In this document: positions 1 to 64,000 of the stretch, one piece after another
Position numbering within the stretch: the stretch's first letter is position 1
Layout: each line of letters begins with the position of its first letter
Translations under genes and position numbers: made by a program
Assembly (NCBI GenBank): GCA_003194525.1
Contig: NBIV01000012.1
Coordinates: 531,263 to 595,262 of the forward strand
Source of the DNA: Gracilariopsis chorda
Taxonomy: Eukaryota > Rhodophyta > Florideophyceae > Gracilariales > Gracilariaceae
Length of the DNA: 64,000 nt
Reading direction: 5' to 3'
The notes under the pieces: model-generated
What the model was told of the DNA's origin: nothing
The model's input: the letters and a program-made list of their open reading frames with translations, nothing else
The model's database searches: none

Positions 1-1217
1 ATATATCACGGAAGAGAATGGGAGTTCCGCACCCGCATCCAGTTGACGTGAGAGCTCTTGAGCGCGAAGCACAAGTTGTCCACGCACCGCATATTGCATA
101 GACTGTACTGCTTCGTTGAAACCAGAAGGCCGATGAAGAACCTTCACATACTTAGTGGTTTGTGGCTGTGGAGTAGCGAATGTTGTCAGAGTTTGAAGAA
201 ACGACATGGTGCCAATGCAGGAAGTCGTCGATGGTGGACGGCTGAGCATCGGTAGTGCACGAGGTGCTAAGCGCCTTATAAGTGCCATTGCTCCGGCGGT
301 GGATAGGGTTTGCAGACACGGTTCTATCACGCGGAATCTGCGCAGGGAGTGTACGCCCCAAGGAAGGAGCTTATCAATTGCTCATCAACGAAGGCGAAAG
401 TATTATCTCCCCTGGGATTGTTGCGCAATAGTCTCTGAACAAGGGCCAGAGACCGGCCGCCAGACATGCTTAGGACCTCACATCCGTGCACTTCCCCAGA
501 ACGAGGGGATTGTGGGTAGATACTGCCAGCACACGGCGTGGCATGCGAGTTCAAGGGTAAAGGGTTAATAAATTTTGTGTAAGGAACCGTTACGATCTGG
601 TACAGGACTAGAGCTCATCCGCGATCGCCACCCAGGGGTTTTCGAGCAATTGGCTGGGATGGACTATGACATCTGGTTGTTTGCTCGTCGCGTGGTTTCA
701 ACAGTGCGCCTACTCTCTCACCCTGGCTGCGTGATACCAATAGCGTGGCACGGAACAAAGTCGATTAGTGATAGATGTCAAACGGCGCTGCAACATTTGC
801 GAGAAACTTTTTTTAAGACACATCTCGAGCCCCGCGTGTTGAATAATGTTAGGCGATGTTGCAATATGGTAGATGTATGTAGCAAATGCAGCCTGGAAGT
901 AAAGGATGGCTAAAGGGTTAACCCTTAGCCCTTTACCCTGACTACTAGCGAGGCACACCCTCAGAAGTGCAACGGCACACAAACCTTCAATGAGCAGCGA
1001 GAAGACTCTCCAAAGGCACCCGTCGAATTGTTTCAACTAAGCATAAAATACTCCGCTGAAACGAAGTGTACATATCTGCAACGCTCCGACCTCCACATTA
1101 TGGAAATGAAGCCGCAAAGAGAATGATACAAGGATATCTCCGTTTGGAACTATTGGGTTCTGATTTGTGGCACGAGCAGTAGGAGATATTCTAGAATACG
1201 AGGTGCGGAATAGATAA
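1..1217. other. Intergenic, no gene recognised
   Basis: No reading frame here begins with ATG and resembles a known family. The longest frame (575-913, plus) starts at TTG and looks like chance. The only structure I see is a short near-perfect palindrome at 908-930 built around AAGGGTTAACCCTT, with a related GGGTAAAGGGTTAA at 555-568. Confidence 0.6.
908..930. repeat. Short palindrome (AAGGGTTAACCCTT core)
   Basis: The 14-base core is a perfect palindrome and the flanks GGCTAA / TTAGCC extend it with one slipped base. It lies just upstream (plus strand) of the 3' end of the minus-strand lyase gene. Function unknown; a terminator-like or protein-binding role is only a guess. Confidence 0.5.
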
Positions 1218-2009
1218 TTACGAAACCAATCGCTGTTCGCCTTTGCGTTCAATCCCGAAGCCAACAAGTACGACCTCTTCAAAACTGGTATCATCCGGCG
1301 GACGTCTGTAGTTGACGATACGCCGTAGTCTGGTGGTGTCGTTTATCAGACTTATCTGGTCAACAGACACGACTTTCGTGTAGAACGTAGTCATGGTAAG
1401 CTCCATTCTCGCGCATTCAAATGTAAATGTGGCTTTGATAGGGGCTGACTCTTCGTAGCCAAGGTCGCGATAGTAGTTGCCGCACAGCAAACCAGCTTCA
1501 TGCGCCGAATTGGGTACAAAGGCGAGATTCGTTGAGGCGCGCACAAGTTCCGATTGTGAGGCCATGCGTGTCAAGAAGGACACATTGAAGCCGTGTGTAT
1601 TGTGCTGTTGGTGCGCTGAAAAAGAGGCTGTAGCGTCACCATTTGTAGCCAGAACTTCGGAAATCTGAGTGGGGGTGAGTCGGACAACATCGAAGGTGGT
1701 TTGTGAGTCTTCGCGCTTTGCGTCAGGCGGAGCGTAATGATACGTACGCTCCGAGTTCCATGTGCCCGTCATGCACTCGAAGTAGCTAGAAAACGCGCGC
1801 AAGGACTGCTGAGAACTCTCGAAGGTGATAGATGAAGGCAGACCGGTCTTGGCGATAGAAATTGCGGGTTGGACGGTCGTGATGGACGTCATCTCTGCGA
1901 ATGTTCTTCTTGCGGTTCGGGACCGATAGGCACAGTTTGGAGACAGACTTTTCGTTCCGATGAAAGCATTGCTATGTTGGGCGCAGGACGTGATAAAGCA
2001 GGGCTTCAT
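1218..2009 (-). CDS. CpcS/CpeS-type phycobiliprotein lyase, plastid-targeted
   Basis: This 263-residue protein is probably a bilin lyase of the CpcS/CpeS family, which attaches phycobilin to cysteines of phycobiliproteins in the plastid. About 60 N-terminal residues rich in S, T, R and A look like a transit peptide. The lipocalin-like core follows: F..YFECMTGTWNSERTYHY early, then GNYYRDLGYEES and a LTMTTFYTKVVSVDQI strand, matching family features such as the 'AGTW.S.R.YY' opening and 'YRD.G' turn. The reading frame is open further upstream only from GTG; I chose the ATG at 2009. It is divergent from the SWIB gene at 2935. Together with the linker at 15099-16154 it marks a phycobilisome-bearing alga. 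The exact lyase subtype (CpcS, CpeS or CpeU) cannot be settled by eye. Confidence 0.75.
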   Translation of the reverse strand: MKPCFITSCAQHSNAFIGTKSLSPNCAYRSRTARRTFAEMTSITTVQPAISIAKTGLPSSITFESSQQSLRAFSSYFECMTGTWNSERTYHYAPPDAKREDSQTTFDVVRLTPTQISEVLATNGDATASFSAHQQHNTHGFNVSFLTRMASQSELVRASTNLAFVPNSAHEAGLLCGNYYRDLGYEESAPIKATFTFECARMELTMTTFYTKVVSVDQISLINDTTRLRRIVNYRRPPDDTSFEEVVLVGFGIERKGEQRLVS

Positions 2010-2934
2010 CTTTGAGCAACTTCGTGTTCGATCCACGAGGAATCATGATGGATATAACTGTAGATAACATGCACGGAGATGATATCGTGTTCTACGGTAG
2101 AACTTCTACCAGCGTAGAGGTTCAATCGCAAAACACTGTACACGTAGCAGCTTCAGGAGATCGTGCCTGCGCACGTCGTTTTATACGAGAGGCCACAGTT
2201 GAGCTGCAGAAGCGAAAGCGCGAAGAGGCATGCCAGTGGCAAGCCCGGGAAAAGTTTCATAGATTCAGGCTCAGACTCTGAGCCTCAGAGATTGACAAGT
2301 GCGTGCACCATATCGTGCCTACCAGAATCCCGCAACCTCCTCCAATGATTTCTGTGCACAAAATCTGTGAAATCAACGGTACCATAAACGGCTCTCCCGG
2401 GTTAATTTCAGCTCTCCCCACTCCCAGGATTCTCCAAAACAGCTGAAAGCAGCGCGCAGACAAAGCACAACTGCTGCGAGGCTAGAGGAAGGCTTACCTT
2501 TCGTCGCGTCATACACAAAGCGCGCGAAGATATCTAACTCTACGGTGCGACGGCACAGCGCTCGTGCACCACATCTCATAGCTTTTTACGGTTTTTCTGC
2601 CGGCCTGTTATTCGCTCACCAAGATATCGCGGCTGTCTAAATTACATCCCAGCCGCTCCGGTATTGCACATCTGTGTGTAGCGCAAGCTTTGCCTTTGCC
2701 TTCGCCAGAAACGCCAGAAAACAACGCTTTCTGTCCGTGTAGTTCCGTTCGATAGCCCGCTACGCCCTCTCCCCCCCACAAGCGAAACTTACCGCACCGC
2801 AACTCTCTGGGGGTTTTCTGGCCCACCGCCTTTTCCTTTCGACTCTCTCCCAACCCAGCTTACTACCTCCCCTCTTATCTACACTTCCCTTCTGCACTTT
2901 GACCCGTCAACCTCACTGCTCCCCATCTCCAACC
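2010..2934. other. Head-to-head intergenic region (lyase / SWIB gene)
   Basis: This shared 5' region holds a CAACGGTACC motif at 2374-2383. From about 2820 to the SWIB start codon the coding strand is strongly pyrimidine-rich. No coding frame is recognised. Confidence 0.6.
2374..2383 (+). promoter_or_regulatory. CAACGGTACC motif (Myb-like core) between divergent genes
   Basis: CAACGGTACC occurs 364 bases upstream of the lyase ATG and 552 bases upstream of the SWIB ATG. The core CAACGG fits the general Myb recognition core AACNG. The same 8-mer CAACGGTA recurs in other head-to-head regions of this window. Regulatory role is inferred. Confidence 0.4.
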
Positions 2935-3882
2935 ATGGTTCTTCCATCCGAGGAAACCCTAACGACCGCCATCAATGATATTCTCCGAAGCAATGATCTG
3001 GAGCGCATAACCCTGCGCATGGTCATGTCCATGCTCAGTGAAAAGCTCTCTCTGCCTCTTTCGCAGCTCCAGCGGCAAAAGCCACTGGTTCGTCGCAAAA
3101 TTGACGACTTCCTCGCCGCCTTTCAGGGCGAAGGAGCAGACCATTCTACTGATCAACCGTCAACTGCCGCTGGCTCTAAGAGAAAGTCCTCTGTCTCAGA
3201 ACCCAAACCCGTTAAGAGTGTCAAGCTGACTGGTCTTGAACGCGCAGTCGTCCTGTCTGAACCACTTGCAGAATTCATTGGAGAGACTGTCATATCACGT
3301 TCGCATATCCCTAAGCACATTTCTGCATATGCGAAGAAGCATGATCTCCAGGACCCCACTGACAGACGCAGAATCATCTGCGACGATGCCCTCAAGGCCG
3401 CGTTGTCAGTTGACCACTTCACATTCTTTTCGCTTGCGAAGACCGTGTCTGGCCTCGTGCGTAAACCAGAAGAGTGTGATGAGCATCTGCAGGAGCTGGC
3501 TAAAAAATGTGAAGAGAAGATAATCCAAGAAAAGCTTGAACGAAAACAACGAGAGGCGCTCAACCCCCCGCCACCCCGCCCAACGAAGAGACCCAAACAG
3601 GATAAATCAAACCCCGACCGTCCCCGAAGGCCTTCTGCATTCTCGAAACCAATGCAGTTATCGGATGCACTCACCGCCGTGTGTGGCGAAAGCCAGCTCT
3701 CTCGAACTGATGTTGTTAAGAAGATATGGGAGTATATTCGCGAAAATCAACTCAAGGACCCGGATGATGGCAAGAAAATCCTGTGTGATGAAAAGCTAAT
3801 GGCCATATTTAAGGGCTCGAAGACCGTGAGCAACATGGGTATCGCCAAGTTTCTCAGTGCTCACATGACCAAGATTCCGTGA
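2935..3882 (+). CDS. DEK_C-SWIB-SWIB domain protein
   Basis: A 315-residue nuclear protein. Residues 3-63 form a DEK C-terminal-like domain (LPSEETLTTAI..IL ... LVRRKIDDFL). Two SWIB/MDM2 folds follow, one around residues 105-180 (EPLAEFIG, IPKHISAYAKKHDLQDP, ICDDALKAAL) and one at the C-terminus (LSDALTAVCGESQLSRTDVV, IWEYIRENQLKDPDDGKKI). They are joined by a lysine/proline-rich basic linker. SWIB proteins with this order, like yeast Tri1/Uaf30 and plant relatives, act on chromatin or RNA polymerase I upstream factors. The ATG at 2935 has a strong context (ccaaccATGG); the frame extends upstream only from TTG. No introns. The precise complex is not known. Confidence 0.85.
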   Translation: MVLPSEETLTTAINDILRSNDLERITLRMVMSMLSEKLSLPLSQLQRQKPLVRRKIDDFLAAFQGEGADHSTDQPSTAAGSKRKSSVSEPKPVKSVKLTGLERAVVLSEPLAEFIGETVISRSHIPKHISAYAKKHDLQDPTDRRRIICDDALKAALSVDHFTFFSLAKTVSGLVRKPEECDEHLQELAKKCEEKIIQEKLERKQREALNPPPPRPTKRPKQDKSNPDRPRRPSAFSKPMQLSDALTAVCGESQLSRTDVVKKIWEYIRENQLKDPDDGKKILCDEKLMAIFKGSKTVSNMGIAKFLSAHMTKIP

Positions 3883-6107
3883 CCGTTTCATGAGAATGCA
3901 TTGTTTATGTGAGAGCGATGGAGCACATGTAGTTGTAGAATACAACCAAAGTGACTCTTGTGTTTTGCATTCCATGATGCAGTGCTTTGGTTCTCGAAGA
4001 GGGGTTTCTAATGTCTTCTGTAAGGAATTTTAGCTTCACTTTCGTCTTCTTAACATCGCTTTTCCTCCATTCGATCGCAAAAAATGTGTTTTAGCCTTGT
4101 TTTATGCCGCAGATGTGTGTTCCCTGCTCGCCTCGTCTTCTTCTTGGGGTTCTTCGTTCATTTCCGACGACGAGGTTGACTCTGGTGACCAGTATTCTCA
4201 CCATCACTTGTAAAGCTTCTGAATGCGTACCGAGTTTGTGGGCTTGAACGAATCGTCCTGGCAGCGCTAAACACCGCACACATAGAATCGAAATAGATTC
4301 GATCGTTCACTTTATTTTGCTCATTAGCTTTACCGATGACGCTGGCTCAAGTCCACGGATAAGTATTGGGTAATGTGGAAATGGGGCGGTGGTTCCTTGA
4401 TGACAGCAGTTACATCATATTCGACTAACTGATCGTAGCTGAGATCATTTGTGCACACGACACACATCGTTGAAAATCAGCTGGGGCACCATGGCTAGCC
4501 TTAGAGCCATATCTTTATGATTAACCGTAACCTTACCGAAGACTGATCGACGATCTTCTACTGGCATACAGTATGGAATAAGTTTGGTTTGGATTTTGAG
4601 CAAAGGAGCTACCCGTGGTAGTGCAAGAATGATTGCGAGACGAGGATTGGACTTCATTTCAGGGCAGATGGGTGTTTGAACACCACCTCGTTCAAAGTGT
4701 TGATCTTAGGTCTCGAAGAAATTGTGGTCATTCAACAGCCAACAGGATTTCCCGACACATATATTCAAAGTGTTATGCTACATGTTCTTACGTGAATGCA
4801 ATGAAAGTGGAGAAAAGCAAGACATTGGTCCGTAGTGCTCGCAGATCGGTATTGGGTCAAGCTTTTGATCTCTTTCGCTGTGAACCAACTCAACGTGCCG
4901 AAACCCTTTTATCAGTACGAAGGTTACGCAGTTGAAAGCTGTTGTCCACAATAAAGAAGAAGAAGTTACGCAGTTGTAAGATCTTGAGGTCAAATATAAT
5001 CGTTAATCATACTTATTGAGAAAACCATGGATCAACCCTTCACATTCTCTCTATTCCTCATTTCAATGTTTACTGCTCGCCCCGCTTTTGCGTAAACAAC
5101 GGCGGCAAAAGGCTTGATTAGCCATCGCAAACGAGGGCCCGAATCCTCAGCCACAAAGCTAGGAACTTGCTCGTTTTTTGATCACTTTTAATTCTGTCAC
5201 GCAGTTTGTTGCTTCTGTTCAGTATATTCATATGGATTCTTGTCACGAATCTACAGAGCTAAACTTTGAAAATGTCCTCGCTCATGTCAACAAAGTTGTC
5301 GCTCTCTCGCTCATAAATTACAAAGAAGAAGGGCAGAATCATACTTCACAAATATGTGATTGTAGCTTTCACGGGGTTTGCGCTTCGCGCTCCAGCACTC
5401 GCGACCTCCGCACTGTGCGTCATGTTGTTCTTGTGCATCCCAAGATGCAATGTAGATCCTTATGAAATGGAACCAATTGGTTCATCCGTTGGTTGAATTT
5501 TGCCGCGCATAGTTTGGTTGCCACCCAGGAAAAGGAAAAGAAAAAAGAAATGCTTGTCTCCAAGGGCAGAGAAAATGAACAACTTTGTTCCAATTCAAAA
5601 GCATGGCTTGGCCAACAAACATCTTTCTGTGACGCAGCTTTTCAGCGACGGGCACATTGACAATATTTGGACGCTCTGGGTTTCTTAAGGCTTTAGGGCC
5701 TCTCCAGACTGGTAGAAAGTTGTTTGTAGCACATAGCTTGTCTTGTCTCGAACGCACTACGCTCAACGCGTCGCTGAGCGGGTCAACACGATCTTTATCG
5801 CATTCGTGTCCAAGGGTGTTTGACAATTGCAGATCAATATCGAAACTGGCCGTACTAAGAATTTTGTGACACTTGAAATTGCACTCGATATGCGAGATGC
5901 TCGACGTACACTACAGTGGAAGGTGTACGCACCGGCTTGATAAAGGTTAGTGATGGTTTCGTGATGATTACCAAACTCACGAGTTGTATTGTATCTTCTG
6001 CACTGATTGTTGCCGTGTATTGAAGCCATACGCCAGTGCATGCAGTGTTGTTCCAACTGCGATCACAGCGGGCAAAGGCGGAGGGGACGCATTTCATCAA
6101 GTCAACT
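3883..6107. other. 2.2-kb gap between convergent genes, nothing recognised
   Basis: Only short frames occur and none resembles a family. Composition is AT-richer than the genes. No tRNA, long repeat or transposase fragment was recognised by eye. Confidence 0.5.
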
Positions 6108-7313
6108 TTAGCTAGCTTGCATTACTTCCGGATTCACAGCTTTCACATGGACAACAGCATCATAGATGTGAGCGTTATCTGGATCCTTAAACCATTTGAC
6201 AACAAACGGAACATCTCTCTTCTGGTTGAAAGCAAGCTTAAGAGTTTTCTCATCAATTCGTTCTGGTTCTTTGCGAAGGCTGGCCATGGACTTGAAGAAA
6301 TCAACAAGCTTTTCGAGCGGTTTCCCTTCCGGAAAGCCGGTGACAGTGATAGAGCAAGCCTCTTCATCAGGGTCTTTTTCCAGTTTGGCGGCGGCGGAAC
6401 CAGGGCTATCTTCCTCGTTGGGCTTTGCAAAGATTGCGGCCACATTATCTGGCATTTCAAAGTCCGGACCGTCAAGACGAGGATCGTGCTGCGGTGCCGT
6501 AAAGTTCCTTTCTTCCATGACAGCCCTTAAGTTCTCTTCATAGTCGGCGATGTATGGCGCTGGCTTCTCTTTTTCGGCACCTCGTCCACCACCACGACCG
6601 CCTCCACGGCCGCCGCGGCGACCGCGGCCTCCTCGACCGCGACCCCTCCCACCACGACCACCACCGCGGAATCCACCACCGTTATCGTATCCACCACCAC
6701 CATACCTGTCTGAACCTCGACCATAGCCACCGCCCATGTCACGATTGTTGGACGGGTAACCGTAGCCTCCACTCTGCCTGCGATCGTAGCCAGAGCGGTC
6801 ATAGCCAGGGCGGTCGTATCCGCTAGAGCCCTGGTAGCGGTCGCCATAGCCATTGTTTCCGCCGCGATTCATGTAGCGATCATCATGACGGCGACCATAG
6901 TCGGAGCGTCCTCCATAATCATAGCCAGCTGAACGAGCGTCGTACTGGTTGCGACGGTCACCATAAGCGCCAGAAGCTCCACCCATGTTGCCACCACGAC
7001 CATAGTCGTCACGTCTGGCGTACGGGTCACTGTGGCGATTATCAGCCTGTCGACGAGAGTCGTAGCCGTAAGCCTGCTGCTGGTTGCGATAGTCCTGGCG
7101 ACCGTAGTCTTCTCGGCCTCTGGAGCGGTACGGGTCAGCATAAGAGGCATCCTGCTGACGGTTGTAGTCATGCTCGGGATAACGTTGGCGCTTATTGTCC
7201 CTGTCGTAATCCTGGTATTCCCGATCGCGCTTCTGCGCGTAGGGGTCTTGTCTGTTTGAACGTGCGTAGGGGTCGCCCTGGGAGGCGTACGGATCTCTGC
7301 GGTAGTTGGACAT
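6108..7313 (-). CDS. RGG/DPYA-repeat low-complexity RNA-binding-type protein
   Basis: A 401-residue protein beginning at ATG 7313. The first ~140 residues are tyrosine/arginine/aspartate-rich with repeated DPYA, DYGR and YGD units. Residues ~175-245 are glycine/arginine-rich with many RGG and RGRG boxes. The C-terminal ~150 residues are non-repetitive and acidic (NLRAVMEERNFTAPQHDPRLD; CSITVTGFPEGKPLEKLVDFF), and the last ~85 residues could form an RRM-like alpha-beta fold, though no RNP motif is obvious. RGG boxes typically bind RNA and are arginine-methylated, so an mRNP or nucleolar role is likely. I do not recognise an orthologue. It is divergent from the bS1m gene at 8005 and has a pyrimidine-rich leader on its coding strand. 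Confidence 0.75.
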   Translation of the reverse strand: MSNYRRDPYASQGDPYARSNRQDPYAQKRDREYQDYDRDNKRQRYPEHDYNRQQDASYADPYRSRGREDYGRQDYRNQQQAYGYDSRRQADNRHSDPYARRDDYGRGGNMGGASGAYGDRRNQYDARSAGYDYGGRSDYGRRHDDRYMNRGGNNGYGDRYQGSSGYDRPGYDRSGYDRRQSGGYGYPSNNRDMGGGYGRGSDRYGGGGYDNGGGFRGGGRGGRGRGRGGRGRRGGRGGGRGGGRGAEKEKPAPYIADYEENLRAVMEERNFTAPQHDPRLDGPDFEMPDNVAAIFAKPNEEDSPGSAAAKLEKDPDEEACSITVTGFPEGKPLEKLVDFFKSMASLRKEPERIDEKTLKLAFNQKRDVPFVVKWFKDPDNAHIYDAVVHVKAVNPEVMQAS

Positions 7314-8004
7314 GGTGCTTTGTCAGAAAGGAGAAAAGAAGAACTACGCGAAGAAGAAAGGGAAAGTAAGAAGCTGTGTACCGCGGGTATCTGCGAGCTA
7401 CGAAGGCAGGCGAGCGGTACCTTTGTTACTGTTTGGGTGCGGATGCCCGCAGTTCTAGTGTGAGTGCGACACTAATGTTCGGGAGCGGGTCGCTTCGCGT
7501 TGTGCAGGTCAGTTCGCGCGGGAAATGAGTGGCAGTTTGTTTGCTCTAAGCGGCCGTGTGGTGGCGGCCGCAGCGGGCTCGATTCGTTTTGATCCCGCGC
7601 TTCGGCTGCACAGTACGAAGCGGAAGCATACAGTAGCGCCCGCGGCCAGAAGTATCGCGCTGTAATGTGCGCCCACAACGCCTAGAACCGCGCTGTCCAG
7701 CACCTCCGCGAAGATCTTGTTTTTCTGAAGAAGAGAAGGACGCAGAGATCCACACATTACACGTGTACGGAAATGTAAACGCTTCGCTCTTCGTGTCCGT
7801 CAAGCAACTGGAGGACCACTTTGATGATCAAAGTTTGATCAACCTGGTCCGAGATTTCACTGTGGCCAGGTGTTTGTCCTATGCTAAGATAGTAGTGCGG
7901 GCGAAGACCGGACGGATAGCCAAGGGTAAACGGTACCGTTGTACCCAAGTCTCAGCTGTCAAACTCCTTGAAACGATATACTTCGTGCCACATATTTAAA
8001 CTCA
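7314..8004. other. Head-to-head intergenic region (RGG protein / bS1m)
   Basis: This contains GGTACCGTTG at 7932-7941 and, on the coding strand of the RGG gene, a pyrimidine-rich leader at about 7325-7370. An open frame at 7667-7999 lacks any ATG and is not annotated. Confidence 0.55.
7932..7941 (-). promoter_or_regulatory. CAACGGTACC motif, 64 bases before bS1m ATG
   Basis: Minus-strand copy of CAACGGTACC. The surrounding ACCGTTGTACCC (7936-7947) also occurs exactly at 39683-39694, in another head-to-head region. Confidence 0.4.
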
Positions 8005-8997
8005 ATGGCTCGCCGCCTGCTTGCGTTTCGCCGTTTGCTCGGGTCCAAACATTCAAAGTCTTCATCCCGTCCCCTTTCGACTTTTGCTGACATGTACCGC
8101 AACAGTGCGGATAGCGCCCCAATCAGCCCTGGCGATGTGCTTCACGGCCACGTTGTCGGTGCCAGTCAACCCCGATCGTCTACATCCCGCTTCTACATTG
8201 TCGATTTCGGTCTCAAATCCGAAGCCCCATTCACATCCAATGAAATCCCGCGCGCTTCAGTTGTTGGCCATCCCGTTACGATGCCGCTTCTCCAACTAGA
8301 AGATGATTTTAACGAACCAGTGATGGATTACGACAACCGCTCTCACCTTCCTGCTCTCAACGCTGAGAGACACCAAATGCTTCTCACAGCCGCAGCATCG
8401 CGCTCCCGCATCCTGCACGGCCGATTCGCACATTTTAAGCGAGTCGGTGCAGCTGCCAAGGTCTTGGGAACTGATGTATTTGTACCGCGTCATCATGTAG
8501 CTGCGCTGGATCGCGCTATCTTGGGATCATACGCACCATTTTACGTTCTCAGAGCCTCCGCTGAGAAGAAACCTCAAGACGAGTCTGGAGTTGACATCAA
8601 CGCTGTTGGTTCTAGTTACGGCGGCTATCTGTTCTGTATCGCCAATCTAGTTGGACTGGATTCCGCGTGGAAGATGAGCGGCGGTGGCACTAGCAAAGAA
8701 CGTCAAGCATACCTTCGCCTGCTCGTTCGCTTGTTGCATCAGAAGAACACTTCAGTGCGTCGCATTCTCCCCAAGCATGTCACTGATCAACAACAGTATC
8801 GCCGTCGTGGCAAGAGAGGGCGCAAACACACCCTTAGCTCTGACGACGCAGCCTGGCTAAACGACCTCCCTCGTGGTGACTGGGCGTCAAGCGCATTTCG
8901 GAAGCGTCCGGCGAATCCCAACACCTGGCAGCGCAACAGGGCGTCTACACAAAAGAGAACACCTACGAACACCGCCACCTATCCTGACAATAACTAA
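8005..8997 (+). CDS. Mitochondrial small-subunit ribosomal protein bS1m (MRPS28-like)
   Basis: A 330-residue protein with a basic, serine-rich N-terminus (MARRLLAFRRLLGSKHSKSS) typical of mitochondrial import. Then come STFADMYRNS and GDVLHGHVVGAS....FYIVDFGLKSEAPF, which match the 'FASMLR.S ... V.G.v......lYiDFG.KF' pattern of MRPS28/bS1m. A second S1-like stretch follows (SRILHGRFAHFKRVG...GTDVFVPRHHV). It would bind mRNA on the mitochondrial 30S-type subunit. It is longer than human MRPS28 (about 190 residues) because of a basic C-terminal tail (RRRGKRGRK, then a Trp-rich stretch). The gene is convergent with the GNAT gene ending at 9078. Family call moderately sure. Confidence 0.6.
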   Translation: MARRLLAFRRLLGSKHSKSSSRPLSTFADMYRNSADSAPISPGDVLHGHVVGASQPRSSTSRFYIVDFGLKSEAPFTSNEIPRASVVGHPVTMPLLQLEDDFNEPVMDYDNRSHLPALNAERHQMLLTAAASRSRILHGRFAHFKRVGAAAKVLGTDVFVPRHHVAALDRAILGSYAPFYVLRASAEKKPQDESGVDINAVGSSYGGYLFCIANLVGLDSAWKMSGGGTSKERQAYLRLLVRLLHQKNTSVRRILPKHVTDQQQYRRRGKRGRKHTLSSDDAAWLNDLPRGDWASSAFRKRPANPNTWQRNRASTQKRTPTNTATYPDNN

Positions 8998-9077
8998 CCG
9001 CACCATCACCCTACCCATCCCTCGTACATTGAATCGCCTCTCGCCTGGCGCGAAACGAGTCTTGTAAACGGCAAACT

Positions 9078-9933
9078 TTATAAATACCGGGGCTTCGTGG
9101 GGTCGAACAGCGCCATGCCCCTTATGCCATCGGGGTCCGCTACAAAATCCAGCCCTTCGAAAAACTGTTTCTCCTTCTCTGTTGCAAACAATGCTATACT
9201 GCATCCAGGAACTGTCCGTCGCAATTCCTTCAGAAGGTACTTAACGATATTTCTCTTCATGAGCCCCTGTGCACGAGTGAGAAGTAGTTGTGAGTGTAGA
9301 GGCCATCGCGTTCACAAAATTCATGGTTAGGTGAGTTTTCGGTTTGGACGCGCAGGGTTACATGTGCTCAGTTTCCTTTGCATGCGGAGCTTCGGCAGGT
9401 GTGTTATATTGATCGTACCTCGTCGGGAAGGTCTGGGTCGGTTACTACATCCCATATGGTGCCATTCAAAGCTTGATCAGAAGTGGCCCTCGCAAAGCCA
9501 ACTATTTTTCTGTTTGCAATTAGACGCGCATACACAACGGCGTAGCTTCCGTCTAACGCCTTCTGCCACTTATCCAAGTCGCGCGCCTAAGTCACAGATT
9601 GATCAATGAAAGGTTCAATAGCTTCTATTGTCAGGCACGGGCTCAGCTCGGTCGCGTTCTCTCTCAAGTGCTGGAAAGGCTGACTGGAGTACATACTTCT
9701 TTACCAGCCTTCATCATTAGGTCGTTGACTTCATGAGCCTTAAGGTCACGTTTGTCTGCGGATATTATGGAGCGCTGACTCTTATACTTATTGATGTTGA
9801 CGCCTCGCCCATTGGTGGATGTGTTGGGTGTTTCTCTAGCTGTGGCCCTGATGCTGCACTTTCGAGTGGTGGCGTTGGGTTTGCGTGTGAACGCCGAAGC
9901 GTGGGAGGTGAACGTCAGAGGGTGGGAACTCAT
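9078..9933 (-). CDS. Plastid-type GNAT acetyltransferase (SNAT/NSI-like), three exons
   Basis: No single open frame covers this gene. Exons on the minus strand are 9933-9697 (79 codons), 9586-9419 (56 codons) and 9266-9078 (62 codons plus stop), giving 197 residues. Introns of 110 and 152 bases have GTATGT..TAG and GTACGA..CAG ends, and both junctions are phase 0. Joining restores a continuous GNAT fold: WQKALDGSYAVVYARL, IVGFARATSDQALNGTIWDV, VTDPDLPDE-GLMKRNIVKYLL, then IALFATEKEKQFFEGLDF and DPDGIRGMALF. This pattern is that of plant/cyanobacterial serotonin N-acetyltransferase / NSI (GNAT2) enzymes, which use acetyl-CoA on amines or lysines in plastids. Exon 1 is serine/threonine/arginine-rich, as in a transit peptide. 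The usual acetyl-CoA loop Q/R-x-x-G-x-G is degenerate here (DEGLMK). Substrate unknown. Confidence 0.8.
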
Positions 9934-10570
9934 CGCACTTCTCAATGAAGTGGTGCTGGAATTGGAAGATGACGGAGATTTAATGATAAAAAGGGAGCTC
10001 TTGCCAAGGAATGGCCCTCACCACTTTGCTGAACTGGGAACCCTTTCGTGCTTATTGGAAGAAAGTACTCAAATGGCATACGTGGCAGCCCAAAGCTGTT
10101 ACAGCACAACAAGCAAGGGTCGCCGTGGAAGCTGCCGCAGTTTATGGACACAAGCATCCCACATCTGTTCTGCGGCTATGTTTTGTCGTCGGAGTTCGTG
10201 ATCACATTTCTCTTCTAGGCTGCACCACATCATGTCGTATGATACGATACGTACGGACTTGTCTGGTTTGGCATAGCAAAACATGAACATATGCAAGACA
10301 GCCATATCATCTGGCAGTACGATCATTGCATGATGCCGGAGAACGTGTTTAATCCTGAAAGCATAGTTTCGACGGCAAACCGTTCAAGAGTTTGCATGAA
10401 AACGGTACTGTGTTGTTTCTTGGTTCCTTTCAATATGTTTCTGAAACTCTTCAATAGCACGTTTGCAGAATGGTGTGTTCCCCGGCAAGCTGTCTTCTGA
10501 AACTTCCGAGACCTTCTTCATCACATAGTGTACGTGTATCATTGGCACACAAACCATAATCCCTTTTCCA

Positions 10571-10636
10571 AGTAGAGCTTACGGAGCGAGAAAGAAAAAT
10601 TTGTAATCCTCTCTTCCTCACCCCGTAAGCTCTACT
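10571..10636. repeat. Inverted repeat, 14-bp perfect arms, 38-base loop
   Basis: AGTAGAGCTTACGG at 10571-10584 is matched exactly by CCGTAAGCTCTACT at 10623-10636. The loop is purine/pyrimidine-rich. It could be a small foldback element or a hairpin RNA; there is no direct evidence of transcription. Confidence 0.6.
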
Positions 10637-10754
10637 CAAATTTGCACATTCTATGCGTCTTCAAACACGTGTTATACAGCACTCTGGTGGCTTCTGGGGA
10701 TATCTCTGCCGAGACATCCCTAGCTGCGATAACTTTTGTGCAAGCGAAGAATTT

Positions 10755-10762
10755 CAACGGTA
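10755..10762 (+). promoter_or_regulatory. CAACGGTA motif upstream of membrane-protein gene
   Basis: This exact 8-mer lies 203 bases before the ATG at 10965, in the region shared with the divergent GNAT gene. Regulatory role inferred from recurrence in similar places. Confidence 0.35.
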
Positions 10763-10964
10763 TGAGATCTCACCTCATGGATGATCGAATGCAAGACTAC
10801 TTGAACCCCCCATCGTGACGTGCGGTGTGAAGATGAAGAGCATCTGAAGCGGATGCGTGTCTACAGACTGAAGCTTTGCTTCCAGCAAGCCCTGGTTTAA
10901 GTGCACTCTTTTCCTCCTCTTCTGGTTGCTCTTTGAATTCGACTCGCCTCTTCTTCAACCAAGG

Positions 10965-11813
10965 ATGGGTAAAGTCAACCCTTGGCTTGCGCTTGGGTTT
11001 CCAATAAGCATTATTCTAGGTTACACAGCGTATTCTGGCGCTACTCGACAAGACCTCTATCGGCTTGAGACCCCATCGTACGCAGCGCAAGGAATAGGTC
11101 AGGATATATCGAATCTCTTCATAGTTCTACCGGCCTTCACTGCCAGTTTGATACTATCTTGGCGAAAATCGCTTCGCGCTTTGCTTGTGCACACTGGAGT
11201 GCTTGCTTACCTAGTTTATTCTTATTCTATGTACGCCATCACCTTGCATTTCAACTCTTTATTCTTAATGTACGTGTCGTGTTTTGGGCTGTCGTTCTAT
11301 TCAATGGTAGGAATATTGGTGAACATAGACTCAGGAGCTTTGCACACATCAATCACAGGCAGGTCCTCACACAAATGGTTCCGGATTGGTCTTGCATCCT
11401 TGTTCATATTAGTGGCGGCCTTGTTTTACGTGATGTGGCTCAGCGAGATCATTGCACACTTGCAGACTGGAACCACGCCTCATAGCATCGCAGAAACAGG
11501 ATTACCATCGAATATGGTGCATGTGCTCGACATAGGAGTTGTACTGCCGCTATTTGTGCTTACGGCTCTGTGGCTACTCTTGGATTCCCGTTTTGGGTAC
11601 TTGTTCGCGCCTGTTGTTTTAAACTTCACCCTGTGCATGTCAGTTGCTCTTACGAGTATGGTATATTTCATGTATGTCAAGGGAGTGACAGAAACTGTTG
11701 CTCCATGCCTGTTGTTTGTGGTTCTGTTTGTCCTTAATCTGGCTTTTGATATTAAGTATTTGAGCTTGCTTTCAGGACACACACTTGAGCTGCAAGAAGA
11801 TAAGCAAGAATAA
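10965..11813 (+). CDS. Polytopic membrane protein resembling bacterial conserved hypothetical family
   Basis: A 282-residue protein with about eight hydrophobic segments (for example LALGFPISIILGYTAYSG, LLVHTGVLAYLVYSYSMYA, IGLASLFILVAALFYVMW, LLFVVLFVLNLAF). The start ATG 10965 follows a frame open from TTG only. The motifs GQDISNLFIVLPAFTASLIL and YSYSMYAITLHFNSLFLMYV recall uncharacterised bacterial integral membrane proteins with 'GQDL..L....P' and 'Y.YA.YAF...FN.LFL.Y'. No enzymatic signature is visible. Such similarity in an alga suggests either an old plastid-lineage gene or transfer from bacteria. I know no function. The last residues (LELQEDKQE) are a charged cytosolic-type tail. Confidence 0.7.
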   Translation: MGKVNPWLALGFPISIILGYTAYSGATRQDLYRLETPSYAAQGIGQDISNLFIVLPAFTASLILSWRKSLRALLVHTGVLAYLVYSYSMYAITLHFNSLFLMYVSCFGLSFYSMVGILVNIDSGALHTSITGRSSHKWFRIGLASLFILVAALFYVMWLSEIIAHLQTGTTPHSIAETGLPSNMVHVLDIGVVLPLFVLTALWLLLDSRFGYLFAPVVLNFTLCMSVALTSMVYFMYVKGVTETVAPCLLFVVLFVLNLAFDIKYLSLLSGHTLELQEDKQE

Positions 11814-11940
11814 CTACTTTGGGCCTATACATTTGTCGTTTTAAAGGTTTTTGTATAGGGTATATCTACTACGTTCTAAGCATTTGCACATTGCGCTACG
11901 CCTGGTTACCTGTATTGCAAAGGTGCTCTCAACGTACTTC

Positions 11941-11963
11941 GCGAGATATGTCACATATCTCGC
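11941..11963. repeat. 23-base hairpin (GCGAGATATGT arms)
   Basis: GCGAGATATG at 11941-11950 pairs with CATATCTCGC at 11954-11963 around a 3-base loop. It follows the membrane-protein gene by about 130 bases. Possible transcript-end structure or protein site; function not known. Confidence 0.6.
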
Positions 11964-12156
11964 CAAGTAGCAGGGATGGAACGCAATCGATTGCTAGCGA
12001 TTGCAACATAGACTTCCAATATCATAAATTCATTGCTTTGTAGCCTTGTTCTGCAATCAACAATACAATTGTTAAGTCAATCGCAATCAGGAATGTCGAT
12101 TGCAGACTGACTAGCAATCGCAACTCCGTACAGATCTTACTCTTAACAATTATGGG

Positions 12157-12205
12157 TGTGTGTGTGGTTACGGGCACGTGCCTCTAATTCCAAGGCAACG
12201 GTATT
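12157..12205. repeat. Dispersed repeat copy 1 (related to 43663-43720)
   Basis: A GT-run followed by CTCTAATTCCAAG and then ACGGTA occurs here and again at 43663-43720 with the same order and spacing. The two copies are diverged. Family unknown. Confidence 0.4.
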
Positions 12206-13611
12206 CGCTTTCTACAAGTAGAATGCTAATTATCTATTCGACGGCTGAATTCCCCTAATAGACCCATTCGCATCTCCATTTGGCTTCCTCATCTGGCGTA
12301 ACTTGTAGCGTTTTCGGAAGGTCGGCACACCTCGACGGGCGGAACTGCATGTGCCCTGAGCGGGACTCTTAACAATTATATAACCATACGATTGCAAAGC
12401 TTCAAATAGCAACGGCGTCATTAGAATTGTACAACCACAGGAAGACAAAATTACTTCCAGTGTCTGTAGAACATCTTTACGTAACGTTACGTTTTTACAA
12501 AAGAAAGAATTCTCTGTAGTTTAACAATTACTCTTCTTTTCAGCTCTGCACCTTGCGCACCAGCTGATAGGCATTACGAACTGCGTTAGCATCCCGAAAA
12601 CGAACGTTCATCTTCAAAGAGATAATTGCTTCAAACACAAGAGAAGTCATCTTTTGCCTGTAGTTGCAAAGAATGTAGTCCGCCATGGACCATAATTACG
12701 TAACCTCTCAACCTCTGGAACAGAAACGTAAATAAAATGGCAGTTCTTGGTCCCTCGTTCAACAACTTGCGCCGTTTTCTGAAACGTAATACCAGATTTG
12801 TTTGTAAACTTCAATAACGGTAACAGTTACTCCTCTTCTGGCAATATTGATTGCGATTGGAGTTCACGCTAGGAATACTATTGCATTTCCTGGTTGACGA
12901 TGCAATCGGTGATTGCAATCGGTAATTGCAATCGATTGTATCAAAAATTCATTGCGTCCCACGCCTGGATATGTGTCTTTGCTATCACGGTTTAGGAGTA
13001 GACCTTTACTTCAGGAGCTTTCTAAGCACCCGTGATGCGGTTGAAAGTCTACCAGTGCGGAAGGGATTCAGAAGACCAAGAACCTTAAATGCTGCTTGGA
13101 AATTCTGGTTGCCAAGTACAGCGTCTTCATACTCATGTACTGGTCATGCGCTTGATGGCGTTCTAAAACAGAGAGCAATATAATTCGCCGACTGCAAATA
13201 CGGTGGGCACTTGTATAGAATCCATTGGTGGATTGTAATCGCGCTACCGTTGGCCAACGTTTTCCCTGCCTCACATTGGATCCTGCCAATCCAATCGCAA
13301 AATATCAACGTAGTTTCAGAAACCATTGAAGGGAAACGGCCCGCATTCGCGTCAAGCATTTCAGGAGTCGTAGTGATGCGAGTCCCAGAGGCTTCGTGAC
13401 CAAGCCAAAGAGACCTTACCCCGCTGGGATTATAGATAAAGAAGCTTCGTTACGAAAAGGAAATAACAGCTTCTGCGCAGAAAACGAAAAGGGTAAGGGC
13501 TACGAGGACACTTTTTCTGTGAGCGGCGGTGTAGCAGTAGTCCCCTCTGCATCGTCTCTGCAGCGTTAACTGGTTGGTATCTATTCCGAAGGCTCAGTAA
13601 ATCATTATCAT

Positions 13612-14892
13612 ATGCTACCTTCAGAACATTCGCAAGGGTGGCCGACAAGCGCCTGGAAGCCACACACAAGCGCAGCATTCGTTGCGTGTCCATCGATACG
13701 TTTTGGCTCCTGCCGAAGATTCGATGCACACCCCACGAAGCATTCTAAGACTGTTTACACAGTTCGCCCAGCGAACCGGTTCCGCAATCGTCAGGCTATG
13801 CGACTCTCGATGACTGCAGATGAAGAAGTTGCACGACACACTGCGCGTCCCATAACGTCGTCTGTACAGGGACTTGTCCGCCCGAAGCATGTGACGAATT
13901 TCTCTATTCCATACCAAGATCTTGTTATACGTGAATGGAAGAAAAATGATAGAATGGCCTGTGTGGAACTTATTGGATCCGTTCTTTCTGAGTACGGTTT
14001 AGAATGGGACCCCATTACTGCTGATAGAGACGTTGTTGAGGTGGAACAAGCGTATAGCAAGGGAGAATTTTGGGTTGTGGAGGACATAACCACAGCGACT
14101 GTTGTTGGTACAGGAGCGTTTTATGAAGTGCCACATCGAGGGAATGGTGTGGTTGAGATTAGGAAAATGTATTTACACAAGAGTGTGCGGGGACAGGGGT
14201 TGGGTTCTTTTCTGTTGTGTGCGCTTGAACAACGTGCCCTTCAACTGGGTTACAGTTCTGCGATTGTTGAGACAGCACATGTTTTGAAGGAGGCTTGTGC
14301 TCTGTACAATTGTCGTGGATATAAGGCATCTACAGGGCTGGAGACCGAGAGATGTGACTTGGTACTGGAAAAACCATTGCTTCTACCAGAATCAAACTTG
14401 AGTCACGACTTGCTGGAAGTAATTGACATGACTCGAGGGTGGACTGTAACGTATGCGTCCAAGGAACAAGTCAACCGAAACCGCCTTCTGTTTAGAGCAG
14501 TTGCGGTGCTTGTCGAGACAGGGAACAAGATTGTCGTCCACAGACGGTCTTACAAGAAAGCATCCTTCCCCGGTAGGATGGCTGCATTAGTCACGGGCTG
14601 TATCGATTGGAATGAGGATCCTCTCACAGCAGCAAAGCGGGAGGTCTTGGAAGAGGTTGGATTGTCGAATCTTGACTTTTGCGTTCCGTTCGCTCCATTC
14701 GTGGCCGATGGTGAAGGGACTGGATACAGAATCCAATTTCATCCGTTCATTGCAAGTGGGGACTTCGCCGAGGATCAAATAGTTTGTGACCCGACAGAAG
14801 TTGACTCTGCGGAACTGATGACTCGAGAGCAGATAATTGAGGCTGGCATTGGAGGATCGTTGTGGCGGGAGTTTCGTAGCCATGGACTTTAG
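13612..14892 (+). CDS. Bifunctional GNAT acetyltransferase-Nudix hydrolase
   Basis: A 426-residue single-exon protein starting at ATG 13612. The first ~75 residues are rich in S, H, R and A and may be a plastid or mitochondrial targeting peptide. Residues ~100-255 are a GNAT domain: VIREWKKNDRMACVEL, VVGTGAFYEVP, VEIRKMYLHKSVRGQGLGSF (acetyl-CoA loop RGQGLG), then YNCRGYKAS. Residues ~290-425 are a Nudix hydrolase with an intact Nudix box at about 329-351: G-x5-E-x7-REVLEEVGL. The second half resembles IPP isomerase/Nudix proteins of the 'VVHRR...KASFPGRMAALVTGC' type. Substrates of either half are unknown; an N-acetyltransferase coupled to a nucleoside-diphosphate hydrolase is inferred from the domains. 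Convergent with the phycobilisome linker gene. Confidence 0.85.
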   Translation: MLPSEHSQGWPTSAWKPHTSAAFVACPSIRFGSCRRFDAHPTKHSKTVYTVRPANRFRNRQAMRLSMTADEEVARHTARPITSSVQGLVRPKHVTNFSIPYQDLVIREWKKNDRMACVELIGSVLSEYGLEWDPITADRDVVEVEQAYSKGEFWVVEDITTATVVGTGAFYEVPHRGNGVVEIRKMYLHKSVRGQGLGSFLLCALEQRALQLGYSSAIVETAHVLKEACALYNCRGYKASTGLETERCDLVLEKPLLLPESNLSHDLLEVIDMTRGWTVTYASKEQVNRNRLLFRAVAVLVETGNKIVVHRRSYKKASFPGRMAALVTGCIDWNEDPLTAAKREVLEEVGLSNLDFCVPFAPFVADGEGTGYRIQFHPFIASGDFAEDQIVCDPTEVDSAELMTREQIIEAGIGGSLWREFRSHGL

Positions 14893-15098
14893 GGGCTTCA
14901 TGTCCAGTTGTATGATTACCACGTCAATAACATTTGTTGAAGACGAAAGAACTGTTTAATAGCATTAACGAGAGATGAAAAACTACGGGTTCTAACCAGC
15001 AAATGTAATGCGGTTGAGCACACAGCCACTTCCCCCATTTTCACAACCTTCAAAATGTTTAGGCGAAGTGACTCATTTCATGAAGTGTATCAACACCC

Positions 15099-16154
15099 TT
15101 ATACCGCAGCACCGAGTGCCTTTATCTTGGCTTCCAAAGCTGCAATCTGAGTCTTCGCGTCCGCAATTTCCTTTTGGGCATAACCAGTAATCATCTGTTC
15201 CATAGAGGTTTCCCTCTTCATATCAGCAAATTCTTGCTTAGTCAAGAACATGAAGCTGCCTGGTACTATTTCGTAGCGAGTTCGAGCTTCAGGATTCTCC
15301 TGCACTTTGACGGTCTCCATCGGTCTTCCGATGTCAATATCTGGTCGGGTAGGAATAGCCTTCTTCACGGAGACATGTGAAGGATGATAATTCATGGCAA
15401 TGACAGATACCAGCTTTGATGCAATTCCAGCCCCATCAAGAGAAAGCACGTGATTCGGGTTCTCAGTGCCTATCTGACGAGCACGACCTGTCAGAGACTT
15501 GTCGGTTGTGCCAGGGAACGAAGCCAGCGTACACATTCTATTGAACTCATCAGCAGTTTGGTATGTGCCCTTGAATCTCATGTAAGGTACAAAATCGTCT
15601 CCGAACGCGTGGTCGTATTCCTCCGAGTCGATGTAGGAATTAATCTCGGCTTCAAAGCCTTCGTTCGCTATTCGTTGCACATGTTCGGAAAGCTCCTTTT
15701 GAGAGTTCGGGCCGCGGCCGAGCAAATGCTTAAAGTTGAGCTCTACGGCTCTGTAGGGGCCGCAACACTCAAAGAAACGTCGACGATACGTGCCTGAGAG
15801 CGCAACACCGCGAACAAATTCGCGAAGCGTGATTTGTCCCGCGCGATACATAGACTCCGCGACGTAAGCTTCAGCGCGCTCAGACTCCATGACATAGGCA
15901 TTGCCAAAAACCTGTTTCCAGACCATATAACATACTGTGTCCTTATCCTCTACACCACTGATAGATGTTGTTGGAGTGTAAATCAAGTTCTGCAGAGTGA
16001 TACCATACTCCCCAGTCATGTGAAGCGTTGCCGATCGAGAACCGCTTCGACTAGGGGCTCTTTTGGGTGAAACGGATACATTTCGCAAACTACGCAAGCC
16101 TCCTTGTAGCCGGGTGGAAGGAAAAAGAGGAGAGTGAGGTACAAACGCACTCAT
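15099..16154 (-). CDS. Phycobilisome rod linker polypeptide (PF00427), plastid-targeted
   Basis: A 351-residue nuclear-encoded linker. Residues 1-45 (serine/arginine-rich: FPSTRLQGGLRSLRNVSVSP) look like a transit peptide. The PF00427 domain follows at about 70-200: VCYMVWKQVFGNAYVMESER, ITLREFVRGVALSGTYRRRFF, YRAVELNFKHLLGRGP, EIN.YIDSEEYDHAFGDDFVPYMRF. This alpha-helical domain sits inside phycobiliprotein hexamers and joins rod discs. The C-terminal part carries a linker-like extension and ends in a short coiled coil (IADAKTQIAALEAKIKALG). It is probably a phycoerythrin- or phycocyanin-associated rod linker; a gamma-type chromophorylated subunit is possible but not shown. Divergent from YJU2 at 16855. 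Confidence 0.88.
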   Translation of the reverse strand: MSAFVPHSPLFPSTRLQGGLRSLRNVSVSPKRAPSRSGSRSATLHMTGEYGITLQNLIYTPTTSISGVEDKDTVCYMVWKQVFGNAYVMESERAEAYVAESMYRAGQITLREFVRGVALSGTYRRRFFECCGPYRAVELNFKHLLGRGPNSQKELSEHVQRIANEGFEAEINSYIDSEEYDHAFGDDFVPYMRFKGTYQTADEFNRMCTLASFPGTTDKSLTGRARQIGTENPNHVLSLDGAGIASKLVSVIAMNYHPSHVSVKKAIPTRPDIDIGRPMETVKVQENPEARTRYEIVPGSFMFLTKQEFADMKRETSMEQMITGYAQKEIADAKTQIAALEAKIKALGAAV

Positions 16155-16854
16155 GTTGACTGCGCAGATGGTGCAACGGACGGGAAGACTTCGACTCGAG
16201 AATCTACCACTTGATTATGTTCCCTGAGAGAACACAGAAGGTTGAAGAATGTGGATAAAGGGTTATCACCAGAGCAGCTAAAATAAGCAAGGATAGCTGT
16301 GTACGTTCAGGAAGGTTTTTGAAAGACCAATGTGGGGATGAGCTTGTGGACGAGGGATGGTCATTTAGCGTGGCACGAGCGTGGGAATACATCAGATATC
16401 CTGTAGGGTTTCGTGGCGATCTTGCGCTCAAACCGTGTGCAAAACTTTCGAGATTATTTGAGCTCGTTCCGTATCTACAACGGTACCCTTTGTACCCTTC
16501 GTACATATCTCCGGCGCTGATCCTAAATTTTCCTGGAGCTATTTAGAAATAATATTATTCCAAAAAATTTAACATACATAAAAAATTCACACTATTGTAC
16601 AGGGTTCCAAGGATACTGTACGGATACCAGGGGTATTAGGGATACCGGAGGTAACCTTCGCTACCCCGAAGCAGCCTTCCCTGTCTGAGAGGGAGACAAA
16701 CATCGACGTGGACAATGCACGGGAAAGAACCGCTTCAGAACGGGCGTGGCGCTGAACAAGTGAAGCTGGGTCTCGTCCAAATACCAGAGCTGCATGACGT
16801 TCGAACGACGACTCTGAACAATTGACGTAGTAGCACTTGGAACGCCTTCGTACC
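16155..16854. other. Head-to-head intergenic region (rod linker / YJU2)
   Basis: Contains CAACGGTACC at 16478-16487, followed by a GTACCC/GTAC run to 16504, and AT-rich DNA at 16540-16600. No coding frame is recognised. Confidence 0.55.
16478..16487 (+). promoter_or_regulatory. CAACGGTACC motif between divergent genes
   Basis: An exact 10-mer shared with 2374-2383 and 33634-33643 (and with 7932-7941 in reverse). It lies about 325 bases from the linker ATG and 370 from the YJU2 ATG. Confidence 0.4.
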
Positions 16855-17673
16855 ATGGGTGAGCGAAAAGTGCAGGCAAAGTACTATCCACCGGACTTTG
16901 ATCCGTCTCGCCTTCCGCGGATCAAAAAGAAACGTCAAAACGAAGATGCAGTTCGTTTTATGCTCCCCATGTCCGTCCGATGCGAGTCCTGTGGAGAGTT
17001 CATGGGAACCGGCCTAAAGTTCAACGCAAAAAAGTCCGATAGCGGCGAGAACTATCTTGGAATCCGCATTTTCCGGTTCTCAATGAAATGCAAATCATGT
17101 CCGGCGACTTTTACTATAAAAACAGATCCAAAGAACAGTGACTACACATGCGAATCTGGTGTACGACGCAACTATGAGCCATGGAAAGAGAAAGAAAAGA
17201 TTCAGCAAGAAAGCAAAGAAGAACGAGAACGTCAAGATCAGGACTCCATGCAGGCCCTAGAAAATCGGACTGTTGACGCGAAAAAAGAACTAGAAGATCT
17301 TGACGTCCTCAACGAACTCAAATCAGCAAACGCTCAAAGAGCATCCATTACTGTTGACGATATTCTGGAGAAGAGCAGAGCTCTCCAGGATAGTGCTGAA
17401 AGAGAAGCTGAAGGACTGCTCAAGAATCAGGCAAAGGTAATCTTCCGAAACAGAAAACAAGCTTCTCCTACCAGAGCACAACCAAGAGAGCCATTTAAAG
17501 CAAAAGCAAGTGACAGCAAAGAGTCTTCTACCAGTTCTAGCGTTCTCAAGAACGTCAACTTAACTTTGAAGGTCAAGAAGAAGATCAAAAAGACTTATTC
17601 AAACCCATCAGCGACCAAAGAGCCTACATTGGCAGGACTAGCGCAGTATTCTAGTTCAAGCGAATCGGAGTAG
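16855..17673 (+). CDS. YJU2: Splicing factor YJU2/CCDC94 (Cwf16 family)
   Basis: A 272-residue protein whose N-terminus is diagnostic: MGERKVQAKYYPPDFDPSRL. Then come a zinc-binding pair CESC...CKSC around residues 45-88 and FTIKTDPKNSDYTCESG..RNYEPW. YJU2 joins the spliceosome at the Prp2/Prp16 stage and supports the first transesterification (branching). Residues 115-190 are a charged coiled coil (KEKEKIQQESKEERERQDQD) and the tail is lysine/serine-rich with NLS-like stretches. The start ATG 16855 is in a strong context (accATGG). Its presence fits a genome that keeps a few introns, as seen at 9078-9933. Confidence 0.92.
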   Translation: MGERKVQAKYYPPDFDPSRLPRIKKKRQNEDAVRFMLPMSVRCESCGEFMGTGLKFNAKKSDSGENYLGIRIFRFSMKCKSCPATFTIKTDPKNSDYTCESGVRRNYEPWKEKEKIQQESKEERERQDQDSMQALENRTVDAKKELEDLDVLNELKSANAQRASITVDDILEKSRALQDSAEREAEGLLKNQAKVIFRNRKQASPTRAQPREPFKAKASDSKESSTSSSVLKNVNLTLKVKKKIKKTYSNPSATKEPTLAGLAQYSSSSESE

Positions 17674-18128
17674 TAGTGTAACATAACAGCGTAAACTATT
17701 TTCCTTTTGCAATCAGATGGCCCGAAAGAAACACTGGAAATAACGACATGTGCCGAGGTTGGGAGTTACACGGAAACGAGGAATAGGGTGGGCCCTACTA
17801 GCTACATGTTCACGTCTAGGCAAAATTCTGTGTATTATCCCAATCCCCTCCACCGATAAAGTTCATTTTCTATCTATCGCCAACCGAAAGGGTATGCAGT
17901 CATAGTGGGTCTCGAAAACCTACAGTTAGTCGAAGGCTGTAGTAGCAGTTTTCTATGAGTCCCGTAAGCTGTAGAACAGACACCACTCGTGGCGTACATG
18001 AATGTAAAAATGTACTTCTGTTTATAAAGACAACAAGATTGTAAAGCCAGAGAACACCCTCACAAGTTCCAGATCAAGCGACAAGAAGCCTGTTTACCAA
18101 ATACGATTACGAATGAGAAAAATTATGA
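17674..18128. other. Tail-to-tail intergenic region (YJU2 / beta-tubulin)
   Basis: I see nothing coding. There are short partial inverted repeats around 17905-17975 (ACCTACAG / CTGTAG words). Confidence 0.5.
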
Positions 18129-19507
18129 TCACTCCACAGGTTCTTCTTCAGGTAGTTCGTCGTCATAGGCTTCTTCCCTGTACTCTCCAACATCATCTTG
18201 GTCGTCTCCGGCTGTTGCGTCTTGGTATTGGGTGTATTCTTGAATCAAATCTTGCATGTTAGACTCAGCTTCGTGGAACTCCATTTCATCCATTCCCTCA
18301 CCCGTGTACCAATGCAAGAAAGCCTTGCGCTTGAACATGACGGAGAACTGGTCTCCAACTCTCCTAAACATCTCTTGAATAGCTGTAGAATTGCCGATGA
18401 AAGTACCGGTGACCTTTTGACCCGGGGTGGAACGTTACACACACTTGTCTTGGTGTTATTCGGAATCCATTCCACAAACTGGCTGGCGTTCTTGTCTTGA
18501 ATTTTTCTCATTTCATCTTCAACTTCTTCAGTAGAAACCTTGCCTCGGAAATAGGCTGCGGCTGTGAGATAGCGACCTTCATGAGGTTTACAGTCTGCCA
18601 TCATGTTCCTTGATTCAAACATTTGAGAGGTGATTTCTGGGACACTCAAAGACTTGTACACCTGACTTCCGGGGCCGGAGAGCGGTGCGTAGCCAACGAC
18701 GAAGAAGTGCAGGCGGGGGAATGGAATGAGATTGACGGCAAGCTTGCGAAGATCGGCGTTGAGCTGACCTGGGAACCGAAGCGAGCACGTAACACCAGAC
18801 ATGACACTTGCAACCAGCTTGTTCAAGTTCTCGTAGTTGTTATCGGATGCGGGTGCCTTGAGAGTGTTGGTGCAAATGTTATACAAGGCTTCATTGTCAA
18901 TAGAGAAGACAGCATCGGCGTTCTCGATGAGCTGGTGAATGGAAAGAGTGCAGTTGTACGGCTCAACGACAGTATCGGAAACCTTCGGCGAAGGCATGAC
19001 AGAGTAGGTAACCAGCATACGATCAGGATAATCCTCACGAATCTTCGACACGAGCAGGGTACCAAGACCCGAGCCGGTACCACCACCAAGGGAGTGCGAC
19101 ACCTGGAAGCCCTGCAGAACGTCACAAGCCTCAGCTTCATGCCGAACACGATCGAGCACGGAGTCGATTAGCTCGGCGCCTTCTGTGTAGTGCCCCTTTG
19201 CCCAATTGTTTCCCGCTCCCGATTGACCACAGACAAAGTTTTCTGGACGGAAGAGCTGTCCCAATGGGCCAGCCTTGATGTTATCTAGGACGCCGGTTTC
19301 TAAGTCGAGCATAACGGAGCGGGGAACAAAGCGACCTTCAGACGATTGGGTGTAGTAGACGCCGATTCGCTCTTTCTGGTTTTCGTCGTGGCCGGTATAC
19401 TCGCCGTTGGGGTTGATTCCGTGCTCATCGGAGATGGTGGTCCAAAACGCGGTTCCCATCTGATTGCCGCATTGTCCAGCTTGAAGACAAACGATTCCGC
19501 GTGACAT
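18129..19507 (-). CDS. Beta-tubulin, frame broken by a single-base shift near the C-terminus
   Basis: The frame starts at ATG 19507 and encodes beta-tubulin through about residue 360: [10 protein letters not shown], the GTP signature [55 protein letters not shown] and [17 protein letters not shown]. Right after NVPP, at the CCCGGGG run 18421-18427, the frame is lost and runs into 60 nonsense residues ending at 18245. The correct C-terminus continues in the next frame ([20 protein letters not shown]...[17 protein letters not shown]...EEEPVE) to the stop at 18129. One missing base explains it. The N-terminus MSRG replaces the usual autoregulatory MREI, so this may be a diverged paralogue. Either an assembly error or a recent pseudogene. 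Divergent from the Myb-like gene, with a long pyrimidine-rich leader. Confidence 0.9.
18421..18427. other. Frameshift point in beta-tubulin
   Basis: Run CCCGGGG. Inserting one base here would join the two tubulin frames directly across NVPP and GQKVTGTF. Confidence 0.75.
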
Positions 19508-20926
19508 GGTTGCGGAGGCTGAAAGATCAAGTAAGATAGAATGAATGAAGGAGGAATGAGGAAGTGAAAAGAGCGAAAGAAGAAAGTTGGAAAAGAAAAC
19601 CGTTTATGCTGGTGGAGGTGGGGAGCTGGAGGGGGGGGTAGGTGGGTTGGTGTTGTGAGTGTATGTAGAGGGTGGAGCGGCAAGGAGGGGGGGGTGGTAT
19701 GCACGAAAAACACAAAGATTTAAATAGTAGCAGCGTTTCATTAGGCACAGCAGGGGCGCGAATAAACGCAAAAAACAGCGTTGGCGGCGGTGGGTAAGCG
19801 CGGCGCGCCGGTTTGGCGCGCATACGCAGTGCACAAATGGCGTGCGTTCGCCAACGGTCGGAAAAGCGCGGCGTACGGCACTGTTTTGAGCGCGTCGCCG
19901 GGGATTTGAACCAAAATTTCGAAATGTTGAATGGCGCGGCGCAACCTCCAGCTCGCTGCTGCTCGTTGCGATGCTGTCAACTCGCACGCGCGTGGCACAT
20001 TTACCCGCGCTTTTCTTGCAAGCGACCAACCAACGAGCGCTTTGGCGCTGTAATGCTCCTCTGCACCTCGTGACACTGTTGATCCACCTTTCCAACTCGC
20101 GGCGAAACTGCGGGAGCCGAAGATCGACAACGAGCTGCAGGTGCCCGTCCGAGTACGAGCATATACGCATTGCCCTTGTATCCGCACTACCACGGGCACA
20201 TATCTACTGCATTGCAGTATCTACGAAGGGTAGATGCAGCCGCCTCGTCTGTGGATAGAAGGCACCCCTGGTTGGAAACAAGGCTGGCTGCGCATGCCGC
20301 AGAAACAGGAAGATGCGGTTTTCCAAATTCCGTTTTTCTTCTCCGAGGCTGCGTGGTTTAGAGTATTTTAGGGGAAGCTCTGCCTCACCATTGGACCAAA
20401 TGCGCCAGATTTACAGCTGGGCGTCCAATCACAGCCGGCTGCGGTTTCCGTGGCGATGAATCCTCGCCGCACGGCTGTAAAGCGCGCGCGAGAGGAATTA
20501 GCGCGAGAAAATGCAACTTTCAAGCATTGGCAGGCGCGCAGATAGCGCGCCTACGTTTCTATTCCCATTCGCTTTACGCTTAAAACGCTGATACCAACGG
20601 CAGCAGCCATGACTTTGCCCCTGTAGAGTTACGCTAGAGGCGTCAATGCACAGCTGTTCGCATTCAACTTTTAGCGCCAAGTGACCCATTTGTAACTCCG
20701 CTCCGCTATTGCATTCCGCATCCCGTATTCGCTGCACCTCAACTCGCACCGATATCACCCCATCACCCCATTCTCTGCGCACAACTACAAGGCTACGCAC
20801 ACACTCGTTGTCATTATAACACTTCATTCATTCACACCACCGCCCGCCACCCCCCCCTACGCCCCCAATCTCAGCAACAACACCCTACACCTTCACCGTC
20901 CTTCTCGTATCTCCCACGTACCACCG
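19508..20926. other. Head-to-head intergenic region (beta-tubulin / Myb-SANT protein)
   Basis: GC-rich 1.4 kb. The tubulin side (about 19540-19640) is purine-rich on the plus strand, hence pyrimidine-rich in the tubulin leader. The Myb side (20825-20926) is C-rich before the ATG. A CAACGGCA variant of the recurrent motif lies near 20594. No gene recognised. Confidence 0.5.
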
Positions 20927-22078
20927 ATGGGACGCGGCAAGTCCTGGTCACGCGATGAATCCGAGGCCGTCGCCAAAGCATGGGCTCATGTCTCCAGCGC
21001 CATCGCATCCCCCCGTGAACAAGGTGGCAAGCGTTTCGTAAACGCCCTCTACCAGCGTTTCGTCCAACTGGCCCCTGCAAATCTCAATGATCCAGGTCGC
21101 TGGCGTGCCCGCTCCCCCACTGCCGTCAAGACCCATTTCGATTCCATCGCCGACGAAGTCACCAAGTTCAACCGTATTCTGCGCCACGTCATTAACCTCC
21201 CCACCACCATAAACGTTAAACCACCGCCCGAAACTCTACTCCGCGCCGCAGTCGCCGTCCACACCCACGTCATTCATATCCCGCAACTAGACTTCAACAA
21301 TCTTCCGCCCGCCATTCCCGAGTGGAAACTCTTCCCTGCATGGCGCGTCCTTTCCGCTTCTGACCGCTTTGCTCCTAAGCACTTCATAACCTGGTCCGCA
21401 GAAAACGGTAAACCTATCCCTCCAGAGCTTCTACCGCTCGCCGAAATTCCTCAACCCATACACCCCGAACCCGCTCACGTCACAGCACCAACAGCGCCAC
21501 CCACATTCACTCCGGTTACAAATGCCTCCATCCACCCAACCGTGCCCGCTGCCACTGTCGACAACACGGACCGCTCTCCTCGCTTTCAGCGCTTCCAGTA
21601 CAACACGAGTGGTAACAATCTAGACGACACGGAGCATGCGCTGAAGAAGCGGCGTGTGCAAGACGGGTCACAGCCTGAACCTCTCGTACACGCCCCAGGT
21701 GCTGAAGCCGACGTACTCACAACAATTGCTGCCGCCATCCAACGTGTCGCTAACGGTTTGAACGCTGTAGCAGCTGCCCAGACCGAACGAAATTTAATTT
21801 CCTTGCTTTCTTTGCCACATGTGGAAACTTCCGAGAACCGCACCCCGTACCTCAGTATGCTTCTCGAGAACCATCTGACACGTCTCAAGTCGCTCACCGG
21901 CGAGTCTTTAAAACAAGATGTTCAACCCAATACACCGCAGGGCTCACAAGGCACTCAACAACATCCCAATGGCGCTGAAGCTAATAGTATACCACCGTCT
22001 ACCGATTCTCAGCAACAGCAGCAACATCAAGAACCTACTCAACCAAGCAGTGTCACCAATGAGCACTCGGCGGACTGA
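20927..22078 (+). CDS. Myb/SANT-like DNA-binding-type protein
   Basis: A 383-residue protein. Its N-terminus (GKSWSRDESEAVAKAWAHVS ... KRFVNALYQRFVQLAP ... GRWRARSPTAVKTHFDSIAD) has the spaced tryptophans and helices of a trihelix/Myb-SANT-like domain, as found in plant NAM-associated or transposase-derived proteins. Residues 115-165 are non-repetitive with two Trp motifs (EWKLFPAWRVL, HFITWS). The rest is proline/threonine- and glutamine-rich with a short basic NLS-like KKRRVQ and a possible helix (AAAIQRVANGLNAVAAAQTE). A role as transcription factor is inferred; it could equally be domesticated from a transposon. Start at ATG 20927 after a C-rich leader. Confidence 0.65.
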   Translation: MGRGKSWSRDESEAVAKAWAHVSSAIASPREQGGKRFVNALYQRFVQLAPANLNDPGRWRARSPTAVKTHFDSIADEVTKFNRILRHVINLPTTINVKPPPETLLRAAVAVHTHVIHIPQLDFNNLPPAIPEWKLFPAWRVLSASDRFAPKHFITWSAENGKPIPPELLPLAEIPQPIHPEPAHVTAPTAPPTFTPVTNASIHPTVPAATVDNTDRSPRFQRFQYNTSGNNLDDTEHALKKRRVQDGSQPEPLVHAPGAEADVLTTIAAAIQRVANGLNAVAAAQTERNLISLLSLPHVETSENRTPYLSMLLENHLTRLKSLTGESLKQDVQPNTPQGSQGTQQHPNGAEANSIPPSTDSQQQQQHQEPTQPSSVTNEHSAD

Positions 22079-22832
22079 AACTCTACCCCCCAGTGCAACT
22101 TACGAATTTGTGTTTATGTGTATATAACGCTTATGCTTTCTGTCTGCGACCAGGCTTTCTGCTTTGGCTGACTTTTACGGTGAGAGGACCATTGATTATT
22201 GTCATACGTCTACCGAAACCCGAGCTGCGAGCAGAACGTGCTATCAGACCTTCACTCTTGGCAGAAGGATCTGTATAAAGTGCGCGCCGTATTGCATGGT
22301 GATTGAATCTCCTCTCATGTTATGCTGCACGTCTCCTTGAATGTCTTTGACCACAGTATTGCTATGAAAGCATCAGAGGAAAGGATGTACAACTTGTACA
22401 AGTTTTCGGTTTCCTCGTACTATCCTTGTTCTTCTGTTTATGACAGTATGCGCAATTTGAAAACTTGCAGGCAACACGCTTTACTCCTGGCTTCAGGGGC
22501 TGCATGATTATTGTATCGCTCAAATAGTCTGCATAATAAACTTGTTGAACCGACACCGTCAAGTGCGCCCTATGCATGGTCTTGACGCGATTCTATTTAG
22601 GAAACAGCGAGAAATAAATGAAGACTCGAAGTGAAAGCATATCAAACTATTGCTGTTTTGTCACACATTCGCGTTTACTGCTACAGGAAATTAAATTGAG
22701 ACATGGCTCGATGATTGCGACAGGGTGCGACTACAAGGAATGTTGGAGAACCCGCATATAGGAAAATCTCAAACGCACTGAAACTAGGACGCAGCGTACT
22801 GGGTGGGATGGACAGCTTTGTCATTTCGCATG
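22079..22832. other. Tail-to-tail intergenic region
   Basis: Lies between the ends of the Myb-like gene and the phosphatase gene. I see no gene, repeat or RNA in it. Confidence 0.5.
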
Positions 22833-23522
22833 TCACGAAGGTGAAGATTGTGTGGGCAAAGCTGAGAGATGGTCGGCCAGACCCTCGCAAGCGCCCATGA
22901 GCAAGTCGAGGGCATACTCGAAGCCATCAGGTCCAGACCAGTAAGGATCGGGCACCGCTTTACCCTTAAAGCTTTCATCCGGACTGAACTCGCTCATGAG
23001 TACAATGCGAGCCTTGGGGTGTTGAACTCCCCAGTGTCGGCGAGCGGTTTCTATTGCTTGCAGGTTGGCACGGTCCATAGCAATAATGATTTCGAAGTCG
23101 TCGAAGTCCTGCCTTGCAAGGGGACGCGAGCGACTTTGTAAGTTCAATCCGCGTTTGGAGGCTGCTTCGCGCATTCGCGGGTCCGCAAGATCACCCTCGT
23201 GGTAACTGAAACCGCCTTCTTTGTACCAGTTGGAGCTACCGCCGCCTGTTCCGCACGAATCGACGAAAAACTGAGGTTGAAGGTTGCGTCTCTCGATCAC
23301 GTCTTTCATGATGGCTTCGGCGGCGGGCGAGCGGCATATGTTCCCGGTGCACAGCATGAGAATGCCTCGGCGACCAGAAGCGGACATGGAGAAGCGACAG
23401 GGTGGACGGGCTCGTCGGTTGATGGGGACTAGAGGTTTGTTGAGGCCGCGGCAGAGCGGGCAAGGATGTTGGGGGGTTGCGAGTCTGGTAAGCGCTGGTG
23501 AGACGATGAAAGAGGTGAACAT
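22833..23522 (-). CDS. Low-molecular-weight protein tyrosine phosphatase
   Basis: A 229-residue protein from ATG 23522. After a ~50-residue basic, Pro/Arg-rich N-terminus (possible organelle targeting) comes the catalytic P-loop LMLCTGNICRSPAAEAIMK, i.e. C-x5-R-S. Then FVDSCGTGG..NWYKEG, DFEIIIAMDRANLQAI, and near the end the general-acid loop VPDPYWSGPDGFEYALDLL. These match LMW-PTPs, which dephosphorylate phosphotyrosine or small phosphoesters through a cysteinyl intermediate. An alternative start at the Met of MSASGRRG would give a plain cytosolic form. Divergent from Dicer. Confidence 0.92.
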   Translation of the reverse strand: MFTSFIVSPALTRLATPQHPCPLCRGLNKPLVPINRRARPPCRFSMSASGRRGILMLCTGNICRSPAAEAIMKDVIERRNLQPQFFVDSCGTGGGSSNWYKEGGFSYHEGDLADPRMREAASKRGLNLQSRSRPLARQDFDDFEIIIAMDRANLQAIETARRHWGVQHPKARIVLMSEFSPDESFKGKAVPDPYWSGPDGFEYALDLLMGACEGLADHLSALPTQSSPS

Positions 23523-24355
23523 ACTGTATCTTGACGTGGGTCGGGGGCTGTCTGTAGTGGTGGGGCGGCGGCGCAAGTGGGCGTTCGTGGATTGGCGGGA
23601 GGAGAACTCTGGGAAGGTGTCCGGGTCAACAGCACTACTTCACCGGCACACAGACTCACGAGCACCAGAACACGTCTCCAGTACTGTGCCAGATCAGGCG
23701 GCGTAGTGAGGGCGCGGAACACGAGTTGAAATATCTCTGTTCTACAGCATTTCATACACGAAAGGGTGGGCAACTCGGGCCCGAAGGCTATCCTGCTAAG
23801 CTATACATAACACAACAAACCCTGTATCCAAGATAGCCCTCGGAAAATTTGTATGATACAGTGGACCTATGTACCTTTGGTACCTTTGGTACCAACGGGT
23901 CCCGAGGGCTGTACCTTTGTAACCGTCGGCGCAAGGGTGGGACTGCCAGCGATGGATTGCTGCCGCTATCTTGGCGCGTCCGTAGCTAAAGTTTACCGTT
24001 TACACGTACGACATTTGCCAGTCGGGAATCAGAATGTGAAAGGACATTGAGGACGCCTGGGATCTCAAAAATTTGAACAAAAAACCGGCTATCGGTCCAC
24101 CTCATCGCCCCACAAGCTGTTTAGCGCCATATGTTGAAGCTACCCGGTCACTGTAAAACGAAACTGCACCCAGCGTGGACCACGTTTCCCGGCGAGCACT
24201 AGTAGATACCACCTTACCTTCACTGGCCTGTGCCTCCCAGAGTATATTCCAGAACCGGCGCGTCAGTGGCCTGATGGCTCTCTAGCCTCCCTCGTACGCT
24301 CCTCCAACGCCGGACACTCTCCGATTGGCTCTCGTGAACAACTCTCCTGCTCGAA
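23523..24355. other. Head-to-head intergenic region (LMW-PTP / Dicer)
   Basis: Contains a tandem repeat of GTACCTTTG at 23871-23892 followed by CCAACGGGTCC, a one-base variant of the CAACGGTACC motif, and another GTACCTTTG copy at about 23911. No gene is recognised. Confidence 0.55.
23871..23903 (+). promoter_or_regulatory. Tandem GTACCTTTG units plus CAACGG motif
   Basis: Two and a half direct copies of GTACCTTTG lead into CAACGGGTCC. It lies about 470 bases before the Dicer ATG and 350 before the phosphatase ATG. Function inferred only from position and from recurrence of the CAACGG core. Confidence 0.35.
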
Positions 24356-27300
24356 ATGAGTACATCTTCCGGCTCTGACGAGCCGCCTCGCAAGGAGCGG
24401 CGTGGAAGACGGCGTCGTTCGCAACGGTCTCATTCATCGCAGAGCGTGATTGATGCAGAAGAATGCTGCCTCACACTGGACTGGGGTTCTGAAGTCGACT
24501 CCACGGACAGTGAACCGTCATCAGTAGTTTCATCAACCGCTATTTTGTCTTTGCCGTCCACAAGCTTCCCGTTGTTACCAACGACACTACCTCCTCAAGA
24601 GGCAGGCGCCTCTCTGCGAGCCGACCACCCAAGTCATTCTTCTCCGGACCTCTCCAGGGGCTCCGACCGTCCTGTTCCAAAACCATCCACACTCACACCC
24701 CGCCGATACCAACTGGAGATTCTCCGTCGGGCTCAAGAGAGTAATGTTATCGCTCTTCTGGAAACAGGCTCTGGAAAGACTCTCATAGCTGCCCTCCTTG
24801 TCCGGGAAGTACTCAGATCTTTATACCAAACATCAAATCAAAATACCTCACTACGTTCCACCTCTTCAACGGTATCCGAGGTTTCGTCGACAACAAAGCT
24901 CACGGAAATGGAAAGCGTTGCTACACCAATGCAGACTGTTTCACCTCCGGCGTTGAGTGATTCAACTTCACCAGTGCACATGACGGTCGATTCTTCTCCT
25001 CCTCCGACACAATCAGAGGATCCCTCTCCAGCACAGAATCCTGTTACATCATCTAACGCCGATGCGGTACTCGAAGGACATATCCCTTCTAGTGATGCCC
25101 AGAAGGATGCTTTGCTGAAAGGCAGCGCACCCGCTGTCGAAGCAGTTTCACCTGCTATGCCTGACGTTGATACAGATGCTCACGAAAACCTGAAAACCTG
25201 CGCTTCTGGTTCTGATTCCACGACACAACGAAACGCCGATCCACTCGTTGCGGTATCTGAAGAAAACAGAGGTGAGAGGGACGCCGCAAAACCTCCAGAC
25301 ACTTCCAGCACAACCACTTCGTTATTCAATGGGTGCAATAGGGCATCCCAAACTGATATGAAGCAGGTTGTCTTTCTCGTCCATCGTGTTCCAATCGCAC
25401 CGCAACAAGCTCAAGTTGTACGCTCAGTTATCCCTTCCGAGCACCAAGTCGCAGTTTTCTATGGAGATAAGAAAACCGACAACTGGTCTTCAGCCGAATG
25501 GATTCGTAAGGTGCGTGCCAAGAGTGTTCTTGTCATGACAGCTCAGCTTCTGTTGAACATTCTCCGGCATGGAATTATTTCTATGGACCATATTGCGTTG
25601 CTTATTGTAGACGAAGTGCATCATGCTACCAGAAACCACCCTTATTCCCGCATATTTGTCGAGTTCTATCATACGCTTCCGCCTGATCAACGACCGCGTG
25701 TCTTTGGGATGACTGCGACTCCAGTGAAGCGCAAGTCCGCTGCGAGCTCAGAATTAAGCTGCCAGACCGCAATTTGCGCATTGGAAGCTACCCTTGATGC
25801 GAAGATTGTTACAGTGTCCGACGACCACGTGAAGGAGTTTAATGAATTTGTACCCAAACCAGAGGAGTTTGTCTTGACGTACAAAGGGAATTCTTCAGAA
25901 GAAAACGTCGAGGAGTTTCAAGACTTCGAAGCCGAAACGAAGGTTCTTTCAAAGATGGGTACGTATCAAGATTCCGAACAAGAGGAGAACGAAAAAGTCA
26001 CTTGTGGAACATCTGGTGCTGGTCAGGATACTGGCAAGCCAGATAGTGCAGCAGGAGAGCAACGCTCACTAGAGCCCGACGAGATGAGTATCGTTTTTCG
26101 AGTTTGTCAGAAGCTGGGTTTTAAGGCTGCGCATGATTTCGCTCTCCACCTGTGCCGTTCCTCGAACACAGACCCTGGAAAGACGATAGATGAGTTACTC
26201 GCTGCAGGTGTGGACTCCCAACTGGAGAATGGCGGGATCCCAGAAAAGGTCTCAAAACTACTCGATCTCCTTTGTTACGAATGCTTGCGCTGTGAAGAAG
26301 AGTCGAATACCTTATGTGATTCTGAGAAAGCCGATAATAGCTTCAGATGTATCGTCTTTATTGAAGAACGTTGCTGCGCGCTTGCACTGGCTTGGTTGAT
26401 TAATACTGTCTTTGAAGGTCTAAACAGGAAGTCGCTACGAGCCAAGTCTGTGGTTGGTTGTCAGAGCGAATCACTTGTTCGTATGTCGCGCTCAAAGCTT
26501 CTGCGCACTATAGACGAATTTCGAAGAGGCGAGTACGGTATACTGATTGCCACGAACGTCGTGGAAGAAGGACTTGATGTTCCGGCGTGCAGGCTTGTGG
26601 TATCTTTCGACATCGTCACATCACCTACTGCGTACGTCCAAGCCCGTGGACGGGCGAGGAGAAGGAACGCCCGTTACATTGCGCTTGTGCAAGACGGCTT
26701 TGGGAGATGTTATAAGGCCTTCTTTGACGCAAGACGAGGTTCCCAGGTAATGAATTGGGTGGCAAAGGGTGCATCTCTTTCAGAAAAAGAGAAGAACGAA
26801 CTCCGCGCTGGGTTCTTGACCGATAATCGTCTTGCATTGGACATCCTCTGCTCACGCACCACAGGCGCAAAGGTGAGACCTACAGAAGCAGTTAATCTTC
26901 TTCAAAGGTATTGCTTCATAAAGTCCTCAAGTTGGAAAACCGATTTCTCGAATCCTGTTTACACCTGCCACGAAACCGAAGCTGGATTCCTGGCTACTGT
27001 GACCGTTGACGAGAAGTCTGGCATTGACAAGGGATGCTGCAGAAAGCCCCAGAAGAACGAAACTCTTGCTCGAAGATATGCAGCGCTTGATGCATACAGA
27101 AAGCTATATGAGATAGGTGAAGTGGATGAGTACTTACTACCAAAGCGCCCAGCACGATCTCAACGTGTTTTGCGAACCACAGGTGATTTTGCAAATACTC
27201 CTGGTATTCGCATCTCGTCCAACAAAAAGGGCCAAAGGCGAAATGTAGATGTGGCATCAAAAGCTTCCAAAAAGCACAAGAGGGTTCGACGATGTCATAT

Positions 27301-29626
27301 CTTTCACCCTGCTGTACTGCAACTGGAACACTCAGAAGCAGGTGACAAAATCATGGAAGACGTTAATCAAGAAAATGTCCGCGTTTCTCCACATGTAGAA
27401 TGTACGAGCTCAACTTCGAAGAACGCAGATCACAAGGTTCCAAAGGTACTGTACATGTATCTTGTCAAGAATGATTGTGATATTTCGGGTATGACATGGT
27501 ACGATACTCACATGGATGAAAAATTAGTTGTCATGGTTCGAGAGCAACTTCCTGTGCAAGACTTGATTGCCGTAAGGTGCCCAACTGGGCAAAGGTTATT
27601 CACTCTTATATATGAAAAAGCTGTAACGTGGTCTGCTATGCTACAGGAGAAAGCTTACAAGTATGTCAGATGTCTGCAACAGTGTCTTCGCGGTCGGACT
27701 CCTGGATCATTCAAAGGGCAGGAGATGGACAAGGCGGATTTGTCAAAAGGTTCCACAGCTGGGTTTCTTCTGATGCCTGCCACTAAGAAAGGTACTGATC
27801 TCGAAATCAACTGGAAAAGTGTGGACCAAATGATCAGTTTCGAGTGGAGAAGTTGTTCAATTGCGAGTGATCCGAGTATGTTTGAGAAGTCTATAGTATG
27901 TTCACTTCATGAAGGTCTTGACCGCGTGTACGTTACCGGTGGACTTCGTGAGGATCTTCGAGCAGATTCAGGAGTTGAAGGTTATCTGAACGCCACTTCT
28001 TACAACTCATTCGCACATTACTTCAAACAAAAACACAAAGTTGCCTTGAAGGACACCAAGCAGAGAATGCTTCCTGCATATAGTGTGAGGAGTACTATGA
28101 ACCGGCTTTCCGTTTCTGTGTTCATGCTGCCCACAGAAACCTGCTATCTCATTCCTGTATCCCCGTATGCTTGTTTTATTACTAGCTTGCTGCCGGCTTG
28201 GCAAACGTTTCTAGCTTTACGCAACTGCTGGCGGCGAAATAGCGTGGACGGACGCCCGGCTGATTTCCTGTTCTTCGCGAAAGCACTGCAACCGAACATA
28301 AGCAACGTTACAAAGGGATCAGTCGACTTGTCCTACGAAAGACTGGAGTTCTTGGGAGACGCCGTACTCAAAGTTCTCTTCTCAATGGTGACTTTTGTCG
28401 GGAATCCGGACCATAGCGAAGGTCTACTGAGCGATGTAAGGGATATTGAAGTAAGCAATCAGCGTTTGGCAGACTTGGCTATTCAGATGAAGCTTCATGA
28501 CTGTGTTGCATTCTCGGGAGTTTCTCAGAATGTGAAATCCTGGCCGTGGTTCTGGGCAACGCATCAGGGTGGCCAGGTCCAGATCTCGGAGAAGGTCCTC
28601 GCGGATTGCGTCGAAGCTCTGATTGGTGTGCATTTTCTTCATGGCGGGATAAAGTTGGCTGCCGCTTTCGTTGATAAGCACAACCTTATGCAAAACGCCA
28701 CAAAAATTCTGGGTTACTCACCGGAGCAAGATGCTAACGGTGTCACTTTGCCCATACCGCCTATGGGTGCCGGAGATAGACGACATGAATCCGAAGAAAT
28801 CCGAGAAGTCGAGCAAATTCTCGGGTATAAGTTCAGGGACAAACGACATTTGGTTATAGCTCTGACACATGGAAGCTTTGAGAACGGTTACATCACGTCC
28901 TATGAACGATACGAATACCTGGGTGACGCAATAATAGGGTTCCTGTTGTTATCATATTTCTTCAACGAATATCCTTCCTTGAGTCCTGGTGAGCTCACTT
29001 CGCTGCGGGGCCCAGCTCTAAGTAATGATCTCTTTGCAAGGGTTGTCATAGGGAAGGGCATACATAAGAAGTTTTGGTATGCTTGCCCTCCTTGGAAGCG
29101 TGAAATTGAGAAGATTGCAAACCTCGTTGCCAATGAGGAAGATGACGACGACGATGTATGTAAGACAATGACCGTACCAAAGGTACTGGGTGATTTGCTG
29201 GAATCGATAATTGGAGCAATTGTGGTTGACAATGGTATGAGACTGGACGGTGTGCAGGATCTTGTCCTGAGGCTTATGGAAGAGGAGCTCAATCGCTTTG
29301 CCAATCCGAACAAGTTCAGGCATAACCCAATTTCAGAGCTTGTGCGTGTTATCCAGAAGAAATATCGGAACAAAGGCCCCACGTATGAATATCTGGATGA
29401 AAGTCATGATGTGGAGAAGGTTTGCGTCGTGACGATAGATAGTGATGAAATTGGCAGGGGAGTTGGGCCAACACGGCGCATTGCGAGAAGGCGTGCATCT
29501 TCTGCGGCTCTAGCTGCTCTGAATTCCCAAGAGGCACATCTGGAGGAAGACGAAGTAGCAAATGAAGTCGACAATGTCTTAAGGATAACTGTTGATGACA
29601 ACGGATCAGTTCACATTGATGAATGA
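24356..29626 (+). CDS. DCL: Dicer-type ribonuclease III with DExH helicase
   Basis: A 1756-residue single-exon Dicer, which cuts dsRNA into small RNAs. Order: disordered S/P/R-rich N-terminus; helicase motif I LLETGSGKTLIAALL (~138); a ~180-residue Ser/Thr/Pro-rich insertion before the next helicase motif VFLVHRVPIAPQQ; motif II VDEVHHA (~418); GMTATPV; ATNVVEEGLDVPACR and YVQARGRARRR (~760); DUF283-like region (~840-915); a PAZ-like segment (VEGYLNATSYNSFAHYFKQK, ~1205). RNase IIIa has YERLEFLGDAVL (~1328) with DCVEALIG. RNase IIIb has YERYEYLGDAII (~1515) with DLLESIIG. A C-terminal dsRBD covers ~1655-1725 (NPISELVRVIQKKYRNKGPT...ARRRASSAALAAL). Catalytic acidic residues are present in both RNase III domains, so it should be active. 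The intra-helicase insertion is unusual. Confidence 0.95.
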   Translation: MSTSSGSDEPPRKERRGRRRRSQRSHSSQSVIDAEECCLTLDWGSEVDSTDSEPSSVVSSTAILSLPSTSFPLLPTTLPPQEAGASLRADHPSHSSPDLSRGSDRPVPKPSTLTPRRYQLEILRRAQESNVIALLETGSGKTLIAALLVREVLRSLYQTSNQNTSLRSTSSTVSEVSSTTKLTEMESVATPMQTVSPPALSDSTSPVHMTVDSSPPPTQSEDPSPAQNPVTSSNADAVLEGHIPSSDAQKDALLKGSAPAVEAVSPAMPDVDTDAHENLKTCASGSDSTTQRNADPLVAVSEENRGERDAAKPPDTSSTTTSLFNGCNRASQTDMKQVVFLVHRVPIAPQQAQVVRSVIPSEHQVAVFYGDKKTDNWSSAEWIRKVRAKSVLVMTAQLLLNILRHGIISMDHIALLIVDEVHHATRNHPYSRIFVEFYHTLPPDQRPRVFGMTATPVKRKSAASSELSCQTAICALEATLDAKIVTVSDDHVKEFNEFVPKPEEFVLTYKGNSSEENVEEFQDFEAETKVLSKMGTYQDSEQEENEKVTCGTSGAGQDTGKPDSAAGEQRSLEPDEMSIVFRVCQKLGFKAAHDFALHLCRSSNTDPGKTIDELLAAGVDSQLENGGIPEKVSKLLDLLCYECLRCEEESNTLCDSEKADNSFRCIVFIEERCCALALAWLINTVFEGLNRKSLRAKSVVGCQSESLVRMSRSKLLRTIDEFRRGEYGILIATNVVEEGLDVPACRLVVSFDIVTSPTAYVQARGRARRRNARYIALVQDGFGRCYKAFFDARRGSQVMNWVAKGASLSEKEKNELRAGFLTDNRLALDILCSRTTGAKVRPTEAVNLLQRYCFIKSSSWKTDFSNPVYTCHETEAGFLATVTVDEKSGIDKGCCRKPQKNETLARRYAALDAYRKLYEIGEVDEYLLPKRPARSQRVLRTTGDFANTPGIRISSNKKGQRRNVDVASKASKKHKRVRRCHIFHPAVLQLEHSEAGDKIMEDVNQENVRVSPHVECTSSTSKNADHKVPKVLYMYLVKNDCDISGMTWYDTHMDEKLVVMVREQLPVQDLIAVRCPTGQRLFTLIYEKAVTWSAMLQEKAYKYVRCLQQCLRGRTPGSFKGQEMDKADLSKGSTAGFLLMPATKKGTDLEINWKSVDQMISFEWRSCSIASDPSMFEKSIVCSLHEGLDRVYVTGGLREDLRADSGVEGYLNATSYNSFAHYFKQKHKVALKDTKQRMLPAYSVRSTMNRLSVSVFMLPTETCYLIPVSPYACFITSLLPAWQTFLALRNCWRRNSVDGRPADFLFFAKALQPNISNVTKGSVDLSYERLEFLGDAVLKVLFSMVTFVGNPDHSEGLLSDVRDIEVSNQRLADLAIQMKLHDCVAFSGVSQNVKSWPWFWATHQGGQVQISEKVLADCVEALIGVHFLHGGIKLAAAFVDKHNLMQNATKILGYSPEQDANGVTLPIPPMGAGDRRHESEEIREVEQILGYKFRDKRHLVIALTHGSFENGYITSYERYEYLGDAIIGFLLLSYFFNEYPSLSPGELTSLRGPALSNDLFARVVIGKGIHKKFWYACPPWKREIEKIANLVANEEDDDDDVCKTMTVPKVLGDLLESIIGAIVVDNGMRLDGVQDLVLRLMEEELNRFANPNKFRHNPISELVRVIQKKYRNKGPTYEYLDESHDVEKVCVVTIDSDEIGRGVGPTRRIARRRASSAALAALNSQEAHLEEDEVANEVDNVLRITVDDNGSVHIDE

Positions 29627-30877
29627 GTATGTGATTCCCATGCTCAATTTCTCAAGTCTTGGGGAAATCCGCGCTCCGTACCTTGTGCAAGCCGTCGACA
29701 TATGAACATACAGCTGCGGAAAGCCCTCGTAGTGGATTAATCATTCTATTGTTTAGATCACGACACATCGTCTGGAAAAGTGCAAGTGTAGAGCTTTTCC
29801 ATCGGCTTGTCAGACTGCAGTTCGTGAGAAACGGACTGTCACGATGGATACGATTTTGCACTAGAATCCGTAATAGCCGAATAACGATGGTACCATGGGT
29901 AGGCACAAGAATGATGCCCAGTCGAAAAGCAGTCCACAGGCAGCTAACTAGCAGCTCCAGCCTGTGCGTGGTGTTGCTACAACAATCAATCCTCATGCTT
30001 CGAGAGGAATTAGAAGGAACAATTCAAGATGTTGCTCTCTTAGACCTGACGCACAGGAGTGCAGCTCAGAATATTTCTCCAAGAAACTGGAATCCAGCCT
30101 TGCAGAGTTTGGAGTTTAGATCGATAAATATGATTTGCGTTGAGATCTGTCGACTGAGTCTCAGATGTTAGGTGTTAGATATAGGGATACAGGCTTGGCC
30201 CTCTGGTGCATGTCTTCAGCTCTCATCGGTTTTTCCTCCACATTCGTACGAGCAGGGCGTGACACAAGATTACCGGTATCTTGGAAGTCATTTTTGCAGT
30301 GTGCTTGGCACCCTTTCATCTCTACCATTCGTAAACAAGAAGAGTGGACGTGGTTGGACTGCCAACCCTCACCCGTCTGGTCTTGTCTATGGGACAACAG
30401 GCAAACAACGATTTCGAATCGACTCTGGTCCACCAGTCGCCCACCACAAACCAAGGGTACGCGTCCACATGTGGATTCACGCGTACAAATACTTGTACGA
30501 AGGTATACTTCCTTCATACAATTTTAGAGGTGTCAGATTTCGGAAGTGCTTGCCATTCCGCAGTTCAAATCTTTAACTCCTGACCCTCGGGCGTTTTCTA
30601 TATCTTTCTTTACCATCGTGAGAGAACATTTCCCTTAATGTACCCCTCCTTCCACCAGGCACACCGTAGTTGAGAAGTTGCTCGCAATGCACTAAACGTA
30701 TGCAACTGAGTTTTTGCCAGGGCTCTAGGACACTGGTGTTTACTCTTGTCGAGATATAGATGTTCACGTTGTTACCGGTTTCCTCTGGTCCCCTGTGATT
30801 ACCAACTCACTGCTGGTCAAAAGCAGTCCGCACCATCGGTATATATTTCGCTGGCACGCACCTTAGAGCTTGAAAGA
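29627..30877. other. Intergenic region between Dicer and APC10 genes
   Basis: Only short frames without similarity. The APC10 frame is open from TTG at 30746 but has no ATG before 30878. I see nothing else. Confidence 0.5.
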
Positions 30878-31765
30878 ATGTTCTATTCGGACACCTTCAC
30901 ATACGAAGAAGGTCTCACTGACAGTCAGGAAACCATACGAGCACTTCAAGCGTTAGAGCTCCGTCTTCGAGGTTTACATATTCCTGCCAACGGACAGCTT
31001 TCAAGTTCGGCCTCAAATGTGGTCTCAAACGATCGATATGGGGAGAGAGAACTCGGAGAAGAAGGAATGCGAGATCTAACTAATCAGGCGGTGTGGACTG
31101 TGAGCACGGCAAAACCAGGAAATGGCGTTGAACAACTCCTTGATGGTAATCCAAAGACGTACTGGCAGTCCGATGGACTTCAGCCCCACACAATCACAGC
31201 TCACTTCTCTTCAAAGGTAAAGATATCTGAAATCCAACTACATCTCAATTTCGAAGCGGATGAGAGTTACACCCCCGCTTTTGTATCCGTCCAAGCCGGG
31301 TCGAACCTTCACGATCTGTATACTGTGAGGGAATCGAGAAAGATTCGTCTTCCGAAAGGATGGGTGAGAATTCCAATGGGAGAGCATCCAGATATTGATG
31401 ACGAGTGCACAGATGATGATAGCGAACCAGAGCGTGGGGACATGACCCCTGCAGAGATTGAACGAGTTGAACGGCGAAAAGAAGAAAGAGAAAAGAGAAA
31501 GAAAGAAAAATTTGCTGAACGACAAGCCAAATTCGACGAGTCACAAAGAAAAGCCATTGAGGGTGTAAACGGAGAGTTTGAGGCAATGAGAGATCGCTCT
31601 GTAACGAAGACACAGATGATCCAGGTTATGATTATTGCAAACCACTTAAATGGCCGTGATTCCCGTGTCAGAATGGTTAGGGTTCTAGGTCCAAAGACTC
31701 AATTATCATTTGGAACAACTCATTTTACTTCAAAAGAGTTCCAGATGTATGAAACGATAAGATGA
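30878..31765 (+). CDS. APC10: APC/C subunit APC10/Doc1 with charged insertion
   Basis: A 295-residue protein. The DOC domain is clear: MRDLTNQAVWTVSTAKPGNG, VEQLLDGNPKTYWQSDG, QPHTITAHFSSKV, ISEIQLHLNFEADESYTPAF, VSVQAGSNLHDL, then IQVMIIANHLNGRDSRVRMV. It ends in ...YETIR: the Ile-Arg tail by which APC10 binds the APC3 TPR. APC10 helps the anaphase-promoting complex recognise D-box substrates. Between the WVRIPMG strand and MIQVMIIANHLN there is a ~75-residue highly charged insertion (acidic DECTDDDSEPERGD, then a K/E/R-rich helix), making it longer than the human 185-residue protein. ATG 30878 is the only methionine start before the domain. Confidence 0.93.
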   Translation: MFYSDTFTYEEGLTDSQETIRALQALELRLRGLHIPANGQLSSSASNVVSNDRYGERELGEEGMRDLTNQAVWTVSTAKPGNGVEQLLDGNPKTYWQSDGLQPHTITAHFSSKVKISEIQLHLNFEADESYTPAFVSVQAGSNLHDLYTVRESRKIRLPKGWVRIPMGEHPDIDDECTDDDSEPERGDMTPAEIERVERRKEEREKRKKEKFAERQAKFDESQRKAIEGVNGEFEAMRDRSVTKTQMIQVMIIANHLNGRDSRVRMVRVLGPKTQLSFGTTHFTSKEFQMYETIR

Positions 31766-32476
31766 ATGTGTGCAGGCATGCACGTACGTGTATACGAGGA
31801 AGTCGTCTGATGTATGGTGTCTAAGAGCTTGTTTTTCCTGTTCTCCGTAGCTTTCTCCGAAATCACGTAAGGAAAGCCGGTTCATCATGAGGGTTGCGTA
31901 AGGGATGCACCTTGTGTTGGGATGTCCAGGTTTCCCGAATGCTCTGAATAGTTCATTTTTGTGATAAGGATGGCGTTAAAACACAAGATTCGATTCGAGA
32001 AAGGCATTCCATAACGTCATTTTTGGTTTAGGATAAGTTCTATGGTGCTATAAACATCACTTTACACACGGACGTATCTGCTATTGCGTCGGACTCATGT
32101 TTTAGTGGATCAAGCGTTTCTTTTGCACGCATGAAGGAGCTGAACAGTTATAGCCCCGTCCCGTCTATGAACCCTCATCTCACTCACTGCGGAAAGGCCG
32201 GGCGATCTTGTATTATAAGACTTGGCAAAGAGAGAGTAAGTAGTTGTCTTCAAGCATACGGAGACACTTACATGAATCAGCTTCTTCAGATGGAATCCAC
32301 TCAGTCTTCAGAAGCATAATCCTGGAATGATGCAAGCGAGAACAGAGGCGGCCCTACACACACCATACACGCGGCAAATGCTGTTGTTTCGTGACAGAAG
32401 AAAACCCAAACTTACAACTGAAGTTGCATTCGCACTTGATAGAACAGATCTCAATATGATGAATATATGTGACGGT
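31766..32476. other. Tail-to-tail intergenic region
   Basis: I see no gene or repeat in it. Confidence 0.5.
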
Positions 32477-33154
32477 TTAATCATGCATCTTGAGGCTTAT
32501 AGTTTGCATTCCGTGTAAACTGATGTTTGATCTCTCTCGCAGTGCTCGTTCTGCTTCTGCTTCGGTGGTGAATACGATGCACGAAACTCCAGATTTTCTT
32601 AAAAGCCGAACGTCTACCACATCGTAACTAGCGAAGAAGCTCCACAGATGCCTTGGCTTCAACAACGGGGGTAAACTAGTGGCGAGAAGACTGCGGCCAC
32701 GTTCGTCCGGCGACGGAGAAATCAAATTCAAACGCCTTCGGAGAGTGGTGCGAGTTCGAGCCCCTCTTTCCGGGGGATCCAGCATACTATCAGCTATCTT
32801 TTTGTCAACTGCAGCAGCTCGAATCAACTTTAGACCCATAACTTTGCCGGAGATCTTCGAAGCAACTTGTTCCGCGGTATCCTGTGAGCCTGCATCATAT
32901 AGCCAGACTGAGTGGTTCTGATAAATGTCTGCCTGGCCCTGAACCAAGACGCTAGGAGATGTACTTGGTAGTGCCGATTGCTCTTGCAAGAAGTTTAGAA
33001 CATCACATCTAGATGCATAACTCGCTGGACCAGCTATGCGGACGTAGTGCTTCGACGCTCCTATGCGTGGCGCAGCATCGTTTGTTAGATTGCGGGATAT
33101 GGTGCGTGCAGGCTGATGCAACAGCCGGAAACGAGATCCGAAAGCAAATGACAT
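32477..33154 (-). CDS. Probable mitochondrial RRM-like protein, function unknown
   Basis: A 225-residue protein from ATG 33154. The N-terminus (MSFAFGSRFRLLHQPARTIS) is a typical mitochondrial or plastid presequence. Two stretches look like halves of RRM-type folds: KHYVRIAGPASYASRCDVLNF near residue 36 and LLKPRHLWSFFASYDVVDVR...GVSCIVFTTEAEAERAL near 165-215. RNP1/RNP2 aromatic residues are not obvious. I know no orthologue; an organellar RNA-binding or ribosome-associated role is inferred only from these features. Divergent from the G-patch gene. Confidence 0.55.
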   Translation of the reverse strand: MSFAFGSRFRLLHQPARTISRNLTNDAAPRIGASKHYVRIAGPASYASRCDVLNFLQEQSALPSTSPSVLVQGQADIYQNHSVWLYDAGSQDTAEQVASKISGKVMGLKLIRAAAVDKKIADSMLDPPERGARTRTTLRRRLNLISPSPDERGRSLLATSLPPLLKPRHLWSFFASYDVVDVRLLRKSGVSCIVFTTEAEAERALRERSNISLHGMQTISLKMHD

Positions 33155-33432
33155 AACGATTCGGAGGGGGACCTCTGTTCGTTTACGGTTCCAGAGGAGT
33201 GAAACGGTGCAAGTATGTTAATGTTTCACGCCAGTGAAGAAACCCACTTTTTGACACCGATTGGTAAGATTATATAGATCCGATGACCGAGGATCACCAT
33301 GGTCACCAAAGGCTGCGTTGACGGCGGAGGCGACGCTCGGCAGTCAGTATCCCCCATAGATGCATGAAGTACCCCCATATAATGTGGCAACCGAGCGTGG
33401 TTAAGGCTGTGAGCAGTGCCCTTTGGTAAGGC

Positions 33433-33440
33433 TACCGTTG
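33433..33440 (-). promoter_or_regulatory. CAACGGTA motif (minus strand)
   Basis: Minus-strand 8-mer, 279 bases before the ATG of the mitochondrial RRM-like gene. See the other copies in head-to-head regions. Confidence 0.35.
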
Positions 33441-33633
33441 GTAGACAGCCACCTTACAAGGCAGAGCAATCACAAAGCAATCAAAGAAAGTCATATGTAG
33501 ACGACAGTTGGCCTGCAAGCAGACCATCCGGGAGAGGCAAAATATTCGGAGTTTTACGCAGCTGTGAATTTTGGGATGACGTGGCGCGGCCACTACTGTT
33601 GACTGCGTTGCTTCCCTACTGTTTTGCAGCTAC

Positions 33634-33643
33634 CAACGGTACC
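33634..33643 (+). promoter_or_regulatory. CAACGGTACC motif
   Basis: An exact 10-mer match to 2374-2383 and 16478-16487, in a divergent intergenic region. Role inferred. Confidence 0.4.
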
Positions 33644-34152
33644 CAACGTAGCCTCCTCTCCGATACAGGCAGTGTGAGGCTGAAGAGAAGATGATCATCG
33701 GCGCCTGTGCATTCGCCCTTTCCTCTAGTTCTGGACTCCCATCACTCTCTCCAGCTTGTAACCCACCAGTGTACTCTACACACGAAATTCTGACACTGGC
33801 GGTCTCACTGCATAGCATCGATTTCCGTTCACTGACATTCGGCTCACCGCAACCATTCTGACGTGTCAAAGGATAGACTGCAGTCGCAGCCCCGACAACG
33901 AATGGAACAAATACCTCACTGCAATACTTTCAAAGTCTGCAACGGAACCAACGAAACAATCCTCAGCTTCGAAACATCCGCACACCGCTTTGAGAAAAGC
34001 TAACGTTTCATTGCTTCTTCAACTGTGAATTGTTGTACATCAATTCTACTATTTAACATTGTATCCGGGCTTCCTTTGGTCGTGAGCTAGTGACTCAATT
34101 TTCCAACCACTCGAAGGTGCCCTCAGCTTTTTCGTGTTCTAATCCTCCTGCA

Positions 34153-36987
34153 ATGTCGTTGCCGCTTAAGAATTACGAAGCCTCTGAAAGTGAGCGCCCT
34201 CAAGCGCTTGCGACACTCACTGATTCTCGAAAACTCCGCAAGCGACATCGCTCTTCTAGTACCACCGTAACCGCCCGAACAGAACGATGGAAACATCGAC
34301 AGGCGTTGAGACTGAAAGAATGCCAAACTGAGCCTACATTGTCCGAAGATGAATCAGACTATCTTCCGCAACTCCCGTCTCTTCACCGCACCAAGCAGAA
34401 TCTAGCGAGATTGAAACGTTTGCCTCGCCCTTCGGAGGTGGTATATGCCATTGACGAAGGCAGTGCGCCGGAAGCTGGGCTTAGTCCAGAAAAAAGAGAG
34501 GCGCACCACCGCCGCATCAAAGCGACAGCACTGCGAATGCAATACCTCGACGGTAGCGGTAATCCAAGACCAGTACCTGCATGGTCGCGCGCTAATCGTG
34601 GCCTGAAACCTTATTCAGCTTATCTTCTGCCTCCTGTTGAAGACCGAGACATAACCCTGGTTCGTGCCCCAAGAGAGCTCCTGTCAAGCTATTACCGTGG
34701 CACGCTACTAAAGGTCTACAAGATGGGGGATCCGAGACCAACAGATAGAAAAACGCCGAAAGATGGGTCCTGCGTGTCAGACCCACTGGACTCAATGGTT
34801 GACTTCATGTATTGGGCAAGCACTTCTGAGGATAACATCTTGACAGCGAACGAAGAACAGGATTCTACAGTGAACGCAGAAACTCCTAAGCAAAGCAAAC
34901 ATGAATCTCCTGCTATTGAACAGCCAAAACGAGGCCAGAATGATCACAAGCAGACCTCTGAAATGCCGACACTTGGTACAGCTGCAGAAATCGAAGCACG
35001 GCGATTAGAAGCGAAACAAATGCTGGCGAAGGTAAGATGCCAGTTCCGGAAAAAGGATTTTGTCGCAGATATAATGAAATCGGCCCAACAAGATGATGAC
35101 TCGTTGACTTCAGAGTCAGACACCAGCTCAGTTGGCCCCTTTCCACCACTCGAATGTATCGAGGCTCCTCCTGGGGTGAACGTGTTGGAAGACGAAGAGC
35201 CATCGAAACCGCCTGAAACTCAGAAGAACGACCTAATGACATTGCTTCATGGTGATTTGAATGAGGTTCTTGGCTTCAAAACCTCGGAACAAGCCAAAGA
35301 GGACGCAGTTGGTAGAATCGAACAGAAGGGTGGTATCCTTAACTCAAGGGACGTCAATGAAAGAACTGGGAATGGATCAACGACAGGTTTTGTTAGAGAT
35401 GAGAGGAAAATGGATGAGCCCCTCTGCCCGTTCAAGCGGGCTCGAGAAGCAGCAATGATGTTCTGTCAAGCACACAATAAGCGACCGCGGGCCCAAGCAT
35501 TCATAGAAGCAACAACGAATAATGGCGGAAGAAAACGTCGCAGAACTGCAAACGAGATGAATGCATCAAAAGGTCGACTGAGTGCCACCGCGGTGAAGAT
35601 AATGAAAAAGATGGGTTTCAAAGAACGCCTTGGAGCTCGAGAGGACGGTAGAGCTGTACCCTTGGAAGCAACAAGAACCCAAGGTCGCTCAGGACTCGGT
35701 GCCATGCCGATGCAAGTAGTATCTCGCGATAACCACCTGCTTTCGGAATCTGAAATGGCCTATGATCTGAAAACCGTTCGATATGCATGGGATCCTCGGC
35801 GAGGCTCGCGTGCAATAGCCATCGACCCGGGCCCTGTGAGTAAGGATAAACTCCATGCTTCTCTGCAAGTTCGTGCAGATTCGAAATCACAATCTATGTC
35901 TGGAAACGGTAGAAGCGACCGAGCTAATGCTGAAGTTATTGATGTTGATATGGAGCAGGTAGAAGCAACAACTGCGAAAGGTAACCCGTCTTCGAAAACA
36001 AAACTTACTCAGAAAGAACTTGATCCACAAGATGAGATGGAAACTGAGATCGAAGATAATTTTGTGGACAATAAGAGGCGAGCAATGATCATTGACATGG
36101 ATTCAATTGTCAAACATAGTACAAAACGGCGAATGAAAGCATTTGGGGACATGTGGAATAGATCTGAATGCTTTCAAGGGCGAAGAGCTAACTTAAATGA
36201 TGTTCTCGCGCATGTGGAACATGACTTCACAGACGTCGAAGGAATCAAGATGATAATGCGGAAAACTGACATTTCCATAACCAACGAAAAGGTTTGTGAG
36301 CTTTTGAAAACACTCGATGAGTGCTATGAAAGACTTGGTCCAGTTGAGCCATCGAACAACTTTCAGATCGCTGAAGTTCGTGAAATTTTGCCATGCGGTA
36401 TACTACATCGCGGTAGCCAAACCCGTCTCAAGCGGGAGCTAAGAGAGTTAAGTATTCATGGTGATGAATTCATATGCAGTCTCTACAAGAGCAATGACAC
36501 CTGGCCATATCTTGAGACATGGAAAGACATGTTTTGCCAGTTAGGCGTTTCACCAAGACAGGGAGGTATCATTGTGTCACAAGATTCGAAAACTGTCAGC
36601 GGGGAGGTTGCCGCAAACGTGCTCGGAGCCTATGCAGTGAAGTGCACGGCATTGCCTCTGCAAGGCAGCAAACCGTCGGACAAAACCGTGAGTGAAAATA
36701 TGTCAAAGGCAGCCGACAGGGTGATACAATACTTGCGTACTTCAAAGCCAGGTTATGCCACACGACGGCGAAGAGTGCTATTTTTCTCTCGACAAACTTC
36801 TATGTGGCATGCAGGTGCTGTTGAGTTCGAGAATGAGAAGATGGTACTTATACGGTACTGCGGATCTGAAAGAACGGAATGGGCGGAGAAAGACGCACTC
36901 CTTGGTCTGTGTAGAGCAGACTATAGGAAGCTAAAGAATATTAACTTCGAGGGTCTGCTTGAACCGGAAGATATAAACTTATGGTGA
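34153..36987 (+). CDS. G-patch domain protein, large, function unknown
   Basis: A 944-residue single-exon protein; the frame is open upstream from GTG but ATG 34153 is the first methionine. Basic, serine-rich N-terminus (RKLRKRHRSSSTTVTARTER). Acidic or low-complexity stretches lie at ~240-420. A G-patch-like motif at ~476-517 (AVKIMKKMGFKERLGAREDG...TQGRSGLGAMPM) has the glycine spacing of RNA-processing factors that activate DEAH helicases. The C-terminal ~250 residues look globular (CELLKTLDECYERLGPVEPS, YLETWKDMFCQLGVSP) and end in a possible Tudor-like barrel (RRVLFFSRQTSMWHAGAVEF..KMVLIRYCG). An RNA-processing or chromatin role is inferred. No orthologue recognised. Confidence 0.7.
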   Translation: MSLPLKNYEASESERPQALATLTDSRKLRKRHRSSSTTVTARTERWKHRQALRLKECQTEPTLSEDESDYLPQLPSLHRTKQNLARLKRLPRPSEVVYAIDEGSAPEAGLSPEKREAHHRRIKATALRMQYLDGSGNPRPVPAWSRANRGLKPYSAYLLPPVEDRDITLVRAPRELLSSYYRGTLLKVYKMGDPRPTDRKTPKDGSCVSDPLDSMVDFMYWASTSEDNILTANEEQDSTVNAETPKQSKHESPAIEQPKRGQNDHKQTSEMPTLGTAAEIEARRLEAKQMLAKVRCQFRKKDFVADIMKSAQQDDDSLTSESDTSSVGPFPPLECIEAPPGVNVLEDEEPSKPPETQKNDLMTLLHGDLNEVLGFKTSEQAKEDAVGRIEQKGGILNSRDVNERTGNGSTTGFVRDERKMDEPLCPFKRAREAAMMFCQAHNKRPRAQAFIEATTNNGGRKRRRTANEMNASKGRLSATAVKIMKKMGFKERLGAREDGRAVPLEATRTQGRSGLGAMPMQVVSRDNHLLSESEMAYDLKTVRYAWDPRRGSRAIAIDPGPVSKDKLHASLQVRADSKSQSMSGNGRSDRANAEVIDVDMEQVEATTAKGNPSSKTKLTQKELDPQDEMETEIEDNFVDNKRRAMIIDMDSIVKHSTKRRMKAFGDMWNRSECFQGRRANLNDVLAHVEHDFTDVEGIKMIMRKTDISITNEKVCELLKTLDECYERLGPVEPSNNFQIAEVREILPCGILHRGSQTRLKRELRELSIHGDEFICSLYKSNDTWPYLETWKDMFCQLGVSPRQGGIIVSQDSKTVSGEVAANVLGAYAVKCTALPLQGSKPSDKTVSENMSKAADRVIQYLRTSKPGYATRRRRVLFFSRQTSMWHAGAVEFENEKMVLIRYCGSERTEWAEKDALLGLCRADYRKLKNINFEGLLEPEDINLW

Positions 36988-38220
36988 CAGCGTGGCCTCG
37001 CAATTAACAAGTGTAAATAAAAAAAGAATGTCTGGTGTTCCAGGTGTGTTAAGAATGAAGCCTATACGCGCTCAGAAACTCCAGAACGCAATAAGTCTGG
37101 ATAAAGGACGGTTGGGAACAAGTATGCTGCCCTCACAAGATGCGCTAGTCTCAGTTTCGATCGATCATGAACGGAGCGACGTAGATAAGCGATTCCGGTT
37201 CCAATGAAACAGACTTTGCTTAGCAGAGTAACTTCTACGTCTTGCGACAGCGGCCACATAAGCCTCTGATGCTGTCGAAGAGAGAAATTCATATCCAAGA
37301 CAATATGTTCAACCTAGACCTTGTCATGAAATGCAGTGAGCTTAACTGCTTATGATATTACGCAATATGTAGACGTTTCTGTTGATTTGTTTCTCAGAAT
37401 GCACGTTATACTATGGTTCCACTCGTTCGTGCTTGCATCATGCATTTCTCTCATGACGTATATATGCATTCTCTCAGCGTTTCTTCTATAAAGTACGTTG
37501 TGTTGTTGGTCCTATGGGTGCAGCAATCATTTCTCTTCAAGTATACACACTCTTTTCCTTGCCACGGGCTTACAGTTCTGCTCCGATCGTTTTTCCAAGC
37601 CCGGAAATGAAACATCAGATCCACCTGCCTTATGGGGGCAAACGCCATGATGACGACTGTATTTGTTCCTGAAAACCATGCCCACAAAGTACCAGATCAC
37701 GTTTGCATAGGAGAAGCTTTATTGACGAAAAGAAATACGGATATTCGTCAGCAGCCCAACCGTACCAGATGATGAAAGCGTCATTAAGTTTGGTAGATGC
37801 GCTGATATTTCTCATGGGCCAACTATCTGTTCAAACCGTCGTGAAGTTGGGGTTGAGGCGTGAAAGATGCACCGTCGTCACTTTCGTTCTGTGCACCATA
37901 ACCCAAAACGGTTCCTTTCCAAGTAGGACAGGAATATCAGCAGCCAATTCCATGACGGTTATGGTTGTCCGTTCCAGTTGCAGTTAGGGTGACGACTTTC
38001 ATTACAATAGTCGTGATTCCCAGACTGTCTAACCTGACCAGTGTAGCCCTGCAACTTGTTCCAAACCCTTTCTACTGCGAATAGCATCCCCCTGTTCGCA
38101 TTCTACCATATACAACCCCAGACTCCTGGGGGTTGGATCAGCAACATGTGTTGCTGCTACGACTCGAATCTAATAAGATAAAAGTGAAAGACTAACGACG
38201 TATATATATAACACTGTCAA
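36988..38220. other. Tail-to-tail intergenic region (G-patch / MAPK)
   Basis: 1.2 kb without a recognisable gene. Only short chance frames on both strands. Confidence 0.5.
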
Positions 38221-39426
38221 TCATGTTTGGGCTTGGGTTTGTAAGTTTGGTGCTAAGCCAGCGGCTGTGTCTTGCTGATCCCTTCGGATGCGATACATTT
38301 CAGCTTCCTGCCATATCATCTGTTTCAAAGTAGGCATTTGCTCTTGGTCCAGGCAGATCCTAAACTGAGTTTCACAAATGGGTTCATCAGCGTCATCGTG
38401 CAAAGCGACAAGATAGGGATGCTGAAAAGACTGCTGTACAGTGATTCGCTTTCGCGGGTCATACTCCAACATACGCGCCAGAAGGTCGCGCAAATCTTCA
38501 CAGACGTGAGGGAACAGGTGACGGACATTGCGAGCGGGGAGGTGCTGGAGGTGTCTCTCCACAAACAGTTGTGCCCCCCCTGAGCTGAATAAGTGGACCA
38601 TGTCCTGTGGAGGCGGGCCGATGGTTTGGGCGACCTTCAACAGCTGCTCCTGATATGTGTTTCCAGGGAAGAGGGGCCGTCTGAGTACGATTTCAGCCAG
38701 AATGCAACCGACACTCCACACGTCGACAGCGGATGAATAAGGACCTCCAAACAAGATTTCCGGGGCTCTGTACCAGCGTGTTGCGACGTAGGCGGTCATT
38801 CTGTGCTGCGAATACGGAGAGCGTGGAGCATCACGCGCTAGTCCGAAATCGCAAATCTTCAAGTCACATTCCTGGGTGAGCAAAATGTTCGACGGCTTCA
38901 AGTCCCTGTGCAGCACACCGGCTGAGTGAATGTACTTCAAACCTTTTAGAAGCTGATAAGTGAGGTACTTAGTATGATCAGGACTAATAGACTGGTTACT
39001 TGCGATAAGTTGATGAAGGTCAAACTCCATGAGATCTGTGACGAAGTAGACTTCCTGGAAATTGGGCGGATCTCGCATAGGTAAGTAAACGTCCTTAAGA
39101 GTAACTATGTGCTCATGATTGAAATGACGAAGAAGTAGCATTTCACGTAAAGTTCTCTTGCAGTCGGTGCGGTCGGCTGTGACTCCGTTAATTCTCTTGA
39201 TTGCGACCATTTCGTGGTTGACGTGGTCGATGGCGGCGCAAACGATACCGTATGCGCCGCGGCCAATGACTCGTTCGACGGTATATCGTTGAGGGCATTC
39301 AAACTCAAAACCGCCGATAACGTAAAGGCGCGGCGGGACAGACATTGCGGAGGGCAGCTGGGAAGGCTGATTCGTCGGGGGTTCAGCATGGGAGTGTTGT
39401 TGTTGGTGCGGCTGAGCGTGCTCCAT
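38221..39426 (-). CDS. Mitogen-activated protein kinase with TAY activation motif
   Basis: A 401-residue CMGC/MAP kinase from ATG 39426. After a Gln/His/Pro-rich N-terminus (~45 residues) come the glycine loop IGRGAYGIVCAA (~54-65), catalytic lysine in VAIKRI (K77), HRDLKPSN (173-180), DFGLA (193-197), and the MAPK signature VATRWYRAPEILFGG. The activation-loop phospho-motif is T211-A212-Y213 (38788-38796), where family members usually have TEY, TDY, TGY or TPY. The MAPK insert and C-lobe (YDPRKRITVQQSFQHPYL) are complete, and a common-docking-like acidic stretch (HDDADEPICETQF) follows. It should phosphorylate S/T-P sites when doubly phosphorylated by a MAPKK. Divergent from NSF. Confidence 0.93.
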   Translation of the reverse strand: MEHAQPHQQQHSHAEPPTNQPSQLPSAMSVPPRLYVIGGFEFECPQRYTVERVIGRGAYGIVCAAIDHVNHEMVAIKRINGVTADRTDCKRTLREMLLLRHFNHEHIVTLKDVYLPMRDPPNFQEVYFVTDLMEFDLHQLIASNQSISPDHTKYLTYQLLKGLKYIHSAGVLHRDLKPSNILLTQECDLKICDFGLARDAPRSPYSQHRMTAYVATRWYRAPEILFGGPYSSAVDVWSVGCILAEIVLRRPLFPGNTYQEQLLKVAQTIGPPPQDMVHLFSSGGAQLFVERHLQHLPARNVRHLFPHVCEDLRDLLARMLEYDPRKRITVQQSFQHPYLVALHDDADEPICETQFRICLDQEQMPTLKQMIWQEAEMYRIRRDQQDTAAGLAPNLQTQAQT

Positions 39427-39536
39427 GTTTGACGGCGGACACGGCGCAGGCACGCTCGTAGAGTTACGGGGAAGAGAAAGGTAGCATCCGTGGGAAAAGG
39501 GGTGGGGAGTTGGCGGGAGAAGATGTGAGGGGGATT

Positions 39537-39597
39537 GAAAGGAGGAAGAAGGGGGGGGAAGGAGGAGGAAAGAGAGGAAGGAGGAGGAAGGGGGAGG
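39537..39597 (+). repeat. 61-base polypurine tract
   Basis: Only A and G from 39537 to 39597 (GGAGGAAG-type units with a G8 run). Polypurine-polypyrimidine DNA of this length can form triplex structures. On the MAPK coding strand it is a polypyrimidine leader about 110-170 bases before the ATG. Confidence 0.75.
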
Positions 39598-39681
39598 CAG
39601 GGGGATTGCGGCTGCACGCCGCGAGGCGGCTGCGGCGTTGTGGACGGCTGGACGGGCACGCGAGCGTCATGCAATGATTGC

Positions 39682-39689
39682 TACCGTTG
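39682..39689 (-). promoter_or_regulatory. CAACGGTA motif in MAPK/NSF divergent region
   Basis: The minus-strand copy is followed on the plus strand by GTACCC; the 12-mer ACCGTTGTACCC here is identical to 7936-7947. Confidence 0.4.
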
Positions 39690-40089
39690 TACCCTTCCGT
39701 ATGTAAACGGAACCAAGGGTTAGTCTGTTCTCTGCAGCAGCTATTGATCCACACCGAAGTCGGCTTTACGGAGTTGACGTAGCCTTGAATATCCTTAGGG
39801 TTCCCGACATGCCACCTTGATATCCCCCCTGCTATGCCGGATACCGAAATGCCTTAGCTGTACCATGTACACGCATGATGCTCGTCTTTAACACCTCTGG
39901 AACTTTGGCCGCCACGGAATAAGAGATCCGAAAGAGTTAGCCTTCGTGGTGAATAGACTTATACTTGCCCAAGGAACTCCCAGGAAGCAATTCGTTCTTT
40001 CAGAACAAGCGCGAGAAGCTTTGCATTCGTTCTTTTTGTATCTCACTCGATAAGGCAGCCTTTGAAACTACGCTCCTGACACCAGAACT

Positions 40090-42348
40090 ATGTCACGATG
40101 GAACTTCGGGAATCTCGGACTCAGCCCTGCGACGATTAAGCTTATCGCTTCCTCATGCCCGTCAAATGACTTGGCAAGAACGAATAAGGTCTTTGTCAAT
40201 CCGTCTGATCTGCGGACTACGTCCGAGCTTGCAATAATCAATTCCAAATTCGTTTATGTTGTTAGTAGTCATGAAGGCGTCGAGCCCTCCCAAATCGGTT
40301 TCAATGCCATTCAACGAAGGGAGCTTCGCCTAGCGATCAGGGACCATGTGGAAGTTACCCCGTTGGAGTGGTCTAAGAAGTCATCAATCGAAGCCAAGGC
40401 TGCAACCTTTGAAGTCGACCTCGTATCCAAAAGAGCAGGGCCAATAGAAGCCGAGGCTGACGAAATCACTCCTCTATGTGTGCGTAACCTAGTTGGCCAT
40501 GTATCAACAGTTGGCCAGTCATATGTAATCGACTTTTACGGTTCCTCTTTGCTTCTCAAGTGCACATCCCTTGTTGCGGAGTCTACTGTAGAACGCGCCA
40601 TTTTAAAACCTACGACGGAGTTTTACTTTGCGAAAGCGCCTGGTTCCGGTGTAAAGATCAAAGGTGGGGATTCGAGACCGAAGGATGTCTTTCGTTCCGA
40701 CTTTGATTTTGAGAAGATGGGTATTGGTGGCCTGGACAAGGAGTTTTCAGATATCTTTCGACGAGCATTTGCTTCCCGTGTGTTTCCGCCGGCTGTAATC
40801 CAGAAGCTTGGAATCCAGCATGTGAAAGGTATGTTGCTGTATGGGCCTCCTGGAACCGGTAAAACCTTGATTGCTCGCCAAATTGGTAAGATGTTGAATG
40901 GGAAAGAACCTAAGGTTGTCAATGGTCCTGAGATTCTGAACAAGTACGTTGGACAAAGCGAAGAAAACATTCGCAATTTGTTTCAGGACGCTGAAACGGA
41001 ATATGCGGAACAAGGCGATTCTTCAGAGCTTCACATAATTATCTTCGATGAGATCGACGCGATCTGCAAACAACGAGGAAGTACAAACAGTTCATCAGGG
41101 GTAGGAGACACCGTTGTGAATCAGTTGTTGTCCAAAATTGATGGCGTCAACGCATTGAATAACATTCTGGTCATCGGAATGACCAACAGAAAAGATATGA
41201 TCGATGAAGCTCTGCTTCGGCCGGGTCGCCTCGAAGTACATGTCGAAATCTCTCTTCCAGATGAAACAGGAAGACAGCAAATTCTTCGCATCCACACCGC
41301 AAAAATGCAGCAGAATGGAATGCTCGATCGCGACGTCAACCTTGAAACTATTGCAGCAGAAACTAAGAACTACTCTGGTGCAGAAATTGAAGGTCTCTGC
41401 AAGTCAGCCGCAGCATTTGCTCTGAACCGACATGTCGATTACAGGGATTTAAAGAAAGAAGTCGATACTTCAGGCGTTCGGGTGACCATGAACGATTTTC
41501 AACGAGCTCTTGTTGAAGTACAACCTGCGTTTGGGATGGGTAAGGACGATTTTGCACGATGTTTACTGGGCGGGTTTCTCATTCATGGTGATCGAGTACG
41601 AAAAGCTCTCGAAGCAGGGAAGCTTTTCAGGAATGAAGTTGCGTCTTCGGATAGATCTCCGCTTCTTTCGATCTTGATAGAAGGTCCGCCAGGAACTGGA
41701 AAGACAGCCCTCGCCGCTCTACTTGCTGTGGAATCTGGGTTTCCGTTTGTTCGTCTTATTTCGCCCGAGTCGTTCGTGGGCTACTCCGATTTTTCGAAGT
41801 GTCAGGCACTAGCAAAAGTGTTTGACGATGCTCACAAGTCCTCTCTTTCCGTGATTGTACTCGATAACGTTGAGCGTATATTTGAATGGACTCCAATTGG
41901 ACCTCGCTTTTCAAACAGTGTCTTACAGACACTAATGATACTCGCGAAACAAGTACCTCCAAAAGGGAGACGTCTCTTGATCCTTGCCACCACGAGCAAC
42001 ATTCAAGTCATGGAGAGGTTAGATTTTAAGCAAGCATTTTCGGCTATACTGTCTACACAAACTATGGAAAGGAATGAAATCGAATCAGTTTTGGATGGTA
42101 CTGCGGAATCAATGAATATATCTCAACAAGCAGATGGAACCCTTGCATCACTGCATTCGTCGGGTCTCACACCTACTTTATTCAGATCCTTAGGAGAAAG
42201 AGACATGGCAGTTTCTTTGTTGGAAAACGAGCAGTTAGGTGTGAAGAAACTACTGATGATCCTCAATATGGCAAGGACACCGACATCAGATGGGCAGCAT
42301 ATGATCGAACTTGATAGGCTACGTGCTGTACTTGAAGATGTTTTATAG
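40090..42348 (+). CDS. NSF: NSF / Sec18 vesicle-fusion ATPase
   Basis: A 752-residue AAA+ protein from ATG 40090. The N-domain (~1-200) is followed by D1 with Walker A GPPGTGKTLIARQIG (~253), Walker B HIIIFDEIDAICKQRG, and the second region of homology (IGMTNRKDMIDEALLRPGRL EVHVEI, with conserved R-x-G-R). D2 has a second Walker A GPPGTGKTALAALLA (~533) and the NSF-specific SPESFVGYSDFSKC and VIVLDNVERIFEWTPIGPRF. NSF with SNAPs disassembles SNARE complexes after membrane fusion in the secretory pathway. Length matches the family (~745), so it looks intact, with no introns. Confidence 0.96.
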   Translation: MSRWNFGNLGLSPATIKLIASSCPSNDLARTNKVFVNPSDLRTTSELAIINSKFVYVVSSHEGVEPSQIGFNAIQRRELRLAIRDHVEVTPLEWSKKSSIEAKAATFEVDLVSKRAGPIEAEADEITPLCVRNLVGHVSTVGQSYVIDFYGSSLLLKCTSLVAESTVERAILKPTTEFYFAKAPGSGVKIKGGDSRPKDVFRSDFDFEKMGIGGLDKEFSDIFRRAFASRVFPPAVIQKLGIQHVKGMLLYGPPGTGKTLIARQIGKMLNGKEPKVVNGPEILNKYVGQSEENIRNLFQDAETEYAEQGDSSELHIIIFDEIDAICKQRGSTNSSSGVGDTVVNQLLSKIDGVNALNNILVIGMTNRKDMIDEALLRPGRLEVHVEISLPDETGRQQILRIHTAKMQQNGMLDRDVNLETIAAETKNYSGAEIEGLCKSAAAFALNRHVDYRDLKKEVDTSGVRVTMNDFQRALVEVQPAFGMGKDDFARCLLGGFLIHGDRVRKALEAGKLFRNEVASSDRSPLLSILIEGPPGTGKTALAALLAVESGFPFVRLISPESFVGYSDFSKCQALAKVFDDAHKSSLSVIVLDNVERIFEWTPIGPRFSNSVLQTLMILAKQVPPKGRRLLILATTSNIQVMERLDFKQAFSAILSTQTMERNEIESVLDGTAESMNISQQADGTLASLHSSGLTPTLFRSLGERDMAVSLLENEQLGVKKLLMILNMARTPTSDGQHMIELDRLRAVLEDVL

Positions 42349-42405
42349 AACTACTGGACTAACTATGTTTAAAACTCTGCCAACATATTACTGATCGCGT
42401 AAAGC

Positions 42406-42597
42406 TTACTTTCTCCGTGGTTCACAAACACCACGATTAATACTACCGCTATTCAGGAAGCGTAGGTACACCAAGAACCCAGGAACCGTGAGGGTGCCAA
42501 CTGCCACAAAGTATATCAAGAGCTGTCGTGCCAGTGAGACGTTAGAATAGAAGGATTTCCCTCGCAGAATTGCTTTTCTAAGAACTTTGATCCACAT
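42406..42597 (-). CDS. Possible small single-span membrane protein
   Basis: A 63-residue frame from ATG 42597: a basic N-terminus (MWIKVLRKAILRGKS), one hydrophobic segment (LLIYFVAVGTLTVPGFLVYL) and a charged end. It lies 57 bases beyond the NSF stop on the opposite strand. The layout suits a small mitochondrial or ER protein, but I recognise no family and it may be chance. Confidence 0.3.
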   Translation of the reverse strand: MWIKVLRKAILRGKSFYSNVSLARQLLIYFVAVGTLTVPGFLVYLRFLNSGSINRGVCEPRRK

Positions 42598-43322
42598 AAC
42601 CAGGAAGGCCGATGCACTACGGCGGGGGGATTAATGCATTCTGCCCAAAGCGGGGCCTCTGGCTGTTCCAGCGTGGTCTCCTCTCTCTCTCTGTTTACGA
42701 ACGAGTAACATCAATTCTATGTTAGCCCGGGGGTTTGCTAAGGACCCCTACAACCTATAACGCGTTCTTCGTACGATAGCTATTAGCTACAACCCGGAGT
42801 CGTGCTACACACACTGGGTTACTACTATACTAAGAAAGCATTAGGTGTCTAGGCGTGTTCAACCGCAGAATCGTTTCGTTTCCGAGGACTGTTGCCTTCT
42901 TCATTCCACCATTTCATTCAACCTCTAGAGGTCCTCGGGTAAGGGGCACACCACGACAAGGCGATTCGCATGTACCACGTTGGCCGCCAAGAAACCATTG
43001 ACGACATCCTTTCCGCCCAATCCTCATTTCAGCGGCAAGATCGGGGGTAAGAACCGGCGCGTAACCTGCTGCGGCGTCTGATCCAAGTGTAGATCCTCCG
43101 AGAAAACCCTGGAAAAAAACCCCGGTCCAGAGGCTCCTTTGGAGCTCTTCCTTCGAGGGAAAAATTCAGGGAAACAGCGGCTGGATCTTCTTCCGGTAGC
43201 GGGCCCGTGACCGACTGCGTACGTGCAGTTACGCGGGTGACTTTTCAAGACTATTCACCCAGGTCCGCGAGGGCAACTGGCAAGCTGACCGGTTGCTTGG
43301 GCGAGTTTAACGACCTCCCGGT

Positions 43323-43341
43323 TCTCTCTCTCTCTCTCTCT
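43323..43341. repeat. (TC)n microsatellite
   Basis: Nine to ten TC dinucleotides in a row. Confidence 0.9.
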
Positions 43342-43662
43342 TTTATGAGTACAAAACTATCTTCTTTCAGGTACACACAGTACATCTTCTTAAATGGGGT
43401 TTATCGCAGTTTGTATACAATTATGAGACGGCCCTGCGTCCCTACCATCAGTTTCAACAATAGAACAAGTATTGTATCATTGATATGCCCTTGTTTTCCT
43501 GCAACCTTTATGGAATATGCGATTCCATGAGTACAGCAGTTTCGCACCTACCGATGCATACATTCGCCATTTGTGCGGACAAACTACCTGATGCTGGAAT
43601 TGTCGCGGGACGAATGGTTTGACTCGTGTCGTCCTCCAGCTGACGTGTTTGCACTGCGGAGG

Positions 43663-43720
43663 GATGTGTGTGTGTGTGTTTATATGAGCTCGCGTCTCTA
43701 ATTCCAAGACTACGGTAGGG
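43663..43720. repeat. Dispersed repeat copy 2 (related to 12157-12205), with (TG)n
   Basis: A TG run at 43665-43679, then TCTCTAATTCCAAG and ACGGTA, in the same order as at 12157-12205. It is diverged in between. Family unknown. Confidence 0.4.
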
Positions 43721-44480
43721 ATTACATTGACAAGAACCTCTCTCTCTCTAGATTTACCAACAGCTTTTCTGGCCATGTCCTTACTATTGATTCGGCGTCA
43801 GAGCCCTGCCTCTCTCGGAGAGGCGGGAGCTCTCGACGCCGATATGCAGCGCAGAAATCGACGAGCTTACGGCTGGCAATGGCTTCAGGCATCGAGAAAT
43901 CTGCTCTTGACGTAGCCTACAGTACAAAGGCAAGGGTTCGCCTTCCCTTTACCACGGACAAGATCTCTGGCGAGAAACGCAAGAGGAAGCGGTTGCTCAT
44001 AGATCACTATTCTAATGGATGTGTCCAGTCTCACAAGCTGGACCTTGTCTTAATCTTGCGTAGCTATTCTCGTAAGCTATGAAATAAAGTGGCGCCATGT
44101 GCTCTTTAACTTACTATTGGTGCCAAAGGTAGAAGGCCAACCTCTTTCCGTTTCGACACGCCATCGTTTTCTGCAAAGGTTCCTTCCGTGTGGGAGACAG
44201 CGTGCTAGCAAAAAACCCTTCGTACATGGTTGGCTTCGTGGCGGCAGTTCGCGGGTTGGATTTGAGAGTGCAGAGCAGGGCCAAAAGCACTGTGCTGAAA
44301 ACTGGGGTTCCAACAGGGACAGTGTCTGCTGTTAAAAAATTTGGTGAGCGTGGGAGGCGGCCAGCGTTTTCCCGCCGAGTTGGCCTCGAACCCTACGTCC
44401 CCCTCCCCCCCCCAGCACATACCAAGTCGACGCCGACCGCGGAGCGATGGCTTGTGCAGCTTTGCATCTTGTACGAGTAC

Positions 44481-45458
44481 ATGGCTCCACGGAAAAGAAG
44501 GTCCCGTGCTACGAGTGTTTCAGTCACTCCATCAGCAACTGGCTCAGCAACCAATTCTCACGTCTCCTCCCCTTCCTCCAACAGGCATTCTAAATCCGAT
44601 AATGATTCAATCGACCGCATGGTCGTTCCCAGTTTTGTACCACCGAAGACGGAGATAGCTCCGGCCCTTCGTGTCAAAATTAGACCTCTTCGAGAGATCA
44701 CGGCCTCGGATGCACCATGGTCGACAAGCCTACAACAAAATTCTCGGTCGGAAACAATAGAAGAAATTGACATCCGTGCCGCGAAGTGTGCGAACGCTTA
44801 TGAAGAAGCGCACAAAATCATTGTTGAAAATGGGGGCGTAGATTGCAATTTTACAACAGCCGACGTTGCTCTACGTCTGTATGAGCACATGATCAACTGG
44901 GCGGTTACAGAGGTGGTTGTACAGTTCAAGAGACGAGCGTATTTGGCTCATGAAACAAAACGCTGTACCTCGGCCTTCGCGAAGGTTCGCGTTGCCGATG
45001 AGAAAGGTCGTCACGAGAAAAAAACGCTTGCAAGAGTTGTGCCTGCTTCTTATGGTTCTTGTCTGCTGTACAGTGAACGTAATGTTACAGTCGAATGTTC
45101 AAATTGCAATTCCAACATTTCTGCGTCGCGATACGCACAGCATGTCGAAAAGTGTCTTGGCCGCGGTGGGCGAATGTCTTCGAGGGCGGCCTCGGCGCGA
45201 CTGCGCGCATCTGCGGAGCGTGCTGAGAAGGAGTCGCAGGCTGAAATGGACGAATCGCCCCCGCGGCGAAGACGCCACACTTCAAACGGGAACGACAGGT
45301 CCGCGGATCTAGGAGATATGCCGACATTTTCAAGTGGTGCGTCGAAACGGAGACGCATGTCACCAGTACCATCAGTGGGATCCTCAGCACTGTCACAGGG
45401 TTCAACTTATGGTCGCGGGCTACCACCTTCAGGAAGAACGCGTATGTCACCCAGATAA
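44481..45458 (+). CDS. SAGA deubiquitinase-module subunit Sgf11/ATXN7L3-like
   Basis: A 325-residue protein. ATG 44481 has a good context (gtacATGG), and upstream residues in the same frame have no domain. Residues ~100-150 form the N-terminal helix (YEEAHKIIVE, ALRLYEHMINWAVTEVVVQF) that in Sgf11 packs on Sus1 and Sgf73. The zinc finger near 205-240, VECSNCNSNISASRYAQHVEKCLG followed by RMSSRAASARLR, has the Sgf11 C-x2-C-x9-H-x3-C pattern and the arginine-rich tail that contacts nucleosome and Ubp8. The remainder is serine/arginine-rich and disordered. Expected role: removal of ubiquitin from histone H2B with the SAGA complex. Convergent with the coiled-coil gene. Confidence 0.85.
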   Translation: MAPRKRRSRATSVSVTPSATGSATNSHVSSPSSNRHSKSDNDSIDRMVVPSFVPPKTEIAPALRVKIRPLREITASDAPWSTSLQQNSRSETIEEIDIRAAKCANAYEEAHKIIVENGGVDCNFTTADVALRLYEHMINWAVTEVVVQFKRRAYLAHETKRCTSAFAKVRVADEKGRHEKKTLARVVPASYGSCLLYSERNVTVECSNCNSNISASRYAQHVEKCLGRGGRMSSRAASARLRASAERAEKESQAEMDESPPRRRRHTSNGNDRSADLGDMPTFSSGASKRRRMSPVPSVGSSALSQGSTYGRGLPPSGRTRMSPR

Positions 45459-45565
45459 ACATAAATTCTAACTAGAAGTCTTTGCTGTCGAAAAGTGCCA
45501 AGAAGACTACTTGAGGGACTAGAGCATGTAGCACATACAAGATACTACTGTGATATCCTTGGTAT

Positions 45566-46444
45566 TTAGTTTAGCTTAACGTCCTGCAACGAACCATCTG
45601 TTTGTGCCTCAACAGCGTTAGTTGCTTTGCTTTCAAGTTCCTTAAGTTTTGTTTCGAGTTCTGTTCTTTGCTTTTCGATATCGGCACACTGAACGACCCA
45701 TTGCGACCTGCTCTTTTCAAGTTCTCCATTTGCTTCACGTAGTACATGGGCTGTTGATGCAAACTCCTTATTCATTCGCAATAACTCCTCTTTCTCCTCC
45801 TCGAGTTGGGCGCATCTCACCTTTACCATCACCAGTTCGGAGACAATCTGTTCATACCCATCAGAAGCAGCGTCAAACGTCTTACTCGCCTGAACGCGGA
45901 AGTTGAGCTGCTTAACATCGTCACGTAGCATTTCATTCTCGCTTTCAAGATCGCTGTTTCGGGTTCTAGCGGCACGAAGTTGTGCTTCCAGGTCCTCCAA
46001 CTTCTTGGCGTTGGCACTAGAGGGTTTGACGGTACTGTCTTGTTCCTTTGCGAGTTGCTTAGCAAACATATCGCGCGATTCAGTTAACTGCTTGATATTT
46101 TGTATATGATTCCGTCTCAAAGAACCCATTTCCAACTTCATGTTGCTGAGTTCCTGACGCAGCTGTTCAACTTGCTGTTCGGACTCTGTTCTGACTTTTG
46201 TCACGGCTGGATCTTCATCTGCGAGTGCTTCGGTAGCGGGTTTTGGCTGTGGTGAGGGAGGTTTGGCAGCTGCGGCGGATGCACCACGTGCTCGGCGAGA
46301 ACGACGAGCAGCGTGAGCGGCTTTGATCTTGTCTATTTCGGACATACCGGTTGATGCAGGGTCAGCGCTTTGAGCGTGTTGTGCCGAATCTTCGCCGTTC
46401 GTCTGAGAGGTGTTTGAAGAGTTGCTTTCTATGATGTCCGCCAT
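45566..46444 (-). CDS. Coiled-coil protein, function unknown
   Basis: A 292-residue protein from ATG 46444. Residues 1-75 are low-complexity (S/T/N/Q, then basic HAARRSRRARGASAAAAKPP). From ~80 to 285 it is almost entirely heptad-like coiled coil (VEQLRQELSNMKLEMGSLRR, LEDLEAQLRAARTRNSDLES, YEQIVSELVMVKVRCAQLEE). It resembles golgin-type or cytoskeletal adaptor proteins, but I see no GRIP, GRAB or other defining motif. Convergent with Sgf11, with only 107 bases between stops. Confidence 0.7.
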   Translation of the reverse strand: MADIIESNSSNTSQTNGEDSAQHAQSADPASTGMSEIDKIKAAHAARRSRRARGASAAAAKPPSPQPKPATEALADEDPAVTKVRTESEQQVEQLRQELSNMKLEMGSLRRNHIQNIKQLTESRDMFAKQLAKEQDSTVKPSSANAKKLEDLEAQLRAARTRNSDLESENEMLRDDVKQLNFRVQASKTFDAASDGYEQIVSELVMVKVRCAQLEEEKEELLRMNKEFASTAHVLREANGELEKSRSQWVVQCADIEKQRTELETKLKELESKATNAVEAQTDGSLQDVKLN

Positions 46445-47321
46445 TGCTGCTAATGATGTGCAGGGAAGGCTAGGGATTTGGCTTTAGGTACTGAGAGGGG
46501 GTTTGGTAGGGTCGAGAAGCAGACGTAGGAAAGCGTGGCTCGTCTACGCCGCAGTGGATATGTTTGCAAACCGCGCAGTGCCTCGCCGTAGCCGTTTACT
46601 CGTGTGAAGAGCGATCGATGACAGCCAGTTGCAAGCTTGTAGTGTTCTGGCACTTTGGTGCAGTCCTGTCCAAAGCTGTGCTGTGAAGCGCATCTACCCC
46701 GATGGATGTGTGCTCATGTTTGTCTTCCAGGGCTGGAGCCTTACAGTCAAGTACGTGTACGTGTTCCTTCGGTACACCGACCAACTTTATATATTTGCAG
46801 CAATGCAATGCTCCGCATTGTACAGTACGCGCAACTGCTTTAGGCACACCATGCAACAAGCCTTTATTGTCAAATTTGTAGCGGTTGTCGCTCTGCCTTG
46901 TTTATTCTCCTTAGGGGAGTGAAAACGTTCATTCTATATATACTAGCTCCATAAGACTAGTGCATGGACCCTGTGGCTCGTTCCAATGAGCGGCCACAGT
47001 CAGTCCATTCACACCGTCCCTCGTAAACGACTTAGTTAGAATCGTCTTGCGTTCTACTCTATCCAAGTGACGTAGTAGCCACCGTTAAAAACCTCAATAC
47101 AGTAAAACCTCTCAGAAAATATCTTTATTTTAAAGAAAAGGTATAACCCTCTTGCCAGTTGTGTTAAGCAAACCTGCAGGAAATAAAAACATTGTAGCCG
47201 CCCGCAAAAAAAGAAAATCCGATATATAAGATATATAAAGGTAGAAAGATAGAAAAGAAAAACCGTCAGTCAAATCAGAAAGAAATCCAAGTCGGTAGGA
47301 ATAATATTTAGTTTGATACAT
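46445..47321. other. Intergenic region left of the copia element
   Basis: No gene recognised. If the copia element had a 3' LTR it should lie about 46.9-47.3 kb, but I find no sequence there matching the candidate LTR at 51307-51593. AT-rich, with a repeated ATATATAAGATATATAA at about 47222-47239. Confidence 0.45.
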
Positions 47322-49117
47322 CTACGCACAGAGCAACGATAGTCGCTGGAGTACGTCGTAAGATACAGGCCTATTGGGCACTTCAGCAGCTTGCATTTCA
47401 GTTCTAATCGATTTTACATCCACAACATAGGTCTTTATCAGTTCTTTGACATAATAAACTTTATGGGAAATGTGCTTGTTTCTTTCCGATACCTTGAGGA
47501 TCCTGACAATCGACAACGCAGTCGACCCGTCTGTGAAAATGGATATTGAGTACATTTTGGGTTCATCGGTTAGGACTGTTTCGTTTCGTAATTCCCAAAA
47601 CAATCTCCGCTACCACGTAAGCGTTTTACCGCAATAAGAAACTGCAATATACTCTGCTTCTGCAGACGACAACGCAACAAGGGTTTTTTTCTAGGTCGTC
47701 TACATGATCGGTGCTTCATTCACATTGATCAACAATCCAGTCGTAGACTTACTTGTCTCAAGAAATCCACCCGAATCGGCATCGCAATATGCTTCCATCG
47801 GCGCTGTAGTATGCGTGGGAAAGAACAAGCAAAGAACCTTTGTACTCTTCAAGTACCTAAGTACTCTCTTTCCAATTTCCACGTGCCTCATGCATGGGTC
47901 GTGGACTTGCCTTGCTAGCATAGATGCTGCAAATATTATGTCTGGCCTGGAAGACACAGCCAAGTACATTAAGTTGCCCACCATCTTCCGGTAGCGATTG
48001 TGAATGCCAGGTGCAAGACTGAGTTCTTCTTCTCGTCGGCCTGTGAGGTCACATTTAGAAGGTAATGGTGTCCGAGCACTGTTTGAGTGGCTCAACCCGT
48101 TTTCTTTCAAGATCTTTTCAAATACCTGGTCTGTCGGACCTTGGTGCCAGTTTTGTTCCTCTCAATGTCATGTCCGATGAATGACTTAACATCTCCAAGA
48201 AGCTTGACCTCGAACAGCTTCTGCATCTCCACTTTGAAGTCATTAAGTAAGGAATGCGAATCACCTGACATCAAGATGTCGTCCACAACGATCACTAATG
48301 ACAATGTACCACTTGTGGATTTATATATGTAAAGGCGACTATCCGTACTAGATTGTGTGAATCCTAGTCGTAATATTGCCTTATGTAGTAGTGAACCCCA
48401 AATAATCCCGGCTTGGCGTGCCACATAGAGAGATTTGAGCAGCAAGCATACTTTACCAGGTACAAATGAGAGTCCAGAGGCGTTTTGTGGTTGCTCCATT
48501 ATTAAGGTTTCGTCGAGATCCCCGTAAAGGTACGCATTGCTTATGTCCATTGCCTCCAACTTTAGGCCTTGGGCTGCACCTTTGGCGAGGATGAGACGGA
48601 TAGTTTCTTGTCGTGCGACAGGGACGTACAGATCGTCCGGGTCTAAATCCAAGTAAGGACGTTGTAAATCGCCCCGTGCTACGCAGCATGCTTTCGGAAG
48701 TATCTGTGGGGGATCCGAGCTCAGGTATTTTGCTATGAATCTCCAAAAGAAGGGTAAGGGCTTCATATTTGGTTTTCTGTCTACAAGCCTCCACGTTCCT
48801 CGTTGCACTAGGGCGTTGTATTCTCTGTCGATTGCTTCTGCCCATCTTGGCATTACTCGTGCTTCCTCAAAGCTCTTAGGGACTCTGCCATCATCCCTAC
48901 GATCTCTTAAGCGAGAGTGTGCAGTCAAACAATGCACTAAACAGGCATCCAAACGCTTTTCTTCATCTTCCTCCATCCTTCTCTCGGCATCGTGACGACG
49001 AATTGAAGAGAAGTCTATTAGTTCGTTGATGGATGAAAGGCCTTCCTTGTTCATTTTGAAGTCTGCCTCGCGGCACTTTATTACTTTTCCCATCGAGGGA
49101 ACGTAAATTCTTAACAA
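47322..49117 (-). pseudogene. Copia reverse transcriptase-RNase H, broken
   Basis: RT motifs: PRWAEAIDREYNALVQRGTW, LKLEAMDISNAYLYGDLDE, and LVIVVDDILMSG, where the usual YVDD is VVDD. The frame changes at ~48107 into RPDIIFAASMLARQV and the RNase H start MEAYCDADSGG. A further break precedes ISIFTDGSTALSI and the RNase H end (KHISHKVYYVKELIK...PVSYDVL). Not expected to be active. Confidence 0.85.
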
Positions 49118-49120
49118 AGT

Positions 49121-51306
49121 TCATGGGCTATACATCCCAACTAAATGGCCTGGAACAGCACTAGTTAGTAGCTTCTTGTTCGCCACTGTCTCGGACCGAT
49201 ATATATACGCATGTCCCTGCTGTCCGAACTTGAGGATATTTGTAAAGTCAGGGTTTCGTCCGAACCATAGTGTGAAGGGGTTCTTCATTTCTACTCGGTG
49301 ATTTTGTAGGCTGTTCCTTAGGTAGTTGGCATGCGAGATGGCTTCCTCCCATAGCTGGTGAGGCAAATTTGCAGCGAACAGGTAAGTTCGCGCCATCTTC
49401 CACAAGTCCTGGATTCTTTTCTCCGCGACACCGTTTGATTGATGCGGATACGGTGGAGTGAATTCAAGTATCATTCCGTCTCCATGGCATATGTGACGAA
49501 GTCTTCGGACCTATTCTCACCCGCCCCGTCAAGGCGAACGCGGTATATTCGGTTTGGAGAGAGTTCATTATCTGCGCGAGCCTTGTACCAACGTACTGAC
49601 TGAAAGAACTGAGTATTTTTGTCGAGAAAGTAAACGGAGCTTACCCTTGTTTTATCGTCAATAAGTACCTGCATGTAATTAGAACCTTGTAAGGAGCTCG
49701 GGGTTATGGGGCCGGTGAGGTCCGTGTGTTTTAGTTCCAATGGCTCTTCCGCGATCGAGTCAGATTGTCTGAGTGGAGCAAGTTTGGTACCAGCGTCGAT
49801 GCACAGGGTACAGGAAATATTGTTTACCGCTGTCGCGGATAGTGTGGGTACTCCATCACATTGGTTGATGCAAGATAGAAGCCGATCGCGACCGAGGTGT
49901 CCAAGTCCCTCATGCCAGTCCTTGGCAGTGTTGCCTGGAGAGCGTGACGCTGTTCGTGCGCGTGGGGGAGGCGTAGAACTTGGCAAATGGTAAAGTCCCT
50001 CCCTTGGCGTTGACTTGTAAAGTTCTTTTCCAGTTGAGCGATCTTTGATGATGAACATCGAAGCCTCTTGGCTGTTGGAAAATGTTAAGTCTACGTGCCT
50101 TGGAAGCACTGAGAGGGATACGAGGTTAGAGTCGAAAGATGGCGTATGCTTCGCAGGTAACAGTATCCCATTTCCAAGCGGTAGTCTTATCGTTCCAAAG
50201 CCTATTATCTCAAACGTGTGGTTACAAGTGTTTACTATTTTTAATGTACTGCGTTGGTAGTCCCAAAACAGGTCTCTCTCGTTGACGAAGACGTGACTTG
50301 CGCCTGAGTCTAGCCATGTTTGCATGCTGTCATCATAATGAAGACTTGCATTTGCTATGGCAACGAAACCTCGGTTTCGACCACCTTGCTGGCTGTTGTT
50401 GCGATTGTTATTTGCTTTTCGTGGGTTACGGTGCGTATCCCAGTTTCTGCTTGTGTTTAGGTTTCGGCCTCCGTGGTGGTTCATGTTCTGCTTGGAGTTC
50501 CGTTGAGTTTGTTGCCTCTTGTTGTGCGCTTGGTTCTTCTTTTGTGACCAGCACTCAGAACGGATTTTTCCTATTCTTCCGCACTTCCAGCACTGTACTC
50601 CTGTCTTTCTTCTTCGAGAGGGTTGCTTGCTCCGAATGGTAGACTTCTTTGCCGCAGAGTATGGGTGAATGCTGTCGTTGTTGGTTATTTTAGTCCTTAT
50701 GGAGGACGTTGAGGCTCTTTGTATTCGACGATCCATCTCTGAACGTACAAGTGATAGTACTTGGTCGTGCTCCATGTTCGTAGCATCTGCTAGTAGTGTT
50801 TTTGCCATGAGTGAGTCGGGTAAGGTGCGAAGCAGAGTGGCAGTTTGCTCTTGGTTCGTCAGTGGATCTCCAAGTCTGGCAAGTTCCAATTAAGTTGTTT
50901 CCAACTCAGTGAGGTGATCTTGTATGTCGTCACCATCTTTAACTGTTAAAGTGCTTAGCTTCTGCCGGAGGTTTAGTTTGGAAGGCATGTTATCCTTCTT
51001 GTATGGGGACCCAAGTTTCGTCCACACCTCCAAAGCAGAGCAGTACTCCCGTTCTAATAACTCGGAGACAGCAACGATAGGCTGCGTGCCCAAGTTCGGT
51101 ACGATGGCCGATCTTGCCTTCCGATCGGCCGTGTCGCATCGCTTGCGTGCTTGCGCGCTACCATCAGTTGGGCGTGGTTCTGTGAGCACGAAGAGTGCTT
51201 GCAAGCTCTGCATTATGTCCTGCACGTATATGCACCATGTGTAGTACTCGGCGTCCCCTTTTAGTCTGGGTATACGTTTGGTCTCATGATCTTTATCAAT
51301 GTCCAT
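49121..51306 (-). pseudogene. Copia gag, protease and integrase, broken
   Basis: Gag starts at ATG 51306 (LKGDAEYYTWCIYVQDIM). A TAA at 50890 interrupts the frame, which then continues (DPLTNQEQTATLLRTLPDSL) to a CCHC knuckle CWKCGRIGKIRSECW with the histidine lost. Protease active site is TWLDSGASHVFV. The GAG-pre-integrase is GLYHLPS...WHEGLGHLGRDRLL. Integrase acidic residues are in KHTDLTGPI, RLDGAGEN and, after a frame change at ~49474, SNGVAEKRIQDLW. Stop at 49121. Confidence 0.85.
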
Positions 51307-51593
51307 CGCGGAGTAAACTGTACGCGAGACGCAGATAAGGTGGCAGATAAAGTGTCTTCACCGGTTTCCTACCGGGGGAGGGATCCTTCTTTTACTTCTT
51401 GAACGTTCGGGGCCACTGGCAGCAGATGCTATCCCCGAATCCCTAAAGGTCAGACCCCTGGCTCCGAGTAAGACTCTCTCGGTGAGATGCGATTGTAACA
51501 GCCTGCCCAAGTTCTGCGCAATCCAGAACGAGGGTGCGTGTAGCGTATGGGATGTCCAGGAGAGGTTACTAACAGCAGGATATGTGTTCAACA
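51307..51593 (-). repeat. Candidate LTR (TGTTGAACAC start), owner uncertain
   Basis: On the minus strand a TGTTGAACAC sequence at 51593 looks like a retroviral-type LTR start (TG). It lies between the split gypsy integrase remnant (51594-51846) and the copia gag start (51306). It may be the gypsy 3' LTR or the copia 5' LTR. No second copy is visible in the window and the right-hand CA end is not defined. Confidence 0.3.
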
Positions 51594-51846
51594 GTTTACC
51601 TACTCTGATCCCTTTCGGTTACTTCCTCCACACACGTGCTCCGGTTTGCTCACTGATCTGTCTTTGGAGGCCGGGCTGAACGATGAGACACCCTGTCACC
51701 GATGGTTCGCAGCCACACTCCAGCTGTGCCGCTTATCTACTGCGCTTACTCGCCGCCGGATTAGTTCAACTTCCCTTTCGGTTCCCTTACGGTACTCAGT
51801 TTGCGGACTCCTTTGAGAGACCAATTTCCAACTTCCACTCATTGGG
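51594..51846 (-). mobile_element. Distal part of the split Ty3/gypsy integrase
   Basis: On the minus strand this begins right outside the left terminal repeat of the 8-kb DNA transposon. It reads, with indels, like the post-catalytic part of a gypsy integrase (a GTGGAA..TTGG..TCTCTCAAAGG stretch recalling V-E-R-W-N-R-S-L-K, then AACCATCGG..GGGT recalling the Q-V-H-R-S-T-G block). It would continue the frame that stops at 59832. This is a by-eye match through decayed sequence. Confidence 0.5.
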
Positions 51847-51871
51847 TACGTCGGTGTTCTCGGAATGCTAG
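51847..51871 (+). repeat. Left terminal inverted repeat
   Basis: Reading inward: TACGTCGGTGTT, then C, then TCGGAATGCTAG. Matches the right end read inward except for one C/T difference at position 13. Confidence 0.75.
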
Positions 51872-52076
51872 ATAAGGGTGCTAGATCGCAAGTTTGTTAG
51901 GCAATCACTCAAAAAAACTACGAAAACGCTAGATTCTGCTAGTTCGTGGTGGTTGGCAAGCAAAAAAAAAAAATTTTCGGAAATCACTCTTTCATATTTT
52001 CTATTGTCATCCGTCCCTAGTACCGCACTTCGCTAGTTTCAAGTTTAGAGCAAGTTCTTTGCTCACTAAACGCTAG
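51867..52076. repeat. Subterminal GCTAG repeats
   Basis: Six GCTAG copies at 51867, 51880, 51928, 51938, 52032 and 52072. Short motifs repeated inside the ends are typical transposase-binding sites of CACTA-type elements. Two copies (as CTAGC) occur near the right end, at 59697 and 59807. Confidence 0.6.
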
Positions 52077-52290
52077 TTAGAGGGCTCGAAATGGCGCTGG
52101 CCGCGTAGCGGCCAGCGGCCCCACCCCCATGCAACCCAAATTAACTTACATATTTCCATCTCGTGGATTTCAAACTTCAAATTGTCAAAGTTTGGAGCCC
52201 AACTGTTCTCTCAGCCTCACTGGGTGGCACCCACACTCTTGAACACCAAACATAAAACCTCCCTTACCATCCTTACCATCCTTCTTCTCC

Positions 52291-53048
52291 TTATCCTCTC
52301 ATTCCACGCCTCCTCTTCAACCGACTCTCACCTTCTATTTCTTCGTCGTCCTTCTCCTCCAACCTCTTCCTTACAGCCCCTCGACCGGGAGTAACAGGAG
52401 TGCCTTCCCCGACAACAGCTCTCCCTTCCGCATCACACACCTTCTTCTGCATTTCCTCGATTAGATGCACAGCCCTACCAACCAGTAAAAGTTGCTTCTC
52501 CAACACCAAAACCCGTCTACGCATCTCCTCGTTCTCCTTCCACAGTCTCCTCAGCTCCTCACCCACACACGCCACAACCCCATCGACATGCATTTCCGCC
52601 CACACCCCAGCCTCCCTTGCCCTCCTACGCAGCTCAGCCACAGCACCCATAGGCACCCCTTCCTCTGAAGAACTCAGCACCATCCCCCCATCTCCACCAC
52701 AACCTCCTCGATACACTCATCCAAACGCTCCTTAAGCCCTCCGCCCACGCTCCTCACCAGTTTCTTCACATCGCGGTAAAACCGACTCATTCGCCCCGCC
52801 CCACCTCCTCCTCCTCCCCGTCCTCCTCGACTTCCCTCGCCCTCACTTCCCTCCCCCCCATCCCCTCCCATCATCGTCCCAACCCCAAGCTCCCCGAACC
52901 CAACAACGTTCCTTCCCTTGCCCTCTTCACCATCACCCTTCCCTTCCTCCTCCTTCTTCGTCCTTGGAGGCGTCTCGGGGACCTCCCTCTTCTCCGCTTT
53001 ATCCAACAACGCCAGTAGCTCCTCATCATTCACGTCTTCGCTAGACAT
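52291..53048 (-). CDS. Transposon cargo: coiled-coil/Gly-rich protein, frame shifted once
   Basis: Two overlapping minus-strand frames appear to be one gene. The first starts at ATG 53048 (MSSEDVNDEELLALLDKAEK), then runs acidic and Gly-rich to a helical stretch RMSRFYRDVKKLVRSVGGGL and a stop at 52674. The second, one base out of step, continues from the overlap at 52674-52716 with AVAELRRRAREAGVWAEMHV and the coiled coil LRRLWKENEEMRRRVLVLEK, ending basic (SRLKRRRGMRG). The break lies at a G6 run (about 52688); one inserted base would join them. A 41-base intron with GT..AG ends is formally possible but too short to trust. No family recognised. Located inside the 8-kb transposon, transcribed with the transposase strand. 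Confidence 0.5.
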
Positions 53049-53290
53049 GGCTACTACACGCCCCACCACAACGGCGCTCCCGTTCCTAACCCAACCACCA
53101 AGCGAGCACTCCCCAGGTACTTATCCAACCGCATTTTTTCACTCGCCCGTTTTCGCGCCATTTCCCACCGAGTCGTGTCCCACCAATAATCTGAAACGAA
53201 AAATTTAGAACGACATTAGTTTAACACTTCCTTCAGTTTACAACTCTATCACACTAACTTAGGTATGTACAGGTAGAACTACGAACGTGT

Positions 53291-54154
53291 CTAAAGAAAT
53301 GGTTCAAAACGAGAACCAACAGGCCTACAGTGCTCTCCTAGATTCGCAACATACCTTCGAAAATGGTACTCCAAGTCCATATCCACAGCCATACCCAAAA
53401 GAAGCAGCACGAAAAAGATAGTATTCTCCACTACAGGCGCGAGTCCCCTTACCTTGTGCAAAGAAGTATCGCTCAGGAACGTGAAAATCAAGTAGGTAAA
53501 CACAACAGGGAACACCCTTCCGATATAGAGCCTCATAGTAGCCACACCATCTCTAAACCCAAGCACCTTATTCAAACCACCGTATACGGTCCTGCACACA
53601 TCCAAAATCAGCCCAACACTACCTCTCTGCACATATGGGAGCTCTCTCTCATTGTTAATGCTGGCCCTAGTCACAAAAAACATCGTTAGCCGTTCAACCA
53701 CATACGACATACCCCCAAACATGAAACCACCAGTGAAAAATGCAAGAGCACCAGTCCTAAGTTCCATTCCAATCGAAATTGGCGCTTCCAAGAAGTGATA
53801 GCCAACAAAAATACAAACATTCAACGGCAAAAGACCTGCCATCGTGAATCCAAGTAGTCTGTTTCGAATCACAGAAATCCGTGCCATTCGCTGGCTGTCC
53901 CGCAAAGGTACGTATGCCAATGAACCAAAATGCCTTCTATGCAATGCAAACACCATATCGAAGATAAACAAATGCAAAACAGTCTCCAGAATTACCACAA
54001 TCAACATCTTCGGAGACATTCGAACATCCCCTACCACATAATGCATCAAAAGCGGTTTCAATACCCCATAAAGAGCACCAATGGCTAATGAAAACAGAAA
54101 CGCATATGCGCACCAAGCCCATGCTTTTCGCTTTTCCTCGCGTAGTCGGCATTT
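53291..54154 (-). CDS. Transposon cargo: polytopic membrane protein
   Basis: The frame is open from 54154 to the stop at 53291 (287 residues) and has about six hydrophobic segments (AYAFLFSLAIGALYGVL, MLIVVILETVLHLFIFDMVF, LLGFTMAGLLPLNVCIFVGY, GALAFFTGGFMFGGMSYV, VFPVVFTYLIFTFL, NTIFFVLLLLGMAVDM). It has no ATG before MHYVVGD (residue 38), and the codon before 54154 is TAG after a CATAG acceptor-like site. A first exon 54395-54357 (MNLMVVRKRLQFH) with donor GTATTT would splice in phase. That model is tentative. No family recognised. It lies inside the 8-kb transposon. Confidence 0.45.
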   Translation of the reverse strand, partial: KCRLREEKRKAWAWCAYAFLFSLAIGALYGVLKPLLMHYVVGDVRMSPKMLIVVILETVLHLFIFDMVFALHRRHFGSLAYVPLRDSQRMARISVIRNRLLGFTMAGLLPLNVCIFVGYHFLEAPISIGMELRTGALAFFTGGFMFGGMSYVVERLTMFFVTRASINNERELPYVQRGSVGLILDVCRTVYGGLNKVLGFRDGVATMRLYIGRVFPVVFTYLIFTFLSDTSLHKVRGLAPVVENTIFFVLLLLGMAVDMDLEYHFRRYVANLGEHCRPVGSRFEPFL

Positions 54155-54457
54155 CTATGTCAGGCCTTCGCAGCGAAGCGGATTTCCTGGGACAATGCTT
54201 CTTCGTCTTCGTAGAACTCTTATTCCGGCCGAGAACCACGCTGCAATCTTGAAGCGTTCGCGTGATCAAGTTGTCGTGGCACCCAGTCGCGTAAGATGCT
54301 CTCGTGATCACGTCTGCTCGGTTCAGGCGACGTGAGCATCTATACTTTTGAAATACATGGAATTGAAGACGTTTCCTGACAACCATTAAGTTCATTTAGG
54401 CGGCGCTGCAATGCACCTGTAATGATTTTGCATTGGTATTCGAAGTTTGTTTTTGGG

Positions 54458-54543
54458 GGTGGAGGTCCGTGGACCGGAGTGTCGTGGCGCTTCATCAGGC
54501 GCCTGATGAAGCGCCACGACACTCCGGTCCACGGACCTCCACC
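54458..54543. repeat. Perfect 86-bp palindrome with no spacer
   Basis: Two 43-base arms are exact reverse complements and meet at AGGC|GCCT (54500/54501). The outermost pairs are GGTGGAGG / CCTCCACC. It sits in the middle of the 8-kb transposon, between the membrane-protein and methyltransferase genes. In RNA it would form a continuous hairpin. Confidence 0.95.
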
Positions 54544-54566
54544 ACGTGGCGGCCAGCAGTTCCGAA

Positions 54567-54677
54567 AATCAAAAAATTAGTTTAAAATTAGTGTCTGGAA
54601 TGAACGGACATCTGCGGTACGACCTAGTAGGTCATGGGCGGAAGATGCATGGTTCATTTTACACTAATTTTTTGATT
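54567..54677. repeat. MITE-like foldback, 14-bp perfect ends
   Basis: AATCAAAAAATTAG (54567-54580) and its exact reverse complement (54664-54677) bound a 111-base segment. ATTAGTGT and ACACTAAT pair again inside, and GACCTAGTAGGTC (a palindrome) is near the centre. No coding capacity; no clear target duplication. It abuts the 5' end of the methyltransferase frame. Confidence 0.6.
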
Positions 54678-56502
54678 ATCTGAACAGCTGGGTGGGGATA
54701 ATGAGGTCGAAGAGGTGGTGGAGAGTGTGGCTGCTCCAAGAGCTACTACTGGTCTGCAGACAACGACATTGTCTCAGAGACTGACGTACAGCGTGAAGGA
54801 GACTGGTGTTCAACCTCCACCGTATCCGAAGACTTTAGATCAGTTGATGTCGTACGAGTACTGTGAGAGGCAGATGTCCCGCAGCTTCCGTCTTCACAAC
54901 TGCAGTTTCCAAGACCTTGTCGAAGTCGACGACAACAAGTCCGGGGACAGCGAACTATCCATTGAAGGAAGGGTACAGTTCGTGCTTTCGGATCCCCCAT
55001 ATGGGACTCGTGCGGAGCGTAATCGGGAGAACAGTGGTCATGATGTTCTCACCGAGAAGACCATGGCCCGGGCAGGGAAAAGAATTTCAAAGTTGCTACG
55101 TCCCGGTGGGCATGTTATATTGTTCTGCTCGTGGGATCAGATACAGAAGTGGCGGGAGGTGCTGCGGAGTGTTACGTACACAGATGACTCTGGCACAACT
55201 CGTTTTTCTTTTGTCGTGGACGAACAACCCCTCCAGTTCGTACGATCCATGGGGAACTCGATGGGTAATCCGGGAAGGCGGAGCTGTCGGCTGTACCAGA
55301 CGTCGGAGTATGCCGTACATGCAGTGCGCTCTGGGGTCCCGTATTCCCAACAGCACAGAATGGTGAACTATGAGAACTTTAATTTTATCCCTTCACGCTA
55401 CCCGGCATATCACGCAATCATAGACCAGGTGCCGCCTATGTCTTATGGCGAAACTCTGCTATGGAATGTGACAAACTCGGAGAGAATCACTACGAGGAAA
55501 AAGGTGCGACCGGAACAGAAGTGTAGGGCATTGCTGAAGGAACTCATTTGCAGGTTTAGTCAGCCAGGAGACCTAGTGGTTGACCTCTTTGCGGGGACGT
55601 TCTCTACAGCGATGGCATGCATGGAACTGCCGAAGCACCGGATATTTGTAGGATGTGAAGACGATAAAGCTTGCTTTGAACACGCAAAGCATGCTGCTAT
55701 TGTTCGTTTTGCTTCTATAATCCGGGAGGGAAACACCAATCTTGAGAAGAACCAAGAGCTCAGGAAGATGGCCCATACTGTTGTCATCGCATTTCCAATG
55801 GGCAGATTGAGGCATACCTTGTCATGGAAGGCAGTCAATGGCTTTTCTCCGTACCAGATGCTTCCCCCACACGTCGTCCAGTTCCTGTCGACGCTGTGGA
55901 GAAGTGAAGAGGTAGCCAAATTGGGTAAGAGCAGGACCTTCGATCAATGGCCTAGCGTGCTGCAGGGTAGGATGAATATGGAGAACATGAACTCGCTGCT
56001 GGCAATGGAAGCTGTGCATTATGGACTACGAATCAGCAAGTCTACTATTCGCCACAATAACGCTGGTGTTGGAGTGTTTGCAACTCGTCTAATTGCTGTA
56101 GGGGAGGTAGTGTGCTACTTCTATGGGACACTCGTGTATCATGATCTGACGAACCGTAAAGAAGTGCACAAGACCTACGGGGACGGAGTTATGGGTGTGA
56201 CGAAGGATCGCTTTCGAAAATATGCGGTGGAGGTGGATGTTCATGGGCATCAGTTCTCTGCACTACCTCATCGGAGAACACTGAACCATGGAAAACAAAC
56301 AAACCCGATTCTTTGGGTTGTTCCAGCTCCGTTTTGTGTTGCAGGGTATATTAACGACCCTAAGTATGTCGAAGGCGATAAGGACTTAGATGCTACGGTA
56401 GATGGCCTTGTGAAAAAGCGTGAGGCTAACGTGCGGATGAAACGTTCACCTGGCCTAGGGCGGCACGGGAAAAGTTGTTTTCGCTACTTGGGTATGACTT
56501 GA
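54676..56502 (+). CDS. Beta-class amino-methyltransferase fused to SET domain (transposon cargo)
   Basis: About 600 residues in one frame. DPPY (54991-55002, in VQFVLSDPPYGTR) is the catalytic motif IV of N6-adenine/N4-cytosine DNA methyltransferases. The SAM-binding motif I, DLVVDLFAGTFSTAMACMEL (~55570-55625), comes after it, as in the permuted beta class (CcrM-like). From ~56020 a SET domain begins: LRISKSTIRHNNAGVGVFAT, IAVGEVVCYFYGTLVYHDL, then GYINDPKY. It is cut by a frame change at the GGGAAAAG run (~56470). The SET end (LIARRVRPQEGTELDV) follows in the next frame (56475-57032). No ATG lies before the Met at 54847, and the frame opens inside the foldback at 54676, so the true N-terminus is unclear. 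Likely targets: transposon DNA and perhaps histone or another protein lysine. Convergent with the transposase. Confidence 0.75.
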   Translation, partial: LSEQLGGDNEVEEVVESVAAPRATTGLQTTTLSQRLTYSVKETGVQPPPYPKTLDQLMSYEYCERQMSRSFRLHNCSFQDLVEVDDNKSGDSELSIEGRVQFVLSDPPYGTRAERNRENSGHDVLTEKTMARAGKRISKLLRPGGHVILFCSWDQIQKWREVLRSVTYTDDSGTTRFSFVVDEQPLQFVRSMGNSMGNPGRRSCRLYQTSEYAVHAVRSGVPYSQQHRMVNYENFNFIPSRYPAYHAIIDQVPPMSYGETLLWNVTNSERITTRKKVRPEQKCRALLKELICRFSQPGDLVVDLFAGTFSTAMACMELPKHRIFVGCEDDKACFEHAKHAAIVRFASIIREGNTNLEKNQELRKMAHTVVIAFPMGRLRHTLSWKAVNGFSPYQMLPPHVVQFLSTLWRSEEVAKLGKSRTFDQWPSVLQGRMNMENMNSLLAMEAVHYGLRISKSTIRHNNAGVGVFATRLIAVGEVVCYFYGTLVYHDLTNRKEVHKTYGDGVMGVTKDRFRKYAVEVDVHGHQFSALPHRRTLNHGKQTNPILWVVPAPFCVAGYINDPKYVEGDKDLDATVDGLVKKREANVRMKRSPGLGRHGKSCFRYLGMT

Positions 56503-57032
56503 TAGCAAGACGTGTGAGACCTCAGGAGGGGACGGAGCTTGATGTGGAATTGAAGAAGCAGTTAGAGGAAGCGAGAAGCAAGTTAATGGGAAAGGAGGTA
56601 GAGAAGAGCCGAATCTTATGTGCATGGAGAATGAGTGCGATTGACGATCTTACATATTCTGGATTTCAAGTTGCTCGAAGGTTAAGGGACTTTGGTGGGG
56701 AGGACATGTACTTTAAGAACGGAGCTGCGGTAGAAGTGCTGGCAGAGTTTATGGGATATGAGGTGGTACCGGGAGGCGAAGGGAAGACAGATTATGTGGA
56801 TGGAACTGTGATGCATTTGGCACGCTTGGATGCTTGGATCGGATGTGTTTTGACTGCGTTGGACACGAATGTGGGCCGTGGAGGAAAACGGCAGTTATTG
56901 TTTTCAAAGTTGTTTGGTGAGTATCTCCCGCTTGCTCTGGAGAACATAATTGGGGTGGCATGGGAGAGAGTGAGGGAACGGCACCATGAGGAATTGGAGA
57001 ATGTTTGGATGTCTTGGAGTAGTGAGATTTGA
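56475..57032 (+). CDS. C-terminal continuation of the methyltransferase-SET protein (next frame)
   Basis: This frame starts without ATG and directly continues the SET domain: LFSLLGYDLIARRVRPQEGTELDVELKKQLEEA. It then has about 140 residues of mixed composition (MSAIDDLTYSGFQVARRLRD, VEVLAEFMGYEVVPG, LDAWIGCVLTALDTNVGRGG) that I do not recognise. One extra base around 56470 would fuse it to the upstream frame. Its last ~280 bases overlap, on the opposite strand, the degenerate C-terminal coding of the transposase. Normal residue composition here, against a Pro/Ser-rich opposite frame, favours this strand being the coding one. Confidence 0.5.
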   Translation: MFSLLGYDLIARRVRPQEGTELDVELKKQLEEARSKLMGKEVEKSRILCAWRMSAIDDLTYSGFQVARRLRDFGGEDMYFKNGAAVEVLAEFMGYEVVPGGEGKTDYVDGTVMHLARLDAWIGCVLTALDTNVGRGGKRQLLFSKLFGEYLPLALENIIGVAWERVRERHHEELENVWMSWSSEI

Positions 57033-59261
57033 AGAGGACGTGGGCATGTTCGAATATGCCTGCGTCGTTGAAGTGCAGACCTCCGTATCTACGTATGTCG
57101 TCGACGATGTGATCGAGGAGATGGAACTTGAGGGTACCGAGGTGCGAAGAGTGGTAGGGTCCGAGGACGGTGGTGGCTCTGAGTTTGAAGGATCTGATCT
57201 GTCGTTCGAGTGATTTGAGAGAGTCTTCGGTCCATTCGGAAGTGGAGTTGTATCGCATGGCGTAGAGAACGAGATCTGTGTACTTGGTGAAGACGGAAGT
57301 GATTGGGGAGGAGTCGATTTCGTTGCAGCATCTGTCGAAGAATGCTCCGATGAAGGGGAATACCATGTCGAGTGCGCGGTAATCTTTTGCTTCGAGCATT
57401 CCACGGAGTCCTTCTGTGGTGAAGAAGCCGTTAAGAGCTTGAGCGTTGTCGGAGGTGGAGAAGTCTATGTGGAGTCCAGTTGCAGGGAATCTTTTTCGAT
57501 GGCCGCAAGAATGGAGTTGGAGTGTTTGAGGATGGAGGTGCGGATGGATTGGAAGGATCTCTTGGATTTGCTGGGACCGACAATGGAAAGAGGGAATCGG
57601 ATCGGAGACGTTCGATTGCGGTGGCTTTGATGAGTTTAGAGACGCCGAGGTGGAAGTTATGCAGTGGCTCGAAGGCGAAGATGTTGTAAGAAGAGAGAAG
57701 CGGAGTGATGTTGAAGATGGGTATGATTCGAAGAGAGAAGTGTACTTTGCGAGGGAGAGAGAATGAAGTGCTGTTGCTGCCTCTTCTTTTTTGGTGCGTG
57801 CCACTTTTGGTTTCCGGGCGAGTTGCGCTTCCTCGGATTCGCGGAGAAGGCAGGTGTGCTGTCTGCGATTGGTTCGAGTTTGGAGTTGTGTGCGGAAGGG
57901 GATGGGATCTGTATTGAGGAAGAGGTGTTCCCGAGGGACGGTGCATCTCGGGCAAGGGTGCTGCGGCCGTGTTCCGTGGGAGATGGCGAGGATGTCCTTT
58001 GCTTCGGGGATGTCTGCGCAATAGCTGGCGAGGATGGGGTGGCAGTGGCGGAGGACACCGTGAGCGTCACGGAAGGAGAATCCTGGGAGCGCAGAGGTGA
58101 GGAGTGGGTTGAGGATGGTAGAGATGGCGCGCTGAATGAGGTTCATTTTGGTCTCGCGTGGGATGTTGGAGGATGATTTCGGGACGTAGTCGCCGCCGTC
58201 GTCGAAGGCGGTAAACGGGGAGAAGGAGGTTGGAAGGTATCCGAGGAGTGTGAGATTTTCGGATATACACTTTCGGCGGAGGGCATCGGAGAAGTTGAGA
58301 AACGTGACGTGGAGGGGGTAGGAATTGACGGAGGAGCTTTTCAGGGAGGTTGCGGACTTGTCCGAGTAGAGCTGGACGAGGCCGATGAATGATTCGATAC
58401 CGGTTTCCTGGGGGTGTGCCAGACGATGTCATCGACGGGGGACTGCATAATTTCCTGTTTGATGGCTGGGACGACTTTCTTTCCGAGGGCTGCAGCCATG
58501 GGATGTGCGAAAGCCGGGTGACCAGAAGACGAAGAAGATGAGGAAGATTGAGATACCGGCTGGAAGAAGGTGTTGTTGAGGTGTGCGAGTGCGAGTTGTT
58601 GCTTGAGGACGTCGATGGCACGTTTCTGGAAGAGGGTTGCGGAGAAGGTGTTGCGCTTGTCTGTGATGGTGGAAGGGATGAAGCCGTTGGAGCTGATGCG
58701 TTGCTTGAAGAGGTCCTCTTGCAGTGCGAGGCACTGCCTGGCGGAGGAGATGGAGGTCTGGAAGGAGGACTTGGAGAAGTCTGGATGGTTGAGGATGGAG
58801 ATGAGCTCGTCTGCTTTGCGGGTGCTGACGGAGGATGCGATGGAGGAGATGTAGAGGACGAGTTGTTCGAGATGAGGGTTGTCGGCGAGAGGGGAAGGGG
58901 AACGAGAAGGGGGCGGGAGAAGGGGGTTTGAGGAGGAGACGGAGCCGATGGCGTGACTTGCGATATGGTAAGCGTCTTGGGTTTGAAGAGAGAGGGAAGC
59001 CTGTTGAAGTTCATATGGATCATCATCGGCGAGGGGGACGTTGTCGGAAGGACGGTGAGAGGGAAGGGGAGGAGAATTGATGGAGAGGTTGGGAACGGAT
59101 TTTCGCTTCTTGGTCCTGGGAGGGAACTGAACTGGAGCGGTGGCTGTGGAGGAGGAACGCTTGTTGGCGGTGAGGCGATGGTGGCACCTGCGTTGGTGAC
59201 TCTGAAGAGAGTATGTGGTGCGGCCGTGGAAGGAACAGCGAGGGTAGCAACAGGGGAACAT
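56749..59261 (-). pseudogene. Plavaka/CACTA-like transposase, several frame breaks
   Basis: From ATG 59261: an N-terminal zinc finger (MFPCCYPRCSFHGRTTYSLQ with later HQRRCHH), a disordered region, then KSVDDIVWHTP-type sequence. After a one-base shift at a C5 run (~58430) come ETGIESFIGLVQLYSDKS, ENLTLLGYLPTSFSPFTAFD and GVLRHCHPILASYCADIPEA..PCPRCTVPRE, hallmarks of Plavaka-type transposases. Another shift (~57725) leads to YNIFAFEPLHNFHLGVSKLI. Later ALNGFFTTEGLRGMLEAKDY and FHLLDHIVDDIRRYGGLHFN..FEHAHVLFK lie in the second frame. Each break needs one added base. Order and motifs are convincing, but the ORF as given cannot make a full protein. Confidence 0.8.
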
Positions 59262-59600
59262 GGTGCGGGAAGGAGAGTTGAAGGATTGGAAGGAGAAAGG
59301 GGAGCAAAGGGGTTGTTGGAGAGCGAAATGCGGGAGCGTAATTATTATGGCGCACGGGGATGAAGTGGAGCAGGTGATGCCGAGCGTTTTGCGCTGGCTC
59401 GTGGACTGGTGCATGCTATGCAAGGCCGCAGACACTGACAACGAGTGAAGGATAGCGAGGGCTATCATGTTTTGTAAACTCTAATGTATTTCCTATATAT
59501 GTATTTATCTGAGCATCCTATCCTTCTATTTGAAGGGGCAGTTTCCGGTGGTCCGGTCAGATTTTCAATCTCACGTTCACATGTGAAGGTATGTAGTAGT

Positions 59601-59634
59601 GGAGTCTGGACTCCACTTCGCGGAGTCCGGACTC
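59601..59634. repeat. Tandem pair of palindromes (GAGTCYGGACTC)
   Basis: GAGTCTGGACTC and GAGTCCGGACTC stand 12 bases apart, inside the 8-kb element between the right terminal repeat and the transposase start. Possible binding site or hairpin in the transposase leader. Confidence 0.6.
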
Positions 59635-59806
59635 GGTTTTTGGTCCGAAATAACTTGGAAATGTGAAGTGCTTTACTAGTTTATACTTTCAAAAAACTAG
59701 CAGTGTTGAATGTGTGAAAATATTTTGATGGAAATTGATTCATTCAAAAGTGGGTTTTAAGAGTCGATATCCGTCCATTTCAATTCTTTCCCTTTTGATT
59801 GTCAAA

Positions 59807-59831
59807 CTAGCATTCCGAAAACACCGACGTA
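59807..59831 (-). repeat. Right terminal inverted repeat
   Basis: The reverse complement matches 51847-51871 in 24 of 25 positions. Immediately to its right the gypsy integrase frame (NLFTT) begins. Confidence 0.75.
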
Positions 59832-60468
59832 GTCGTGAACAAGTTCTTGACATCCAAGATGCGACAAACATCCTGGAAGAACTTGCTCACGAACTGTTTC
59901 CCGTTATCGGAGAGCACCTCCACAGGGGGACTGTAGACAAAAATCCAGTGCGTCACCAGAGCCTGGGCCACCGTGAGAGCGGTTATCCTCCGAAGAGGGA
60001 CAGTCCGTACCAGCTTAGAAAAGCGGTCGGTGATGACAAGTAGAAATTTGATTCCACGTTTTGTGGTGAGTAATGGTCCGAGAAAATCAATTGCGATAAA
60101 CTCGAGTGGCGCCCTTGCGGGAATAGTTTCATCTTCTTCGCATTTTTGCGGAGCTTGACGCAATTCGTCGCGCATTCGCTACAGAATCGCACAGTTGCGT
60201 AGCAATCCACCGCCATGGCGGGCCAATAGAAATCCCTTCGCAGGGTTAGGTAGAGTTTCCTCCCACCTGGGTGACCTCCGATGGGGGCGTAGTGTGATAG
60301 ATGTAACACCCGCGATTGCAGGGAATGAGGTACCACAATCTGTGGGCAGGCTTCGACCTTCCTTACGAGGTAGCCTTTGTCGTTCACACCGAAAGGGAGA
60401 TCTTCACCACCGTTGATACCGGCACGAACCCTCGTACAGAATGGGTCGCCGAATTGTTCTCGGATCAT
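59832..60468 (-). pseudogene. Gypsy integrase (zinc finger and core), truncated by insertion
   Basis: H2C2-type zinc region GGRKLYLTLRRDFYWPAMAV...FCSECATNC, then after a frame change the core PLEFIAIDFLGPLLTTKRG, FLLVITDRFSKLVRTVPLR, VEVLSDNGKQFVSKFF. The first two catalytic aspartates are visible; the glutamate would lie beyond the insertion point. Confidence 0.85.
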
Positions 60469-60607
60469 TTCTTCCGGTGATACCGGTACAAAGTTCCCCT
60501 GTAACGGGTTCTCAGATTTATCTCGCGATGCGAGTAGTCGTCAAAATCAGCATCCTCGTCCCAGGTTTCTGGCCTAGCCTCGACGGCATATTCCGGATCA
60601 TCCGGGT

Positions 60608-61742
60608 CTATAGCCATGAAGCATGGGACTTCATCATCCTCCGTTGGGAGTGCTTCCCACTTGTGGGTAACCGCGACAAAGCGTCGGCCTGGGTGTTCTG
60701 CGCACCCTTTTTTATAAATGACTTGAAGTCATATTCCGCGAGGCGGAGTCTCCAGCGCATGAGGCGTCCCGACGGGTCGGAGATATTCATCAACCACCTC
60801 AATGAGGAATGATACGTGTACACGGTGAAGTGAATTCCCATAAGGTAGGGGCGCAGAGTGGTCATCGCCCATACGACGGCGAGGCACTCTTTCTCCGATA
60901 CGGAGTAGTTCCGCTCATGAACATTGAGCGAACGTGACCAATAACCAATTGGATGTCGTTCCCCCTCGGGGGTGGTTTGAAAAAGAGCACACCCGACTTG
61001 GTAGTCGCTCGAGTCCGTATCTACGGAGTATGGCAACCCAAGTTTTGGGAGATGTAGGATTGGTGCTGATGTGACAGCCTCCTTCAAGGAGTTAAAGGCT
61101 TCCGATTGCTCGGGCGTAAATGTTCCCAGTTTTGGGGGCTCCCCTTTCGCAACAACGCGTTCAGGCGCCGCAGTATCCGAAAAGTTCGGGATAAACCGTC
61201 GATAGACGTTGACACAGCCCCAGAAAGGAGCACAGTTCCGTTTTAGTACGGGGCTCTTTGGCCTCAACGAGGGATTTGACTCGAGCTTTCTCGATCGCTA
61301 ACCGTCCAGGACGGATAATGTGACCCAGATACTTCACAGTATCTGTGAAAAACTCGCATTTCCTCAACACTTGAGGGTAATCCCGCATCGCGGAGTACGG
61401 TCAGGACGTCTCGGACGTGAGTGAGATGGTCGTCCAACGAGTTGGAGAAGATGATAAATATCACAAGGTAGACCATACAACTCCGCCACTTAAAGCGGTT
61501 GAGTAGAGTATCTACTGCACGCTGGAAGGTGGCGGGGGCGTTGGTTACCCAAATGGCATCCGCTTGAAGCGGTACGTTTCCTGCATGGCAGGTGAATGCG
61601 GTTTTGTTGCGATCCTCCTGTCTGACAGGTAATTGCCAATATCCCCAATTGGCATCAAGGGCCGTGAACACGGTGGCGTCTCCAAAGGGATGTCAATGCA
61701 CTCGTCCATACGAGGGATGGGGTACGTGTCCCTAACAGTCAC
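60608..61742 (-). pseudogene. Gypsy reverse transcriptase and RNase H, broken
   Basis: RT: VRDTYPIPRMDECID, MFTALDANWGYWQLPV, NAPATFQRAVDTLL. The YLDD site reads MVYLVIFIIFS, so both aspartates are lost. Then LGHIIRPGRLAIE and RNase H PYSVDTDSSDYQVGCALFQ, WSRSLNVHERNYSVSEKECL, QADALSRLP. At least three frame changes. Confidence 0.85.
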
Positions 61743-62406
61743 GGCATTGAGCCGGTGGTAGTCGACACAAGAACCTCCAGGTTCCGTCGGCTTTTAAAGC
61801 CAGTAACAACTGGGGATGCCAGGGTGATTGAGCGGGCTCAGTCACACCTGCGCGGAGCATCTTGTCCACTTGGGACTGCTCCTCTTCCCGAGCTTTCGGA
61901 CCTGCCCTGTAAGGGGGTTGTGCAACGGTCGCGCACCGGGGATTAAATCGATCCGGTGTTCCGTTGCATTAATCTCGCCAAGCGAGCCATCCACATTGTG
62001 GTGAATTCCGTAACATAGTACGGAGTTTGTCGTGGTGCGACTCTGGCACGTGGCTGAAGTCCAGCGCTTCAAGTGCTTTTTCCGGATCAATCCGGTCGTT
62101 GCTCGATAGAGCATTGTCCTGTGGAACAGGTGTGGTTCGCAATTCCGAGTTACTCGGTATGTTCGACGCTGAAGTAGCGGTTTCCTCCCCCTCCTTAGAC
62201 TTGACGTCTTCGGACGGCGGGGCGAACTCCTCAGAAGAGGTGGTAACTCCGAGTTCATCGGCGGCTGTCATCTTTGTTGGCAGCATTCCATAGGATGGGG
62301 GGTTACACTCCCAATTACTTGGTGTTTGACCAGATACTGGGGGTGTTTGCCAAGGTTGGCAACCAATATCCGGAAAGGGACATCCGGGGAAATGGAGACA
62401 ATTCCA

Positions 62407-63066
62407 TTAGCCAGCGCAGCTGGGATTTTCGTACAACGAGGCGAGGGGTTGTATAACCCGAAGACCGTGTTGACGGGAATTTACCTGCACCCAGACTTGG
62501 GACTCAGCCGTATAGAAACCGAGACAGCGACGCGGAGCTTGGTGGAACACGCGGGACGCGGGCGGTGGTTCTGCGCAGCAGGGAGCGGAACTTGTTTCTG
62601 AGAGGACCGCTTTAGCGGGCGGCGAAACAATCGGAACCGACCATCCGTGGTCAAGTTCTACACGAATGAGGCGGGGCCTGATTGCGTCGACAAATCTGTC
62701 GCGGTAATCACATCCCAGTATGACTGGTGCTGCCAATGAACGGCAAACGATGAAGTCCAACTTCACCACAGAGGTACGAAGTCTCACGACGAGGTCCACT
62801 GTGCCCACCGTTTGTAACGGATTGTTGTTCGCATCCGAAATGTCGGGGACCGCGTCAGAGCGGATACGCGACCGCACAAGCGGGGGTAGCAATGATTCCA
62901 CAACAAAGTTGGGTCCTGCACCTGTATCCAGGACGGTGAGAAACCTCACCATAAACTGGGGATCAAGGCCAAGGTCGGCATAGACCTTATAATTGCGCTT
63001 GGCTAAGACCAAGACTCTACCGGGAATCCGGGGATTTTTACTCCGTATCCACGGGCGACGCAACAC
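62407..63066 (-). pseudogene. Gypsy protease region
   Basis: Retropepsin active site FLTVLDTGAGPNFVVESLLP, then VDLVVRLRTSVVKLDFIV and PVILGCDYRDRFVDAI (the usual 'ILG.DF' flap-end motif). The frame is open for 219 residues but starts within the polyprotein. Confidence 0.8.
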
Positions 63067-63271
63067 ACCGAGATGCGCAGAGTCCCGCGTCAGCGGTGTC
63101 TTTCCTCGAGAGGACTTTCACCGGGGAGCGAGGCGAGGACGCCTCGGGCGGCCAACAGCCTCGTTCTTGAGGACGCCTCTCCCAAAGGGGAGACTCCCTC
63201 AGTTAGTTTTCCGCCTTCGGCTGTGGGTTGGTTTCCTCGACAACGAGTGCTTCATCCGTTGACGGGGGTTT

Positions 63272-64000
63272 CTATTCGCATAAGCGGGGGTTGCAACGGA
63301 TGGTTGCGTGATCTCCCGAATCGGGGTGTATGAAGCTTGCCGCGCACGCGGGGCCTGTGGCAGGGCGTGTGAAAAGTCCGTTTAGCACGGAGGTAGGAAG
63401 CCGTCGGGACGGAACGTTTCTCCTCTGGAGTGAGGGCCTCATAATTGCCACTACCTTGGCCATATCCTTCAGTGAACAAATACATTGAGGTGAGGTATGG
63501 CCATGGGTATAGCACAGGTGGCATATGAGAGCCAACACCGCGACACGCGGATTATTATTGCGAGTATCGGAGAAGCGAACCGCAGGGCGGGTTTCAGTCC
63601 ATCCAGGCCGTTGATAACGGGATTGACAGTTTGAAAACGGGAGTCGTTGGGGTTGAACCCGACCGTTACCACCGTATAGAACGGGATCTTCTGTTCCCGT
63701 ATCACGGGTAATCTCCGTCGTTGACGGTAAATCGGTGGTTGGAATCGACACACCATCCCCCTGCACTAAATGCACGGTATCAAATCCCTGTCCAGGGTTC
63801 CCATCCGCGGTGAGCGGGAGAGAGGAAGCTTCGCTTTCCAGCAACAACGCCTTGGCGGATTTAGACCGATTGTTCGGAGTTCTTGCACGAAGTGCATCCC
63901 CTTCCGCTCGAGCGTGTTGGACCAGCTCGAGGTAGGTGATCCTCCCTTGTCCTCCCGATAACGGGTAACTAAACTCCGGATTGCCGGGTCAAGACCATCG
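63272..64000 (-). pseudogene. Gypsy gag, partial at the window edge
   Basis: Contains a zinc knuckle CHLCYTHGHTSPQC (C-x2-C-x4-H-x4-C). Upstream gag sequence continues past the right edge in changed frames. Confidence 0.65.

What the first reader, a model, noticed from the sequence alone, without database searches (positions are those of the whole stretch)
54676..57032. DNA transposon cargo gene fusing a beta-class DNA methyltransferase to a SET domain
DPPY (54991-55002) precedes the FAG-type SAM motif (~55582-55596), the permuted order of bacterial CcrM-like enzymes. The same frame continues into a SET domain (AGVGVFAT, GYINDP, and in the next frame LIARRVRPQEG). I know of no described enzyme that joins an amino-DNA-methyltransferase to a SET domain. 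Its place between transposon ends suggests it marks or hides the element's own DNA and chromatin. The combination seen is direct; the role is inference.
Basis: partly seen in the sequence, partly recalled or inferred. Interest (0 to 1): 0.9.

Follow-up and report, generated by a model that had tools for sequence, protein, structure and literature searches.

The report
Transposon-borne DNA methyltransferase fused to SET
A family of jumping genes in a red seaweed carries one long protein that joins a bacterial-type DNA-methylating enzyme to a histone-methylating (SET) domain, so a mobile element may write marks on both its DNA and its chromatin; the copy in this window is a cut-down version.

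The parts
51849..59829 (.). whole DNA transposon, internally deleted copy (7,981 bp; the relative with an intact MTase-SET gene on contig C53 is 11,851 bp)
51847..51848 (.). 2-bp target site duplication (TA), left
   Evidence: 2-bp duplications in 7 of 7 copies with both ends read
51849..51871 (+). left terminal inverted repeat CGTCGGTGTTCTCGGAATGCTAG
59807..59829 (-). right terminal inverted repeat (1 mismatch to the left one)
59830..59831 (.). 2-bp target site duplication (TA), right
54697..56461 (+). truncated MTase-SET gene (frame 54676-56502): complete PF01555 domain, SET without its last 52 residues; the first 420 residues of the intact protein are missing
54991..55002 (+). methyltransferase motif IV, DPPY
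   Evidence: DPP in 26 of 26 aligned sequences
55582..55596 (+). SAM-binding motif I, DLFAG (order IV before I = beta class)
56062..56361 (+). N-terminal and middle part of the SET domain (AGVGVFAT ... GYINDP)
56458..57003 (+). part of ORF2 (the 'next frame' of the finding, frame 56430-57032), brought next to SET by a deletion with 4 bp of overlap at the joint
54458..54543 (.). perfect 86-bp palindrome upstream of the MTase-SET gene; palindromes stand at this place in the other subfamilies too, with other sequences
56749..59480 (-). decayed Plavaka-type transposase (frames 56749-58428 and 58341-59480), C-terminal part deleted
   Evidence: PF18759 E 1.4e-20; intact 1,160-aa copy E 2.7e-21
52291..53120 (-). 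remains of a 276-aa open frame that is whole in the C53 copy

Best explanation
A Plavaka-transposase DNA transposon family of the red alga G. chorda carries, as a long-standing gene and not a passing passenger, a bifunctional epigenetic writer: N-terminal conserved region, CcrM-like beta-class DNA amino-methyltransferase, then a SET lysine methyltransferase domain in one polypeptide. Shown: the gene structure, the two folds (predicted), transposition of the unit, and purifying selection on both halves. Inferred: the protein methylates an exocyclic amino group (N6-adenine more likely than N4-cytosine, from DPPY and the closest structures) and a lysine (histone H3/H4 most likely), is brought to the element through its palindrome arrays and partner proteins, and so keeps the element's promoter chromatin active or hidden from the host's silencing. 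The window copy has lost the N-terminal region and the SET end and can make at most a methyltransferase.
Against: No activity, mark, expression or localisation was measured. Catalytic motifs decay in some lineages: G. chorda subfamily 3 has DAPY (2 of 2 loci) and subfamily 4 DAPT (1 locus) in place of DPPY, and four relatives of one clade have no Pfam SET match, so both activities are not always kept. The SET NH pair reads ND (N in 23, D in 22 of 26). Foldseek TM-scores for the SET model were modest (0.27-0.36 by query length in the 50 rows shown). Subfamily 4 was seen without a Plavaka match on its 15.9-kb contig. Eleven of 40 transposase places and 21 of 76 gene-D places had no MTase partner in my partial lists. 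Whether the Chondrus gene lies in a transposon was not seen.
Confidence: 0.5

Rival explanations
1. The methyltransferase serves transposition itself, as Dam methylation does for some bacterial transposons (recalled): it marks the element's ends or palindromes so that the transposase or the partner gene acts only on fresh or hemimethylated DNA; the SET domain modifies a protein partner or is a scaffold.
For: Linkage of MTase-SET, ORF2 and transposase; palindromes are natural two-strand methylation targets; a clade keeps MTase with degenerate SET.
Against: The SET half is under equally strong constraint in the G. chorda elements; subfamilies 3-4 seem to have lost motif IV; no shared short motif stands out in the four arrays.
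Confidence: 0.2
2. The protein is a self-limiting silencer: DNA amino-methylation plus a repressive histone mark keep the family at tolerable copy number, parallel to the bdelloid N4CMT/SETDB1 partnership but in one enzyme.
For: In bdelloids a PF01555 enzyme works with silencing marks on transposons (PMC8885841, abstract and passages); many decayed copies present.
Against: Element-encoded modifiers are read as counteraction to silencing in the introduction of PMC12730594; the structural neighbours include PRDM9, MLL and COMPASS (H3K4, by title or recall) as well as H4K20 and H3K27 enzymes, so the mark cannot be read from the fold.
Confidence: 0.15
3. Passenger: a host MTase-SET gene was captured by chance and has no role in the element.
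For: Transposons do capture genes; the window element itself holds a 1-kb insert that C53 lacks. I did not examine whether any of the 72 places is a lone host gene.
Against: dN/dS 0.16-0.18 along the element lineages; the same neighbours in subfamilies only a third identical in MTase-SET protein.
Confidence: 0.06
4. Artefact: bacterial contamination or a misassembly that joins two genes.
For: Names given to G. chorda pieces are bacterial (CcrMI, YhdJ).
Against: Copies on many contigs of one assembly, with terminal repeats and target duplications in 7 of 7 read; the same fusion in Chondrus crispus and other records; 64 of 64 prokaryote loci found match only the MTase part.
Confidence: 0.01

Closest known systems
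CcrM and other bacterial beta-class N6-adenine methyltransferases (PF01555; also M1.HpyAVI, M.RsrI, MboIIA)
   Same: fold, motif order IV then I, DPPY/F, EQK and FxG motifs
   Different: none of the 64 prokaryotic and 16 viral loci found here extends into SET
Bdelloid rotifer N4CMT (PMC8885841, abstract and passages seen)
   Different: N4CMT has a chromodomain (reader) and is a host gene; here a SET domain (writer), inside a transposon
TET/JBP-carrying Plavaka/KDZ and other fungal DNA transposons (PMC12730594, introduction and passages seen)
   Same: Plavaka-type transposase with an epigenetic enzyme as cargo, 2-bp target duplications
   Different: cargo is a dioxygenase there; here a DNA MTase-SET; termini differ (CGTCG..CGACG); host is a red alga
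HarbingerS and Phytophthora MuDR elements encoding a SET methyltransferase (cited in PMC12730594)
   Same: DNA transposon with a SET gene
   Different: SET alone as far as the citation says, other transposase superfamilies; those reports themselves were not seen
DIRS (Dam-like) and dinoflagellate/charophyte DNMT retrotransposons (PMC5890265, passages seen)
   Same: mobile elements that carry a DNA methyltransferase
   Different: retrotransposons; Dam-like or C5 enzymes; no SET mentioned in the passages seen
SETMAR/Metnase (title and start of abstract of PMC8327481 in a listing)
   Same: SET domain joined to a transposon-related protein
   Different: SET-transposase fusion in a host gene (recalled), no DNA methyltransferase

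Membership tests
beta-class DNA amino-methyltransferase (PF01555) | profile match above cut-off | tested here: met
   68.2 bits (window copy) and 66.8 (intact), cut-off 26.7; E up to 0.01 in 26 of 26 aligned sequences
beta-class DNA amino-methyltransferase (PF01555) | motif IV (DPPY) N-terminal to motif I (FxG) | tested here: met
   alignment
beta-class DNA amino-methyltransferase (PF01555) | CcrM-like fold | tested here: met
beta-class DNA amino-methyltransferase (PF01555) | DNA methylation in vitro or in vivo; base methylated | not testable with these tools
   needs assay or long-read data
SET lysine methyltransferase | PF00856 match above cut-off | tested here: met
   intact copy 23.3 bits against 22.4; the window copy itself is below, 15.6
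SET lysine methyltransferase | SET fold | tested here: met
SET lysine methyltransferase | catalytic tyrosine near the C-terminus | tested here: met
   Y1038 in 22 of 26 (its catalytic role is assigned by recall); lost in the window copy
SET lysine methyltransferase | NH(S) motif | tested here: not met
   reads IND in the query; N in 23, D in 22 of 26. PRDM9, recalled as active, also lacks the H
Plavaka transposon | PF18759 transposase | tested here: met
   76.6 bits, cut-off 26.3
Plavaka transposon | 2- or 3-bp target site duplication | tested here: met
   2 bp in 7 of 7 copies with both ends read
Plavaka transposon | termini TGT..ACA (PlavakaA) or CATCA..TGATG (PlavakaB), as given in PMC12730594 | tested here: not met
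   CGTCG..CGACG: so neither published fungal lineage
Plavaka transposon | C(2)C and H(3-4)H between catalytic D and E | tested here: inconclusive
   CPRC and HLLDH present but D/E positions were not assigned
N4CMT (bdelloid) | chromodomain attached to PF01555 | tested here: not met
   no chromodomain in Pfam at E up to 1
HarbingerS | Harbinger transposase with SET cargo | tested here: not met
   the only transposase profile matched in the four element frames scanned is Plavaka

The most novel reading that the evidence does not exclude
A self-addressed epigenetic operating system carried by a transposon: MTase-SET writes DNA amino-methyl and histone marks in one step at a fast-changing palindrome array that is each subfamily's own address, while the divergently transcribed partner gene (with motifs that resemble ParB, DGxHR, and a 2-oxoglutarate dioxygenase, HxD..H..R, both by eye only) binds the array or removes marks. 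It would, to my knowledge, be the first enzyme that couples DNA and histone methylation catalysis in one chain, and a class of mobile element that encodes its own chromatin state.
Probability: 0.2. Interest if true: 0.95.

Novelty: new variant of a known kind. Interest (0 to 1): 0.82.

Why it matters
Transposons are known to carry single epigenetic enzymes. This one carries a single chain with both a DNA and a histone methyltransferase fold, present in two red algal orders (G. chorda, C. crispus) and in unnamed records, and under selection in both halves in G. chorda. It makes the question 'do DNA and histone marks need to be written together for a transposon to escape, or obey, silencing?' directly testable with one gene, and gives a candidate source of non-5mC DNA methylation in red algae.

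Tried and rejected
Rejected: SET continuing in the next frame (it is ORF2). Rejected: simple frameshift (it is a deletion). Rejected, within the reach of the scans: prokaryotic or viral origin of the whole fusion (none of 64 prokaryote and none of 16 viral loci found reaches the SET part; both scans start from two short conserved patterns, so distant ones could be missed). Whole-model fold search could not test SET or the N-terminal part (the MTase filled the list), so SET was folded alone; the N-terminal ~430 residues were not searched alone and stay untested. No short motif shared by the four palindrome arrays stands out. Partner gene D: no Pfam match at E up to 10 for the whole protein and only chance-level rows for its pieces; no PDB row for the whole and no credible one for profiles of its pieces; the ParB and dioxygenase likeness is from motifs I recalled. 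ORF2 has no Pfam match at E up to 1 and its own-genome search did not complete. A genome search with the subfamily-4 protein did not complete. Literature: ten searches in open-licence PMC only, judged from listings; closed papers and Repbase reports could already mention the Chondrus gene. Lee et al. 2018 on G. chorda was not seen; known only through a review passage (PMC8566409).

Full report
What is in the window. The frame 54676-56502 (+) encodes 608 residues. Pfam finds PF01555 (N6_N4_Mtase) at E 1.3e-18 and SET at a sub-threshold 0.023. Sequence comparison with solved structures finds bacterial beta-class adenine methyltransferases first. The frame is not a complete gene: its first ATG is at 54847, after the first 420 residues of the intact protein have been lost.

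The element. Window 51849-59829 is bounded by 23-bp inverted repeats with a TA duplication. I read the ends of four further copies of the window type (C37, C232, C64, C144), of the C53 copy and of an old copy on C332. Duplications are AC, TA, AG, CG, AT and AG, with the window's TA: 7 of 7 copies with both ends read have matching 2-bp duplications (the terminal repeats of the old C332 copy are themselves eroded). One more copy tried (C281) ran off its contig on the left and was not counted. The C53 copy, 11,851 bp, is nested in another DNA transposon with 161-bp perfect inverted repeats. I call C53m the reverse complement of G000:C53:82000-101800 and C332m that of G000:C332:17000-36800. C53m carries a 276-aa frame (-), MTase-SET (1,065-aa frame, 1,060 from its ATG, +), ORF2 (821-aa frame, +) and a Plavaka transposase (1,160-aa frame, -; PF18759 E 2.7e-21). 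C53 lacks gene D (below), so it is not complete either.

Why the window copy looks odd. Against C53m it is collinear except for three deletions and one extra stretch. The first deletion removes residues 1-420 of MTase-SET. The second removes its last 52 residues, the stop codon and the first part of ORF2, with a 4-bp overlap at the joint. The third removes the end of ORF2 and the transposase C-terminus. A 1.06-kb stretch (53414-54474) has no counterpart in C53m; it holds the start of gene D and most of a 287-aa hydrophobic frame. So 'LIARRVRPQEG' belongs to ORF2.

How many copies. A six-frame search of the own genome gives 73 rows (72 places): 28 rows at 96-100% identity and 45 at 55-74%; 72 of 373 candidates were scored. 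Five places show the 1,065-aa frame, one of them with an internal TGA. The PF01555 profile gives 150 matches, 150 of 175 candidates scored. The transposase search gives 43 rows, 40 of 405 candidates scored. Leaving out three fragment rows, 23 of 40 transposase places lie convergent to and within 8 kb of an MTase-SET row (23 of 73 rows), in a few gap classes. With the PF01555 list six more are paired, 29 of 40; eleven stay unpaired. All lists are partial.

Host. Database proteins named Gracilariopsis chorda lie on contigs of 637,882 and 78,213 bases, the lengths of C10 and C314 here. The window is therefore most likely from this red alga (Florideophyceae, Gracilariales). The genome itself carries no name.

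The fusion is a conserved protein family. A search with residues 430-1060 of the intact protein finds 26 proteins at E up to 0.001. The best, P0001, is 96% identical and may be from the same or a sister species. I aligned 25 of them with the query; P0026 (1,497 aa, 39% coverage) was left out. PF01555 is found in 26 of 26 aligned sequences and SET in 22 of 26. The four without, P0014, P0017, P0018 and P0021, form one supported clade. One relative is named, from Chondrus crispus (Gigartinales), as 'adenine specific DNA methyltransferase'; the others have no name in the output. Invariant residues include D519-P-P, E693-Q-K, D716, G720 in the methyltransferase and G897, Y914, F966, N998, I1028 in the SET part; N973 is in 23 of 26 and Y1038 in 22 of 26.

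Selection. Nei-Gojobori dN/dS between one young copy (L018) and six old copies (of 45 rows) is 0.16-0.18 overall, 0.15-0.18 for the methyltransferase, 0.12-0.19 for the compared SET part and 0.20-0.24 between them. The six comparisons share most of their history and dS is near 1. Among the six old copies it is 0.56-0.91 (15 of 15 pairs). This is the pattern of a gene kept by selection while the element spreads and decaying after insertion.

Depth of the association. The 71-74%-identity subfamily, read on C332m, has MTase-SET, ORF2 (58% over its main part) and transposase (65%) in the same order. A third subfamily (32-33% identical in MTase-SET) has the transposase (49%) at one locus and ORF2 (42%) at another (L115, L120). 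A fourth (C637, 35%) has gene D upstream but helicase-like and zinc-finger-like frames downstream (Pfam scores below cut-off) and no Plavaka match. In the midpoint-rooted tree the four G. chorda subfamilies, P0001 and P0002 form one supported clade, apart from the Chondrus sequence. In subfamily 3 DPPY reads DAPY (2 of 2 loci) and in subfamily 4 DAPT (1 locus), so their DNA methylation is doubtful.

The promoter side. A further gene, D (1,417-aa frame in L121), is transcribed away from MTase-SET. Of 76 gene-D places (104 rows, fragments merged by hand), 55 have a PF01555 match in divergent orientation within 8 kb, 21 have none in the list, and none has one on the same strand. Between the two genes lie long palindromes: an 86-bp perfect one in the window, and different sequences in each of four subfamilies (one locus each), with no 10-base word shared by three or more. 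Gene D has two database relatives. L121, P0044 and P0045 share HTD...H...R, and these three with C637 share DGxHR. These recall 2-oxoglutarate dioxygenases and ParB, but Pfam and PDB profile searches do not support either name.

Mechanism. What is shown is composition, predicted fold, mobility and selection. The step from there to 'the element writes marks on itself' rests on precedent: transposons carrying SET genes, TET/JBP or sequence-specific anti-silencing proteins (PMC12730594 introduction), DNA-methyltransferase retrotransposons (PMC5890265 passages), and a PF01555 enzyme that marks transposons in bdelloid rotifers (PMC8885841 abstract and passages). I rate the anti-silencing or self-marking reading at about 0.5, transposition control at 0.2, and self-silencing at 0.15.

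Novelty. Each half has been seen in mobile elements, and Plavaka elements are known to carry TET/JBP (PMC12730594). I found no report of an amino-DNA-methyltransferase fused to SET in the listings of ten searches of the open library (named under Tried and rejected). That does not cover closed journals or Repbase. I file it as a new variant of the known kind 'transposon-borne epigenetic enzyme', with a domain architecture that is new as far as those searches reach.

Noticed in passing
L121:450-4703 (-), L034:3338-4750 (+), L118:1887-5517 (-); start piece in window 53937-54395 (-): Partner gene D, transcribed away from MTase-SET; 55 of 76 places have a divergent PF01555 match, 0 on the same strand. 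Motifs DGxHR and HxD..H..R recall ParB and 2OG-Fe(II) dioxygenases, but no profile supports this.
   Followed up: partly
window 54458-54543; C53m 6277-6596, C332m 6999-7860, C637 6190-7260, C435 34810-35045 (C53m, C332m: reverse complements of C53:82000-101800 and C332:17000-36800): Long palindromes between gene D and MTase-SET in four subfamilies, each with its own sequence.
   Followed up: partly
whole genome G000: No match to C5-cytosine methyltransferase profiles PF00145 (E up to 0.001) or TIGR00675 (E up to 10) (the control genomes that rang, 10 of 14 each, are prokaryotes), although a review says about 8% of the G. chorda genome is methylated, mostly non-CG (PMC8566409 passage). Intron-split genes or assembly gaps could hide one; 4mC read as 5mC by bisulfite is a testable alternative.
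   Followed up: partly
window 53414-54474: Stretch absent from the C53 element; holds most of a 287-aa hydrophobic open frame (53291-54154, -) without Pfam match, perhaps a captured gene piece.
   Followed up: partly
C637 (L116, L118, L119): Subfamily-4 MTase-SET with motif IV as DAPT, followed by zinc-finger-like and DEAD/helicase-like frames and no Plavaka match: possibly another kind of element.
   Followed up: partly
P0014, P0017, P0018, P0021: One clade keeps the methyltransferase but has a SET part that Pfam does not recognise, the opposite loss to subfamilies 3 and 4.
   Followed up: partly
L031+L032 (C53:82000-101800): The C53 element is nested in a DNA transposon with 161-bp perfect inverted repeats whose frames look (by eye) like a MULE with an Ulp1-type protease.
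   Followed up: no
window 49471-51357 (-) and 59807-61297 (-): Copia-like and gypsy-like retrotransposon remains flank the element (named by eye); the insertion appears to split a gypsy-type integrase.
   Followed up: no
P0030, P0033, P0035, P0036, P0037 (database): Pieces related to these elements are named in G. chorda 'Modification methylase CcrMI', 'DNA adenine methyltransferase YhdJ' or hypothetical proteins, with no SET listed.
   Followed up: no
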